Origin: Lacinutrix sp. C3R15
Lineage (GTDB): Bacteria > Bacteroidota > Bacteroidia > Flavobacteriales > Flavobacteriaceae
Direction of reading: 5' to 3'
Assembly: GCF_018860825.1 (NCBI RefSeq)
Contig: NZ_JAHKPZ010000039.1
Location: forward strand, 1-51,922
Length of the DNA: 51,922 nucleotides
Position numbers and translations under genes: made by a program. Each line of letters starts with the position of its first letter. Position 1 is the first letter of the stretch. The notes below the pieces were generated by a model that did no database searches, had not been told where the DNA came from, and saw only the letters and a program-made list of their open reading frames with translations. Positions 1 through 51,922 of the stretch are shown one piece after another.

Positions 1-1225
1 GTGTTGCACTTATCGTTACGGTTTCTGTGTTGGTTAATGTTCCTGAACAGCTTGTTGTTGGGTTGGTTACATTGGTTAAATTAATGGTTTGGTCTGTGGT
101 TACTCCTGCTACTGTTATGGTTGCCATTCCGGAAGCATCCAAGGTGACTGGACTTGCTGGTGTTCCTGAAATTCCCGTATAATCTACGATGTCTCCTGCT
201 GTTCCTGTAATGGTAAATACTGCGTTTCCGCCTGAACAGGTAGATGTATTACTTGTTAATGTTACGCTAGACGCTGTACTTATAGTAACATCAATAGAAT
301 CACTATCTGTAAACATTGTACCATCACAATTGGTATACTCCACTTGAACTGTATACGTTTCATCTGTTGCTGGACAAACATTAATAGTTGGTGTATTACC
401 TATTGGACTATTAGTTCCATCCAACCAAGTTACGGTATAATTTGGTGTTCCATTAGGCGTAAAACGCCAAGCTTCATTAGTGCCAACCCAATTACTGGTG
501 TTTCTTGTTGGAGGAAAAAATGCCTCTGTCCCTGCATTATTTTGTATACCAACAACAGCATTACCATTTAGCCAAAAACAGGTTGGTTTTTCTTCAATAT
601 ATACCTCAATAGTATTTGTTCCTTCGTATAAAACGATCATTTGAGTTGACAATTCTGTAGTACACCCAAATTGAGGGACATTATAATAGGATGCAACAAA
701 CCTTCTGCATGGAGCAGCTCCTTGTATTTCCCAAGCAATTTCATGAATACCTCCACTTGCAGAAGGATCCATATCATGACCAGCTCCAAAAATATTAGCT
801 TCGCCTAAAGCTGAATTAGAATTATTTGGTAATGTATCTGCAAAAATGTATTCATTTCCTGAATTTGCTAACGTTGTTTCAAAACTCAAGACACCATTAA
901 CTCCGACTAATATATTATTATATTGATTACCATAAAAACAAAACTCAAAACCTAATGGTATAATATCTGACCAAACATCATCAGAAAACAAGAACAATTG
1001 ATTTGTTAACCCAGAAAAAGAAGATGGAGGAGAAAACGGTATGGATGAAACCGCATAAGAATCTGTTTCACCTGTTTCAAGAAATGTTGCTGTTAAATCA
1101 GTGCAACCAGTATTACAATCTACATTTATTTGCGCAGGTCCAGCATCAACATTAGAACAACCAGGTCCTTGAGCTATCATAAACTGAACAAAGAGCATAC
1201 AAACAAGAAGTAAAAATTTCTTCAT
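1..1225 (-). CDS. Large secreted protein, T9SS/adhesin type, N-terminal part (runs off left edge)
   Basis: An open frame reads leftward from an ATG at 1225 to the window edge without a stop, giving about 408 residues. The N-terminus (MKKFLLLVCMLFVQFMIAQ) is a typical flavobacterial Sec signal peptide. A Cys-rich region follows (CSNVDAG, NVDCNTGCTDL), then a beta-rich domain with FEFCFYGNQYNN, GVNGVLSFE and GAGHDMDPSASGG. After about residue 270 come Ig/PKD-like stretches rich in Thr and Val (TYTVQVEYTNCDG, SSVTLTSNTSTCSGG, TINLTNVTNPT). This layout is common in long flavobacterial proteins ending in a type B (gliding-motility type) T9SS sorting domain. That tail lies outside the window, so the secretion route is inferred. 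It is probably a surface or released adhesin; the substrate is unknown. Confidence 0.82.
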   Translation of the reverse strand, partial: MKKFLLLVCMLFVQFMIAQGPGCSNVDAGPAQINVDCNTGCTDLTATFLETGETDSYAVSSIPFSPPSSFSGLTNQLFLFSDDVWSDIIPLGFEFCFYGNQYNNILVGVNGVLSFETTLANSGNEYIFADTLPNNSNSALGEANIFGAGHDMDPSASGGIHEIAWEIQGAAPCRRFVASYYNVPQFGCTTELSTQMIVLYEGTNTIEVYIEEKPTCFWLNGNAVVGIQNNAGTEAFFPPTRNTSNWVGTNEAWRFTPNGTPNYTVTWLDGTNSPIGNTPTINVCPATDETYTVQVEYTNCDGTMFTDSDSIDVTISTASSVTLTSNTSTCSGGNAVFTITGTAGDIVDYTGISGTPASPVTLDASGMATITVAGVTTDQTINLTNVTNPTTSCSGTLTNTETVTISAT

Positions 1226-1392
1226 AAAAAAGAACTATATATTTTTAAGCGATAAGAAAAAACCTTATTTATCATACAAATTACTCAATATTAAATATTT
1301 AATGTCAAAAAACACCAAAAATTAAACAAAAAAACGAAATCATTCTTAAATTAATTATACTTTAATTCAAACCATAACAAATGGGAATTACT

Positions 1393-1400
1393 TATCTTTG
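1393..1400 (+). promoter_or_regulatory. Probable -7 promoter box of folE
   Basis: TATCTTTG matches the Bacteroidota -7 consensus TAnnTTTG and ends 25 bases before the folE ATG. No convincing TTG -33 element is seen at the expected distance, so the call rests on the -7 box and its position. The divergent gene ending at 1225 must have its promoter in the same 200-base gap, but no matching box was found for it. Confidence 0.55.
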
Positions 1401-1425
1401 CTAATTATAATTATTATTATTTTTA

Positions 1426-2103
1426 ATGAAACTAGAAAGCAATTTAGACGAAATTAATGCATTAGGTGACGACCATGTTGGCACATCTACAAACACACCA
1501 ATGCGTGAAGATGCATTTGCACTTTCAAATGAGGAAAAAATAGATATTATTAAAGCCGATGTTAAACATATTATGGAAACATTAGGCCTTGACTTAAAAG
1601 ATGATAGTCTTAGAGGCACTCCTAACAGAGTCGCTAAAATGTTTGTTAAAGAAATTTTTAGTGGTTTAGACCCTAAAAACAAGCCTAGTGCTTCTACTTT
1701 TGATAACAAATACAAATACGGAGAAATGCTTGTAGAAAAAAACATCACTGTTTACTCTACTTGTGAGCATCATTTATTACCTATTGTTGGTAGAGCACAT
1801 GTTGCGTATATCTCTAACGGAACGGTTGTTGGTTTATCTAAAATGAATAGAATTGTAGATTATTTTTCAAACAGACCACAAGTTCAAGAACGACTAACGA
1901 TACAGATTGTAAAAGAGTTACAAGAAGTATTAAATACGGAAGACGTTGCTTGTGTAATTGATGCCAAGCATTTATGTGTAAATTCTAGAGGTATTAGAGA
2001 TGTAGATTCTAGTACTGTAACTAGTGAATTTGGAGGTAAATTCAAAGAAAAAGAAACACGTAGAGAATTTTTAGATTATATTAAATTAGAGACTACTTTT
2101 TAG
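1426..2103 (+). CDS. folE: GTP cyclohydrolase I
   Basis: FolE converts GTP to 7,8-dihydroneopterin triphosphate, the first step of tetrahydrofolate (and pterin) synthesis in the cytoplasm. The 225-residue length is normal. The catalytic zinc site is intact: STCEHHLLP supplies Cys113 and His116, and AKHLCVNSRG supplies Cys184. The conserved GLSKMNRIVDYFSNRPQVQERLT block and the RGTPNRVAKM motif near residue 63 are also present. The first 30 or so residues are a variable acidic extension. The gene lies 25 bases upstream of cysS on the same strand, so the two are probably co-transcribed from the TATCTTTG box at 1393. The call is secure. Confidence 0.97.
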   Translation: MKLESNLDEINALGDDHVGTSTNTPMREDAFALSNEEKIDIIKADVKHIMETLGLDLKDDSLRGTPNRVAKMFVKEIFSGLDPKNKPSASTFDNKYKYGEMLVEKNITVYSTCEHHLLPIVGRAHVAYISNGTVVGLSKMNRIVDYFSNRPQVQERLTIQIVKELQEVLNTEDVACVIDAKHLCVNSRGIRDVDSSTVTSEFGGKFKEKETRREFLDYIKLETTF

Positions 2104-2128
2104 TAGTTAAAGTAAACAAGCCTACTTT

Positions 2129-3622
2129 ATGCAAACCTTACAAAAGCAAAACATAGAAATATACAATTCACTTACTGGTAAAAAGGAACATTTTGAACCC
2201 ATTACAGATGGTTATGTTGGTATGTATGTTTGTGGACCAACGGTTTACAGCAATGTACACTTAGGAAACGTTAGAACCTTTATGTCTTTTGACATGATTT
2301 TTCGTTACCTGTTGCATTTGGGATATAAAGTACGCTATGTAAGAAATATTACAGACGCTGGGCATTTAGAAAATGATGCAGATGTTGGTGAAGATAAAAT
2401 TACTAAAAAAGCAAGATTAGAAGCCATTGAACCAATGGAAATTGTACAGCGTTATACTGTAGATTTTCATAATGTACTTAACACCTTTAACCTTCTTCCT
2501 CCTAGTATTGAGCCTACTGCAACCGGTCATATTATTGAGCAAATTGAACTTATTCAAACCATTATAGACAATGGTTTTGGTTATGAAGTTAATGGTTCTG
2601 TTTATTTTGATGTACACAAGTACAATCAAACAAACGATTATGGTATTTTAAGCAAACGTAAGCTAGAAGATTTAATTCACAACACTCGTGAATTAGACGG
2701 ACAGAGCGACAAGAGAAATCCGCAAGATTTTGCGCTTTGGAAAAAAGCCGAACCAACTCACATTATGCGTTGGCCTTCACCTTGGAGTGATGGTTTTCCT
2801 GGCTGGCATTTAGAATGTACCGCAATGAGCACGAAATATCTTGGAGAATATTTTGATATTCATGGAGGCGGAATGGACTTAAAGTTTCCGCATCACGAAT
2901 GTGAAATTGCACAAAACAAAGCTGCAAAAGGAAAAGACCCCGTAAAATACTGGATGCATGCCAACATGCTAGAACTTAATGGTGCTAGAATGAGTAAATC
3001 TACAGGAAACTATATCAATCCTGCCGAACTTCTTTCTGGTAAAAACGACATTATGTCTAAAGCATACAGCCCAAGTGTGGTTCGATTTTTCATGATGCAA
3101 GCTTCTTACAGAAGTGTTTTAGATTTAACAGATGCTGGTTTACAAGCTAGTGAGAAAGGATTTAATAGGTTAATGGAAGCCGTAAATTCTTTAAAAACCT
3201 TACCTACAACTAAGGAAACATCTAAAAACACCAAAGATACTTTAGCTGTTTTAGAGACCAAGTTTTACGAAGCAATGAATGACGACTTCAATACTCCAAT
3301 ATTAATTTCTTGGTTATTTGAAGGAGTAACAATCATTAACAAAATAAAGTCTGGAAACGAAACCATTTCTAAAGAAGACTTAGAAGCATTCACCAAGTTA
3401 ATACATGCTTTTGTTTTTGATATTTTAGGTTTACAAAACAATACAGAAACAAACACAGGAACAGATAAACTTTCTAGTGCTGTAGCTCTTTTAATTAAAT
3501 TACGTCAAGAAGCTAGAGCAAATAAAGACTTTGCTTTGTCTGATAAAATTAGAGACGAATTAGCTGCAGCTGGAATTAACCTTAAAGATGGTAAAGAAGG
3601 TACTACTTTTTCTACCAACTAG
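2129..3622 (+). CDS. cysS: Cysteine--tRNA ligase
   Basis: Class I aminoacyl-tRNA synthetase that charges tRNA-Cys. The 497 residues show the full CysRS pattern. The HIGH-type motif is in [11 protein letters not shown] (residues 40-50) and the KMSKS-type motif in ARMSKSTGN (287-294). The zinc ligands that discriminate cysteine are present as Cys35 (VCGPT), Cys230 (WHLEC), His255 and Glu259 (FPHHECE). The C-terminus carries the helical anticodon-binding region ([24 protein letters not shown]). It follows folE by 25 bases with no terminator between them. A REP-like inverted repeat sits just after the stop. Confidence 0.98.
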
Positions 3623-3629
3623 TTACTTT

Positions 3630-3708
3630 GTCATTCCTGCAAAAGCAGGAATCTATTTTAAAAAATTTACGTTTAATTAAATAAGATTTTTGCTTTTGCA
3701 GGAATGAC
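3630..3708. repeat. REP-like inverted repeat between cysS and yidD
   Basis: GTCATTCCTGCAAAAGCA at 3630-3647 is repeated exactly in inverse complement at 3691-3708 (18-base arms, 43-base AT-rich centre). The left arm also folds on itself (TTCCTGC, AAAA, GCAGGAA). Sequences of the TCATTCCTGC...GCAGGAAT type are familiar dispersed extragenic palindromes in bacterial genomes. The 79-base unit fills nearly the whole cysS-yidD gap, so it could act as a terminator or RNA-stabilising hairpin. No second copy is in the window. Confidence 0.75.
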
Positions 3709-3713
3709 AACAC

Positions 3714-3962
3714 ATGTTAAAAAAACTACTAATAACTCCTTTTCTATTCCTTATTAAGGTATACCAAACGGTAATTTCACCATTAACACCTTCTACCTGT
3801 AGGTATCAACCAACATGCTCACATTACACCATAGAAGCGCTGCAAAAACATGGTTTATTAAAAGGCGGAAAATTAGCTTTAAAAAGAATTTTTAGCTGCC
3901 ATCCCTTTGGAGGTTCTGGCTACGACCCTGTTCCTGATAAAGAAGAAAACCAAAAAGACTGA
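3714..3962 (+). CDS. yidD: Membrane protein insertion efficiency factor YidD
   Basis: Small (82 residues) protein that helps YidC/Sec insert inner-membrane proteins. The hallmark block is present: an amphipathic N-terminus ([20 protein letters not shown]), then [15 protein letters not shown] with its paired cysteines, [13 protein letters not shown], and [13 protein letters not shown] at the end. Length and motif order match the family. The ATG lies 5 bases after the right arm of the inverted repeat at 3630-3708, so translation begins close to a hairpin. It is followed after about 140 bases by lgt. Function is assigned from family membership. Confidence 0.95.
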
Positions 3963-4105
3963 CAGCATATTTACTTAATAATATTAGAAAATTTTTATTC
4001 CAAATTCTAACTAAATAAGCTTCTAAAAAAATAACACTTCATTAGCTTTTGTTTCTTTTTAATCCATTGGCAATTGCCTATATTTACCATCACAAAACAA
4101 ACTCT

Positions 4106-5032
4106 ATGCATTTTTTAACTTTCGATTGGAATCCGATAACAGGTATTGACATCATTGGTAATTTTAAATTACATTTCTATAGTGTTATGTGGATTATTGC
4201 CTTCCTTTTAGGACTGCAAATTATGAAGCGTATTTTTAAAAAAGAAAATATTAATCCAGATTATTTAGATCCTCTTTTTTTATACACCATAATCGCCACC
4301 ATGCTTGGTGCGCGTTTAGGACATGTTATTTTTTACCAGTCGGAACTTATTTCACAAGACTTTTTTAGCATCTTTTTACCTTTTCGATTTGTACCAAAGT
4401 TTGAATTTACCGGTTTTCAAGGATTAGCAAGTCATGGTGCTGCAATTGGGATTATTATTGGTATGTATTTATACCGAAGAAAATACAAGTACAAATCTTT
4501 AATGTGGATTTTAGATCGCGTAGTCATTCCTGTGGCTAGTGGCGCTATTTTTATTCGCTTAGGAAATTTTATCAATTCAGAAATTATAGGAAAAATCACA
4601 GATTCTCCTTTTGGTGTGCGTTTTATTCAAGAAGAATACAACCAATATGAAGCGGTTAAATTAACAGGAATGAAAACACCTAAAGAAGCATATAATGCTA
4701 TTGCTAACAATGCGCAGTTTCAAAATTTATTAGATGCAGTACCTTTTAGACATCCAGCACAACTGTATGAATCTTTTAGTTACATTTTTGTTTTTTTAAT
4801 TCTATGGTTTTTTTATTCTAAAACCAATAAAGGCAACCAAACAGGCTTCTTATTTGGTTTGTTTTTAGTGATGCTTTGGACTGTTCGTTTCTTTGTAGAG
4901 TTTGTAAAAGAAGCACAAGTAGATGAACGTGCTACTTGGGCTTTAAACACAGGACAATGGCTAAGCATACCATTTATTTTAATTGGTTTATACTTTATGT
5001 TTGTTTACAAACCTAAAACAGCAGTAAAATAA
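4106..5032 (+). CDS. lgt: Prolipoprotein diacylglyceryl transferase
   Basis: Inner-membrane enzyme that transfers diacylglycerol from phosphatidylglycerol to the lipobox cysteine of prolipoproteins, the first lipidation step. The start is placed at ATG 4106 (MHFLTFDWNP), giving 308 residues. A longer frame opens at a TTG at 4049, but its extra 19 residues do not resemble an Lgt N-terminus. About seven membrane segments are visible. Signature blocks are FQGLASHGAAIGI, IRLGNFINSEIIG and FRHPAQLYESF. The next gene begins at the base after the stop codon, so lgt and the DUF192 lipoprotein are coupled. The many lipoproteins in this window are its likely substrates. Confidence 0.95.
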   Translation: MHFLTFDWNPITGIDIIGNFKLHFYSVMWIIAFLLGLQIMKRIFKKENINPDYLDPLFLYTIIATMLGARLGHVIFYQSELISQDFFSIFLPFRFVPKFEFTGFQGLASHGAAIGIIIGMYLYRRKYKYKSLMWILDRVVIPVASGAIFIRLGNFINSEIIGKITDSPFGVRFIQEEYNQYEAVKLTGMKTPKEAYNAIANNAQFQNLLDAVPFRHPAQLYESFSYIFVFLILWFFYSKTNKGNQTGFLFGLFLVMLWTVRFFVEFVKEAQVDERATWALNTGQWLSIPFILIGLYFMFVYKPKTAVK

Positions 5033-5533
5033 ATGACTATGAGATTAAGAATATTATTTTATACTATTTTATGTTCTTTTCTGTTTTTAAGCGCTTGTAA
5101 AGACAAAAAAAAAGACATAAAACCTATTGAAATTTCTTTTAAAAAAGAAGGAGACCTTACTATATATAAAGCAGCAACAGACTCTATTGTCACCACCTTA
5201 AACATTGAAATTGCAGATACAGATTACGATATACAGACAGGTTTAATGTATAGAAATACGATGCAAGAAAAGCAAGGCATGCTATTTGTTTTTCCTACCA
5301 TGCGTGAGCGTTTTTTTTATATGAAAAACACTAGAATACCTTTAGATTTAATTTATTTAGACAATAATAAACACATTGTTAGTTTTCAAGAAAACGCGAA
5401 ACCTTTTGATGAAACCTCTTTACCTTCTAGAGTTCCTGCTCAATACGTTTTAGAAATTAATGCTGGATTAGCGCAAAAATGGCTTTTAGAAGTTGGTGAC
5501 AGAATAGAATATACCGAAATAAATAAAGAATAA
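5033..5533 (+). CDS. DUF192 family lipoprotein
   Basis: A 166-residue protein with a lipoprotein signal peptide (LRILFYTILCSFLFLSACKD; the LSAC lipobox puts the lipidated Cys near residue 21). The rest is a DUF192 domain: LNIEIADTDYDIQTGLMYRN, QGMLFVFP, FYMKNTRIPLDLIYLD and YVLEINAGLAQKW. The family is widespread and its biochemical role is not established. The residues after the Cys (KDKKKD) are basic, unlike the acidic surface-export signal of Bacteroidota lipoproteins, so a periplasm-facing location is more likely. It starts directly at the lgt stop codon and is probably translated together with lgt. Confidence 0.88.
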   Translation: MTMRLRILFYTILCSFLFLSACKDKKKDIKPIEISFKKEGDLTIYKAATDSIVTTLNIEIADTDYDIQTGLMYRNTMQEKQGMLFVFPTMRERFFYMKNTRIPLDLIYLDNNKHIVSFQENAKPFDETSLPSRVPAQYVLEINAGLAQKWLLEVGDRIEYTEINKE

Positions 5534-5724
5534 TATTAGTAGTATATTTTTTAAAAACTACTACAGAACCACACTATTAGCATCTCTTTTTTTTACAAAA
5601 AAACTACTTACAATTATATTAGCTCTAATTCATTTTAAAAAAGCAACACAACTTACAACTAATTGATTTAAAGATAATTAGTTTATTTTCATTACATTTA
5701 AGCTGCTAATCCATTTTAAATGTT

Positions 5725-7308
5725 ATGAAAAACATACTCCTTGTTATATGTATTGCATTATGTAACCTCACTTATTCTCAAATAAAACTTTCTGATCCCT
5801 CTACTGGTGAAAAATTAGTTTTAGAAAGAGAAGAACCCAAAAAGTACAGCATTGAAATATTAAAAATAGACACTTTAAAAAAGTATACCGTTATTGCCAA
5901 AAACACGCAATATGCTTTAGGTAAAGAATATACCATTAGTGGTGAAGACAAATTCACCATTAAAGATTCGTTAGCATTAACAAAAGATACACCTATTGAA
6001 ATTACGGTTAATGAAAAGGATGCAGATGGTGTTACAATAGTAAAAAGCCAATGGACTATTATTTTAAATAAAAAAGAAAAGTCTTATAAAGAGCAAGTAA
6101 AAGCTATTATGGATTCTATTGATAGTGAAGAAAAAAAATCGAGGATTGTTGGTTATTTTAGGTATTTAAAAAGCTATAATGATGAAATTATAGTAAGTAT
6201 AAAGGAAGAAGAAAATATACTTAAAAAGGAAAAGGATACTACTAAAAAAGTAGCAAATGATAAATTTATACCTGAATCTGAAAGAAAATTTAAACCAGAT
6301 TCTTTAGAAATAAAAATACGAAGAGGCTCTATAAAAGACATTCGTGTTTTTGGCACAATGGATAGCATAAAAGTAGTTTTTGGAAAAGAAAACAGAAGTA
6401 TTGATATTTTTAAAATTAATGATGCATCACAAGGTTTAAAAGGAGGCTTTAACAATAAACGCTATCTAGAATTATTATACCCAAAAAAAGAGCCAACACA
6501 CTACCTAAAACTATCTGAGTTGTTAGCTTATGATTATATGATGGGAAAAAAGTTTTTTCCGAAGGACACTATAATTAAGAAAAAATTTAAAAAGGATTCT
6601 GTAGGAAAAAAAATTCCTGTATACAAAGACGTGCATCTTAACTCCTATTTAGAAGGACGCTTATTTACAGATGTCATTGGCCTTAATGGAGAAGAAGCAA
6701 ATGGTGTAGCGCAAGCCGAAATAAAAGCTCATTTTAACCTCAACACACAATCTAATTTTGCTTTTGTTGAACCGTCACTTAAATATTCTAAATTTACTAA
6801 AGACAATGACTTTGTTATATTAGATAGTGTACAATCTAGAGCATTAACAAATTTTCATAGGCAATCTTTTTTAAGTGTTGGCTTAAAATTAAATATAATA
6901 AAAAGGGAGTTTGGTGATCGCTATGATTTAGAGTTTCTGAATGTTGGTTCTGAATATAGTTGGACTCGATTAAAAGAAATTACAAGTACCACAGATATAA
7001 CCAATACAGTGCATTTATTCAATTCATTTATAGAAATAAAAGGGAAAATGAATGAATTTGATAATTTTGGAATAAGCTTAGGAAACAAGTTTTTATATGA
7101 ATTACCGGTTCAAGATCAAGAGTTAGATTTAGACCCTTTTAGTTGGTATATTATTCCTGAAGTAGAAATTTTTTATTATCCTGTTGAAAACAAAAATAAT
7201 ACTATTTATTTAAGATTTTCATACACAAGCAATACTAGAAACCATGATTTTGATTATCCTTCGTTACAGTTTGGATATAAATTTAGAATTAAACTTAACC
7301 AGCAATAA
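5725..7308 (+). CDS. Exported protein of unknown function, possible C-terminal beta-barrel
   Basis: I do not recognise a named family. The 527-residue product starts with a clear Sec signal peptide (MKNILLVICIALCNLTYSQ). Residues about 20-120 look beta-rich. Residues 125-190 are highly charged and probably helical (KKEKSYKEQVKAIMDSIDSEEKKS). From about residue 330 alternating hydrophobic and polar strands with aromatic girdles appear (SNFAFVEPSLKYSKF, EVEIFYYPVENKNNTIYLRFSYTSN, SLQFGYKFRI), which would suit an outer-membrane barrel. There is no lipobox and no T9SS tail. The gene stands alone: 190 bases separate it from the DUF192 gene, and a repeat element plus a terminator follow. Outer-membrane location is inferred. 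Confidence 0.8.
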   Translation: MKNILLVICIALCNLTYSQIKLSDPSTGEKLVLEREEPKKYSIEILKIDTLKKYTVIAKNTQYALGKEYTISGEDKFTIKDSLALTKDTPIEITVNEKDADGVTIVKSQWTIILNKKEKSYKEQVKAIMDSIDSEEKKSRIVGYFRYLKSYNDEIIVSIKEEENILKKEKDTTKKVANDKFIPESERKFKPDSLEIKIRRGSIKDIRVFGTMDSIKVVFGKENRSIDIFKINDASQGLKGGFNNKRYLELLYPKKEPTHYLKLSELLAYDYMMGKKFFPKDTIIKKKFKKDSVGKKIPVYKDVHLNSYLEGRLFTDVIGLNGEEANGVAQAEIKAHFNLNTQSNFAFVEPSLKYSKFTKDNDFVILDSVQSRALTNFHRQSFLSVGLKLNIIKREFGDRYDLEFLNVGSEYSWTRLKEITSTTDITNTVHLFNSFIEIKGKMNEFDNFGISLGNKFLYELPVQDQELDLDPFSWYIIPEVEIFYYPVENKNNTIYLRFSYTSNTRNHDFDYPSLQFGYKFRIKLNQQ

Positions 7309-7348
7309 ATTATTTAAGTGCTAATACTAAAGCAACCAAATAGGCCTC

Positions 7349-7511
7349 GCGTTAAGGATTGATGCGGCATCCTTTTGTTTTGGATAGCAAGGAGGTTATA
7401 CAATATACGTATGCCATTAAAAGCATAAGACTTTCATTACTATACGCAAACAACAAAAGATATAGCGGAAAGCCTGACGCTACGGAGTTAAAACGCAGTA
7501 GGGTAACGCCC
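7349..7511 (+). repeat. Dispersed structured element, copy 1 (GCGTTA...TAACGC ends)
   Basis: Shares an ordered set of blocks with 41775-41872. They are GCGTTA (7349), GGCATCCTTTT (7366), AAAGATATAGCG (7456), AGC..GAC (7471), CTAC (7480) pairing with GTAG (7498), and TAACGCCC (7504). The end hexamers are inverse complements, and the CTAC/GTAG pair closes an inner hairpin. Relative to copy 2 the middle is about 65 bases longer and contains its own hairpin (TATGC/GCATA). It lies on the same strand as, and 40 bases after, the preceding gene. The block order and the paired ends suggest a folded RNA or a small mobile repeat; the function is unknown. Confidence 0.6.
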
Positions 7512-7533
7512 AAATTATGAAACTATAGTAAAT

Positions 7534-7572
7534 AAAAAAACCTTTCCGTTTAACACAGAAAGGTTTTTTTTT
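7534..7572. terminator. Bidirectional terminator between the 5725-7308 gene and secDF
   Basis: AAAAAAACCTTTC and GAAAGGTTTTTTT form a 13-base stem with an 11-base loop. Both strands end in a T run, so it can serve the rightward unknown gene and the leftward secDF. Confidence 0.88.
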
Positions 7573-7591
7573 ATAGAAATATATTAGTTGT

Positions 7592-10561
7592 TTAAGCTTC
7601 TAATTCTTCTTCTTTTTCTTTCACTTTTAAAGCATCCATAGCATTTCCTCTTTTTACAGAATCATACATTACTGGAGTTGCAATAAATAGTGATGAATAG
7701 GTACCAACTACAACACCTACTATTAATGCAAACATAAAGCCTCTAATAGAATCTCCACCAAAAATAAAGATTGCTAATAATACTACTAATGTAGTTAAAG
7801 AGGTATTTAAAGTTCTGCTTAATGTACTGCTTAATGATGCGTTAATTGTTTTATCAAAATCCCAAGAAGTATGCTCATTAAAGAATTCTCTAATTCTATC
7901 AAACACAACAACCGTATCATTTAATGAGTAACCAATAACGGTTAATATGGCAGCAATAAATGCTTGGTCAATTTCCATTGTAAATGGCATGAATTTGTAA
8001 GTAAGTGAAAATACACCTAATACAATTAATACATCATGAAATACTGCTACTACAGCACCAAGTGAGAATTGCCATCTTTTAAAACGGAATAAGATATATA
8101 AGAATACTACTATTAAAGATCCTAAGATTGCCCAGAAGGATGCTTTTTTAATATCATCTGCAATTGAAGGACTTACTTTATAAGACTCCATTACACCAAT
8201 TTGTTTATTGTCATCGTTAAGATTGATAAACTCATCATAACTAATATTAGATAAATGTGGTTGTAATGCATTAAATAATTTTAATCTTATTTCTTCATCT
8301 ACTTCTGAAGAAGCTTCATTAATTTTAAATTTAGTAGTAATTTTTACATCATTACTATCTCCTATTAATTTAGCATCTGCACTACCAAATACATCTTCGG
8401 CAGAAAGAACTCCTGCAATTTCTGATGCAGATACTGGTTCTTCAAAACGAACTTGGTATGTTCTACCACCAACAAAATCTACACCTTGATCTAATCCATT
8501 TGTAAATAAAGAACCTAAACTTAAAACTATAAATACTCCAGAAATGATGTAAGCAATCTTACGTTTTTTCAAGAAGTCAATATTTATGTTTCTAAATAGG
8601 TTTTTAGTTAATCCTGTTGCAAATTCTAATTTTCCGCCTTTATTAGCATACCAGTCTACCAATAATCTAGTAATAAAGATTGCTGTAAATAATGAAGTTG
8701 CAATACCAATAATTAAGGTTGTTGCAAAACCTTTAATTGGTCCTGTACCAAATACAAATAAAATTAAAGCCGTTAAACCTGTAGTTACGTTGGCATCTAA
8801 AATAGATGAAAGTGCATTAGAAAAACCATCTTTAATAGAAGTTGCTTGGTCTTTACCTTTTGCAAGCTCTTCTCTAATACGCTCAAAGATAAGTACGTTT
8901 GCATCAACAGACATACCAATAGTTAATACAATACCTGCAATACCAGGAAGTGTTAATACAGCTCCTAAACCTGAAAGTACACCAAATATTAAAAGAATAT
9001 TTAAAGCCATTGCTATATCTGCAAATAAACCTGCTTTACCATAGTAAACAACCATCCAGATAAGTACTAAAGAAAGCGCTATAAGAAATGACATTTTACC
9101 ACTATCAATAGCTTCTTGCCCTAAAGAAGGCCCAACCACATCACTTTGAATAATTTCTGCTCTTGCTGGTAATTTACCTGCTCTTAAAACGTTTGCTAAA
9201 TCTGTTGCTTCATTAAGTGTGAAGTTTCCAGAGATTTGTGAATTACCACCTGCAATTGCTCCTGTTGTTACTCCTGGTGCAGAGTATACTACATTATCTA
9301 AAACAATAGCAATTTGACTTCTTTGTGTAAAAGCTCTTCCAGTCATTTCTTCCCAGATTTTAGCTCCTTTACTATTCATTTGCATGCTTACAAGAGGTTT
9401 TCCTAACGGATCATAATCTTGTCTTGCATCTACAACAACACCACCACCTAATTCTGGTACGTTTTCTCTATTACCAATTAAAGCGTATAAATCTACTAAC
9501 TCGCTATCTCCTTTTTGCTTACCAAATGCAAATTTTACATAACGTTGTTCTGCAGGAAGTAAGTTTCTTACTTGTGGTAAGTTTAAATAGTCACTAATAG
9601 TTTCTTTGTCATTAATATTAACTAAAGCAATTGCTGCTGGATCTGGAGAAGCAATTAATTTATCTAAAAGCGGGTTTGCTGCTACAGCAGTAGAATCTGG
9701 ATCATCACCTAAAAGGTCTGCTATTTTATCTTCTTCAGATGTTGCTTCTTTTACTTCTTCTGTATTTACTTGGCTAGACTTTTCAATACTTTTTATTGTT
9801 TCATTTGCTTGTGTTAAAAAGCTTCCAAAAAGGTTTTTGTTATATACATCCCAAAACTCTAATTGTGCTGTACTTTGTAATAATTTTGTAGCACGCTCTG
9901 CATCTTTAACTCCTGGTAACTCTACTAGAATACGACCAGAATTTCCTAAACGTTGAATGTTAGGTGAAGTTACACCAAACTCATCAATACGTTTACGTAG
10001 TACTTCAAAAGCAGAAACAATAGACTCATCAATTTTTCTTGAAATAACTGGTTTAACCTCAGCATCTGTCATGTTTCCGTCAATTTCTCCATCTAAAGCT
10101 CTTGTGTAGAAAATATCTGGTGAAGCTAATTTAGTATCTCCTTTTATAGCTTCAAAAGAGTTATAAAAATCTTCTAAATACGTATTCTGACTATTTTTTT
10201 GAAGTTCTGTAGCATCATCTAATGCTTTATTAAAAGTAGGATCTGTTGTATTATTAGCCAATCCTTTTAATATGTCTTTTACAGAAACTTGTAATATAAC
10301 GTTAACTCCACCTTTAAGGTCAAGTCCTAAGTTCATAGCATTTTCTTTTACCTCGTTATAGGTATATTTTGCTATTCCAATATTATAAACTTCTTGGTTA
10401 GATATAGAATCTAAGTACTTGTTTTCTTTTACAGTATCTCCATTTGCAAAAGCTTCTGCATCGCTTTCAATACTACTGTTTTTTAACGTGAATGATAATT
10501 GGTAAATACTCACCAAACCAAACAGTAGTGCAAATAATTTTACTAATCCTTTGTTTTGCAT
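7592..10561 (-). CDS. secDF: Protein translocase SecDF (fused SecD and SecF)
   Basis: The 989-residue fusion of SecD and SecF is the usual form in Bacteroidota. It uses the proton gradient to pull preproteins out of SecYEG on the periplasmic side. The SecD half (about 1-640) has MNLGLDLKGGVNVILQV near residue 76, the periplasmic P1 block VLRKRIDEFGVTSPNIQRLG, and the membrane block GIAGIVLTIGMSVDANVLIFERIREEL. The SecF half (from about 655) has GVDFVGGRTYQVRF and AILTVIGYSLNDTVVVFDRIREFF. Twelve membrane segments are expected. Between P1 and the SecD membrane part is a low-complexity acidic insert (about 250-300). A palindrome marks its 5' leader and a terminator follows at 7534. Confidence 0.97.
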   Translation of the reverse strand: MQNKGLVKLFALLFGLVSIYQLSFTLKNSSIESDAEAFANGDTVKENKYLDSISNQEVYNIGIAKYTYNEVKENAMNLGLDLKGGVNVILQVSVKDILKGLANNTTDPTFNKALDDATELQKNSQNTYLEDFYNSFEAIKGDTKLASPDIFYTRALDGEIDGNMTDAEVKPVISRKIDESIVSAFEVLRKRIDEFGVTSPNIQRLGNSGRILVELPGVKDAERATKLLQSTAQLEFWDVYNKNLFGSFLTQANETIKSIEKSSQVNTEEVKEATSEEDKIADLLGDDPDSTAVAANPLLDKLIASPDPAAIALVNINDKETISDYLNLPQVRNLLPAEQRYVKFAFGKQKGDSELVDLYALIGNRENVPELGGGVVVDARQDYDPLGKPLVSMQMNSKGAKIWEEMTGRAFTQRSQIAIVLDNVVYSAPGVTTGAIAGGNSQISGNFTLNEATDLANVLRAGKLPARAEIIQSDVVGPSLGQEAIDSGKMSFLIALSLVLIWMVVYYGKAGLFADIAMALNILLIFGVLSGLGAVLTLPGIAGIVLTIGMSVDANVLIFERIREELAKGKDQATSIKDGFSNALSSILDANVTTGLTALILFVFGTGPIKGFATTLIIGIATSLFTAIFITRLLVDWYANKGGKLEFATGLTKNLFRNINIDFLKKRKIAYIISGVFIVLSLGSLFTNGLDQGVDFVGGRTYQVRFEEPVSASEIAGVLSAEDVFGSADAKLIGDSNDVKITTKFKINEASSEVDEEIRLKLFNALQPHLSNISYDEFINLNDDNKQIGVMESYKVSPSIADDIKKASFWAILGSLIVVFLYILFRFKRWQFSLGAVVAVFHDVLIVLGVFSLTYKFMPFTMEIDQAFIAAILTVIGYSLNDTVVVFDRIREFFNEHTSWDFDKTINASLSSTLSRTLNTSLTTLVVLLAIFIFGGDSIRGFMFALIVGVVVGTYSSLFIATPVMYDSVKRGNAMDALKVKEKEEELEA

Positions 10562-10591
10562 TTTTATATTTTTTTATGGTCAATTTATTAC

Positions 10592-10615
10592 ACCTGTTTC
10601 GAGTGCTCGAAACAG
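10592..10615. promoter_or_regulatory. Perfect palindrome at the presumed secDF transcription start
   Basis: CCTGTTTCGAG and CTCGAAACAGG are exact inverse complements with only two bases between them. The element lies just downstream of the TATATTTG box at 10627-10620, so it covers the expected first bases of the secDF transcript. It may be a 5'-end hairpin or a repressor operator. It is not followed by a T run, so a terminator is unlikely. Confidence 0.6.
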
Positions 10616-10619
10616 GAGC

Positions 10620-10627
10620 GCAAATAT
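10620..10627 (-). promoter_or_regulatory. Probable -7 box of secDF
   Basis: On the minus strand TATATTTG matches TAnnTTTG and lies 58 bases before the secDF ATG. No clear -33 TTG is present. The short leader that follows is largely occupied by the palindrome at 10592-10615. Confidence 0.6.
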
Positions 10628-10726
10628 ATCATTTACGCATTGTTTTTTGACATTTTTTTATATTTAAATAAGATTTTGGGTTCTTTTACTATGCATTATG
10701 TATTTGCTACTAAAAGAACTACAGTT

Positions 10727-11347
10727 TTATGAAGTTTTATTCTTGTATGGTCCTGCTCTAACTTCGGGTATTTTGTATGAAGTATTATCTATTGCTATTG
10801 CAATATTTGCATGTACTTTATAGGCTACTTGCGCATACGCTGTTACCTCTGCATCTTGAATTAAACAAGCGAAAAAATATACATTAGGGTTAAAGTAACG
10901 ATCACTTTCTATCTTAGGTTCTAAAGCTACTTTACCATCAAACCCAGAATTAGTATGCTTAGCATCTTGAATTTTATAAACATCTAGATTATATGCGTCT
11001 TTAGACACAGGTATTTTAGGATATTCCTTATTGTTTTTAGAAGTATAGTCTATAGCTAAACCTCCTGCTTTAGAGAGCTTATTTTTAACACTAACAACAT
11101 CTGCATCACTATAATAAGTGATTTTTAGTTGTCCGTTTTCAATTTTAGAAACATGAATATTATCTACACCAAAGTCTACTAATTGTTTTTTTACAATTGC
11201 AACGGTGTTTTCAATTTCAATAGAAGAAATGGCTGTGTTAGAAAACTGTAGTACAATTTTCTGATTTGGCATAGCAGTTTGCTCTTTACTAATATAACCT
11301 AGTAAAGCAAAAGCAATAATTAAAGTACAGATGTACCACTTTTTCAT
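10727..11347 (-). CDS. Small membrane-anchored protein, possible SecD P1-like domain
   Basis: No named family is recognised. From ATG 11347 the product has 206 residues. A longer frame would need a TTG at 11353, inside the promoter box. Residues 4-20 form one membrane anchor (WYICTLIIAFALLGYI) and the rest should face the periplasm. Residues about 25-95 (KIVLQFSNTAISSIEIENT, IVKKQLVDFGV, GQLKITYYSDADVV) recall the P1 subdomain of SecD, where a helix ending in FGV precedes a beta strand; secDF next door has the comparable RIDEFGV. The C-terminal half (about 130-206) has no match I can name. It lies directly upstream of secDF on the same strand but has its own promoter. The SecD likeness is a weak, inferred similarity. 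Confidence 0.7.
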   Translation of the reverse strand: MKKWYICTLIIAFALLGYISKEQTAMPNQKIVLQFSNTAISSIEIENTVAIVKKQLVDFGVDNIHVSKIENGQLKITYYSDADVVSVKNKLSKAGGLAIDYTSKNNKEYPKIPVSKDAYNLDVYKIQDAKHTNSGFDGKVALEPKIESDRYFNPNVYFFACLIQDAEVTAYAQVAYKVHANIAIAIDNTSYKIPEVRAGPYKNKTS

Positions 11348-11350
11348 GCG

Positions 11351-11358
11351 CAAATATA
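11351..11358 (-). promoter_or_regulatory. -7 box abutting the 11347 start codon
   Basis: TATATTTG on the minus strand ends three bases before the ATG at 11347. With transcription normally starting a few bases after this box, the mRNA would be leaderless or nearly so. The box also excludes the TTG at 11353 as a start. Confidence 0.6.
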
Positions 11359-11445
11359 CACTATTCTTAACTGTCTTATTTAACTTGTATAATACCTGCA
11401 GTTAAAGGTATTATGTTTTTATTTATGATTTGCCAAATATAAAAA

Positions 11446-11473
11446 ATAAAGACTGTATTTCTACAGTCTTTAT
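11446..11473 (-). terminator. mdh terminator
   Basis: A perfect 12-base stem, ATAAAGACTGTA and TACAGTCTTTAT, with a 4-base loop. It is followed on the minus strand by TTTTTT and sits about 60 bases after the mdh stop codon. Confidence 0.88.
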
Positions 11474-11532
11474 ATAAATATTAATGACCACCTATTTGGT
11501 TAATAAAAACCTTAAGGTTCGCTTTTTATTGT

Positions 11533-12459
11533 TTACAGTTCTAACAATCCGTTAGTTGCTTTTACACCTTCTGCAGATTCTGCTAATTTTTCTTTTTCAG
11601 CATCTGTTAAGCTAATCTCTACAATTTTTTCAATTCCGTTAGCTCCTAAAACACAAGGAACACCAATAGATAAATCGCTTAAACCAAATTCACCATCTAA
11701 TAATGCAGAACAAGGGAAAATCTTTTTAGTATCACAAGCAATAGCTTGAACCATTCCTGATACTGCTGCTCCTGGAGCATACCATGCAGATGTACCTAAT
11801 AAGCCTGTAAGTGTAGCACCACCAACTTTAGTATCTTGTACTACTTGATCCATACGCTCTTCTGATAAAAACTCAGAAACTTTTACACTATTTCTTGCTG
11901 CTTTACCAATTAATGGCACCATACCTTTATCGCTATGTCCACCAATTACCATTCCGTCTACATCGCTAATAGGTGCTCCTAAAGCTTCTGCTAATCTGTA
12001 TTTAAAACGAGCAGAATCTAAAGCTCCACCCATTCCAATAATTCTATTTTTTGGTAACCCAGTAGTTTTGTGTACTAAGTATGTCATGGTATCCATTGGG
12101 TTAGATACAACAATAATGATGGTATTTGGCGAGTGCTCAATTAAACTAGAAGACACCATTTTTACAATTCCTGCGTTAATACCAATTAACTCTTCACGAG
12201 TCATACCTGGTTTTCTAGGAATACCAGAAGTAATTACACAAACATCAGATCCTGCGGTTTTAGAATAATCGTTTGTACTTCCTGTAATTTTTGTATCAAA
12301 ATTGTTTAATGATGCGGTTTGCATTAAATCCATAGCTTTACCTTCTGCAAAACCTTCTTTAATGTCTAAGATTACAACTTCGCTAGCAAAATCTTTAATC
12401 GCAATATATTCTGCACAACTTGCACCTACTGCTCCTGCTCCTACTACTGTTACTTTCAT
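11533..12459 (-). CDS. mdh: Malate dehydrogenase
   Basis: NAD-dependent malate/oxaloacetate interconversion in the TCA cycle. The 308-residue protein is of the lactate-dehydrogenase-like MDH type. The dinucleotide-binding loop is VVGAGAVGASCAEY near the N-terminus. SGIPRKPGMTREEL supplies the arginine that selects dicarboxylic substrates over pyruvate. SNPMDTMTYLV and the catalytic-histidine motif GMVIGGHSDKGMVPL are intact. Position 11473-11446 holds its terminator, so it is transcribed apart from the small gene downstream. No clear promoter box was seen in the short gap before the ATG. Confidence 0.97.
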   Translation of the reverse strand: MKVTVVGAGAVGASCAEYIAIKDFASEVVILDIKEGFAEGKAMDLMQTASLNNFDTKITGSTNDYSKTAGSDVCVITSGIPRKPGMTREELIGINAGIVKMVSSSLIEHSPNTIIIVVSNPMDTMTYLVHKTTGLPKNRIIGMGGALDSARFKYRLAEALGAPISDVDGMVIGGHSDKGMVPLIGKAARNSVKVSEFLSEERMDQVVQDTKVGGATLTGLLGTSAWYAPGAAVSGMVQAIACDTKKIFPCSALLDGEFGLSDLSIGVPCVLGANGIEKIVEISLTDAEKEKLAESAEGVKATNGLLEL

Positions 12460-12530
12460 TTTTTATATTTTAAATTTGTGTTGAATTTTAATAACTGTAA
12501 AATTAATAATAATTAATGTTTTAAAACAGA

Positions 12531-12559
12531 AAAAGCGCAAGTGTTTTACTTGCGCTTTT
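12531..12559 (-). terminator. Terminator of the FN3-like lipoprotein gene
   Basis: AAAAGCGCAAGT and ACTTGCGCTTTT form a perfect 12-base stem with a 5-base loop. It lies 24 bases after the stop codon of the leftward gene at 12583 and is followed on that strand by TTTT-rich sequence. Confidence 0.88.
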
Positions 12560-12582
12560 AATATGGTTAGTCTATTTTTTTA

Positions 12583-13551
12583 TTAATAGCCTATATTTAT
12601 ATCTTTTGGTCCAACCCATTCTGTTCTAGTACCATCTGTACATACAGCTCTAATATAAAAATCAAAGTCTGTATTTTGAGACAAGTTATACAATGGCCAT
12701 CCACCAGTATCTGAAGTATAAATAGTTCCAGAGTCTGGAGTGCTATTATTTAATACTACAACATGTTCAAAGTTTGATTCACCATTATAATCCCAACGAA
12801 AAACGGCACCAATAGCTTGCCCAGAAGCATTGCGCTCTACTTCTGTGGTTACGTTTGATGGAGGGTTACATAGGTTTTGGTCATATTCTGCATAGTATGT
12901 TACTGGGCCTTCCCAGTTACTAAACCCTAAATTATTTGTGCAAAATGATCTCACATAAAAATCATAGGTATTTCCTGAAGCTAATGCAGCATCAGATGTA
13001 CTTTCATCATTTGTTGTTATTACTTCTCCATTTCCTATTTGAAATCCTTGGCTTCCATATTGTACTTGAAAGTAAGAAGCATTTGTTTGGTTGTTATAAG
13101 TTTCCCAAAAAGCGGTTCCGTTTTGCACATCAAAATCGTATGGCTTTTCACAAAATTCGTCTACATTTAAAACAATAGGCCCTTGCCAATCTGTTAAATC
13201 GCCATTTGTACATTGTGCTCTTATATAAAAACTTAATGTTTGATTGTTTTCTGCAAAAAAGGATAAATTTTCATCATCAATACTTGCATTTGAAGCATTT
13301 GTAGTTGTAAAACTGTAATTGAAAAACAAATTATTTCCTTGATTAGCTACACTAGCTGTTTGATCGTATCCTATCTCATAATAATTAAAAGCATTCTGGG
13401 ATTGGTAATTAAAATTTAAAGTATTTCCATTTTGCGTAACACTTATTAAGTTTACAGTACCACAAGCACTAGAGTCATCGTTTTCAGATTCACTGGAACA
13501 GCCTTGTAATAAAAGAAAAATACAACTTAATAATAACAATCCTTTTTTCAT
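12583..13551 (-). CDS. Lipoprotein with three fibronectin-III-like repeats
   Basis: The 322-residue product has a lipoprotein signal peptide (MKKGLLLLSCIFLLLQGCSS; Cys near residue 18). The mature N-terminus is acidic and Ser-rich (SSESENDDSS), which suits export to the cell surface, although the match to the known signal is loose. Three tandem beta-sandwich repeats follow, each ending in a similar block: FYIRAQCTNGDLTDWQGP, FYVRSFCTNNLGFSNWEGP and FYIRAVCTDGTRTEWVGP. Each repeat has a conserved Cys and a W-GP end, as in the FN3-type repeats of many flavobacterial secreted proteins. No catalytic motif is seen; a binding or structural role is likely. A 12-base-stem terminator follows. Confidence 0.87.
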   Translation of the reverse strand: MKKGLLLLSCIFLLLQGCSSESENDDSSACGTVNLISVTQNGNTLNFNYQSQNAFNYYEIGYDQTASVANQGNNLFFNYSFTTTNASNASIDDENLSFFAENNQTLSFYIRAQCTNGDLTDWQGPIVLNVDEFCEKPYDFDVQNGTAFWETYNNQTNASYFQVQYGSQGFQIGNGEVITTNDESTSDAALASGNTYDFYVRSFCTNNLGFSNWEGPVTYYAEYDQNLCNPPSNVTTEVERNASGQAIGAVFRWDYNGESNFEHVVVLNNSTPDSGTIYTSDTGGWPLYNLSQNTDFDFYIRAVCTDGTRTEWVGPKDINIGY

Positions 13552-13866
13552 TTCTATATCTTATTTTAAAATTAGTTTGCTAAACTAACAATATTTTAAT
13601 CTTAATACTGCGTATTTTTAAAAAAAATAAACAAAACAAAAACAATACTACAAATGCTTTGTTTTAACACAAACCAAACTAGCTTTTATAAGCTTGCCAG
13701 GAATAGCAATCTTAAATATTATCTGCATATTGAGGCTGATTATGTATCATAATCTTTTTTGCTTCTTGAAATATTTTTTAGGGTACAACATCGTCATTAG
13801 TAAGCAAAAAGCCTGTAAAATAAGGATACTTTACAGGCTTTTATAAATTACTTAAGTAAAAACTAA
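13552..13866. other. Intergenic region between gyrB and the FN3-like lipoprotein
   Basis: No gene is seen in these 315 bases. They hold the gyrB terminator (13807-13842) and an imperfect AT-rich stretch. A short palindrome, TTAGTTT and AAACTAA around GCT, lies at 13572-13588, some 20 bases upstream of the lipoprotein ATG, and could be an operator. No TAnnTTTG box was found for the lipoprotein gene. Confidence 0.5.
13807..13842 (-). terminator. gyrB terminator
   Basis: AAAAGCCTGTAAA and TTTACAGGCTTTT form a 13-base perfect stem with a 10-base loop, 24 bases after the gyrB stop codon. TTTTT follows on the minus strand. Confidence 0.9.
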
Positions 13867-15864
<1,998 letters not shown>

Positions 15865-15971
15865 TTAAACGGAAACCAATAAGCTAGCTTTATTTTTTTG
15901 AAACTATGTTTTAAAATCAAGCGCTTTTTTACATAAAAAAAGACGCTTTACAGCATCCTTTTGAATACAAC

Positions 15972-16001
15972 CAAAGATACGAAATTAAAAACGTTTTTCA
16001 A
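15972..16001 (-). promoter_or_regulatory. gyrB promoter (TTG, 19 bases, TATCTTTG)
   Basis: On the minus strand TTG (16001-15999) is followed after 19 bases by TATCTTTG (15979-15972). This is the best complete match in the window to the Bacteroidota -33/-7 promoter. Transcription would start near 15966, about 150 bases before the gyrB ATG. Confidence 0.7.
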
Positions 16002-16131
16002 GCTAATTTAAGCACAGAGCGCAAAAATTATTAACATTTGTTAATTATTAAAAAACGCCTTAAACAAGCTAAAAACCACCTTAAAACCGATTTCTGCATT
16101 TTTATTTAAGCAGAGAAAAATATAAAAACAC

Positions 16132-16155
16132 AAAACCTCGCAGAAGCGAGGTTTT
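16132..16155 (-). terminator. asnB terminator
   Basis: AAAACCTCGC and GCGAGGTTTT form a perfect 10-base stem with a 4-base loop, 45 bases after the asnB stop codon. T-rich sequence follows on the minus strand. Confidence 0.87.
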
Positions 16156-16199
16156 GAAACACTTAATTTATATAGAATTCAATAAAACATGCGCGAAAT

Positions 16200-17873
16200 T
16201 TAAGATGTTGCATAAGATTTATCATGCACGTTTGCTATAGCACGCCCTGAAGGCTCATTCATGTTTTTAAAGGCTTCATCCCACTCTAAAGCAGTTGCTG
16301 TACTACAAGCCACACTTGCTTCTTGAGGCACGCTTAAAGCTGCTGCATCACTAGGGAAATGCGATTCAAAAATAGAACGATAATAAAATTCTTCTTTGTT
16401 TTGTGGTGTTTGAATTGGGAAACGGAATTTTGCGTTTTCCATTTGCTCATCAGTTACTTCTTTTTCAACAATTTCTTTCAATGTATCAATCCAACTATAA
16501 CCAACACCATCACTAAATTGTTCTTTTTGTCTCCATGCTACGCTTTCTGGCAACATATCTTCAAATGCTTTACGAATCACCCATTTTTCCATACGCTCCC
16601 CATTAATCATTTTATCTTGAGGGTTAATGCGCATAGCAACATCCATAAATTCTTTATCTAAAAACGGTACACGACCTTCAATTCCCCAAGCCGCTAAACT
16701 TTTATTTGCTCTTAAGCAATCGTACATATGTAATTTATCTAATTTACGTACCGTTTCTTCATGAAATTCTTGTGCATTTGGTGCCTTGTGAAAATATAAA
16801 TAACCTCCAAAAATTTCATCTGCTCCTTCTCCTGATAGCACCATTTTAATTCCCATTGATTTAATAACTCTTGCCATTAAATACATTGGTGTACTAGAAC
16901 GAATGGTTGTTATATCATAGGTTTCAATGTTATAAATAACATCTTTAATAGCATCTAAACCTTCTTGAATTGTAAATTTAATTTCGTGATGTACTGTACC
17001 AATATGATCTGCTACTTTTTGTGCTGCAGCTAAATCTGGTGAACCTTCTAATCCTACAGAAAAACTATGTAACTGTGGGTACCAAGCATCAGAAGTATCA
17101 TCACTTTCAATACGTTTTTGCGCATATTTTTTAGCAATAGCAGAAGTTACCGAAGAATCTAATCCTCCAGAAAGTAAAACTCCATAAGGCACATCACTCA
17201 TTAATTGTCTATGCACTGCTGCTTCTAATGCTTCCTTAACTTCTGTAATACTTGTTTCGTTTTCTTTTACTGCGTCATATGCACTCCAGTCTCTGTTGTA
17301 CCATTTTACAAACTCACCATCTTTACTAGACATATAATGTCCTGGAGGAAATAATTCAATTTTAGTACAGATTCCTTCTAACGCTTTTAACTCAGAGGCT
17401 ACATAAAAGGTTCCGTTTTGATCCCAACCTATATATAAAGGAATAATTCCCATATGGTCACGAGCAATAAAGTATTCGTCTTTTTCGGTATCATAAATTG
17501 CAAAACCAAAAATTCCGTTCATGTCATCTACAAAATCAACACCTTTTTCCTGGTATAAAGCTAAAATAACCTCGCAATCACTTTGTGTTTGAAAATCATA
17601 CTTTCCTTCAAATTGTTTACGCAGTGCTCTATGGTTATATATCTCTCCATTTGCTGCTAGTACTAGTTTTTTATCTGGACTAAATAAGGGCTGTTTTCCT
17701 GAAGCTGGATCTACAATTGCTAAACGCTCATGCGCCAAAATTGCTTTATCATCACTATAAATTCCTGACCAATCTGGTCCACGATGACGAATGGTTTTAG
17801 ACATTTCTAAAACCTGAGGTCTTAAATCTTCACTCTTTTGTTTAAGATCGAAAGCACAAACGATTCCACACAT
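16200..17873 (-). CDS. asnB: Asparagine synthase (glutamine-hydrolysing)
   Basis: Makes asparagine from aspartate with glutamine as nitrogen donor and ATP. The 557-residue length matches AsnB. Cys2 directly after the initiator (MCGIVCAFD) is the glutaminase nucleophile. The N-terminal Ntn domain (1-about 200) shows IRHRGPDWSG, LAHERLAIVDP and AANGEIYNH. The synthetase domain shows the PP-loop VLLSGGLDSSVTSAIA, then LSGEGADEIFGGYLYFH and GIEGRVPFLDKEFMDVAM. The C-terminal tail (QEASVACSTATALEWDEAF) is the usual one. It is transcribed alone, with its terminator at 16132. The 262-base AT-rich gap upstream shows no clear promoter box. Confidence 0.97.
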   Translation of the reverse strand: MCGIVCAFDLKQKSEDLRPQVLEMSKTIRHRGPDWSGIYSDDKAILAHERLAIVDPASGKQPLFSPDKKLVLAANGEIYNHRALRKQFEGKYDFQTQSDCEVILALYQEKGVDFVDDMNGIFGFAIYDTEKDEYFIARDHMGIIPLYIGWDQNGTFYVASELKALEGICTKIELFPPGHYMSSKDGEFVKWYNRDWSAYDAVKENETSITEVKEALEAAVHRQLMSDVPYGVLLSGGLDSSVTSAIAKKYAQKRIESDDTSDAWYPQLHSFSVGLEGSPDLAAAQKVADHIGTVHHEIKFTIQEGLDAIKDVIYNIETYDITTIRSSTPMYLMARVIKSMGIKMVLSGEGADEIFGGYLYFHKAPNAQEFHEETVRKLDKLHMYDCLRANKSLAAWGIEGRVPFLDKEFMDVAMRINPQDKMINGERMEKWVIRKAFEDMLPESVAWRQKEQFSDGVGYSWIDTLKEIVEKEVTDEQMENAKFRFPIQTPQNKEEFYYRSIFESHFPSDAAALSVPQEASVACSTATALEWDEAFKNMNEPSGRAIANVHDKSYATS

Positions 17874-18135
17874 AATATTATATATTTTTATTCTTTATTG
17901 TTTTATTGATGAAGCAAATATGCAAATGTTGTTTCATATTAAAAACACAAAACATATAAATGCTTACAATTATAAACATTTTAATAAAATTAACAAACAA
18001 AATGTAATTACAACTGACATTTTTACTATTATTTTTTATAAAAATGTAAACTTGTACTTATGGTTACGACTTTTAACATGATTAAAAACCAATAAGGTAT
18101 ATCTTTAACAATTCAATAAACTAAAAAAACACATT

Positions 18136-18681
18136 ATGAAAACACCAACATTACTTTCAACAATTAGCATGGCACTCTTCATGCTTTTCACTTTAAACAT
18201 TAGTGCTCAAGAATTTAAAGGCTTAGACAAAAGCCCAATGGATGCTGCTGCTTTTCCTACAGACTACAAAGACGCTAACAAACTAATAAAAGTAGTATAT
18301 AGCAGACCACAACTTAAAGATAGAAGCTTAGAAAAATTAGCTCCTAGTGGTAAGGTTTGGCGTACTGGAGCAAATGAAGCTACAGAATTAACACTTTACA
18401 CAGATATGATGCTTGGAGAAACTAAAGTTGCTGCTGGAACTTACACTTTTTATGTAATTCCTGGAGAAAAAGAATGGACTGCAATAATTAGTAAAGACCT
18501 TAATGTTTGGGGAAGCTACTTTTACAACCAAGACAATGATGTTGTAAGAATTAGCGTTCCTGTAACCGAAGGAAAAGAATCTTTAGAGTCTTTTTCTATT
18601 GCATTTACCGAATCTGAAAACGGTGTAGATATGCACCTAGGATGGGATAAAGCTAGAATTGCTGTTCCGTTTACCAAATAA
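18136..18681 (+). CDS. DUF2911 domain exported protein
   Basis: The 181-residue product begins with a signal peptide (STISMALFMLFTLNISAQ). It continues with a DUF2911 domain: KVVYSRPQLKDRSLEKLAP, GKVWRTGANEATELTLYTD, AAGTYTFYVIPGEKEW, NVWGSYFYNQDNDVVRI and MHLGWDKARIAVPF. The family is common in Bacteroidota and has no established biochemical role. The near-promoter sequence TATCTTTA at 18099-18106 (one base off TAnnTTTG) lies 30 bases upstream. The gene ends at a strong terminator shared with queE, so it is monocistronic. Confidence 0.9.
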   Translation: MKTPTLLSTISMALFMLFTLNISAQEFKGLDKSPMDAAAFPTDYKDANKLIKVVYSRPQLKDRSLEKLAPSGKVWRTGANEATELTLYTDMMLGETKVAAGTYTFYVIPGEKEWTAIISKDLNVWGSYFYNQDNDVVRISVPVTEGKESLESFSIAFTESENGVDMHLGWDKARIAVPFTK

Positions 18682-18695
18682 ACACTTTAATCCAT

Positions 18696-18732
18696 AAAAA
18701 AAGCGCCTTGAAATTCAAGACGCTTTTTTTTT
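18696..18732. terminator. Bidirectional terminator between the DUF2911 gene and queE
   Basis: A-run, AGCG, CTTGA / TCAAG, CGCT, T-run: a long stem with one C/A mismatch. It is flanked by A and T runs, so it works in both directions. Its right T run touches the queE stop codon at 18731-18733. Confidence 0.87.
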
Positions 18733-19363
18733 ATGGAATATTTAAATATTTATGTGTTTGTAAAGATACCTTCCATTGTGGATTAGCCATAACAAAATCT
18801 ACAATTTCAGGAACCATTTTATCTTTCTTACTCCACTCTGGTTGTAAGTATAAAATACAATCTTTATTTACTTTAGCTGCTTGTTCTTCGGCAAACCTAA
18901 AATCGTCTTTATTATAAATAATACATTTTAGCTCATGTGCCTGTGCATACACCTCATCTGTAGGTAGCTTATTCTTTTTTGGCGAAAGACAAATCCAATC
19001 CCAAACACCAGACAACTTATAAGCACCAGAAGTTTCAATATGCACTTGCAGTCCTTTTTCTTTTAACGCATTGGTTAATGGGTCCATATCCCACATTAAA
19101 GGTTCTCCTCCTGTAACTACAATGGTTTTACTGTATTTAGCTGCATTTTCTGCAATTTTAATTGTTTCTGTTGCAGGATGCAATTCTGGCAACCAGCTTT
19201 CTTTTACATCACACCAATGGCAACCAACATCACAGCCACCAATTCTTACAAAATATGCTGCTGTACCTTTATGAAAACCTTCTCCTTGAATGGTATAAAA
19301 CTCCTCCATTAATGGTAATAGCAAGCCTTTATCCAATAACTCTTGTCTCTCACTTCTTGTCAT
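18731..19363 (-). CDS. queE: 7-carboxy-7-deazaguanine synthase
   Basis: Radical SAM enzyme that contracts the ring of 6-carboxytetrahydropterin to CDG, on the way to queuosine in tRNA. It shows the QueE-type start (MEEFYTIQGEGFHKGTAAYFVR), the iron-sulphur cluster motif GGCDVGCHWCD (Cys-x3-Cys-x2-Cys), VTGGEPLMWD and HIETSGAY. The start is placed at ATG 19363 (210 residues, MTRSERQELLDKG). An upstream ATG at 19390 would put the likely -7 box (19377-19370) inside the coding region. folE at the left of the window makes the dihydroneopterin triphosphate this pathway uses. No other queuosine gene is in the window. Confidence 0.94.
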   Translation of the reverse strand: MTRSERQELLDKGLLLPLMEEFYTIQGEGFHKGTAAYFVRIGGCDVGCHWCDVKESWLPELHPATETIKIAENAAKYSKTIVVTGGEPLMWDMDPLTNALKEKGLQVHIETSGAYKLSGVWDWICLSPKKNKLPTDEVYAQAHELKCIIYNKDDFRFAEEQAAKVNKDCILYLQPEWSKKDKMVPEIVDFVMANPQWKVSLQTHKYLNIP

Positions 19364-19369
19364 AGAGCG

Positions 19370-19377
19370 CAAAGATA
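19370..19377 (-). promoter_or_regulatory. -7 box close to the queE start codon
   Basis: TATCTTTG on the minus strand ends 6 bases before ATG 19363. It decides the choice of start and suggests a transcript with almost no leader. Confidence 0.6.
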
Positions 19378-19544
19378 GTGATTTAAGCATGTAAAGTTAA
19401 AAAGCATATCATTTAATTTTTTAAGATAAAAACACAAGCCTTTAATACAGGAACTCCTTTGTTAGTTTCCGTTCAAAAGTTGCTAGTTTTTTTAAATGTT
19501 TTTACACTAAAGATTACTATTTTTATACAAATTTTAAGCACATT

Positions 19545-21068
19545 ATGAGTAAACAGGACGATTTTTTTAAACATATAACAGAAGGAAACAAAACAAAAGG
19601 AGACTTTATAACCTTAGGCTCTGCAATATTAGATGGAGAAACCATTAAAGATGCCTTTGTAAAAGTACCATTAAAAACCATGAACAGACATGGCTTAATT
19701 GCAGGTGCTACAGGTACTGGAAAAACTAAAACACTACAAGTTTTATCTGAAAACTTAAGTGACAAAGGCATTCCTGTATTACTAATGGATATTAAAGGAG
19801 ATTTAAGTGGTTTGGCACAACCTAGTCCTGGACATGAAAAAATAGATGAACGTCATGAAAAAATAGGTTTGCCATTTGAAGCAAAAGGATTTCCTGTAGA
19901 AATAATGTCGCTTTCTGAACAAGAAGGCGTTCGTTTACGAGCTACAGTTAGTGAATTTGGACCTGTTTTACTTTCTAGAATTTTAGACCTATCAGAAACT
20001 CAATCAGGAGTTGTAGCTGTAATTTTTAAATATTGTGACGACAATAAGTTACCCTTACTAGACCTTAAAGACTTTAAAAAAATATTACAATACGCTACCC
20101 AAGAAGGAAAACAAGAATTTCAAGAAGCTTATGGTAGAATCTCTACAGCATCTACAGGTGCCATTTTACGTAAAGTAATAGAAATTGAACAACAAGGAGG
20201 AGAATTATTTTTTGGAGAAAAAAGTTTTGATATAGAAGACCTACTAAGAACCACAAGAGATGGTCGTGGCTACATTAACATTATTCGTTTAACAGACATT
20301 CAAGATAAACCTAAATTATTCTCTACCTTCATGCTTAGTTTACTCGCTGAAATATACGAGACACTACCTGAACAAGGCGATTCTGGAAAACCAGAACTTG
20401 TTATGTTTATAGACGAAGCACATTTAATTTTTAACGAGGCATCTAAAGCTTTGTTAAACCAAATTGAAAGTATTGTTAAACTAATACGTAGTAAAGGTGT
20501 TGGTTTATATTTTGTAACTCAAAACCCTACAGATGTACCAGAAGGAGTGCTTAGCCAGTTAGGCTTAAAAGTACAACACGCCTTACGTGCATTTACAGCA
20601 AAAGACAGAAAAGCAATCAAACTTACTGCACAAAACTATCCTGACACAGATTATTATGATACCGCAGAGATACTAACCTCTTTAGGTACAGGAGAAGCTC
20701 TAGTTTCTGCATTAGATGAAAAAGGAAGACCAACACCTCTTGCAGCAACCATGATGCGTGCTCCTATGAGCAGAATGGATGTGCTTACAGAAACAGAACT
20801 AAACACGCTTTTAGACGACTCAAAATTAGTTATAAAATATAACGAAACCATAGATAGAGAGTCTGCTTATGAGATGCTAAATAAAAAAATTAAAAAAGCC
20901 GAAGAACTAAAAATTAAAGAAGACGAGAGAGAGGCAAAAGAAAAGGAGCGCAAAAAATCTACGCGAAAAAGTTCTAGTAGCACCAGAATGAATCCTATTG
21001 TAAAAGTGCTTACAAGTGCTACATTTATACGTTCTGTTTTCGGAATTTTAAAAAAAGTAATGAAGTAA
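19545..21068 (+). CDS. HerA-like ATPase, DUF853 (YjgR) family
   Basis: A 507-residue P-loop ATPase of the HerA/FtsK superfamily, DUF853 branch (E. coli YjgR). The Walker A motif is AGATGTGKTKTLQ (about 52-64). It is followed by MDIKGDLSGLAQPSPGH, a family hallmark, and the Walker B motif LVMFIDEAHLIFNEA (near 285). The sensor region GVGLYFVTQNPTDVPEGVLSQLG and ALRAFTAKDRKAI come next. The C-terminus is a charged, probably coiled-coil stretch rich in Lys and Glu (KKIKKAEELKIKEDEREAKEKER) with a basic end. Archaeal HerA works with the nuclease NurA, but no nuclease is nearby, so a DNA-end-processing role is not supported by context. The physiological role of the DUF853 branch is not established. 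Confidence 0.92.
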   Translation: MSKQDDFFKHITEGNKTKGDFITLGSAILDGETIKDAFVKVPLKTMNRHGLIAGATGTGKTKTLQVLSENLSDKGIPVLLMDIKGDLSGLAQPSPGHEKIDERHEKIGLPFEAKGFPVEIMSLSEQEGVRLRATVSEFGPVLLSRILDLSETQSGVVAVIFKYCDDNKLPLLDLKDFKKILQYATQEGKQEFQEAYGRISTASTGAILRKVIEIEQQGGELFFGEKSFDIEDLLRTTRDGRGYINIIRLTDIQDKPKLFSTFMLSLLAEIYETLPEQGDSGKPELVMFIDEAHLIFNEASKALLNQIESIVKLIRSKGVGLYFVTQNPTDVPEGVLSQLGLKVQHALRAFTAKDRKAIKLTAQNYPDTDYYDTAEILTSLGTGEALVSALDEKGRPTPLAATMMRAPMSRMDVLTETELNTLLDDSKLVIKYNETIDRESAYEMLNKKIKKAEELKIKEDEREAKEKERKKSTRKSSSSTRMNPIVKVLTSATFIRSVFGILKKVMK

Positions 21069-21107
21069 AAAGCTTCAGTCGAAAAATTAAGCGTATTATA
21101 TATATTC

Positions 21108-21121
21108 AAAAAAAAAAAAAA
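21108..21121. repeat. Tract of 14 adenines
   Basis: Fourteen consecutive A, followed 31 bases later by a run of nine A (21153-21161), lie in the gap before the lipoprotein gene at 21188. A short hairpin, TTCCTG/CAGGAA, sits at 21164-21181 just before the ATG. The tract is long enough to slip during replication. Confidence 0.7.
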
Positions 21122-21187
21122 CAATCATCAATATTTTCGTTTACACGAAATCAAAAAAAAAGCTTCCTGCTTTCTCAGGAAACACCT

Positions 21188-21739
21188 ATGAAAAACACAA
21201 TTTTCACCCTTTGCCTAGTTGCTATCTTTTTTATTTCATGCAAAAAAGAAGTAAACCCATTTTTAATTTCTAAAAACAATATTGGACTTTTAACAGACTC
21301 TACAAAAGTAAAAGACCTAGAAACTGTTTTTGCTAATGATTCTGTTGTAAAAAGGATTAGTGGAGACGGATTTACAGGACGCATCAGTGACATTGAAATT
21401 TATGACAAAACAGGAAAACAATTATTAACACTTTCGCCAAACCAAGATTTAGACTCTACAGCAACCATAAACACGGTTAAAGTTATAGACCAAAGATATA
21501 AAACAGAAAAAGGATTAAACACAACAAGTACTTTTGCAGATATAAAAAACAATTACACCATTTCAAGCATACAAAATACCCTGCGCAATGTAGTAGTTTT
21601 TGTAGACGAAATAAACGCTTTTTTCACCATTGACAAAATGGAATTACCTGCAGAATTACGTATTGATATGAGTAAAAAAATAGAAGCTATTCATATTCCA
21701 GATACCGCAAAAATTAAACATTTCATGATAGGTTGGTAA
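21188..21739 (+). CDS. Small lipoprotein of unknown function
   Basis: The 183-residue product starts with a lipoprotein signal peptide (TLCLVAIFFISCKKE; the ISC lipobox puts the Cys near residue 18). The mature part contains alternating beta strands and turns: LISKNNIGLLTDSTKVKDLETVF, GRISDIEIYDKTGKQLLTL, KVIDQRYKTEKGLNT, VVFVDEINAFFTID. I cannot name a family or a catalytic motif. Basic residues after the Cys argue against surface export, so a periplasmic face is likely. It lies 119 bases after the HerA-like gene, with a poly-A tract between, and 62 bases before the YitT-family gene on the same strand. Confidence 0.82.
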   Translation: MKNTIFTLCLVAIFFISCKKEVNPFLISKNNIGLLTDSTKVKDLETVFANDSVVKRISGDGFTGRISDIEIYDKTGKQLLTLSPNQDLDSTATINTVKVIDQRYKTEKGLNTTSTFADIKNNYTISSIQNTLRNVVVFVDEINAFFTIDKMELPAELRIDMSKKIEAIHIPDTAKIKHFMIGW

Positions 21740-21800
21740 TTTGCAGCAACAGAAAACACTAAACATTGCTAACCAAAACACCTTGTAACAAAAAGAACAA

Positions 21801-22772
21801 ATGAATCCATTATTCGGTAAACTATTAACAGATCTAGCAAAGCAAAGGCTTAAAGCTAAACAAGCACCTATACCATATACCGAAAAACAAATTACGCCAA
21901 TAATTAACAATATAAAAGTAGAGTTTTCACATGCTATAAAAGAGTATCTGTTTATAATTATTGGTGTATTTTCAGCAGGATTTGGACTAAAAGGTTTTTT
22001 GTTACCAAACCAATTTATCGATGGTGGAGCAACAGGTATTTCTTTACTGCTTCAAAACATTACCTCTTTATCTCTGGGTGTTTTATTACTTCTAGTAAAT
22101 ATTCCTTTTCTTATATTAGGCACAAGAACAATAGGAGTAAAATTTGCCATTAAAAGCGTTATTGCCATTGCATTTTTAGCCATTGTAGTTCACTTTGTAA
22201 ACTACCCAATAATAACAGAAGACAAACTATTAATTGCTGTATTTGGTGGTTTCTTTTTAGGTTTAGGTATTGGTTTAGCAATGCGTGGAGGAAGCGTAAT
22301 AGATGGCACCGAAGTTTTAGCAATTTACTTAAGCAGAAAAATATCAATTACTGTAGGTGACGTTTTATTGCTTATAAATATTATTATTTTCTCTTTTGGT
22401 GCTTATGTTTTATCTGTAGAAACTGCGCTTTACGCTATACTAACTTATTTATCTGCTGCCAAAACAGTAGATTTTGTAGTAGATGGTGTTGAAGAATATG
22501 TTGGTATTACCATAATTTCTGAAAAACATGACGAAATTAGAATTATGGTTACAGAAAAACTACTTAGAGCTTGCACAATATATGCAGGAAAAGGTGGTTT
22601 TGGTTCTAACGGAAAAAGTTACGACAAAGACATTATTTATACAGTAATGACAAGATTAGAGTTAGCAAAACTTTACACAGAAATTGATAAAATAGACAAA
22701 AACGCATTTGTAGTTATAGGTATTGTTAAAGATTTAAAAGGAGGAATGATTAAACGAAAACCTTTAAAGTAA
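21801..22772 (+). CDS. YitT family membrane protein (DUF2179)
   Basis: A 323-residue inner-membrane protein. After a soluble N-terminal helix, five to six membrane segments run from about residue 47 to 210: YLFIIIGVFSAGFGLKGFL, LGVLLLLVNIPFLILG, AIAFLAIVVHFV, LIAVFGGFFLGLGIGLAM and VLLLINIIIFSFGAYVL. The conserved loops LLPNQFIDGGATGISLLL and MRGGSVIDGTEVLA are typical of YitT. A C-terminal DUF2179 cytoplasmic domain (EEYVGITIISEKHDEIRIMV, VMTRLELAKLYTEIDKID) completes the family pattern. The transported substrate, if any, is not established. It may be co-transcribed with the cupin and hydrolase genes downstream. Confidence 0.92.
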   Translation: MNPLFGKLLTDLAKQRLKAKQAPIPYTEKQITPIINNIKVEFSHAIKEYLFIIIGVFSAGFGLKGFLLPNQFIDGGATGISLLLQNITSLSLGVLLLLVNIPFLILGTRTIGVKFAIKSVIAIAFLAIVVHFVNYPIITEDKLLIAVFGGFFLGLGIGLAMRGGSVIDGTEVLAIYLSRKISITVGDVLLLINIIIFSFGAYVLSVETALYAILTYLSAAKTVDFVVDGVEEYVGITIISEKHDEIRIMVTEKLLRACTIYAGKGGFGSNGKSYDKDIIYTVMTRLELAKLYTEIDKIDKNAFVVIGIVKDLKGGMIKRKPLK

Positions 22773-22812
22773 ATACTACCAAAATACCTATAATTATTTT
22801 TTCCTTATTTTT

Positions 22813-23178
22813 ATGAAAAAGAAATACACCATACAAAAAACACCATTTGTAGTACCAACTACAGACGGAAAAGTAATAGAAGAACACTTTGGCCTAGCTA
22901 GTGATAACAACGCACAAATAAGTATAGCTCGCATGGTTGCTCCTGCTGGATGGAGTGAGCCTTTTCAAACACCTGAATTTGACGAGTACACATATATAAT
23001 TAAAGGCAAAAAACAATTTATTATTGAAGACGAAGTTGTAATTTTGCAAGCCGGAGAATCTATTAAAATTAGTAAAAATACACGAGTTCAGTACTCCAAT
23101 CCATTTACAATTGCCTGTGAATACATTGCTATTTGCCTACCTGCATTTTCTATGGACTTAGTAAACAGAGAAGATTAA
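22813..23178 (+). CDS. Cupin domain protein
   Basis: A 121-residue single-domain cupin. The first cupin motif region reads SEPFQTPEFDEYTYIIKGKKQF. The usual paired histidines are replaced by Gln/Pro/Asp, so the metal site is incomplete; only the conserved glutamate (DEYTYIIKG) remains. The second motif reads LQAGESIKISKNTRVQYSNP, with Asn in place of the usual His. This suggests a small-molecule binding or structural role rather than metal-dependent catalysis. It lies 40 bases after the YitT gene and one base before the hydrolase gene, so tight co-translation with the hydrolase is likely. The ligand is unknown. Confidence 0.86.
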   Translation: MKKKYTIQKTPFVVPTTDGKVIEEHFGLASDNNAQISIARMVAPAGWSEPFQTPEFDEYTYIIKGKKQFIIEDEVVILQAGESIKISKNTRVQYSNPFTIACEYIAICLPAFSMDLVNRED

Positions 23179-23179
23179 A

Positions 23180-24004
23180 ATGAATTTTATACCAAAAACC
23201 GTTGGCTTATTTATAAATACCGTAAGTTTTATTTCACCTAAGACAGCTGGAAACTTAGCGCTTTCTTTATTTTCTAAACCTTTAAAAGGAAAAGTAAAAG
23301 AAAAAGATTATGATTTTTTAGACACTGCTTTTAAAGAAGAATTAGAATATGAAGATTTAAACATCATGACCTATAGATGGCTTGGAAAAAACAAAACCAT
23401 TCTACTAGTTCATGGTTGGGAAAGCAATGCTGCAAGATGGAAACCTTTAATTAAAAACTTACAAGAACAAAATTACAACATAGTTGCTCTTGATGCTCCT
23501 GCTCATGGTCGCTCAAGCGGTAAACGCTTTAATGCTATTCTATATTCAGAATTTATTCATGTTGTCTCTAAAAAGTTTAATCCAGATATTATTATTGGTC
23601 ATTCTGTTGGTGGTATGGCAACTGTATTTTACCAGCACAAATACCAAAACCCAGCCTTAGAAAAACTTATTTTATTAGGCGCTCCAGCTAACTTTACAGG
23701 TGTTTTTAATCGCTATGTAGACATGATGGGTTACAATAAAACAGTACACAATAAAATAAGTGATATTGTATTAGAAAAATATGGCCATGCACCAGAATAC
23801 TTTTCTGCAGCAGATTTTTCTAAAGAAATTAAAACATCAGCACTTATTATTCATGATGAACGCGACAGAATTATTCCGTATCAAGACGCCATACACTTTG
23901 ATAAAAATTACGTTAACGCACAACTTATAACCACACAAGGTTTTGGTCACTCTTTAAACAATGAAACCATTACAGAACACATTAATAAGTATATCACTTA
24001 TTAA
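23180..24004 (+). CDS. Alpha/beta hydrolase
   Basis: A 274-residue alpha/beta hydrolase with an intact triad. The nucleophile is Ser142 in IIGHSVGGMA, the acid is Asp229 in IIHDERDRIIPY, and the base is His257 in GFGHSLN. The oxyanion region is LLVHGWESNAARW (about 75-87), and DAPAHGRSSG (105-114) is the usual loop after strand 4. There is no signal peptide; the N-terminal 45 residues are a mildly hydrophobic lead-in (VGLFINTVSFISPKTAGNLALSLF). The substrate cannot be told. Only one base separates it from the cupin gene, which suggests they act on related molecules or are simply co-translated. Confidence 0.9.
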   Translation: MNFIPKTVGLFINTVSFISPKTAGNLALSLFSKPLKGKVKEKDYDFLDTAFKEELEYEDLNIMTYRWLGKNKTILLVHGWESNAARWKPLIKNLQEQNYNIVALDAPAHGRSSGKRFNAILYSEFIHVVSKKFNPDIIIGHSVGGMATVFYQHKYQNPALEKLILLGAPANFTGVFNRYVDMMGYNKTVHNKISDIVLEKYGHAPEYFSAADFSKEIKTSALIIHDERDRIIPYQDAIHFDKNYVNAQLITTQGFGHSLNNETITEHINKYITY

Positions 24005-24065
24005 AAAATAGCAGAATAAAACAAGAGCATATCCTGTTACACCTAATTAGCGAATAAACTTATAG

Positions 24066-24073
24066 TATCTTTG
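24066..24073 (+). promoter_or_regulatory. -7 box close to the rluF start codon
   Basis: TATCTTTG ends four bases before the rluF ATG at 24078, which would give a leaderless or near-leaderless transcript. No good -33 TTG is seen. Confidence 0.6.
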
Positions 24074-24077
24074 CCAA

Positions 24078-24824
24078 ATGAAAGAGAATCTTAAACGTAT
24101 AAACAAATATTTAAGCGAAGTTGGTTATTGCTCACGCAGAGAAGCAGACAGACTTATAGACGCTGGAAGAGTAACTATTAATGGCGTTGTACCAGAAATG
24201 GGAACCAAAATAGCACCAACAGATGAAGTACATGTAGACGGAAAACCGGTTATAAACACCAAAGAGTCTTTTACCTATTTAGCTTTTAACAAACCTGTAG
24301 GCATTGTTTGCACCACAGATACCAGAGTAGAAAAAGATAATATTATAGATTATATAAAATACCCAAAACGCATATTCCCTATTGGAAGATTAGACAAACC
24401 TAGTGAAGGATTAATCTTTCTTACAGATGATGGAGATATAGTAAACAAAATACTTCGCGCTAGCAACAATCACGAAAAGGAATATATTGTTACAGTAGAC
24501 AAACCTATTTCGCAAACCTTTTTAGAAAGAATGTCTGGCGGAATTCCTTTAGAAGAATTAGGAAAAACTACCAGTCCTTGTGTTGTTGAAAAATTAGGAA
24601 CCTATAAATTTAAAATAATTTTAACCCAAGGTTTAAACAGACAAATTCGAAGAATGTGTGAATATTTAAATTACGAAGTAAACACGCTAAAACGTGTAAG
24701 AATCATGAATATAAAATTAGATGTTCCTGTTGGTAAATACCGAGAATTTACACCTGAAGAATTAAAAGAATTAAATGCTCTTTTAGAGTCTTCAACTAAA
24801 ACATTTCTAGAAAACAAAAAGTAG
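24078..24824 (+). CDS. rluF: 23S rRNA pseudouridine synthase, RluF type
   Basis: Isomerises uridine to pseudouridine in 23S rRNA; E. coli RluF acts at U2604. The 248-residue protein has an N-terminal S4 RNA-binding domain (RINKYLSEVGYCSRREADRL, residues 7-26) and an RsuA-type catalytic domain with Asp106 in PIGRLDKPSEGLIFLT. The blocks NKILRASNNHEKEYIVTVDKP and LTQGLNRQIRRMCEYLNYEV follow E. coli RluF more closely than RluB or RsuA, so the F subtype is preferred. It stands downstream of the hydrolase but appears to have its own promoter at 24066. Confidence 0.9.
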   Translation: MKENLKRINKYLSEVGYCSRREADRLIDAGRVTINGVVPEMGTKIAPTDEVHVDGKPVINTKESFTYLAFNKPVGIVCTTDTRVEKDNIIDYIKYPKRIFPIGRLDKPSEGLIFLTDDGDIVNKILRASNNHEKEYIVTVDKPISQTFLERMSGGIPLEELGKTTSPCVVEKLGTYKFKIILTQGLNRQIRRMCEYLNYEVNTLKRVRIMNIKLDVPVGKYREFTPEELKELNALLESSTKTFLENKK

Positions 24825-24994
24825 CAACCTTAAAAAAAGATGTTAATCTATTCTTAAACAAGAGATTAACACAACAAAACATGATTAACTTTAAAACAAA
24901 AGTCAATCATGAAACATTCCGTTTTAGTTGCATTACGTATAAAAACACTACGAATGTTTACATATGACAGTTTAAAAACGAATAAATTGAACAT

Positions 24995-25945
24995 ATGAAA
25001 CTACTAACTACACTCCTACTTTTGCTCTCATTAAGCATTGTTGCTCAAAATGAATATGAAGCTTCTGAAACATTTCCTTATGGACAAGTAAACCCTGAAG
25101 CTCCAGAACAAACCAAGGATTATCAGGCCTTAATTGGCGAATGTAATTGCAAATCTACATCTAGAAAACAGGACCAAACCTGGGCAGAACCAGTAGATAT
25201 GATTTGGCGTTGGAAATATATTATGAATGGTAATGCAGTACAAGATGAAACCATAAAAGCAGATGGAAAACACTCTGGAAGCATCCGCCAATTTATAGCA
25301 GACAGCAGCAAATGGTATGTACATTATTATTCTTCAGGATCTCCAACCACCTCTTTATCCACTTGGGAAGGCAACAAAAATAAAGCTGGTAATATTATAT
25401 TATTAAAAGAACAGAACGCTCCAAATGGAACTGAAGGATTTAGCAGATTAACCTTTTATGATATTAATGATTCCGGTTATAAATGGGTTGGTGAATGGAT
25501 AGATAAAACAGGAAACATCACGTATCCTTTCTGGAAAATTGATTGTACTAAAGAAAACAAAACACTTTCAGACGAAGAAATTATTCGAAAAAATACCGAA
25601 GCTTTTTCACTAGCATGCATGCAAGCAGATTATGATGCATTAGTTGATAAATATACAGATGATGCTAAAATTTTTCCGAATAACACTACAATTATTACCG
25701 GAAAAACAGACATTAAAAAGAAATGGGTTTTACCAGAAGGCGTAAAAACACTATACCATAAAGTAACCCCTTCAGAAATAATAATTAAAGACAGTTTTGC
25801 TTATGATTATGGCTATTACGAAGGAAAAACACTAACAAAAGAGCAAAAAGAAGTTTCTTGGAAAGGTAAATATGTTATTGTATGGAAAAAAATAAATAAC
25901 GACTGGAAAATACTTTTAGACATCTGGAATACCGTTTCAGAGTAA
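24995..25945 (+). CDS. Exported protein with C-terminal NTF2-like (SnoaL/DUF4440) domain
   Basis: The 316-residue product starts with a signal peptide (MKLLTTLLLLLSLSIVAQ). Residues about 40-185 form a beta-rich domain with many Trp and Tyr (DMIWRWKYIMNG, SSKWYVHYYSSGSPTTSL, GYKWVGEWIDKTGNITYPFWKIDC), reminiscent of small lipocalin-like domains but not assigned. Residues about 195-315 are an NTF2-like fold: EIIRKNTEAFSLACMQADYDALVDKYTDDAKIFPNNTTIITGK, then GKYVIVWKKINNDWKILLDIWN. Proteins of this group are often small-molecule binding or isomerase-like, but no catalytic residues can be fixed here. It is flanked by rluF and a VOC protein on the same strand. Confidence 0.83.
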   Translation: MKLLTTLLLLLSLSIVAQNEYEASETFPYGQVNPEAPEQTKDYQALIGECNCKSTSRKQDQTWAEPVDMIWRWKYIMNGNAVQDETIKADGKHSGSIRQFIADSSKWYVHYYSSGSPTTSLSTWEGNKNKAGNIILLKEQNAPNGTEGFSRLTFYDINDSGYKWVGEWIDKTGNITYPFWKIDCTKENKTLSDEEIIRKNTEAFSLACMQADYDALVDKYTDDAKIFPNNTTIITGKTDIKKKWVLPEGVKTLYHKVTPSEIIIKDSFAYDYGYYEGKTLTKEQKEVSWKGKYVIVWKKINNDWKILLDIWNTVSE

Positions 25946-25985
25946 TTTTACTTACTTTTAACTTCTAAAAATTACACTTGTTATT

Positions 25986-26408
25986 ATGGCTAAAATCTCT
26001 CCTTTTCACCTTGCAATTCCTGTACATAATTTAGAAGACTGCAGAACATTTTATAGAGACGTTTTAAACTGTGAAGAAGGCAGAAGTAGTACGCATTGGG
26101 TAGATTTTAATTTTTTTGGCCACCAATTAGTGATACATTACAAAGCAAAAACCAACGAGGATACAACTACTAATCCTGTTGACGGAAAAGCGGTTCCTGT
26201 ACCACACTATGGCGTAGTTTTAGATTGGGATGTTTTTCACGCTTTCGCGGAAGACTTAAAACAAAAAAACATACCTTTTATTATTGAACCATACCTTCGT
26301 TTTGAGGGCTTAGCAGGCGAACAAGCTACTATGTTTTTTAATGACCCTGCAGGTAACGCGTTAGAGTTTAAAGCCTTTAAAGATATAAATCAGTTATTTG
26401 CCAAGTAA
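25986..26408 (+). CDS. VOC family (glyoxalase/bleomycin resistance/dioxygenase fold) protein
   Basis: A 140-residue single vicinal-oxygen-chelate domain pair. It starts with FHLAIPVHNLEDCRTFYRDVLNCEEGR, where the HLAIPV strand carries the first metal-ligand His, and continues WVDFNFFGHQLVIHY. The second half has VPHYGVVLDWDVFHAFAEDLK and FFNDPAGNALEFKAF, with the usual DPxGNxLEF metal-ligand Glu. The metal site therefore looks intact. The reaction is unknown; members include dioxygenases, lyases and resistance proteins. It ends three bases before the convergent esterase-like gene, with no room for a terminator. Confidence 0.9.
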   Translation: MAKISPFHLAIPVHNLEDCRTFYRDVLNCEEGRSSTHWVDFNFFGHQLVIHYKAKTNEDTTTNPVDGKAVPVPHYGVVLDWDVFHAFAEDLKQKNIPFIIEPYLRFEGLAGEQATMFFNDPAGNALEFKAFKDINQLFAK

Positions 26409-26411
26409 ATA

Positions 26412-28151
26412 TTATTTGTAGCGCCAACTTGTTAAATCTGCTCCTTCTGGTGCCGTCTCTAAAATACGTTTCATAATTTTTGGCACATACATACTATTAT
26501 ATCGCAATCTAGAAATATGATTAGGGTTTTCATGATCACCATTCCAACAATGCTCTGCTCGATCTCCATAATCTACTTCACCATCATAATAAGGATCTGT
26601 GGTACTTTCTAAAAAGTCTTCCATTAAATACACGGCATTATTTAAATAGTAATTATCCATATCACCACAGTAAATATGAATTTTACCTTTTAACTTTTCG
26701 CCAAGCTTATCCCAATCGCGTTCTAAAACATGGCGCAAATCGTAATTTTCTTTCCAAAACTGCGCAACATCTTTATTAATTTCTCCTGTATACTTATTCC
26801 ATATTCTTTCTGGATAGCCATCTTTTGCTTGTGGCGAATAGGTAGCTTCCCAAATATCAAATTGCCCACCTGATCGTGACTTATCTCCTAAAACCAGCTC
26901 TAAGTGATTGTCTTCTTTTACAGTAGCACTCACGTTTCCTAAATAATCTCTATGTGACGGAACTTCCATCTTTTTATGCTTGCTCTTTGCATAATACGCA
27001 TTGTCATCTTCATAAATATTTGTTAGGCAATAAGCTCTAAAATCTATTGGGTCTGGACAAGCTGCAAAACAACCATTATACGCATCTGGATACTTTACTT
27101 GCACTGCCAAGACCTCCCAACCACCTGTGGAACCTCCATACAAAAAGCGAGACCAGCCCTCGCCTTGACCTCTAAAAAGTTTTTCTATATGCGGAATTAA
27201 CTCATAGGTTATAGCATCTCCATAAGGTCCTTGACTAGCAGAATTTACTGCATACGAATCGTCATAATATGGTGTTGGATGTTGAATTTCTATAATTAAA
27301 AAGCGAGGAAAATCGGGTTCATTCCAACGTTTATAAAAATTATAAGCTTCTTGTTGCTGTATTATATTATATCCTTCTAATTGAAACCTATCTGAATATT
27401 CAGGCTCTAAATTAGCATCAGGAGGCGTAGTTCTAAACCCTCCAAAATCTGATGGAAAATGACCATGAAAAACCATTAATGGGTATTTAGCTTCTGGATG
27501 TTCATCAAAACCCTTTGGCAACAACACATGCGCACCTAAATACATGTCTTTACCCCAAAACTCAGAAAGTAATTCTGACTTTAACCTAATGTGCTTTATC
27601 CACGCTGTGTCTTCTGGAGCTTTAATTTCTGGAATAACCTGATCTAAAACAACATGTAAGTCTTGTATACCATCTTCAGTAACGGTTACTTTTACTGGTG
27701 TACTATATAAATTTCCTGGAGAGGTTTTCCATTGTTGGCCTTCGCCATTATCCATTGGTAATTTCACGGTTTGACCTGTAGATAAATTAAAAGTTTCATA
27801 TACATGTAAAACGGCTTGTACATAATAAACCCCTTGTTTTATTTGTGATAAACTTTTATACGGAAACCCAAAAACAGTATCATTAAACGTTACTTTTTCA
27901 TTGGGTTTTAAATCCTCTACATTAAGGCCGAAAATGGGTTGTGCATCTAGTCCTACAGACACTTGAAAACGCGGTTCTGTTTCTTCACTTTCTGCAAAAA
28001 TCAACAATAACCTACCATCTAAGTTTTGTGTATTTACAGCATCTGAAAAAGACACCTCAATTTTATTTTTTGATGTTTCCTTCTTGGAAGGTGAAGTACA
28101 AGTAAATAAAAAAACAACTAAAAAAAAGGAAGCTACTTTTAATAATTTCAT
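26412..28151 (-). CDS. Esterase-like lipoprotein (alpha/beta hydrolase, putative esterase family)
   Basis: From ATG 28151 the product is 579 residues with a lipoprotein signal (MKLLKVASFFLVVFLFTCTSP; Cys near residue 18). An upstream ATG at 28181 would add ten residues ahead of the signal peptide and is less likely. Residues about 25-170 are a beta-rich N-terminal domain. The hydrolase domain runs from about 190, with YPLMVFHGHFPSDFGG and the nucleophile motif LYGGSTGGWE (Ser341). VFHGH suits the oxyanion loop. His residues near the C-terminus (DRAEHCWNGDHEN) could complete the triad. The family includes feruloyl-esterase-like and enterochelin-esterase-like enzymes, but the substrate is unclear. 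It converges on the VOC gene. Confidence 0.85.
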   Translation of the reverse strand: MKLLKVASFFLVVFLFTCTSPSKKETSKNKIEVSFSDAVNTQNLDGRLLLIFAESEETEPRFQVSVGLDAQPIFGLNVEDLKPNEKVTFNDTVFGFPYKSLSQIKQGVYYVQAVLHVYETFNLSTGQTVKLPMDNGEGQQWKTSPGNLYSTPVKVTVTEDGIQDLHVVLDQVIPEIKAPEDTAWIKHIRLKSELLSEFWGKDMYLGAHVLLPKGFDEHPEAKYPLMVFHGHFPSDFGGFRTTPPDANLEPEYSDRFQLEGYNIIQQQEAYNFYKRWNEPDFPRFLIIEIQHPTPYYDDSYAVNSASQGPYGDAITYELIPHIEKLFRGQGEGWSRFLYGGSTGGWEVLAVQVKYPDAYNGCFAACPDPIDFRAYCLTNIYEDDNAYYAKSKHKKMEVPSHRDYLGNVSATVKEDNHLELVLGDKSRSGGQFDIWEATYSPQAKDGYPERIWNKYTGEINKDVAQFWKENYDLRHVLERDWDKLGEKLKGKIHIYCGDMDNYYLNNAVYLMEDFLESTTDPYYDGEVDYGDRAEHCWNGDHENPNHISRLRYNSMYVPKIMKRILETAPEGADLTSWRYK

Positions 28152-28255
28152 AAAGAATATATTTTCAAAAAAGATACTCATTATTTTTATAATGGTAAAG
28201 CAATATTTATTTAACTATCTCCTATTTTATTGCTTGCAAACCAACAAAAAAAGAA

Positions 28256-28302
28256 AAGTAGGTTTAAAAGCACTTTACTAACAAGTACTTTTAAACCTAC
28301 TT
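28256..28302 (-). terminator. Terminator of the T9SS cargo gene at 28359
   Basis: AAGTAGGTTTAAAAG and CTTTTAAACCTACTT are perfect 15-base inverse complements around a 17-base loop. The loop can extend the stem (CACTT/AAGTA, imperfect). T-rich sequence follows on the minus strand. Confidence 0.83.
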
Positions 28303-28358
28303 CATTTACAAAATAACACGCTACAAGTGCTATTTATTGTTTAAAAATTTACACAAAA

Positions 28359-29111
28359 TTATTTAACAAATTTAATTGTTTTTCTTGTTGTATCCTTTTT
28401 AAGTACTAATACATAAACACCTCTATTTAAGCTAGAAATATCAATAGTATTAACAACTTCATTTGATGTATTTTCAATTACACGTTTACCATCTATTGCA
28501 TAGATTTCAAATGTATTATAATTTACATTATTAAATAATTGCACTTGATCATTAGTAACCACATATTTAAATGCAGCATCATTATGAGCTGTGATACTTA
28601 GTGAAGGGTCATACACGCTCGTCATTGCTAACGTAGAACCTCCTAAAAGCGAACTTAAAACACTTGATAAGAAACCAGAAGGGTTAAATAAACGTAAATA
28701 AAACACATCTCCTTCAGAAACACCTGTTATTGTTTCAGAAAAAGAACCAGAAACACTTACAAAACCAGAAATGTTATAAGAATTACAAATAACAGCATCT
28801 AAACCACCAGTATTATTTTCTTTTAAAATTTGATACCTTACATCTGTATTTAATGACAAACCTACTACACTAGTACTTAAACCAATAGTCACTGAGTTTT
28901 CACCAGCAGAAACCACATGTTTATAAAAACTATCTGCTCCAGAATCATCTGTACAAGTAGTTGGTAAACCTGAAGCTGTAAGTGAAGTTACACCTAAAAT
29001 TGTTGCCAGCGAACCAGATCCATCTACAGTTGGTGCTGTTGCGCTAGTATTCTGAGCCTGAGCAATACACACACAAAAAATTGTTGCTAAAAAAAGTAAT
29101 TTGTTTTTCAT
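28359..29111 (-). CDS. Secreted protein with type A T9SS sorting tail
   Basis: The 250-residue product has a signal peptide (LLFLATIFCVCIAQAQ) and a central beta-rich domain (about 20-165: SVTIGLSTSVVGLSLNTD, SGSFSETITGVSEGDVFYLRLF). The C-terminal type A sorting domain covers about 175-250: KYVVTNDQVQLFNNVNYNTFEIYAIDGKRVIENT, IDISSLNRGVYVLVLKKDTTRKTIKFVK. The final Lys-rich strand and GVYVL block are hallmarks of tails removed after T9SS export. The passenger domain has no recognised catalytic motif and may be a binding domain. It is monocistronic, with a 15-base-stem terminator after it. Confidence 0.9.
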   Translation of the reverse strand: MKNKLLFLATIFCVCIAQAQNTSATAPTVDGSGSLATILGVTSLTASGLPTTCTDDSGADSFYKHVVSAGENSVTIGLSTSVVGLSLNTDVRYQILKENNTGGLDAVICNSYNISGFVSVSGSFSETITGVSEGDVFYLRLFNPSGFLSSVLSSLLGGSTLAMTSVYDPSLSITAHNDAAFKYVVTNDQVQLFNNVNYNTFEIYAIDGKRVIENTSNEVVNTIDISSLNRGVYVLVLKKDTTRKTIKFVK

Positions 29112-29483
29112 AAAATATATTTATTATTGTTATACTTTTTAAAGTTAGCAAAAACTCACTCTATAAAAAACACCTTTTTAAAACCCTTTGTATTTTTATT
29201 AAAATCACACAAATAACTATTAAAACATATTATATTTTGAAAAAAAGATAATACGTATTGATTTTCCTACAAAATACAAACGGTATTTTTGCATTATCCC
29301 TCTACCTCAAAAGACTAAAAAACAAACATTTACACAAAAAATAGTTTTATTTTGAATTAAAAAAGTCAAACTAACAGTTTTACTGTAACATTTCTTGATA
29401 AAAAACATTTCTATTTTCAGAAAAAAAAGAAGTATTCTATAAAAATAAACGCTAACCATTTAAAGGTCAATTTATTTAAAAAA
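29112..29483. other. AT-rich non-coding region
   Basis: These 372 bases have stops in every frame and very high A+T, and no gene is seen. The sequence TATTTTTG at 29284-29291 fits TAnnTTTG on the plus strand, but no plus-strand gene follows before 34977. A TTG lies 23 bases upstream of it, slightly too far. No structured RNA is evident. Confidence 0.5.
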
Positions 29484-30194
29484 CTATTTTTTTTTAATCC
29501 AGTAAAAAGGAAAATATATAAGAAGAAAGAAAGGTAGCAACAAAGCTTCAACGACAAAAAGATACGTAGGCCAATCTCCAAAATAATCTAAAGCAGAAGC
29601 AGATTCTGGTTTTTGATTTAAATAAGAATAATTAGCATCTAACAGGTAATTAACACCCATTAAAAGAAACATATAGATTTGTAATGCCAAAAAGGACTTA
29701 AATACACTTTTTAATTTAGGCCGCATTCTTAATACAATGGTTGCGTAAAAAACAATTATGAGTAAGCCTAAGTGCACTATCCAATACCTAAAATAATCAA
29801 GACTAGGAAAACCTTCTGCTATATCTGGAGTAATTACACCTTGTGAGGTTCCTGCAATTATCCAAAACAACAAAACTTCATACATCCAGTATTTTTTATA
29901 TTGTGTAAATACAGGAATAATTAAAGCAAGGAAGCTACACAAAAACAAAGGCAAATCTGTAGAAACATTATAATTACCTAAACTTATTTTATAACTATGA
30001 AAAGCTATTATTGTTAAAGAAACAAAAATACCAAGCATACCAAAAATGCGTTCTTTTTGTTTTTGATAAGCCTTTTTAGCAAAACGAAATAAAATTACGC
30101 AAAACAAAACAGCGAGTATTATTGGCAATACATGTTGTACACTACCAATAGTTACTCGCTGTAAGTTTACTATTAAAATTTGCAGAAAATTCAT
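29484..30194 (-). CDS. YwaF-like integral membrane protein (TIGR02206 family)
   Basis: A 236-residue integral membrane protein with about seven segments. Among them are VLPIILAVLFCVILFRF, IFGMLGIFVSLTIIAFH, LPLFLCSFLALIIPVF, EVLLFWIIAGTSQGVITPD and FVVEALLLPFFLLIYFPFYW. The conserved loops LPLFLCS, GTSQGVITPD, FRYWIVHLGLL and MGVNYLLDANYSYLNQKP are those of the YwaF/TIGR02206 family. Its function is not established. It starts 17 bases after the folD stop codon and is probably the last gene of an operon with folD. Confidence 0.9.
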   Translation of the reverse strand: MNFLQILIVNLQRVTIGSVQHVLPIILAVLFCVILFRFAKKAYQKQKERIFGMLGIFVSLTIIAFHSYKISLGNYNVSTDLPLFLCSFLALIIPVFTQYKKYWMYEVLLFWIIAGTSQGVITPDIAEGFPSLDYFRYWIVHLGLLIIVFYATIVLRMRPKLKSVFKSFLALQIYMFLLMGVNYLLDANYSYLNQKPESASALDYFGDWPTYLFVVEALLLPFFLLIYFPFYWIKKK

Positions 30195-30211
30195 ACTGCA
30201 ATATAAGCAGT

Positions 30212-31090
30212 TTACTGCATATGTCTTTCTCTAGCTAAAAGAGTATTTTTAAGCAACATAGCAATAGTCATTGGCCCTACTCCTCCAGGAACAGGAGTTA
30301 TAAAACTTGCTTTTTTACTTACATTTTCAAAATCTACATCACCAGTAATTACGTATCCTTTTGCTGCTGTTTCATCTGCAACACGCGTAATACCAACATC
30401 TATAATAACAGCATCGTCTTTTACCATTTCTGCTTTTAAGAAATTTGGCACACCTAATGCCGAAATAATTATATCTGCCTGACTTGTAATTTGTGTAATA
30501 TTTTTTGTGTGACTATGTGTAAGGGTTACAGTAGAGTTTCCTGGAAAACCTTTTCTTCCCATTAAAATACTCATTGGTCTACCTACAATATGTGATCTAC
30601 CAATAACTACAGTGTGTTTTCCTTTAGTTTCTACACCATAACGATCTAGAAGCTCTAAAATACCGAATGGAGTTGCAGGAATAAAGGTAGACATATCTAA
30701 TGCCATTTTACCAAAATTCATTGGATGAAACCCATCTACATCTTTATCTGGATTCACTGCCATTAACACTTTTTGTGTGTTAATTTGTGGAGGTAATGGC
30801 AATTGAATAATAAAACCATCAACATCGCTATTAGTATTTAACTCCTCAATCTTATCTAATAACTCTACTTCACTAGTGGTATTAGACATTCTTACCATTG
30901 TAGACTCAAAACCAACACGCTCACAAGCACGAACCTTACTTGCAACATAGGTTAAACTTGCTCCATCATTACCAACAATAATTGCAGCTAGGTGTGGCAC
31001 TTTTTCTCCTTTTGCCACCATTTTTTTTACTTGTTCAGTAATTTCATCTTTAATGTCGTTACTTACTTTTTTTCCGTCTAAAATTGTCAT
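30212..31090 (-). CDS. folD: Bifunctional methylenetetrahydrofolate dehydrogenase / methenyltetrahydrofolate cyclohydrolase
   Basis: Interconverts 5,10-methylene-, methenyl- and 10-formyl-tetrahydrofolate in one-carbon metabolism. The 292-residue length is standard. The substrate domain shows LAAIIVGNDGASLTYVASKVRACERVGF, with the Tyr and Lys of the active site, and DGFIIQLPLPPQI. The NADP-binding domain shows PDKDVDGFHPMNFG, VVIGRSHIVGRPMSILM and FITPVPGGVGPMTIAML. It follows ffh on the minus strand after 133 bases that contain an inverted repeat, and precedes the YwaF-like gene by 17 bases. Confidence 0.97.
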   Translation of the reverse strand: MTILDGKKVSNDIKDEITEQVKKMVAKGEKVPHLAAIIVGNDGASLTYVASKVRACERVGFESTMVRMSNTTSEVELLDKIEELNTNSDVDGFIIQLPLPPQINTQKVLMAVNPDKDVDGFHPMNFGKMALDMSTFIPATPFGILELLDRYGVETKGKHTVVIGRSHIVGRPMSILMGRKGFPGNSTVTLTHSHTKNITQITSQADIIISALGVPNFLKAEMVKDDAVIIDVGITRVADETAAKGYVITGDVDFENVSKKASFITPVPGGVGPMTIAMLLKNTLLARERHMQ

Positions 31091-31113
31091 GTTGTTATTT
31101 TAAATCTTTAAGG

Positions 31114-31176
31114 TCGAGCGCAGTCGAGACCTTAATACATATCAAATTATAAGTGAAATCTCTCGACTGCGCTCGA
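31114..31176. repeat. Inverted repeat with TCGAGCGCAGTCGAGA arms
   Basis: TCGAGCGCAGTCGAGA (31114-31129) and TCTCGACTGCGCTCGA (31161-31176) are exact inverse complements separated by 31 bases. The left arm can also form its own hairpin with flanking bases (TTAAGGTC/GACCTTAA). It lies between ffh and folD and probably ends or stabilises the ffh transcript. A related fragment, TTTCGACTTCGCTTAA, is at about 42967-42982. Confidence 0.72.
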
Positions 31177-31223
31177 GGAGACACATTTTTATTTACAAAA
31201 TACTACAAACAAAAAAACATGAG

Positions 31224-32552
31224 TTACCTCATGTTTTTCATTGCGTTCATCATACGTTTTCCGCCGCCACCTTGCATCATCTTCATCATTTTGGACATTT
31301 GATTAAATTGCTTTAGCAGCTGGTTTACTTCTTGAACCGAAGTACCAGATCCTTTACCTATCCTCTTTTTACGGCTTGCATTAATAACACTAGGGTTAGT
31401 ACGCTCTTGCGGTGTCATAGAATGAATAATGGCTTCAATACCTTTAAAAGCATCATCATCTATATCTATATCTTTCATCATTTTACCAGCTCCAGGAATC
31501 ATTCCAATAAGGTCTTTCATGTTCCCCATTTTCTTGATTTGCTGAATTTGCTTTAAGAAATCATCAAAACCAAATTGATTTTTGGCAATTTTCTTTTGCA
31601 GTTTTCTAGCTTCCGCTTCATCAAATTGTTCTTGTGCTCTTTCAACAAGTGAAACCACATCTCCCATTCCAAGAATACGATCTGCCATACGTGAAGGATA
31701 GAAAACATCAATAGCTTCCATTTTTTCACCTGTACCAATAAACTTAATAGGTTTGTTTACTACAGATTTAATAGAAATTGCTGCTCCACCACGAGTATCT
31801 CCATCTAACTTGGTAAGAATTACACCATCAAAATTTAAAACATCATTAAATGCTTTTGCTGTATTAACAGCATCTTGACCTGTCATAGAATCTACTACAA
31901 ACAAGGTTTCTTGTGGCTGAATTGCTTTATGTATATTAGAAATTTCGGTCATCATGGCTTCATCTACAGCCAAACGACCAGCAGTATCAATAATTACTAC
32001 ATTGTGTCCGTTTGCTTTTGCATGAGCTATACCTGCTTGTGCAATAGCCACAGGATCTGTGTTTCCTTTATCACTAAAAACCTCAACCTTAATTTGATCT
32101 CCTACTACATGCAGTTGATCTACAGCTGCAGGACGATACACATCACAAGCAACCAATAAAGGTTTCTTTGTTTTTTTATTTTTAAGATAATTAGCAAGTT
32201 TACCAGAAAAAGTTGTTTTTCCAGAACCTTGTAAACCAGACATTAAAATAATGCTTGGTGTACCTGTTAAATTAAGACCTTCTACATCACCTCCCATTAA
32301 CTCAGTAAGCTCATCTTTAACAAGCTTAACCATTAACTGTCCTGGTTGCAGGCTAGTTAATACGTTTTGTCCAAGTGCTTTTTCCTTTACTCTATTGGTA
32401 AATTCTTTCGCAATTTTAAAGTTAACATCGGCATCTAATAACGCTCTACGCACTTCTTTTAAGGTTTCGGCAACATTAACCTCTGTAATGCTTCCATGCC
32501 CTTTTAGTACATGTAACGCTTTATCTAACTTTTCACTTAAATTATTAAACAT
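31224..32552 (-). CDS. ffh: Signal recognition particle protein (SRP54 homologue)
   Basis: GTPase that, with 4.5S RNA, targets nascent membrane proteins to FtsY and the translocon. The 442 residues have the N domain, then the G domain with LMSGLQGSGKTTFSGKLANYL (P-loop near residue 107), LLVACDVYRPAAVDQL, VIIDTAGRLAVDEAMM and TKLDGDTRGGAAIS. The methionine-rich M domain covers about 325-442 (GMIPGAGKMM, MSKMMKMMQ) and ends with MMNAMKNMR. A TACTTTTG box lies 24 bases upstream. The 4.5S RNA gene is not in the window. Confidence 0.98.
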   Translation of the reverse strand: MFNNLSEKLDKALHVLKGHGSITEVNVAETLKEVRRALLDADVNFKIAKEFTNRVKEKALGQNVLTSLQPGQLMVKLVKDELTELMGGDVEGLNLTGTPSIILMSGLQGSGKTTFSGKLANYLKNKKTKKPLLVACDVYRPAAVDQLHVVGDQIKVEVFSDKGNTDPVAIAQAGIAHAKANGHNVVIIDTAGRLAVDEAMMTEISNIHKAIQPQETLFVVDSMTGQDAVNTAKAFNDVLNFDGVILTKLDGDTRGGAAISIKSVVNKPIKFIGTGEKMEAIDVFYPSRMADRILGMGDVVSLVERAQEQFDEAEARKLQKKIAKNQFGFDDFLKQIQQIKKMGNMKDLIGMIPGAGKMMKDIDIDDDAFKGIEAIIHSMTPQERTNPSVINASRKKRIGKGSGTSVQEVNQLLKQFNQMSKMMKMMQGGGGKRMMNAMKNMR

Positions 32553-32576
32553 AAATTTTTTTTATTTCAATAGTTG

Positions 32577-32584
32577 CAAAAGTA
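32577..32584 (-). promoter_or_regulatory. Probable -7 box of ffh
   Basis: TACTTTTG on the minus strand matches TAnnTTTG and ends 24 bases before the ffh ATG. No -33 element was identified. Confidence 0.5.
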
Positions 32585-32698
32585 AAGAAATATTTTGTTT
32601 TTCTTTAATTGAAAAGCTTGTTTAATTGGAATTAAAGCATATTTATTACATCCTTATAAAACAACTGGCTCTATTTTAGTTTTCACAATTAAAAACAA

Positions 32699-32732
32699 AA
32701 AAAAGAGACTTCTTTTAAGAAGCCTCTTTTTT
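32699..32732 (-). terminator. Terminator of the LamG lipoprotein gene
   Basis: AAAAAAGAG-A-CTTCT and AGAAG-C-CTCTTTTTT form a stem with one mismatch and a short loop. It lies 27 bases after the stop codon of the leftward gene at 32760. Confidence 0.78.
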
Positions 32733-32759
32733 ATTAATAAGTCACTCGCTAAGCCTCTT

Positions 32760-34832
32760 TTATAAACAGGTATAACATTCTCCTTCCAAATTAAATAACT
32801 CTCCTACTTCATTTGGACTTAAAGTTCTTTTATACACTCTTAAATCATCAAGATGACCAACAAATCCTTCCCCTATAATATATCTATCTGAAGCTTGAGA
32901 ACCAATATTTAGACTTGAGTTTTCATCGATATTTCTTTGTACACCATCTCTATATAGTCTAACGGTATTATCCGCATCTACTGTTAGTACTAGATGATGC
33001 CAATTGGTGTTTTCCCATGCTACATCTACTTCACCATTCCAGTCATTATCCCAAAGAGAAAAACTTGTATTATCTGCAAATAAAGGCGTATTTAAATCAT
33101 AAACTCCCAATTGAAACCCTTGTGTTGCATTTCCTGGTGATCTAAAAAACAGTTCTAAATCTCCTGCCGTTGTATTTTGCATTTTAAACCATAAACTTAT
33201 AGAAAAACTATCTCCTTGTATCAGTTGACTGTTTGTATTCACAGGGATTTCTAATGTATCATTTCCTGAAAAAGCTATAGCACATGAAGAATTCCCTGCT
33301 CTATCTTCTACAAATGTGTTGGTAACGTTTTCTGTATTAAAACCACTTATTAAATCGTGAGCTTCTTCTGCAAAAGGCATATATATAACCAAATCGTTTA
33401 TTAAAACTTCTGGATTGTTACAATCTTGACAATCTTGCTCGAGCTCCAAAATGATTATATTACCTGAATTTGTTTCCTGACTAAAGATAAATGCATCTTC
33501 TTCACATCCCAAAAGCAACCATTCTCCATTTAATAAATCAAAAGAAGCCAATCCGCCAATAGTTAATGCATAACTAGAATTAGTTTCAATAAGCGTCCAA
33601 GAACCAACTTCTGTAACAGCAAGTTCTCCATTAACAATTACTTCTCCATTAGCTTCAAACAGTAAATAATTTTCATCTAAAATATTATCAGAAGCGTCAT
33701 AAGTATATGCTTCTATCTCACATTGCAATAACAAGCCTTCTAATTCGGCAAGGTTTACATTACAATCTTCTATCGCATCATTTTCGCAATCCTGTTCTAA
33801 CACTAAACTATTATTTTCATTAAAAAATTCAAATCTATCATCATCACATGAAATCATTTCCCAAACTAAATTTAAAGACGCATATGGTTCTAAATTAAAC
33901 TCTAGGTTTAAAGAAGTAATATTGCTACCTGAAGACAAGCTCCAAGTTCCTGTAGTTACTAAATCACCAGTTACATCGTTGTAAATTTCTGCGGTTCCAT
34001 CTTCTAAAAAGACAAAATGTTCTGCAACAAAAGTTGCATATAAGCTTGTAACATAATTCCAATGACATTCTATCAATGAAGACGCAATATATGCTTCAGC
34101 ACAATCATCATCGTCATTCCAATCGTAATCATCATCTTCATCACAAGTATCTTCTGCAGCTTCAATGGCAGCTTCCATTTCTGCGTTGTTTTCTACAACA
34201 ACGGTATCTCCGTTAGCTAACAACATGGTAACTGGGAAGTTTATACTAGCTAAAACGCCTCCTTCTAAATTTTCAATAAAAGTATATAAGGTTTCATCAT
34301 CCTGTATGGTAACCGTATCTATAACCTGAAAAGCTGTATTATATATAGAAATGAAAATAGGAAATTGAAAATCGATACATTCCATATCATCATCTTCTTC
34401 ATCTTCGTCATTACAATTCTCTATTTGTGCTTCTAATTCGGTTTGATTATTAATAACTAATTGGGTATAATTATTAAAAATAACCGTTATTGGAAACGTT
34501 ATTTCTACGTCGTCGTCGTCATTTGAAAAAGCATCTAAAATAGACTCTAAAGCATCAAAGTCTGTAATACTTTCTATGGTTATTGTTACACCGTTTGCAG
34601 TAACGGTTACTGGCAAAGCAACCTCTAGACAATTGGCATAATCGATAATATTATCTATAGAACCATCATTAGAAGCAACATTACGCATTAAATTAGCCAA
34701 ATTGGAATTTGGCGCAATCGTTTCTTCATTATCTGGGTCTGTAATCTCTACTACTTCTTCTTGACATGCCGAAAATAACAACAAAAAAAGCAAGGAGAAA
34801 AAAAAGAAAAATTTTAACTGGTTGGTTTTCAT
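32760..34832 (-). CDS. Acidic, probably surface-exposed lipoprotein with beta-beta-alpha repeats and C-terminal LamG domain
   Basis: A 690-residue lipoprotein (signal to LLFSACQEE; Cys23). The acidic residues after the Cys (QEEVVE) resemble the Bacteroidota lipoprotein surface-export signal. Four similar modules of about 35 residues cover roughly 68-102, 108-140, 152-190 and 196-230, each FP-[IV]-T-x5-N followed by an acidic helix (FPITVIFNNYTQLVI, TELEAQIENC; FPVTMLLANGDTVVV, AEMEAAIEAAEDTC). Very acidic linkers join them (DEDEEDDD, DEDDDYDWNDDDDC). Two lipocalin-like repeats follow (about 253-348 and 355-468), then a LamG/concanavalin-like domain (about 480-683: SFSISLWFKMQNT, WHHLVLTVDADNTVRLYRDG, HLDDLRVYKRTLSPNEV). 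No enzyme motif is seen; glycan or ligand binding is likely. It diverges from the sigma-factor gene and shares a promoter motif with fecR. Confidence 0.88.
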   Translation of the reverse strand: MKTNQLKFFFFFSLLFLLLFSACQEEVVEITDPDNEETIAPNSNLANLMRNVASNDGSIDNIIDYANCLEVALPVTVTANGVTITIESITDFDALESILDAFSNDDDDVEITFPITVIFNNYTQLVINNQTELEAQIENCNDEDEEDDDMECIDFQFPIFISIYNTAFQVIDTVTIQDDETLYTFIENLEGGVLASINFPVTMLLANGDTVVVENNAEMEAAIEAAEDTCDEDDDYDWNDDDDCAEAYIASSLIECHWNYVTSLYATFVAEHFVFLEDGTAEIYNDVTGDLVTTGTWSLSSGSNITSLNLEFNLEPYASLNLVWEMISCDDDRFEFFNENNSLVLEQDCENDAIEDCNVNLAELEGLLLQCEIEAYTYDASDNILDENYLLFEANGEVIVNGELAVTEVGSWTLIETNSSYALTIGGLASFDLLNGEWLLLGCEEDAFIFSQETNSGNIIILELEQDCQDCNNPEVLINDLVIYMPFAEEAHDLISGFNTENVTNTFVEDRAGNSSCAIAFSGNDTLEIPVNTNSQLIQGDSFSISLWFKMQNTTAGDLELFFRSPGNATQGFQLGVYDLNTPLFADNTSFSLWDNDWNGEVDVAWENTNWHHLVLTVDADNTVRLYRDGVQRNIDENSSLNIGSQASDRYIIGEGFVGHLDDLRVYKRTLSPNEVGELFNLEGECYTCL

Positions 34833-34894
34833 AATTAAGTTTTTTTATTAATAACTGTTTCTTTTCATAGCAACTTTTATGTGCCTTATACTAC

Positions 34895-34928
34895 TATAAC
34901 ATCTTCGCTTAAAAAATTCCTACCTTGA
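34895..34928 (-). promoter_or_regulatory. Candidate ECF-sigma promoter of the LamG lipoprotein gene
   Basis: On the minus strand TCAAGGTAGGAATTTTT (34928-34912) is followed after ten bases by TGTTATA (34901-34895), 62 bases before the lipoprotein ATG. The same 17 bases, the same spacing and the same 7 bases occur upstream of fecR at 35525-35558 in the matching orientation to the gene. This does not look like the housekeeping TTG/TAnnTTTG promoter. Confidence 0.75.
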
Positions 34929-34955
34929 CTTTTAAAAAAAATTATTCCTACTTTG
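34925..34955 (+). promoter_or_regulatory. Possible housekeeping promoter of the ECF sigma gene
   Basis: TTG (34925-34927), 21 bases, then TACTTTG, which lacks one T of TAnnTTTG. It ends 21 bases before the ATG at 34977 and overlaps the lipoprotein-side motif by a few bases on the other strand. The fit is imperfect. Confidence 0.4.
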
Positions 34956-34976
34956 CAGAAACCTTTTTATCTATTA

Positions 34977-35492
34977 ATGCAAAAGTCTTTAAACAATAAT
35001 GTCTGTAATGAAAATCGTTTCAACGCCCTATTTAACAAATATGCTAAAGACTTGCATCACTTTTTGTATTATAAATTTGGGGATCATTTAAACCCTAAAG
35101 ACAAAGTACAAGATGCTTTTATAAAACTTTGGCAAAATTGCAATACTGTTTCTCCTGAAAAAGCAAAAAGCTATTTATATACAGTAGCAAATAATTTAAT
35201 GCTGAATGCCGTTGCACATCAAAAAGTAGTTTTAAAACATCAGAAAATAAAACCCTCAGAGCATTCTAATGAGTCGCCAGAATTTTTAATGGAAGAAAAG
35301 GAATACCGCAAAAAACTAGAAAATGCCATTGCTAATTTAACCGAAGCACAACGTGTTGCTTTTTTAATGAATCGTGTGGAAGGAAAACGATTTAAAGAAA
35401 TTGCATCGCTTTTAGATATTAGCACCAAAGCAGTTGAAAAACGAATTTATGGTGCTTTAAAAAAATTACGAGAAGATATTGAAGAATTATGA
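34977..35492 (+). CDS. ECF-type RNA polymerase sigma factor
   Basis: A 171-residue sigma-70 family protein of the ECF group. The start is ATG 34977 (MQKSLNNNVCNENRF); a TTG at 34953 lies inside the promoter region and is rejected. Region 2 (about 15-80) shows NALFNKYAKDLHHFLYYKFG, DKVQDAFIKLWQN and KAKSYLYTVANNLMLN. Region 4 (about 115-165) shows LTEAQRVAFLMNRVEGKRFKEIASLLDISTKAVEKRIYGALKKLR, whose helix-turn-helix contacts the -35 element. The downstream fecR and TonB-receptor genes mark it as the FecI-like member of a cell-surface signalling triad. Its own promoter looks housekeeping-like, while the shared motif lies upstream of its likely targets. Confidence 0.95.
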   Translation: MQKSLNNNVCNENRFNALFNKYAKDLHHFLYYKFGDHLNPKDKVQDAFIKLWQNCNTVSPEKAKSYLYTVANNLMLNAVAHQKVVLKHQKIKPSEHSNESPEFLMEEKEYRKKLENAIANLTEAQRVAFLMNRVEGKRFKEIASLLDISTKAVEKRIYGALKKLREDIEEL

Positions 35493-35524
35493 TTTCTGTT
35501 TTTACAGCAATAATAGTTTTAATT

Positions 35525-35558
35525 TCAAGGTAGGAATTTTTAACCCCTACTTGTTATA
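35525..35558 (+). promoter_or_regulatory. Candidate ECF-sigma promoter of the fecR-receptor operon
   Basis: TCAAGGTAGGAATTTTT (35525-35541), ten bases, TGTTATA (35552-35558), then 17 bases to the fecR ATG. It is identical in both blocks and in spacing to the site upstream of the LamG lipoprotein. The two sites therefore form a 17-base inverted repeat flanking the sigma-factor gene. Confidence 0.75.
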
Positions 35559-35575
35559 TACTTGAATAGCATACA

Positions 35576-36472
35576 ATGAATAAAGAAGAATTAATTTTAA
35601 AATGGTTAGATAACGATTTAAGTCCGAAAGAACTTCAAGCATTTGAAGCGCTTGAAGATTATGAGTCGTTAACTAAATTAGCCAAATACAGCAAAGGTTT
35701 TAAGGCTCCAGAGTTTGATACAGAGGCAGTTTTAGAAACCACCTTACGCGGTATAAATGCGAAAAAATCGACTACAAAGAAATGGTTTCAACCCATGCTA
35801 AAAGTCGCAGCTATTCTAGCTATTTGTTTGGGTATCTACTATTACACCACAACTTTAGACCATTCTTTTACTACAGATTTTGCTGAAAAATCGAGTATCG
35901 AGCTTCCTGATCATTCCTTGGTACATTTAAATGCAATTTCTAAAATTAGCTTCAATAAAAAGAATTGGAATACAAACAGAACCATTACTCTAGATGGCGA
36001 AGCTTTCTTTAAAGTGGAAAAAGGTAGCACCTTCCATGTAAAAACAGACGCAGGAACGATAACCGTTTTAGGTACTCAATTTAATGTAAAACAACGTGAA
36101 GATTATTTTGAAGTAGTTTGTTACGAAGGCAGCGTGCAAATAAATTACAATACCGGAAAGTCTATTTTAAAAGCTGGAGATTCTTTTTTAATATTAAATG
36201 GAAAAGTGACAACAGCTACAACTACTTTCGTCAAACAACCAGAATGGCTAAGCCATATTAGTGCTTTTTCAAGCGTACCTTTAAACAAGGTTTTAGAAGA
36301 ATTTGAAAGACAATACCATGTGCAATTTGATACTACCAATATTGAAACCAATACCTTATATACAGGAAAATTTACACATAAAAACATAGACATTGCACTA
36401 AAATCGATTACGCAACCTTTACAATTAAGCTATACAAAAACAAACAAAACCATTATTTTATCGCGTGAATAA
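35576..36472 (+). CDS. FecR family anti-sigma factor
   Basis: A 298-residue single-span membrane protein that should hold the ECF sigma factor until the receptor signals. The cytoplasmic N-terminus (1-72) carries the short sigma-binding region (LILKWLDNDLSPKELQAFEALEDYESL). One membrane segment covers about 73-92 (MLKVAAILAICLGIYYY). The periplasmic FecR domain follows (about 100-200: IELPDHSLVHLNAISKISF, RTITLDGEAFFKVEKG, TVLGTQFNVKQRED). A DUF4974 domain covers about 229-297 (FSSVPLNKVLEEFERQYHVQF, TGKFTHKNIDIALKSITQPLQL) and probably contacts the STN domain of the receptor. The stop overlaps the receptor start by eight bases. Confidence 0.95.
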   Translation: MNKEELILKWLDNDLSPKELQAFEALEDYESLTKLAKYSKGFKAPEFDTEAVLETTLRGINAKKSTTKKWFQPMLKVAAILAICLGIYYYTTTLDHSFTTDFAEKSSIELPDHSLVHLNAISKISFNKKNWNTNRTITLDGEAFFKVEKGSTFHVKTDAGTITVLGTQFNVKQREDYFEVVCYEGSVQINYNTGKSILKAGDSFLILNGKVTTATTTFVKQPEWLSHISAFSSVPLNKVLEEFERQYHVQFDTTNIETNTLYTGKFTHKNIDIALKSITQPLQLSYTKTNKTIILSRE

Positions 36473-38759
36473 ACCGCTAAAAATTGCGCTATTATTAATT
36501 TTCTTTTTTTTGGGTTACTTGACTGTTTTTTCACAAAACAAAAAGCTACCTCTAGCGCAAGTATTGACTATAATCGAGCAACAATTTAAAGTTAGTTTTT
36601 CTTATGCAGATAGCACGATTAAAGATATTGAAGTGTTTTTGGATAGCCATGAAAACTTAGAGGTTATTCTAACTGCTTTAGAAAAACAAACACAGTTAAA
36701 ATTCAACAAATTAAACAACCAGTTTATCACTATTGCAAGACAAGAAGTGCAACCTTTTACCATTCAAAGGTTAGAAGAAGTAGTAATTACGAATTATTTA
36801 ACCACAGGAATAAACAAAAACACTTCGGGAAGTATTACCATCAAACCAGAGAAATTTGGTATTTTACCAGGTCTAATAGAACCCGATGTGTTGCAAACCA
36901 TCCAAGCGCTTCCTGGCGTTTTAAGTGTAGATGAAACGGTTTCTAATATTAATATTAGAGGCGGAACACACGACCAAAACCTCATACTTTGGGATGGTAT
37001 TAAAATGTATCAATCTGGTCATTTTTTCGGACTTATCTCCGCATTTAATCCGTATTTAACCAACCAAGTAAATGTATCTAAAAACGGAACCTCAGCACAA
37101 TATGGAGATGGTGTTTCTAGTGTTATCGATATGCAATTATCTAAAACCCTTCAAAATGATTTTAAAGCTGGAGCTGGTTTTAATTTAGTGCATGCCGATG
37201 GATACATAAAAACGCCAATTGGTAAACATGCAGAGCTACAACTTTCAGTAAGACGTTCGTTTACCGATTTTGTAACTGCTCCAACTTACAAGCAGTATTT
37301 TAAACGCATTTTTCAAGATTCGGATTTTGAAAGTAATCAGGAAGAACAAAACAATACTATATCTAAAAACGAAAACTTTTACTTTTATGATTTCTCAGGA
37401 AAATTGCTAGTAAACCTTTCTAAAAAAGACAAACTCCAAATTAGCTTTTTAACCATTCATAACAATTTAGATTACGAAGAGCAATCTACCATAAACAATG
37501 TTAATGAATCTTTAAACAGTAGCCTTATTCAGCGTAATTTGGCTAGTGGCATTAACTACACAAGAACATGGAGTTCTAAATTAACGTCTAACCTACACGC
37601 ATCCATTTCTAACTATAAATTAGATGCCAAGAATTTTGACATTCTGAATAACCAACGTTTAATTCAAGAAAACAAAGTATTTGATAGCGCTATAAAACTA
37701 GACACAAAATGGGATGTTAATAAAAACACGAACCTTCAAATTGGCTATCAGTTTTTTGAAGTCGGCATTAGTAATTTAGAAAACGTTAATAATCCAGTAT
37801 TTAGAAGTTATATCAAGGAAGTTATTAGAAGTCATTCTGCTTTCGCTGAAGGACAACTAATATCTAACAACAAAAACACCAATGCAAAAGCGGGAATACG
37901 ATTTAATTTCATTCCAAAATTAGATGCCTTTTTAGCAGAACCAAGAATAAGTTTTAGCCAACGGTTTGCCAATCATTTTAGAGTAGAACTTCTTGGAGAA
38001 TTTAAGAGTCAAACCTCCTCGCAAATCATTGATTTACAGGATGATTTTTTAGGAATAGAAAAACGTCGTTGGATTTTAGCAAACAACACCGATATTCCAA
38101 TCATAAAAAGTAAACAAGCATCTTTAGGATTAAACTACAACAAGAATAAATTACTAATTAGTGCGGAAGTTTTTTATAAAGAAGTAGATGGTATCACCAC
38201 CAGAAGCCAAGGCTTTCAAAACCAGTTTCAGTATGTAAAAGCAATAGGAGGCTATCAAGTAAAAGGAATTGATTTTTTAATTCATAAACAGTTTACCAAT
38301 TTCAATACATGGTTAAGTTATTCGTATAGCAAAAACGATTACAGGTTTAAGAACTTGAATAACGAAAACCCTTTTCCTAATAATGCAGACATCCCACACG
38401 CTGTTAATTTTTCTAACACCTACACAGTAAACAAATTCCAGTTTGCCTTAGGTGTAAATTGGCATTCTGGAAAGCCTTATACCACACCTGACAACACCAT
38501 TACAGCTGGTAAAATTAATTACAGTTTACCAAACAATAATTCTTTAAAAGATTATCTACGTGTCGATTTTTCGGCAACTAAAGATTTAAAAATTTCGGAA
38601 GGAATTCGTGCTAAAATTGGCGCTTCTGTTTGGAATCTTTTTAACACTAAAAACACGATTAACAGATACTATGTTTTAGATACAGATGACAACATTTCGA
38701 AAGTAGAAAACCAATCGTTAGGCATTACACCAAATTTAAGCTTTCGTTTGTATTTTTAG
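36465..38759 (+). CDS. TonB-dependent outer-membrane receptor with N-terminal STN signalling domain
   Basis: A 764-residue receptor starting at GTG 36465, inside the end of fecR. After the signal peptide (IALLLIFFFLGYLTVFSQ) comes an STN domain (about 28-92: LPLAQVLTIIEQQFKVSFSYADS), which relays the ligand signal to FecR. A TonB-box-like EEVVIT lies at 104-109. The plug domain (about 125-230) shows LQTIQALPGVLSVDETVSNINIRGG and VSKNGTSAQYGDGVSSVIDM, and the rest is a 22-strand beta-barrel ending in FRLYF with a terminal aromatic. There is no SusD partner. The ligand is unknown; an iron compound, peptide or glycan are all possible. It ends one base from the convergent gene. Confidence 0.95.
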   Translation: MNKPLKIALLLIFFFLGYLTVFSQNKKLPLAQVLTIIEQQFKVSFSYADSTIKDIEVFLDSHENLEVILTALEKQTQLKFNKLNNQFITIARQEVQPFTIQRLEEVVITNYLTTGINKNTSGSITIKPEKFGILPGLIEPDVLQTIQALPGVLSVDETVSNINIRGGTHDQNLILWDGIKMYQSGHFFGLISAFNPYLTNQVNVSKNGTSAQYGDGVSSVIDMQLSKTLQNDFKAGAGFNLVHADGYIKTPIGKHAELQLSVRRSFTDFVTAPTYKQYFKRIFQDSDFESNQEEQNNTISKNENFYFYDFSGKLLVNLSKKDKLQISFLTIHNNLDYEEQSTINNVNESLNSSLIQRNLASGINYTRTWSSKLTSNLHASISNYKLDAKNFDILNNQRLIQENKVFDSAIKLDTKWDVNKNTNLQIGYQFFEVGISNLENVNNPVFRSYIKEVIRSHSAFAEGQLISNNKNTNAKAGIRFNFIPKLDAFLAEPRISFSQRFANHFRVELLGEFKSQTSSQIIDLQDDFLGIEKRRWILANNTDIPIIKSKQASLGLNYNKNKLLISAEVFYKEVDGITTRSQGFQNQFQYVKAIGGYQVKGIDFLIHKQFTNFNTWLSYSYSKNDYRFKNLNNENPFPNNADIPHAVNFSNTYTVNKFQFALGVNWHSGKPYTTPDNTITAGKINYSLPNNNSLKDYLRVDFSATKDLKISEGIRAKIGASVWNLFNTKNTINRYYVLDTDDNISKVENQSLGITPNLSFRLYF

Positions 38760-38760
38760 A

Positions 38761-39414
38761 TTATAAATATTCTTGATACTGCATTACTCTAAAATCAAAC
38801 GTATTAAATTTAGGATTACTTGCTTTAAGTTGTTTATATAGAGGCATACTGCCAATGGCTCTATTTGCAGATCCTGAGGAAGAAGTTAAAGAAACCGTTT
38901 TGATTATTCTTTCTTGCAAATAAAACTGATGCACTCTTGGCACTTCATTAGAAACTAAATTTAATTTTATATTATATTCTTTTATATGCTTTCTAAAAAA
39001 ATATTCAGGTCCGTTTTTAGAGTTTCCACCAATAAACAAAAGAGTTTCAATGGTTGGGTGTTTTTTTAAATAGCCAATAATGTTTCGAAGTTTAATGTTT
39101 TGCATACCCAAATCAGAAGCATCTATTTTTTCACGTTCGCAGGATGCAACAATATCGCAAACCCCTATTTTATGCTGTATAAGAAAAGCTTTTCGTTCGT
39201 TAATAGCTGCTTGTGAATTATCATAACGTAAATTTAAATTATGAATTTTATCTAGATACAGCCACAACGAATTATAGTAACTCCCATAACAGAAATGCAC
39301 GTCTTTTTCTAACAACTCACCAAGGCTAAATCTTGGTGGAGGAAGCGTGCCAACAATTAACTTTTTGGTGTCTTTTTGTATGAATGGCTGGTATGGATGT
39401 TTGTGTAAAAACAC
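38761..39414 (-). CDS. Possible uracil-DNA glycosylase superfamily protein
   Basis: A 217-residue protein that I place tentatively in the UDG/MUG fold superfamily. The N-terminal LIVGTLPPPRFS resembles the catalytic-loop strand of such enzymes (VGTxPP in place of GxxPG). CYGSYYNSLWLYLD resembles the YY-x-N-x-FW pocket motif, and the C-terminal LTSSSGSANRAIGS resembles the substrate-loop motif that ends in S-x-AN. IGVCDIVASCERE lies between them, where related proteins have a catalytic-region strand. It begins at a GTG that shares one base with the stop codon (TAG) of the upstream membrane gene. No substrate can be given. Confidence 0.65.
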   Translation of the reverse strand: MFLHKHPYQPFIQKDTKKLIVGTLPPPRFSLGELLEKDVHFCYGSYYNSLWLYLDKIHNLNLRYDNSQAAINERKAFLIQHKIGVCDIVASCEREKIDASDLGMQNIKLRNIIGYLKKHPTIETLLFIGGNSKNGPEYFFRKHIKEYNIKLNLVSNEVPRVHQFYLQERIIKTVSLTSSSGSANRAIGSMPLYKQLKASNPKFNTFDFRVMQYQEYL

Positions 39415-39758
39415 TATTCTTTTTTTATTTTATCTCCTATTTTTTTACCAATACTATAAGCAACTATAATAGCAAGTAATACAATAAGTATATTGCCAAA
39501 AATATAAAGCGTATATAGTAAAGTATTTTCTTTAGACTGAAAACAAAAACTAGGTATAAAACAGATTTTTGATGATTCTTCTGCCAAAAACGTTAATGAA
39601 AAACTAGAAATTAAAACAACTAGCAAGCTAATAATTATATATTGTAATGTGGAAAGCTGTTTTTTCTTAACACCTGTTGGCTTAAAAACATTTCGTTCTG
39701 CTTCTGTACGTTTGTTATTTTGTAATGACCAAACTACTTTTTTTTCTTCCGTACTCAT
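39414..39758 (-). CDS. Small two-span membrane protein of unknown function
   Basis: From ATG 39758 (MSTEEKKVVWSLQNNKRTE) the product is 114 residues; a TTG further out at 39794 is rejected. A charged cytoplasmic N-terminus of about 40 residues precedes two membrane segments (about 45-65: TLQYIIISLLVVLISSFSLTF; about 83-107: LLYTLYIFGNILIVLLAIIVAYSI). The outer loop holds two Cys (SKICFIPSFCF), perhaps a disulfide. I do not recognise a family. Its stop overlaps the start of the UDG-like gene by one base, so the two are translated together. Confidence 0.7.
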   Translation of the reverse strand: MSTEEKKVVWSLQNNKRTEAERNVFKPTGVKKKQLSTLQYIIISLLVVLISSFSLTFLAEESSKICFIPSFCFQSKENTLLYTLYIFGNILIVLLAIIVAYSIGKKIGDKIKKE

Positions 39759-39830
39759 TTTACTTTTTTTATAATTTCTTTGTTTATTATGCAAACAAAA
39801 GAATAGCGCGCCTATTTAGTTAAAAACCAA

Positions 39831-40553
39831 TTAATATGTATGTATTAGTTTTTCTACTTCTGCAATAGTAGCACTATATTTATTTTTATTGGTTTTTGTC
39901 ATGTTTTTAGATTCTGCAAAGATTTCATTTAAAATATCTTTTGCTTGTTCTGTTTTATTTTTAGCCTTTAAAAATTTTGCCAAAACCAAACGTTCCTGAT
40001 AATTAGAATACCTTACATCAATTGCCTTTAATTGTGCTTCTGCCTCTTGGTCTTGACCTATTTTTTCTAACGCTAAGCCGTAAAGAAATTGTATTTTTGA
40101 TTTTTTAAATTCAGGTTGATTCTCTATTTGTTTTGCATAGCGTACCACCACATTAAAATCTTCTGTTTTAGAATAAGATTTTATTAAACTACTAATAACA
40201 TAAAAATCATGTTGGTGGTCTTTATCTAAAACTGCTTCATACTGTTTAATTGCATTTTTATAGTCTCCTATTTCATAATATGCATCTGCTAAATTCACAT
40301 GATTTTGAAAGGTTTCTACAAATTCCAGCTTTTTTTCTAAGTCCTTTATTTTTTTGGTAGGATTAAGTATGGTAACAATTTCTTCAGATACTTTTTCGGC
40401 ATCTTTTTTATTATACACTTGTGTTATTAAATAGATAGCACAACCAATAAGAGGCAAGAAGATTATTAAGAAAACCCAATAATACGCTCTTCTATTTTTA
40501 ACAAGATGATAGATACAAAATGCTTGCAAGGCTACTATAAAATAAAAATACAT
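39831..40553 (-). CDS. Membrane-anchored TPR protein
   Basis: From ATG 40553 (MYFYFIVALQAFCIYHLVK) the product is 240 residues; an upstream TTG at 40592 is rejected. Two membrane segments (about 2-20 and 26-45: YYWVFLIIFLPLIGCAIYLI) resemble a PLDc_N-type anchor. The rest is helical TPR repeat: FQNHVNLADAYYEIGDYKNAIKQYEAVLD, DFYVISSLIKSYSKTEDFNVVVRYAKQIE, IQFLYGLALEKIGQDQEAEAQLKAI and ERLVLAKFLKAKNKTEQAKDILNEI. It should face the cytoplasm and bind partner proteins. It diverges from the bTHX gene. A sequence one base off the ECF motif lies 75 bases upstream. Confidence 0.85.
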   Translation of the reverse strand: MYFYFIVALQAFCIYHLVKNRRAYYWVFLIIFLPLIGCAIYLITQVYNKKDAEKVSEEIVTILNPTKKIKDLEKKLEFVETFQNHVNLADAYYEIGDYKNAIKQYEAVLDKDHQHDFYVISSLIKSYSKTEDFNVVVRYAKQIENQPEFKKSKIQFLYGLALEKIGQDQEAEAQLKAIDVRYSNYQERLVLAKFLKAKNKTEQAKDILNEIFAESKNMTKTNKNKYSATIAEVEKLIHTY

Positions 40554-40667
40554 AGATGTTAAATAATTTTTAAAGCTAAAAAAATGATACAAAAAATAAT
40601 ATAAATTTTGTATTTTAAATGTAATTGAAAATTTCCTACTTTAAGGAAGATAAAAAATTAAATATTT

Positions 40668-40799
40668 ATGGGTAAAGGAGACAAAAAAACAAAACGTGGT
40701 AAAATACACAGAGGTACTTTTGGTGCGAGAAGACCAAGAATAAAAAAGCGTATAAAACCAGAAGCTAAGATAGATATTACTAAAAAGGCTAAAGCCTAG
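40668..40799 (+). CDS. 30S ribosomal protein bTHX
   Basis: A 43-residue highly basic frame (MGKGDKKTKRGKIHRGTFG, then ARRPRIKKRIKPEAKID and ITKKAKA), easily missed for its size. MGKGDKKTKRGKI is the signature of bacterial ribosomal protein THX, a small subunit component that fits into a cavity at the top of the 30S head. Length and composition fit the family well. It lies alone on the plus strand, between the divergent TPR gene and the convergent yaaA, whose stop codon is 58 bases away. Confidence 0.93.
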   Translation: MGKGDKKTKRGKIHRGTFGARRPRIKKRIKPEAKIDITKKAKA

Positions 40800-40857
40800 T
40801 CTTTACTTATTTTTTTAAACCAGCTAACAACAAGTTACTGTCTTTTCAGGTTATTTA

Positions 40858-41616
40858 TTACCTAATAAACAGCAGTTCTTTTTCTGTTGACATTGCTTCA
40901 CTAAAACCATAACCATCATAATTGAATCCTTTTAAATCTTCGATGGTTTTGGCATTTGTATCTATAATATACCTAGCCATTGCACCTCTTGCTTGCTTTG
41001 CAAAAAAGGATATTACTTTATACTTACCATTTTTTAAATCTTTAAAGTTTGCAGTAATTACTGGTACTTTTAATGCTTTTACGTCTACAGCTTTAAAATA
41101 CTCGTTACTTGCCAGGTTTAAAAACAACTCACCTTCCTCCAGTTCTTCATTTAAAGCTTTTGTAACTTTCTTTTTCCAGAACTCATACAAATTTTTGTTT
41201 TTACCTATTGGCATTTTGGTTCCCATTTCTAATCTGTAGGCTTGTATTAAGTCTAATGGTTTTAGCACACCATACAGCCCAGAAAGGATACGAACGGTAT
41301 CTTGTAAGGTGTCTAACTTATCTGTTGGAATTGTATTTGCATCTAAGCCTTTATACACATCACCAGAAAAAGTATATACTGCAGGTCTTGCGTTTTCTTT
41401 TGTAAAAGGCAGGTTCCATTCTTGATTACGCTCAAAATTAAGTTGCCCCAAATTATCTGAAATATGCATAAGCGTAGATAAGCTTTTTGCTGATTTTTTT
41501 TTAAGCAATTTATTTAAGCGTTCTGCTTCGTTTAAAAAAATAGCTTCTGTACTTTTTGTTGTTGGCAATTGGGTTTCAAAATCTAAAGATTTTGCTGGAG
41601 ATATTACTAGTTTCAT
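40858..41616 (-). CDS. yaaA: Peroxide stress protein YaaA (UPF0246/DUF328)
   Basis: A 252-residue YaaA family protein; in E. coli it lowers free intracellular iron and DNA damage during peroxide stress. The start [14 protein letters not shown] is the family signature. Also present are [72 protein letters not shown] and [19 protein letters not shown]. The C-terminus ([22 protein letters not shown]) is also typical. It carries an 80-base leader with a TTCCGT/ACGGAA hairpin. No oxidative-stress regulator site was identified. Confidence 0.95.
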
Positions 41617-41633
41617 GGCGTATTTATTTTTAT

Positions 41634-41704
41634 TTCCGTAAAAACGGAAGACACAACTTTTAATTAAAATTCTTTTTCTTATACCTCAAATTTACAACTT
41701 ACTT
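41634..41704 (-). promoter_or_regulatory. yaaA promoter box and leader hairpin
   Basis: TAAATTTG (41704-41697 on the minus strand) fits TAnnTTTG, 80 bases before the yaaA ATG. The leader contains TTCCGT/ACGGAA around four bases at 41634-41649, a hairpin like the one in the gyrB leader (15857-15874). No -33 TTG is seen. Confidence 0.42.
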
Positions 41705-41774
41705 CTTTACTTTTTAACTGATGTAAACTGAAATATTCTATACGAGTATAAGTGTTTATTATGAAATCTAATTT

Positions 41775-41872
41775 GCGTTAGTGATTGCAGTGGCATCCTT
41801 TTTTGAGGCACGAAAAAAAGATATAACGTAAAGCACGACACTACAAAGCTTTTGCGAAGTAGTGTAACGCCC
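41775..41872 (+). repeat. Dispersed structured element, copy 2 (GCGTTA...TAACGC ends)
   Basis: The blocks are GCGTTA (41775), GGCATCCTTTT (41792), AAAGATATAACG (41817), AGC..GAC (41832), ACACTAC (41838-41844) pairing perfectly with GTAGTGT (41859-41865), and TAACGCCC (41865). The end hexamers pair. Compared with copy 1, the inner stem has changed on both sides yet still pairs, which supports a folded RNA. The final GCCCAAC can alternatively pair with GTTGGGC at 41890-41896, giving a competing hairpin. The element points opposite to the flanking rluD and yaaA genes. Confidence 0.62.
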
Positions 41873-41913
41873 AACTCAAACTTTATTTGGTTGGGCTTAC
41901 TGTAATTAAAAGC

Positions 41914-42954
41914 CTAATTATCTACATGCTTGGCATAGTGTTTCCATTTTTCAATACATTGTTGCATATCTTCTGGAATTTCAGACTCAAAACGCATAAA
42001 AGCACCTGTTTTTGGGTGTACAAAGCCTAATGTTTTTGCATGCAGCGCTTGTCTTGGTAAGATTTTAAAACAGTTATCTACAAACTGTTTGTATTTGGTA
42101 AAAGTGGTACCTTTTAAAATAAGGTTTCCTCCGTAACGCTCATCATTAAATAGCGTATGCCCAATATGTTTCATGTGCACACGTATTTGGTGTGTTCTAC
42201 CTGTTTCTAACTTGCAAGAAACCATTGTTATGTAGCCTAAACGCTCTAAAACTTTATAATGTGTTACTGCAGGCTTACCGTTATCTGCTTCATCACCAAG
42301 ATAAACGGTATTTTGCAATCTGTTTTTTGGATGCCTACCAATATTACCTTCTATGGTACCTTCATCTTCTTCCATATTTCCCCAAACTAGTGCTACATAT
42401 TCGCGCTCACTGGTTTTTTTGGCAAATTGGTTAGAAAGGTGCGCCATGGCTTCTTCGGTTTTTGCAACTACAAGAAGTCCGCTAGTATCTTTATCTATTC
42501 TATGCACCAATCCTGGACGCTCACTAGAATTGTTTGGCAGGTTATCAAACCTGTAAATAAGCGCATTTATTAGTGTGCCAGAATAATTACCATGACCAGG
42601 ATGCACCACCATTCCTGCGGGTTTGTTTACTACAAGGAGGTCATCATCTTCATAAACCACATCTAAAGAAATATCTTCTCCTACCAATAGGTTTTCAAAT
42701 GGAGGATGCTCAAACATCACACGAATTTGATCTAAAGGTTTTACCTTATAATTAGATTTTACAGGTTGGTCATTAACAAAGATATTTCCGTTTTTGGCAG
42801 CTGTTTGTATTTTATTTCGAATTGCGTTTTCAATTTTATTCATTAAATACTTATCAATTCGCAAAGGCGCCTGCCCTTTATCTACAGTAAAGGCATGATG
42901 CTCATACAAGTCATCTTGTTCATTCTGGTTTTCTGGTGTGTAGTCTTCTATCAT
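41914..42954 (-). CDS. rluD: 23S rRNA pseudouridine synthase, RluD type
   Basis: A 346-residue RluA-family enzyme; the RluD type modifies U1911, U1915 and U1917 of helix 69 in 23S rRNA. An S4 domain covers about 30-80 (LRIDKYLMNKIENAIRNKIQTAAKNGNIFVN). The catalytic domain has VVNKPAGMVVHPGHGNYSGTLINAL and the catalytic Asp154 in GLVHRIDKDTSGLLVVAK. LETGRTHQIRVHMKHIGHTLFNDERYGG and RQALHAKTLGFVHP follow. The PASTA gene is 71 bases upstream on the same strand, with no terminator except a REP-like fragment, so the two are probably one operon. Confidence 0.94.
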   Translation of the reverse strand: MIEDYTPENQNEQDDLYEHHAFTVDKGQAPLRIDKYLMNKIENAIRNKIQTAAKNGNIFVNDQPVKSNYKVKPLDQIRVMFEHPPFENLLVGEDISLDVVYEDDDLLVVNKPAGMVVHPGHGNYSGTLINALIYRFDNLPNNSSERPGLVHRIDKDTSGLLVVAKTEEAMAHLSNQFAKKTSEREYVALVWGNMEEDEGTIEGNIGRHPKNRLQNTVYLGDEADNGKPAVTHYKVLERLGYITMVSCKLETGRTHQIRVHMKHIGHTLFNDERYGGNLILKGTTFTKYKQFVDNCFKILPRQALHAKTLGFVHPKTGAFMRFESEIPEDMQQCIEKWKHYAKHVDN

Positions 42955-43025
42955 TATTAATTTTGTCTTTCGACTTCGCTTAAAATAAGCTTAATTGTTA
43001 TTTTGTAATCGTTTATACGGAAAGA

Positions 43026-43580
43026 TTATGGTCTTTTTCCGTTTCCTAAAACTACATCTATTATAGAGGTTTTTGGTAGTAAATCTCCAGCGTTAATTTT
43101 TTCGCCTTTAAAAGTTAAACGTACCACCTCATCTTTTCCTAAATAATCTACATACGTTATTTTACCAATAGAAAAACCTAAGGCTTCTAACATTGGTTTT
43201 GCTTGCCTGAATGTACGCTCTCTTAAATCTGGCACTTGTATTTTACGGTATCCAGAAGGATTTAATGTTATATAAATTTTACGATCTTTTTTTACTTTTT
43301 CGCCAGAAGGAGGGTCTTGATCTATTACAGAAAATTTTGGGTAATTAGGATTATAATTAGCAGAATCTTGAATTTGCATTACCAAATTATTTGATTTCAA
43401 ATCTATTTCTGCTACTTCTATAGACTTCCCTTTTAGTTCTGGAACAGTTTCAAAACTACCATGATTGGTAGTATAACTTAACCATCTTAACACAAGAAAA
43501 GTTAGTACTACTATAGCTAAAACGGCTAAGCCAAGTTGCTTTAAAAATGTTTTACTTGCAATAAATTTAACGATACTCAT
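43026..43580 (-). CDS. PASTA domain membrane protein
   Basis: A 184-residue protein with one N-terminal membrane anchor (about 10-32: LKQLGLAVLAIVVLTFLVL) and two periplasmic PASTA domains. The first (about 40-108) has ETVPELKGKSIEVAEIDLK and FSVIDQDPPSGEKVKKDRKIYITLNPSG. The second (about 110-182) has IQVPDLRERTFRQAKPMLEALGFSIGKITYVD and ends LPKTSIIDVVLGNGKRP. PASTA domains bind peptidoglycan fragments or beta-lactams in some proteins. There is no kinase or penicillin-binding domain here. Proximity to the peptidoglycan gene ddl (divergent) suits a cell-wall-related role. A palindrome sits by its promoter. Confidence 0.92.
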   Translation of the reverse strand: MSIVKFIASKTFLKQLGLAVLAIVVLTFLVLRWLSYTTNHGSFETVPELKGKSIEVAEIDLKSNNLVMQIQDSANYNPNYPKFSVIDQDPPSGEKVKKDRKIYITLNPSGYRKIQVPDLRERTFRQAKPMLEALGFSIGKITYVDYLGKDEVVRLTFKGEKINAGDLLPKTSIIDVVLGNGKRP

Positions 43581-43598
43581 GATCTTATTTTAGATAGG

Positions 43599-43625
43599 CA
43601 AATATATAAAAACAGAACTGTTTTT
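43599..43625 (-). promoter_or_regulatory. -7 box and adjacent palindrome upstream of the PASTA gene
   Basis: TATATTTG (43606-43599 on the minus strand) fits TAnnTTTG, 18 bases before the ATG. Directly upstream is AAAAACAG-AA-CTGTTTTT (43608-43625), an 8-base-arm palindrome in the spacer where a regulator could block polymerase. Confidence 0.5.
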
Positions 43626-43722
43626 ACTTTTGATTAATTAATGATATTTTAGCTTAACTAAATTTAATACCATTTTAGTATAAATTAATAAAGGTTTCTG
43701 CATGCTCAGAAATTAAAAAAGT

Positions 43723-44703
43723 ATGACCAACAAAAAAAATATTGCCATTATTATGGGAGGATATTCTAGCGAATATGAAATCTCATTAAAAAGCGGAAAC
43801 GTAGTTTATGAGCTGCTTGACGCTAATAAATATAACGCTTACAGAATTCACATTTTTAAAAACAAATGGGTTTATGTAGATGCAAACGATGCTGAATTTA
43901 CAATAGACAAAAACGATTTTTCTGTTACTATAGCAAAGCAGAAAATTACTTTTGATTGTGTTTTTAACGCCATACATGGTGCTCCTGGAGAAGATGGTTA
44001 TATGCAAGCGTATTTTAAATTACTTAATATACCTCAAACCAGTTGTGGTATGTACCAAGCGAGTATTACTTATAATAAAAGAGACTGTTTAAGTATTTTA
44101 AAACCTTACGGAATTAAAACCGCTGAAAGTTTTTATATCAACTTAGGTGACGCAACAAATGAAGATGCCATTATTAAAAAAGTAGGATTACCTTGTTTTG
44201 TTAAAGCAAACAAAGCAGGTAGTAGTTTTGGTATTAGCAAAGTATATAAAAAGGAAGACTTACAGAGCGCTATAGACATTGCCTTTAAAGAAGATGATGA
44301 AATTATTATAGAGTCTTTTTTAGATGGCACCGAAGTTTCTGTTGGTGTAATTACCTATAAAGGAAAAACCAAAGTATTACCAATTACAGAGATTGTACCT
44401 AATAATGATTTCTTTGATTATAAAGCAAAGTATTTAGGCGAATCGCAAGAAATCACTCCTGCTAGATTAACAAAAGAACAAGAAGAAAAAGTGAATACTA
44501 TTGCTAAAAAAGTGTATGAAATTTTAAAAATGAAAGGTTTTAGCAGAAGTGAATTTATTTTTAAAGATGGAGAACCTCATTTACTAGAAGTAAACACAGT
44601 TCCTGGTTTAACTAGACAAAGTATTTTACCACAACAAGCTGCTGTTGCAGGAATAACACTGCCTGAATTATTTAACAATGCTATTGAAGAAGCTTTAAAA
44701 TAA
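43723..44703 (+). CDS. ddl: D-alanine--D-alanine ligase
   Basis: ATP-grasp enzyme that makes D-Ala-D-Ala for peptidoglycan. The 326 residues start IAIIMGGYSSEYEISLKSG, the usual Ddl N-terminus. They continue with FNAIHGAPGEDGYMQAYFKLLNIPQTSCG, the ATP-grasp block PCFVKANKAGSSFGISKV, and IIIESFLDGTEVSVGVI. Metal and product-binding residues lie in FSRSEFIFKDGEPHLLEVNTVPGLTRQSILPQQAAVAG. Length is normal. It diverges from the PASTA gene and lies 147 bases before coaD; no terminator was seen between them. Confidence 0.97.
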   Translation: MTNKKNIAIIMGGYSSEYEISLKSGNVVYELLDANKYNAYRIHIFKNKWVYVDANDAEFTIDKNDFSVTIAKQKITFDCVFNAIHGAPGEDGYMQAYFKLLNIPQTSCGMYQASITYNKRDCLSILKPYGIKTAESFYINLGDATNEDAIIKKVGLPCFVKANKAGSSFGISKVYKKEDLQSAIDIAFKEDDEIIIESFLDGTEVSVGVITYKGKTKVLPITEIVPNNDFFDYKAKYLGESQEITPARLTKEQEEKVNTIAKKVYEILKMKGFSRSEFIFKDGEPHLLEVNTVPGLTRQSILPQQAAVAGITLPELFNNAIEEALK

Positions 44704-44742
44704 GAAGCTATTTACAGCAGCATTAAGCCGCTTATAAATAAT

Positions 44743-44829
44743 TATATTTGATAATAGAAATTCTCCCTTAGAGGGAATAAAATAAATTACACGGTAAACA
44801 CCTAAACAACAAGTTTAAAACTTTTAGGT
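44743..44829 (+). promoter_or_regulatory. coaD promoter box and structured leader
   Basis: TATATTTG (44743-44750) fits TAnnTTTG and implies a leader of about 95 bases. The leader holds TTC-CCCT/AGGG-GAA-type pairing at 44761-44776 and ACCTAAA/TTTAGGT at 44800-44829, with AAGTTT/AAACTT inside it. No known riboswitch is recognised. Confidence 0.4.
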
Positions 44830-44850
44830 TTACAGAATTTAAAAATAAAT

Positions 44851-45309
44851 ATGAAACGAGCACTTTTTCCAGGATCTTTTGACCCTATAACAAATGGCCA
44901 TTATGATATTATAAAACGCGGTGTAAAACTTTTTGACGAAGTTATAGTTGCTATTGGTGTAAACTCTGAAAAAAAATACATGTTTTCTTTAGAAGACAGA
45001 AAACGCTTTTTAGAAGAAGCCTTTAAAGACGAACCAAAAGTAAAAGTAGTTACTTATAAAGGTTTAACCATAGATTTTTGTAAAGAAATAAAAGCCCAAT
45101 TTATACTTCGTGGTTTACGTAATCCTGCCGATTTTGAATTTGAAAAAGCTATTGCGCATACCAACAGAAAATTATCTAAAATAGAAACTGTTTTTCTATT
45201 AACCGCTGCAAGAACATCATTTATAAGTTCTAGTATTGTTAGAGAAGTTATAAGAAATAATGGCGATTATACTGTTTTAGTACCTGACAGCGTTAGAGTT
45301 AAACAGTAA
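44851..45309 (+). CDS. coaD: Pantetheine-phosphate adenylyltransferase
   Basis: Adenylates 4'-phosphopantetheine to dephospho-CoA, the fourth step of CoA synthesis. The 152-residue length fits. The nucleotidyltransferase signature PGSFDPITNGHYDIIKRG (residues 7-24) holds the (T/H)xGH-type motif, and LEDRKRFLEEAF and ILRGLRNPADFEFE are typical. The C-terminal TSFISSSIVREVI matches the family ISST-type motif. Its last eleven bases overlap the 3' end of the convergent hybrid kinase gene (45299). Confidence 0.97.
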   Translation: MKRALFPGSFDPITNGHYDIIKRGVKLFDEVIVAIGVNSEKKYMFSLEDRKRFLEEAFKDEPKVKVVTYKGLTIDFCKEIKAQFILRGLRNPADFEFEKAIAHTNRKLSKIETVFLLTAARTSFISSSIVREVIRNNGDYTVLVPDSVRVKQ

Positions 45310-47479
45310 GTACTTTGTTTTTAGAAAAAATAGCTTCATGTAAGGTTACTACAAAAACTGACTTATTAAAAGGTTTTAATATATAGCCATCCATACCTTG
45401 TTGTTTTATTTTTTCTTCTACATCATCTATAAATGCTGCAGTTAAAGCAACAATAGGAATTTCTGTATTAAATTCTCTTATAATTTTTGTGGTTTCATAT
45501 CCATCTAATTGTGGCATATGTAAATCCATTAACACACAGTCAAAAGATTCTTTTTTAATTAACGTTATAGCCTTTTGTCCAGAATCTACGGTTGAAGATT
45601 TTATATTTAAATGATCTACTACTTTTCTTGTTACTAGTTGATTAATTTTATTATCATCAACTATTAAGACGCGCTTACCTTCAATTTCCTTTAATTGCTT
45701 ACTTTGTAAATCATTTAATTTACTGGTTTCTTTTCCTTTATTAAATTTTAAATCAAAATAGAATGTACTACCTTTTCCTTCTTCGCTTTCTATTTTTATT
45801 TCACCTCCCATTGCTTTAAGAATTTCCTTTACAATAGACAAACCTAAACCTGTTCCTCGATATGATTTTTCAATTTTAGCATGTTCTTGATAGAAATTTT
45901 CAAATATTAGACTTTGTTTTTCCTTTGCTATACCAAGACCTGTATCTATTACTTCAAAATGAATTTTCACATCATTAGCACTCTCTTTAATCATTTTAGC
46001 AGTTACAGTGATAGTGCCATTATTAGTAAATTTTGTAGCATTAGAAATTAAATTAATAAAGACCTGTGTTAACTTTAAAGCATCTCCTACAAGCTCTTTT
46101 GGTATTGTATCATCATAATCTAAACAAATCTCATTATTACTTTCGTTCAAGGCAAACTCGATACTATCAATAGTATTAGAAATAATATCTTTTAAATAGA
46201 ATTTTGTTTGTTCAATTTTAATGGTTTCTGAATCCATTTTATTGAGCTCTAAAACATTATTAATTAAGGATAATAATTGATTTCCAGAGAACTGAAGAGA
46301 CTCTAAATATTCTTTATGTTGCACCTTAAGATCTTCTTTTTGCAACAGGTTTGACAACTCAATAACAGCATATAAAGGGGTTCTTAACTCGTGACTAATT
46401 TCTGAATAAAAATCACTTTTAACTTTAGATAAATTTTCTGCCACATCTCGAGCTAATTGTAACTGTTTATTCTTTTTTATAGTCCAATAGGTAGTTAAAA
46501 TTAATAGCGCTATTAAGATACAAAGAAGCGCCATAAATTGGTTATATTTTACCAATTGTGCTTCTTTAATGTTTTTTTCTTTGGTTAAATAGCTAAGTTT
46601 TTCTTCGCTTTCTTTTACTTTATACCTTGCCTCTATGGTTTTAGCTAGAGACATATTATCTATAGTATTAATAGAATCTCTAATTTCAATATATTTACCC
46701 ATCATATTAAGAGCTTCTTTATAATCTCCATCCTCTGTATACAACTTTGTTTTTTTACTATAGATACCTTCAATAGCACGTAAATACTTTTCATTACTAG
46801 CTAAATCTAATGCCTTTTGAAAATAGATTTCAGAGGCATCAAACTGTTTTAATTTATGCAAAGCATAAGCGTAACTTAGAAAAATCTGCACAAAAACATG
46901 GTCCTTTTTTTCGTCTAAGCCCAGTTTTTTAGAAGTATGAATAGCTTTATTTAAATAGGCCAATCCCTTTTTATAATTACCAGAATACTCAATTAAATTT
47001 TTAGCTATATTAACTTTGGGGTAAATTATATATTTATGGGGTTTATTACTTAATCTGGAAACATCAATTGCTTGTTGATAGGCATTATTGGCTTCTTCAA
47101 TTAAGCCAAAATCTTCATAAGTCACTCCAATATCATTATATATAACAACAATACTCAATGTGTCTTTTGCTTTTATAAAGTAATCGAGTGCTTGAAAAGA
47201 ATATTGAAAAGCTTTGTCTTTATCCTTTAATTCTGCATATGAAAACGCTAAACCATTAAGTGTTTTTCCTATAAGCTTATATCTTTTTGAATCCTCTAAA
47301 TATTCAAGAGTTTGCTTTGCTAATGCAACAGCTTTACCATACTCACTCTTATTATTTAAGTCATTGACGCGTAAGAGCACATCATTAATTGAATCAGCTT
47401 CTTTATCAGATATATCTTGTGCTTGAAGTAATAAAGGCGTAGTTACAAGAAGTAATACTGCAAATAATACACGTTTCAT
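45299..47479 (-). CDS. TPR-containing hybrid histidine kinase
   Basis: A 726-residue hybrid sensor kinase. A signal peptide (MKRVLFAVLLLVTTPLLLQAQ) leads to a periplasmic TPR region (about 25-285: AFQYSFQALDYFIKAK, IVVIYNDIGVTYEDFGLIEEANNAYQQAI, YALHKLKQFDASEIYFQKAL). A coiled stretch and one membrane segment follow (about 312-332: FMALLCILIALLILTTYW). Then come HisKA with the phospho-His in SEISHELRTPLYAVIELS, HATPase_c (NLISNATKFTNNGTITVTAK, VIDTGLGIA, GTGLGLSIVKEIL), and a receiver domain (VLIVDDNKINQLVTRKVV, with its Asp in CVLMDLHMPQLDGYETT, and VALTAA). No partner regulator or HPt protein is adjacent, so its output is unknown. Confidence 0.95.
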   Translation of the reverse strand: MKRVLFAVLLLVTTPLLLQAQDISDKEADSINDVLLRVNDLNNKSEYGKAVALAKQTLEYLEDSKRYKLIGKTLNGLAFSYAELKDKDKAFQYSFQALDYFIKAKDTLSIVVIYNDIGVTYEDFGLIEEANNAYQQAIDVSRLSNKPHKYIIYPKVNIAKNLIEYSGNYKKGLAYLNKAIHTSKKLGLDEKKDHVFVQIFLSYAYALHKLKQFDASEIYFQKALDLASNEKYLRAIEGIYSKKTKLYTEDGDYKEALNMMGKYIEIRDSINTIDNMSLAKTIEARYKVKESEEKLSYLTKEKNIKEAQLVKYNQFMALLCILIALLILTTYWTIKKNKQLQLARDVAENLSKVKSDFYSEISHELRTPLYAVIELSNLLQKEDLKVQHKEYLESLQFSGNQLLSLINNVLELNKMDSETIKIEQTKFYLKDIISNTIDSIEFALNESNNEICLDYDDTIPKELVGDALKLTQVFINLISNATKFTNNGTITVTAKMIKESANDVKIHFEVIDTGLGIAKEKQSLIFENFYQEHAKIEKSYRGTGLGLSIVKEILKAMGGEIKIESEEGKGSTFYFDLKFNKGKETSKLNDLQSKQLKEIEGKRVLIVDDNKINQLVTRKVVDHLNIKSSTVDSGQKAITLIKKESFDCVLMDLHMPQLDGYETTKIIREFNTEIPIVALTAAFIDDVEEKIKQQGMDGYILKPFNKSVFVVTLHEAIFSKNKVLTV

Positions 47480-47506
47480 AGGTTAAATTTATGGCATACA
47501 ATATAA

Positions 47507-47514
47507 CAAACCTA
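47507..47514 (-). promoter_or_regulatory. Probable -7 box of the hybrid kinase gene
   Basis: TAGGTTTG on the minus strand fits TAnnTTTG and lies 27 bases before the ATG at 47479. Confidence 0.5.
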
Positions 47515-47585
47515 TAAAACATAAGAATAGATTAACACAATAAAAACATACTTTTCAATAAAATTTATATAGAAATCCGTTTTTA

Positions 47586-49247
47586 TTACAATTTATACTC
47601 AGAAAGTGGTTTTGGGAAATCTTCTGGATTTGCAGCTAAATGATATCTTGGATCCTCTATATCCTCAACAATAACATCTCTAAATTTAGGGCTAGATTTA
47701 TACAGTAATAACTTACAATCTTCGCTTAAATGCTTTAGCTTAATACTTTTTCCTTCTGCTTCATATTTTCCTACTAAATTAAAAATAGCTTCAATAGCAG
47801 AATGATCACTAACACGAGACTCTACAAAATCTATTTCTACTTTTTCAGGATCATTTTTTACATCAAACTTATCATTAAAGGCTAAAATGCTTCCAAAGAA
47901 AAGAGGTCCCCAAATCTCGTATACCTTGGTACCATCTTCTTTAACACGTTTTCTTGCTCTAATTTTCTTAGCATTTTCCCAAGCAAAAACTAAGGCCGAA
48001 ATTATTACACCTACAAATACTGCAACCGCTAAATCTACAAACACTGTTACTAAAGATACGGTTATAAGTACCACTGCATCAGACATTGGTATTTTCTTTA
48101 AAATTCTAAAGCTAGACCAAGCAAAGGTTTCAATAACCATCATGAACATAACACCAACTAAAGCTGCTATTGGCACCATTTCTATTAATTTATCTGCAAA
48201 TAAAATAAACGACAATAAGGTAACAGCCATCATTATACCAGACAATCTTCCTCTTCCTCCTGCATTAATATTAATTACCGTTTGGCCAATCATACCACAA
48301 CCACCTGTACCTCCAAACAAACCAGAAACAATATTTCCTGCTCCTTGTGCAACACATTCTCTATTTCCATTTCCTCTAGTTTCTGTTAACTCATCTACTA
48401 AATTCATGGTCATTAAAGTTTCTATCAAACCAACCGAAGCTGCTAAAAACGCAGGCAATGCAATAAACTTTAAGGTATCTAAATTAAAAGGTAATTTTTC
48501 CCAAAGTTCCATATTAGGTGTAGGAAACTCCCCTTTTAAACCAGTTCCTCCTCCTTCAATAATATAAGAACCTACAGTAGAAACATCCATATTAAAGCCA
48601 ATAACAATAAGACTCGTTACCAAAATAGCGGTTAATGCTGCTGGTAATTTTTTAGTAATTTTTGGTAAACCCCAAATAATCCCCATAGTTAACAACACTA
48701 AACCAATCATAGTATACAATTCTGCCCCTTGCATGTATGTGCTAACATATTCTTTTACACCTGCAGCCGAAACTTGTAAGGATTTATGCGAAAACATTTT
48801 TACCTGAGCCATAAAAATAACAATAGACAAACCGTTAACAAACCCCATCATTACTGGATGCGGAATTAAACGTACAAAGCGTCCTAATTTAAAAACTCCT
48901 GCAAATATTTGAATGATTCCCATGAGCACCACACAAGCCATTAGGTAGAAAAAACCCATATTTTCAATAGGAGTATCCATTAGCATTCCTTTGGTGTGCC
49001 CATCTGCAATCATAGTTACAAATATAACAGCAACTGCACCTGCTGCACCAGAAATTAAACCTGGTCTTCCTCCAAAAATAGCGGTAATTATTCCTATTAT
49101 AAATGCTCCAGACAAAGCCATTAAAGGATCTATTTGCGCTACAAACGCAAATGCTACTACTTCTGGTATCATTGCTAGAGAAACTGTAATTCCTGCTAAA
49201 ACGTCATCCTTTGCATTAGGAACTATTTTTCTTATAAACTCTGTCAT
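47586..49247 (-). CDS. SulP family inorganic anion transporter with STAS domain
   Basis: A 553-residue SulP (SLC26-like) transporter for sulfate, bicarbonate or another anion. The N-terminus (VPNAKDDVLAGITVSLAMIPEVVAFAFVAQIDPLMALSG) is the family signature region. About 12-14 membrane segments follow, with the conserved GGRPGLISGAAGAVAVIF, LIPHPVMMGFVNGLSIVIF and GNRECVAQGAGNIVSGLFGGTGGCGMIGQTVININ. The C-terminal STAS domain (about 435-545: VYEIWGPLFFGSILAFNDKF, FVESRVSDHSAIEAIFNLV) regulates activity. No carbonic anhydrase or sulfate-assimilation gene is nearby, so the anion cannot be assigned. A TACTTTTG promoter box lies 19 bases upstream. Confidence 0.95.
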   Translation of the reverse strand: MTEFIRKIVPNAKDDVLAGITVSLAMIPEVVAFAFVAQIDPLMALSGAFIIGIITAIFGGRPGLISGAAGAVAVIFVTMIADGHTKGMLMDTPIENMGFFYLMACVVLMGIIQIFAGVFKLGRFVRLIPHPVMMGFVNGLSIVIFMAQVKMFSHKSLQVSAAGVKEYVSTYMQGAELYTMIGLVLLTMGIIWGLPKITKKLPAALTAILVTSLIVIGFNMDVSTVGSYIIEGGGTGLKGEFPTPNMELWEKLPFNLDTLKFIALPAFLAASVGLIETLMTMNLVDELTETRGNGNRECVAQGAGNIVSGLFGGTGGCGMIGQTVININAGGRGRLSGIMMAVTLLSFILFADKLIEMVPIAALVGVMFMMVIETFAWSSFRILKKIPMSDAVVLITVSLVTVFVDLAVAVFVGVIISALVFAWENAKKIRARKRVKEDGTKVYEIWGPLFFGSILAFNDKFDVKNDPEKVEIDFVESRVSDHSAIEAIFNLVGKYEAEGKSIKLKHLSEDCKLLLYKSSPKFRDVIVEDIEDPRYHLAANPEDFPKPLSEYKL

Positions 49248-49266
49248 GTCTTTACTTTTGAAACAG

Positions 49267-49274
49267 CAAAAGTA
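49267..49274 (-). promoter_or_regulatory. Probable -7 box of the SulP transporter gene
   Basis: TACTTTTG on the minus strand fits TAnnTTTG and ends 19 bases before the ATG at 49247. It shares a 98-base divergent promoter region with the M14 peptidase gene. Confidence 0.55.
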
Positions 49275-49307
49275 AAGTTAATTAACAGAAACGCAAGAGC
49301 ATATTGC

Positions 49308-49315
49308 TATATTTG
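49308..49315 (+). promoter_or_regulatory. Probable -7 box of the M14 peptidase gene
   Basis: TATATTTG fits TAnnTTTG and ends 30 bases before ATG 49346. It overlaps the start of a longer TTG-initiated frame, which is therefore rejected. Confidence 0.58.
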
Positions 49316-49345
49316 TCCTTTAACAATCTACTAAAACGTTTGAAG

Positions 49346-51079
49346 ATGAAGAAAATATTTTTCTTATTCATTTTAATTACAGCATGTAAAACCGAAAAAA
49401 GAGACTCTAATTTTAATTTTACCACTATTTTTGAAAAAAGCCAAGGCACCGAAACAGCAACCTATCCTGAAGTAATACAATATTATACAGAGTTAGCCAA
49501 AGCTTTTCCTGAAGTTACTATAGAAGCTATAGGCGAAACAGATGCTGGTAAACCGTTACATATTGTTACATGGAATCCTGAAAAGAATTTTAATTTTCAG
49601 GAAATAAGAAAAAACAAGCAAATTCTATTCATTAATAATGGTATTCATCCAGGAGAAAGTGATGGTATTGATGCAACCATGCTATTATTTAGAGACCTTG
49701 TAAACAGAAAAATAGAAATACCAAAAAACACCGTTTTAGTAACCATACCTGTTTATAATGTTGGTGGTAGCTTAAATAGAAACAGCACCACAAGAACCAA
49801 CCAAAACGGCCCAAAAGCATATGGTTTTAGAGGAAATGCCAGAAATTATGATTTAAACAGAGATTTTATTAAGAGTGATACCAAAAACGCTAAAACCTTT
49901 GCTGAAATATTTCACAAAGTACAACCTGATGTTTTTATAGATAACCATGTAAGTAATGGAGCTGATTACCAATATACATTAACCCATTTATTTACACAGC
50001 ACAACAAACTTGGTGGTGATTTAGGAAACTATTTACACACCAATATGATGCCTAATTTAGAAGAAAAACTTGCAGCTAAAAATTGGGATATCACTCCTTA
50101 TGTTAATGTATTTAATACGGTTCCAGAAACTGGTTTTAGTCAATTTATGGATTCACCAAGATATTCTACTGGTTACACAACACTGTTTAACACATTAGGA
50201 ATGATGGTAGAAACACACATGCTAAAACCATACAAACAGCGTGTAGAAGGAACTTATGAGTTAATGAAAAGTATGCTTGAAATTACGGAAACTGAAGGTA
50301 AAAACATTAAAGCGCTTCGTACAAATGCGAATCAAAAATTACTCGCGAATAAAACCTACCCTTTAAACTGGAAAGTAGACACAACTAAAGCTTCGGCATT
50401 ACACTTTAAAGGTTTTGAAGGAAAAAGAATTGCAAGTACTGTAACAGGAAAAGATAGATTAAAGTTTAACAATACAAAACCGTTTACTAAAGAAGTACGT
50501 TATCAGAATTATTTTAAACCAACAGATAGCGTTACTATTCCTAGAGCCTATATCATTCCTCAAGGATGGTGGCATGTGATGGATTTATTACAAGCAAATC
50601 AAGTAGAAATTACGGAATTAAAAAACGATACCATTATAGAAGTCGAATCGTATAAAATAGATGCTTTTGAAACAAGAAAACAAGCGTACGAAGGACATTA
50701 TCCTCATTATAATACTTCGGTAAAATCCTCTACTAAAAACATTACATTTCAAAAAGGGGATTATATTATTAATACAAATCAAAGAGCGCTTCGTTATTTA
50801 TTAGAAACTTTAGAACCACAAGCGCCAGATTCTTTCTTTAACTGGAATTTTTTCGATACTATTTTACAACAAAAAGAACATTTTTCACCTTATGTTTGGG
50901 AAGATAAAGCTAAAGCTCTTTTAGCAAGAAACCCTAAATTGCAAATTGCTTTTAATACCAAAAAATCTTATAATAAAGATTTTGCTAATAATTGGTATGC
51001 ACAATTAGATTGGCTACATAAACAGAGTGAAAACTATGAAAAAGCACATTTACAATACCCTGTTTACCGTATAGAATAA
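49346..51079 (+). CDS. M14 family zinc carboxypeptidase lipoprotein
   Basis: From ATG 49346 the product is 577 residues, with a lipoprotein signal (MKKIFFLFILITACKTE; Cys14). The M14 metallo-carboxypeptidase domain covers about 35-300. Zinc ligands are His101 and Glu104 in GIHPGESDG and His201 in IDNHVSNG, and the catalytic glutamate is Glu289 in MVETHML. NYDLNRDF (167-174) supplies the substrate-binding Arg. A C-terminal region (about 340-577) is beta-rich, with no named domain (RAYIIPQGWWHVMDLLQANQVE). Family members trim C-terminal residues from peptides or peptidoglycan stems; the substrate is unknown. It diverges from SulP and ends at a shared terminator. Confidence 0.93.
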   Translation: MKKIFFLFILITACKTEKRDSNFNFTTIFEKSQGTETATYPEVIQYYTELAKAFPEVTIEAIGETDAGKPLHIVTWNPEKNFNFQEIRKNKQILFINNGIHPGESDGIDATMLLFRDLVNRKIEIPKNTVLVTIPVYNVGGSLNRNSTTRTNQNGPKAYGFRGNARNYDLNRDFIKSDTKNAKTFAEIFHKVQPDVFIDNHVSNGADYQYTLTHLFTQHNKLGGDLGNYLHTNMMPNLEEKLAAKNWDITPYVNVFNTVPETGFSQFMDSPRYSTGYTTLFNTLGMMVETHMLKPYKQRVEGTYELMKSMLEITETEGKNIKALRTNANQKLLANKTYPLNWKVDTTKASALHFKGFEGKRIASTVTGKDRLKFNNTKPFTKEVRYQNYFKPTDSVTIPRAYIIPQGWWHVMDLLQANQVEITELKNDTIIEVESYKIDAFETRKQAYEGHYPHYNTSVKSSTKNITFQKGDYIINTNQRALRYLLETLEPQAPDSFFNWNFFDTILQQKEHFSPYVWEDKAKALLARNPKLQIAFNTKKSYNKDFANNWYAQLDWLHKQSENYEKAHLQYPVYRIE

Positions 51080-51084
51080 AAATA

Positions 51085-51120
51085 GAAAGAGCCGTTGTAC
51101 ATATTAACAACGACTCTTTC
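51085..51120. terminator. Bidirectional terminator between the M14 gene and the right-edge gene
   Basis: GAAAGAG-C-CGTTGT and ACAACG-A-CTCTTTC form a 13-pair stem with one mismatch and an 8-base loop between two convergent genes. Confidence 0.82.
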
Positions 51121-51142
51121 AAAAGTAACTAAACAATTAAAC

Positions 51143-51922
51143 TTACTTATTGACTTGTATTTTTTTAACTACAGTCCTGTAATCTGATTGTAGCCTCATT
51201 AAATACATTCCATTTTGTAAGGCACTAACATTTAATTTTTCTTTTCCATCATTTGCTGTATTAATTGTTCCATTACTAATTAATCTTCCGCTCATATCTA
51301 ATAAAGTATAGCGCATTACTTCATTATCAAATAAGACAATATCCATATTTAAATTATTCATTACTGGGTTTGGATACATTTTTATTTCTGTATTGTTTTG
51401 AATATAATCCTTTTTAAAAGTCTCAAAACTGTTATAAGTATCTACAAAAGCATTTACTGTTTTACTATCGTCTATTCCAGTTTTATGATAGTAATTAAAG
51501 AAATAACAAAACCATCTATTACCAATTACAAGGTTTATTGCTCCATGTACATCCAGAGATGCACAAATATTGTTATCGCCTATAATATTTAACACATCAA
51601 AACCTGTTGTAGATCCTGGCAAAACCACACTTAAATCTAAGGTATCTGGATTATATACTAAACTATGTATACGATAAAAACCAGAGTTAGTTACATTAAA
51701 TTCAGGAGTCGCTGAAACACCTATTATAGTTAAAGAAAAAGCTTCGGTTAAAACAAATAGCTGTTGGTATCCTTCAGGTATATTCGCTGCTTCATTTTGC
51801 ATTGCATTTATAGTTGCCTCACCAGAACTTAAACAACTAATTGGGCTACTACTATACATGGTACCTGCAGAAGCTGCACAAACATCTATTTCACTTACCA
51901 CTATTGCTGCTCCTGCTACATC
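51143..51922 (-). CDS. Secreted protein with type A T9SS sorting tail, C-terminal part (runs off right edge)
   Basis: The frame is open to the window edge (about 260 residues, no start inside the window). The upstream part shows an adhesin-type repeat common in long flavobacterial proteins: AASAGTMYSSSPISCLSSGEATI, NIPEGYQQLFVLTEAFSLTIIGVS, FYRIHSLVYNPDTLDLSVVLPG and NICASLDVHGAINL. The tail (KMYPNPVMNNLNMDIVLFD, YTLLDMSGRLISNG, LNVSALQNGMYLMRLQSDYRTVVKKIQVNK) is a canonical type A sorting domain. The protein is therefore exported by T9SS, with the tail cut off on the surface. The GTG at 51901 is an internal codon, not the start. Function is probably adhesive. Confidence 0.92.
   Translation of the reverse strand, partial: DVAGAAIVVSEIDVCAASAGTMYSSSPISCLSSGEATINAMQNEAANIPEGYQQLFVLTEAFSLTIIGVSATPEFNVTNSGFYRIHSLVYNPDTLDLSVVLPGSTTGFDVLNIIGDNNICASLDVHGAINLVIGNRWFCYFFNYYHKTGIDDSKTVNAFVDTYNSFETFKKDYIQNNTEIKMYPNPVMNNLNMDIVLFDNEVMRYTLLDMSGRLISNGTINTANDGKEKLNVSALQNGMYLMRLQSDYRTVVKKIQVNK

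Follow-up and report, generated by a model that had tools for sequence, protein, structure and literature searches.

Two identical sites that point outward from an ECF sigma factor gene are, with a probability that we put at about 0.87 from the sequence comparisons described below, promoters read by the sigma factor encoded between them. They would belong to a FecI/FecR/TonB-receptor signalling cassette whose sigma factor drives its own anti-sigma gene. The cassette lies in a 51,922-nucleotide stretch of DNA from the marine bacterium Lacinutrix sp. C3R15 (the window, by which we mean this whole stretch at its full length), and its parts are as follows.

32760..34832, minus strand: divergent lipoprotein gene, 690 aa, with a conserved N-terminal part and a variable C-terminal part (LamG here)
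34895..34924, minus strand: predicted ECF promoter of the lipoprotein gene, with -35 GGTAGGA (34924-34918), a 16-nt spacer and -10 TGTTATA (34901-34895)
34949..34956, plus strand: TACTTTGC box, candidate -7 element of the sigma gene, fitting TAnnTTGY
34977..35492, plus strand: ECF sigma factor gene, 171 aa, Pfam regions 2 and 4, start set by alignment
35529..35558, plus strand: predicted ECF promoter of fecR-receptor, with -35 GGTAGGA (35529-35535), a 16-nt spacer and -10 TGTTATA (35552-35558)
35576..36472, plus strand: fecR, anti-sigma/sigma regulator gene, 298 aa, PF04773 at 70.6 bits (cut-off 24) and PF16344 at 36.4 bits (cut-off 24.4)
36465..38759, plus strand: TonB-dependent receptor gene, 764 aa, PF00593 at 52.7, PF07715 at 37.7 and PF16344 at 27.5 bits, all above cut-off

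Parts of the cassette

The sigma factor matches Sigma70_r2 (46 bits, cut-off 24) and Sigma70_r4_2 (54.1 bits, cut-off 25.7), by which it counts as an ECF sigma factor. Against NCBIfam TIGR02985 (Sig70_bacteroi1) it scores 117.4 bits, below the cut-off of 126.4, and is related to this family, not a member of it. Translation most likely starts at ATG 34977 and not at TTG 34953 of the listed open reading frame, because relatives align from the ATG, and an alignment from TTG 34953 runs across a TAA in four same-genus matches. A FecR-type gene stands beside the sigma gene, here and in 39 of the 39 loci compared below, and its translation displays a hydrophobic stretch on reading. The receptor gene overlaps the end of fecR by 8 bases and encodes an N-terminal domain of the signalling type, in which residues 27-89 match FecR_C (PF16344). 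These two features, a FecR-type gene next to the sigma gene and a receptor with an N-terminal signalling domain, are those looked for in cell-surface signalling systems. The gene at 38761-39414 (minus strand), which converges on the receptor gene, has a likeness to DNA-deoxyinosine glycosylase (TIGR04274) that at 48.3 bits falls short of the cut-off of 80.

The divergent lipoprotein carries a LamG domain (PF13385, residues 531-676, 72.6 bits). Since just 4 of the 27 aligned members have this domain, that of the window among them, it was rejected as a trait that defines the lipoprotein, and it seems to be a local addition. Invariant in the alignment of these 27 are C23, G57, D60, D64, P74, P114, C152, P158 and P200, and an acidic CDEDDD stretch is frequent in the N-terminal part. 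No Pfam family was assigned to the conserved N-terminal part of the window's lipoprotein, and a search of solved structures with the lipoprotein profile yielded nothing usable (best E of 0.04). The Pfam matches (E <= 0.01) of the 27 lipoproteins, the window's included, contain no SusD family, on which ground a SusCD polysaccharide-utilisation locus was discarded as a reading. At a threshold of 1e-10, the profile has matches in 19 of 148 genomes drawn from the phylum; those with matches starting in the N-terminal part are 14 genomes, namely 13 from the same family (own included) and one (G107) from another family of the class.

Twin sites and their near-uniqueness in the genome

The sequence-only reading had described two identical sites, with blocks of 17 and 7 bases separated by ten, that flank the sigma gene and aim at their respective genes. 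Both sites are exact, at 34895-34928 on the minus strand and 35525-35558 on the plus strand, and both face outward, toward the lipoprotein ATG at 34832 and the fecR ATG at 35576. With up to 3 mismatches allowed, the 17-N10-7 pattern has just these 2 matches in the whole window, and none arose in 100 dinucleotide-preserving shuffles of the window (0.00 expected by chance). On comparison with relatives, the conserved element is shorter than the 17-base left block first described. In 4 of 5 same-genus relatives, the fecR-side TCAAGG is replaced by TCGAGG or TTGAGG, and AGGAA by AGGAG or AGGGA; because they vary in this manner, TCAA and the base after AGGA lie outside the fixed core. The predicted motif is thus narrowed to GGTAGGA-N16-TGTTATA.

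A scan of the whole genome, also suggested by the sequence-only reading, was run on the own assembly (3,614,763 bases in 42 contigs) with the pattern minus its first two bases TC. The two window sites are the sole exact matches, accompanied by one site with 3 mismatches. The latter (C23:317679) was rejected as a target of the sigma factor, with 12.3 bits, an E of 0.8 and TATTATA as its -10 box; it sits upstream of a gene that is LuxR-like by translation. The assembly was also scanned with a promoter model built from sequence only, on 40 sites from other organisms with the own genome left out. Among the 150 of 12,036 first-look candidates that were scored, the fecR site ranks first (33.3 bits, E of 2e-7) and the lipoprotein site second, narrowly (21.6 bits, E of 9e-4), followed by C42:27224 with 20.0 bits and an E of 0.003. 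This third match, which covers model positions 1-25 only, lacks a -10 box and points into the last part of a coding sequence, was rejected as a target.

The relaxed pattern GGTAGGR-N16-TGTYWTA has exactly 4 exact matches in the own genome, the 2 sites described here and 2 on contig 1, on either side of the sigma gene of a paralogous cassette. Its matches with one mismatch number 10, compared to 6 for the reversed pattern, and a control pattern with a 17-N spacer has no exact match and 23 with one mismatch, compared to 14 for its reversed form. As far as the assembly and the scans reach, two promoters make up the regulon predicted for the window's sigma factor.

Conservation in relatives and co-variation with the linked sigma factor

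Of the 60 genomes searched, 24 (own included) contain relatives of the sigma factor at E <= 1e-20, and all 24 belong to the same family. Thirty-nine stretches were fetched, one of which (L035, around the site with 3 mismatches) has no sigma gene, giving 39 sigma loci together with the window. Reading the intergenic stretches of these 39 loci defined a core, AGG[AG]-N16-TGT[TC]. The gene layout is well kept, with fecR next on the same strand in 39 of 39 loci, a matched receptor in 38 and a divergent lipoprotein match on the opposite strand in 33. The core is present on the lipoprotein side in 34 loci, on the fecR side in 38 and on both in 34, while its reversed form is found in 0 and 0 and shuffled stretches contain it in 1.1 of 78. 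Among the five loci without a lipoprotein-side core, L044 has AGGT, L050 has a different box and L058 is situated where a contig ends, with no explanation for L061 and L072.

A held-out set was taken from another collection as the best 80 of 548 relatives, with sigma factors 64-97% identical and all of the window's own kind, and was trimmed to 73 loci (6 dropped for a sigma gene identical to that of an earlier locus, 1 cut). Relatives with the cassette occur, for example, in Winogradskyella, Lacinutrix and Psychroserpens. The core stands on the lipoprotein side in 70 of these, on the fecR side in 67 and on both sides in 64, compared to 1 and 0 for its reversed form and to 2.3 of 146 (maximum 7) in shuffles of the same stretches. 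All three misses on the lipoprotein side carry AGGT instead of AGG[AG]. As judged by eye, the six misses on the fecR side comprise L132 and L143, where the site starts at the edge of the searched stretch, L161, at a contig end, L118 and L129, where an additional ORF seems to follow the sigma gene, and L139, without explanation. In L118 and L129, the 230 bases examined on the fecR side contain no site. Twenty further loci have the core on both sides in 15 cases; it is missing from both sides in L238 and L241, from the fecR side in L239 and from the lipoprotein side in L245 and L253.

By the sequence-only reading, lack of motif conservation in relatives that keep the locus would have refuted it, and it withstands this check, with the core on both sides in 34 of 39 and 64 of 73 loci. 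Other spacers are rare. A spacer of 16 nt gives the 70 and 67 held-out matches, and spacers of 12-15 and 17-20 nt give 0-1; the 19 and 22 matches seen with a spacer of 21 nt are read as self-overlap of AGGGTAGG. The T-runs and AT-richness of intergenic DNA do make parts of the 17-base block cheap, but a chance likeness has against it the 0.00 matches expected from 100 shuffles, the conservation in held-out loci and the top two ranks of the genome scan. We regard it as refuted by the held-out loci and its probability as practically nil, in agreement with the original judgement that a chance match is very unlikely.

The logo of the held-out loci reads GGTAGG[A>G], a T-rich stretch and TGTT[A/T]TA, with conserved A positions 6-8 bases past the -10 box and TGAA on the fecR side. 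These A positions are taken as the probable region of the transcription start, and the start of fecR-receptor would lie near 35565-35566. In 51 of the 67 held-out loci, the last base of the -10 box is separated from the fecR ATG by 16-19 nt. The fourth box base on the lipoprotein side is not strict in the window's own class, being A in 0.81 and G in 0.19 of the held-out loci.

The boxes are conserved while the spacers between them are nearly free, with a within-locus identity of 0.449 compared to 0.430 when shuffled (p 0.04). This bears on the idea that the two sites form an inverted repeat for recombination, flipping the sigma cassette, or are copies kept similar by gene conversion, in which case their likeness would say little on transcription. 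The sites do form an inverted pair, with 42-nt arms that are 76% complementary, and 4 of 100 loci, as opposed to 22 of 9900 cross pairs, reach 90% likeness in the compared part of the spacer. Within loci, spacers and upstream flanks also show a slightly higher identity than after shuffling (p 0.04 and 0.02), yet the mean excess is small (spacer 0.449 vs 0.430; 0.395 vs 0.357; downstream 0.390 vs 0.386) with conserved boxes, and the sigma gene lies on the strand of fecR in 39 of 39 loci. A recombination repeat as the main function was rejected on the nearly free spacers and the constant orientation, and we consider it very improbable. An occasional, rare homogenisation between twin sites is likely from these comparisons. 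The four loci that reach this likeness, over the 11 nt of spacer compared, are L057, L064, L117 and L166, a hint of gene conversion or inversion between their twin sites.

Up to four related cassette copies per genome occur in the sample, and their -35 boxes vary between GTAGGA, GTAGGG, TCAGG and, more rarely, GGGTAAAT with 14-nt spacing. At the paralogous loci, GTAGGG is combined with TGTT or TGTC, and TCAGG (TAAGG in two cases on the fecR side) with TGTT; at L050, which coincides in position with L019, both sides carry GGGTAAAT with a spacing of 14 nt. For the 34 loci with both sites, we compared five features outside the fixed search letters, one of them a dinucleotide and two limited to two letters. 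They match within the locus 136 times, compared to 88.7 under free permutation and 107.9 under within-genome permutation, and 136 is reached in 0 of 5000 permutations either way. Taken singly, the base after TGT[TC] matches in 16 of 34 loci compared to 12.7 (p 0.11 free, 0.10 within-genome), and the weakest of the other four features has a p of 0.02 under within-genome permutation. The sigma tree explains the box classes with the minimum number of changes.

Since the two sites of a locus share their box variants, and these go with the sigma clade, the linked sigma factor, rather than an unrelated factor, appears to be the reader of the sites. Alternatively, both genes might be controlled by a DNA-binding regulator with the sites as its operators, or by a sigma factor whose gene lies elsewhere and whose promoters they are, leaving the linked sigma factor a bystander. 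Identical sites before two genes are equally expected of operators, and the genome has at least one related sigma factor with similar boxes. However, the variants follow the clade of the linked sigma factor and not the organism, and the rigid 16-nt spacing between GGTAGGA and TGTTATA, with 16-19 nt to the fecR ATG in most held-out loci, looks like that of -35 and -10 boxes rather than of an operator. We consider a bystander role of the linked sigma factor improbable. Promoters read by the linked sigma factor account for these features, and the suggestion of the sequence-only reading that it drives both the lipoprotein gene and the anti-sigma/receptor operon is supported on comparative grounds, by conservation, fixed orientation and spacing, and clade co-variation.

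The helix of region 4.2 that may contact the -35 box reads KAVEKRIY in the window (sigma residues 151-158). With four class labels set by hand, residues 155/158 are Y/Y in the sigma factors of the TCAGG class (8 of 8), K/Y in the GTAGGA class (19 of 19) and K/non-Y in the GTAGGG class (28 of 28). Applied to the fecR side of 16 of the 20 further loci, prediction from the helix gives the whole class correctly in 14 of 16, and the fourth base in 14 of 14 where the rule names one. It is weaker on the lipoprotein side, with 12 of 15 for the whole class and 12 of 13 for the fourth base; the rule gave no prediction for L238, L241 and L242, and L239 has no fecR-side site. As residue-level proof of a sigma-promoter code this association was rejected, the tree holding just 1 independent pair and the association being one or two changes. 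Because the classes amount to one or two evolutionary events, residues 155 and 158 are only candidates for readers of the box. Cross-reading between own-class and paralog boxes is possible, since these differ at few positions.

Proposed circuit, known systems and paralogous cassettes

The sigma gene itself probably has a separate promoter, other than the textbook housekeeping one. A site of the cassette's own type aimed at the sigma gene is absent from 39 of 39 and 72 of 73 loci. The view of the sequence-only reading, that it seems to have a housekeeping-like promoter, is supported in part only: the strict TTG-N16-23-TAnnTTTG pattern occurs upstream of the sigma gene in 0 of 73 held-out loci and was rejected, and TAnnTTTG alone occurs in 3 of 73, not above the 2.0 of shuffled stretches. 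Looser boxes of the TAnnTT[AG] type are found in its place, with TAnnTTGY in 17 of 73 (shuffled 2.7, reverse-complement 3) and TAnnTTAG in 27 of 73 (shuffled 1.7, reverse-complement 2). TAnnTTGY is motif SM5 in the main text of the Flavobacterium psychrophilum promoter map (PMC9723704).

From these comparisons we infer actual transcription from the two sites, its start points, a signal and feedback, as follows. The TonB-dependent receptor with its signalling domain would sense an external signal, which FecR would relay across the inner membrane, releasing or activating the sigma factor. RNA polymerase loaded with the sigma factor would then start the divergent lipoprotein gene and the fecR-receptor operon, while the sigma gene would be transcribed separately, from a different promoter without an ECF site. 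Because fecR is itself a predicted target of the sigma factor, more sigma activity would yield both more receptor (positive feedback) and more anti-sigma factor, acting as a brake that allows quick shut-off. The lipoprotein may be an outer-surface partner of the receptor.

By prediction, the cassette works like the Has system and belongs by its parts to FecR-type cell-surface signalling, and it differs in layout and boxes. In the haem system of Serratia marcescens (PMC9249621), HasI drives hasS and hasR through a shared -35 sequence and hasI is not autoregulated; iron-uptake sigma factors generally activate neither their own nor the anti-sigma gene, with HasI/hasS as the contrast. Like HasI (PMC9249621), the sigma factor here would drive the genes of a FecR-like anti-sigma factor and a receptor, and its own gene is predicted not to be autoregulated. 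In the HasI-HasS-HasR system, an extracellular partner, the hemophore HasA, acts with the receptor (PMC9249621); a possible partner here is the divergently transcribed lipoprotein. Unlike in Has, the fecR and receptor genes overlap here and two promoters flank the sigma gene. The boxes also differ, with TTTACGGGTTT in Has (PMC9249621) compared to GGTAGGA-N16-TGTTATA. A sigma factor that makes its own restraint would extend the HasI/HasS topology, which the same review treats as an exception among iron-uptake sigma factors (PMC9249621).

In Escherichia coli, according to the same review (PMC9249621), fecI and fecR are on one transcript under sigma-70/Fur control and the sigma-dependent promoter lies upstream of fecA. 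The FecI-FecR-FecA system has in common with the cassette an ECF sigma factor, a FecR regulator and a TonB-dependent receptor with a signalling domain; its sigma gene is not autoregulated (PMC9249621), as is predicted here. Unlike in E. coli fec, the predicted sigma-dependent promoter here stands between the sigma gene and fecR, and a second one serves the lipoprotein. SM6 of F. psychrophilum is likewise a predicted ECF promoter class in a member of the Flavobacteriaceae, but its -10 box is CGT and its genes are those of the T9SS, according to the main text of the promoter map (PMC9723704); the string GTAGG is absent from that main text. In the open-access literature searched by topic, mostly as abstracts, the GGTAGGA-N16-TGTTATA motif was not found, which is weak evidence of its novelty. 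In Bacteroides, ECF/anti-sigma pairs adjoin SusC-type TonB-dependent receptor genes. ECF/anti-sigma pairs of Bacteroides polysaccharide-utilisation loci are mentioned in PMC12596196. The cassette has the sigma/anti-sigma pair in common with these loci, and SusD was not found in the 27 lipoproteins here.

To our knowledge, promoters have yet to be established for most Bacteroidota ECF sigma factors. In this cassette, the genome sequence by itself suffices to recognise the target site, since a copy of it stands on either side of each sigma gene, and paralogous cassettes in one cell are natural experiments in sigma-promoter specificity. A more general proposal, which we advance tentatively and at a little short of even odds, is that flavobacteria have a family of self-contained sensor cassettes in which each sigma factor reads mainly its own inverted promoter pair. 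The -35 box and the helix (residues 155 and 158) would change together as a predictive code that insulates paralogs, and the divergent lipoprotein would be a surface co-receptor that sets what is sensed. Once tested, such a code would make regulons of this family predictable and might be a source of sigma/promoter parts for use in flavobacteria, in which tools made for other bacteria fail (main text of PMC9723704).

The paralogous cassette in the own genome (L034, contig 1, 492500-504500) has a sigma factor 50% identical to that of the window and sites of the GTAGGG/TGTCTTA type, two in tandem before the lipoprotein gene and one before fecR. A site with one mismatch (C1:494391) lies upstream of another ORF with a signal-peptide-like start. 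Past the lipoprotein gene, a second lipoprotein-like gene with a metalloprotease-like HEFGHVLGL motif and a gene for an outer-membrane-type protein were noted by eye. Elsewhere in the own genome (C42:126255; 1501-1530 of the stretch L109), a lone AGTAGGGTA-TGTCTTA site stands about 30 bases upstream of a gene for a coiled-coil-like protein of 299 aa, whose nearest matches in six same-genus genomes are 32-35% identical; the paralogous sigma factor may have a distant target in this site. In another locus (L047, 5704-5979), an ORF of 91 aa between the sigma and lipoprotein genes is preceded by a GTAGGG/TGTC-type site of another class, as if it were read by a different paralog.
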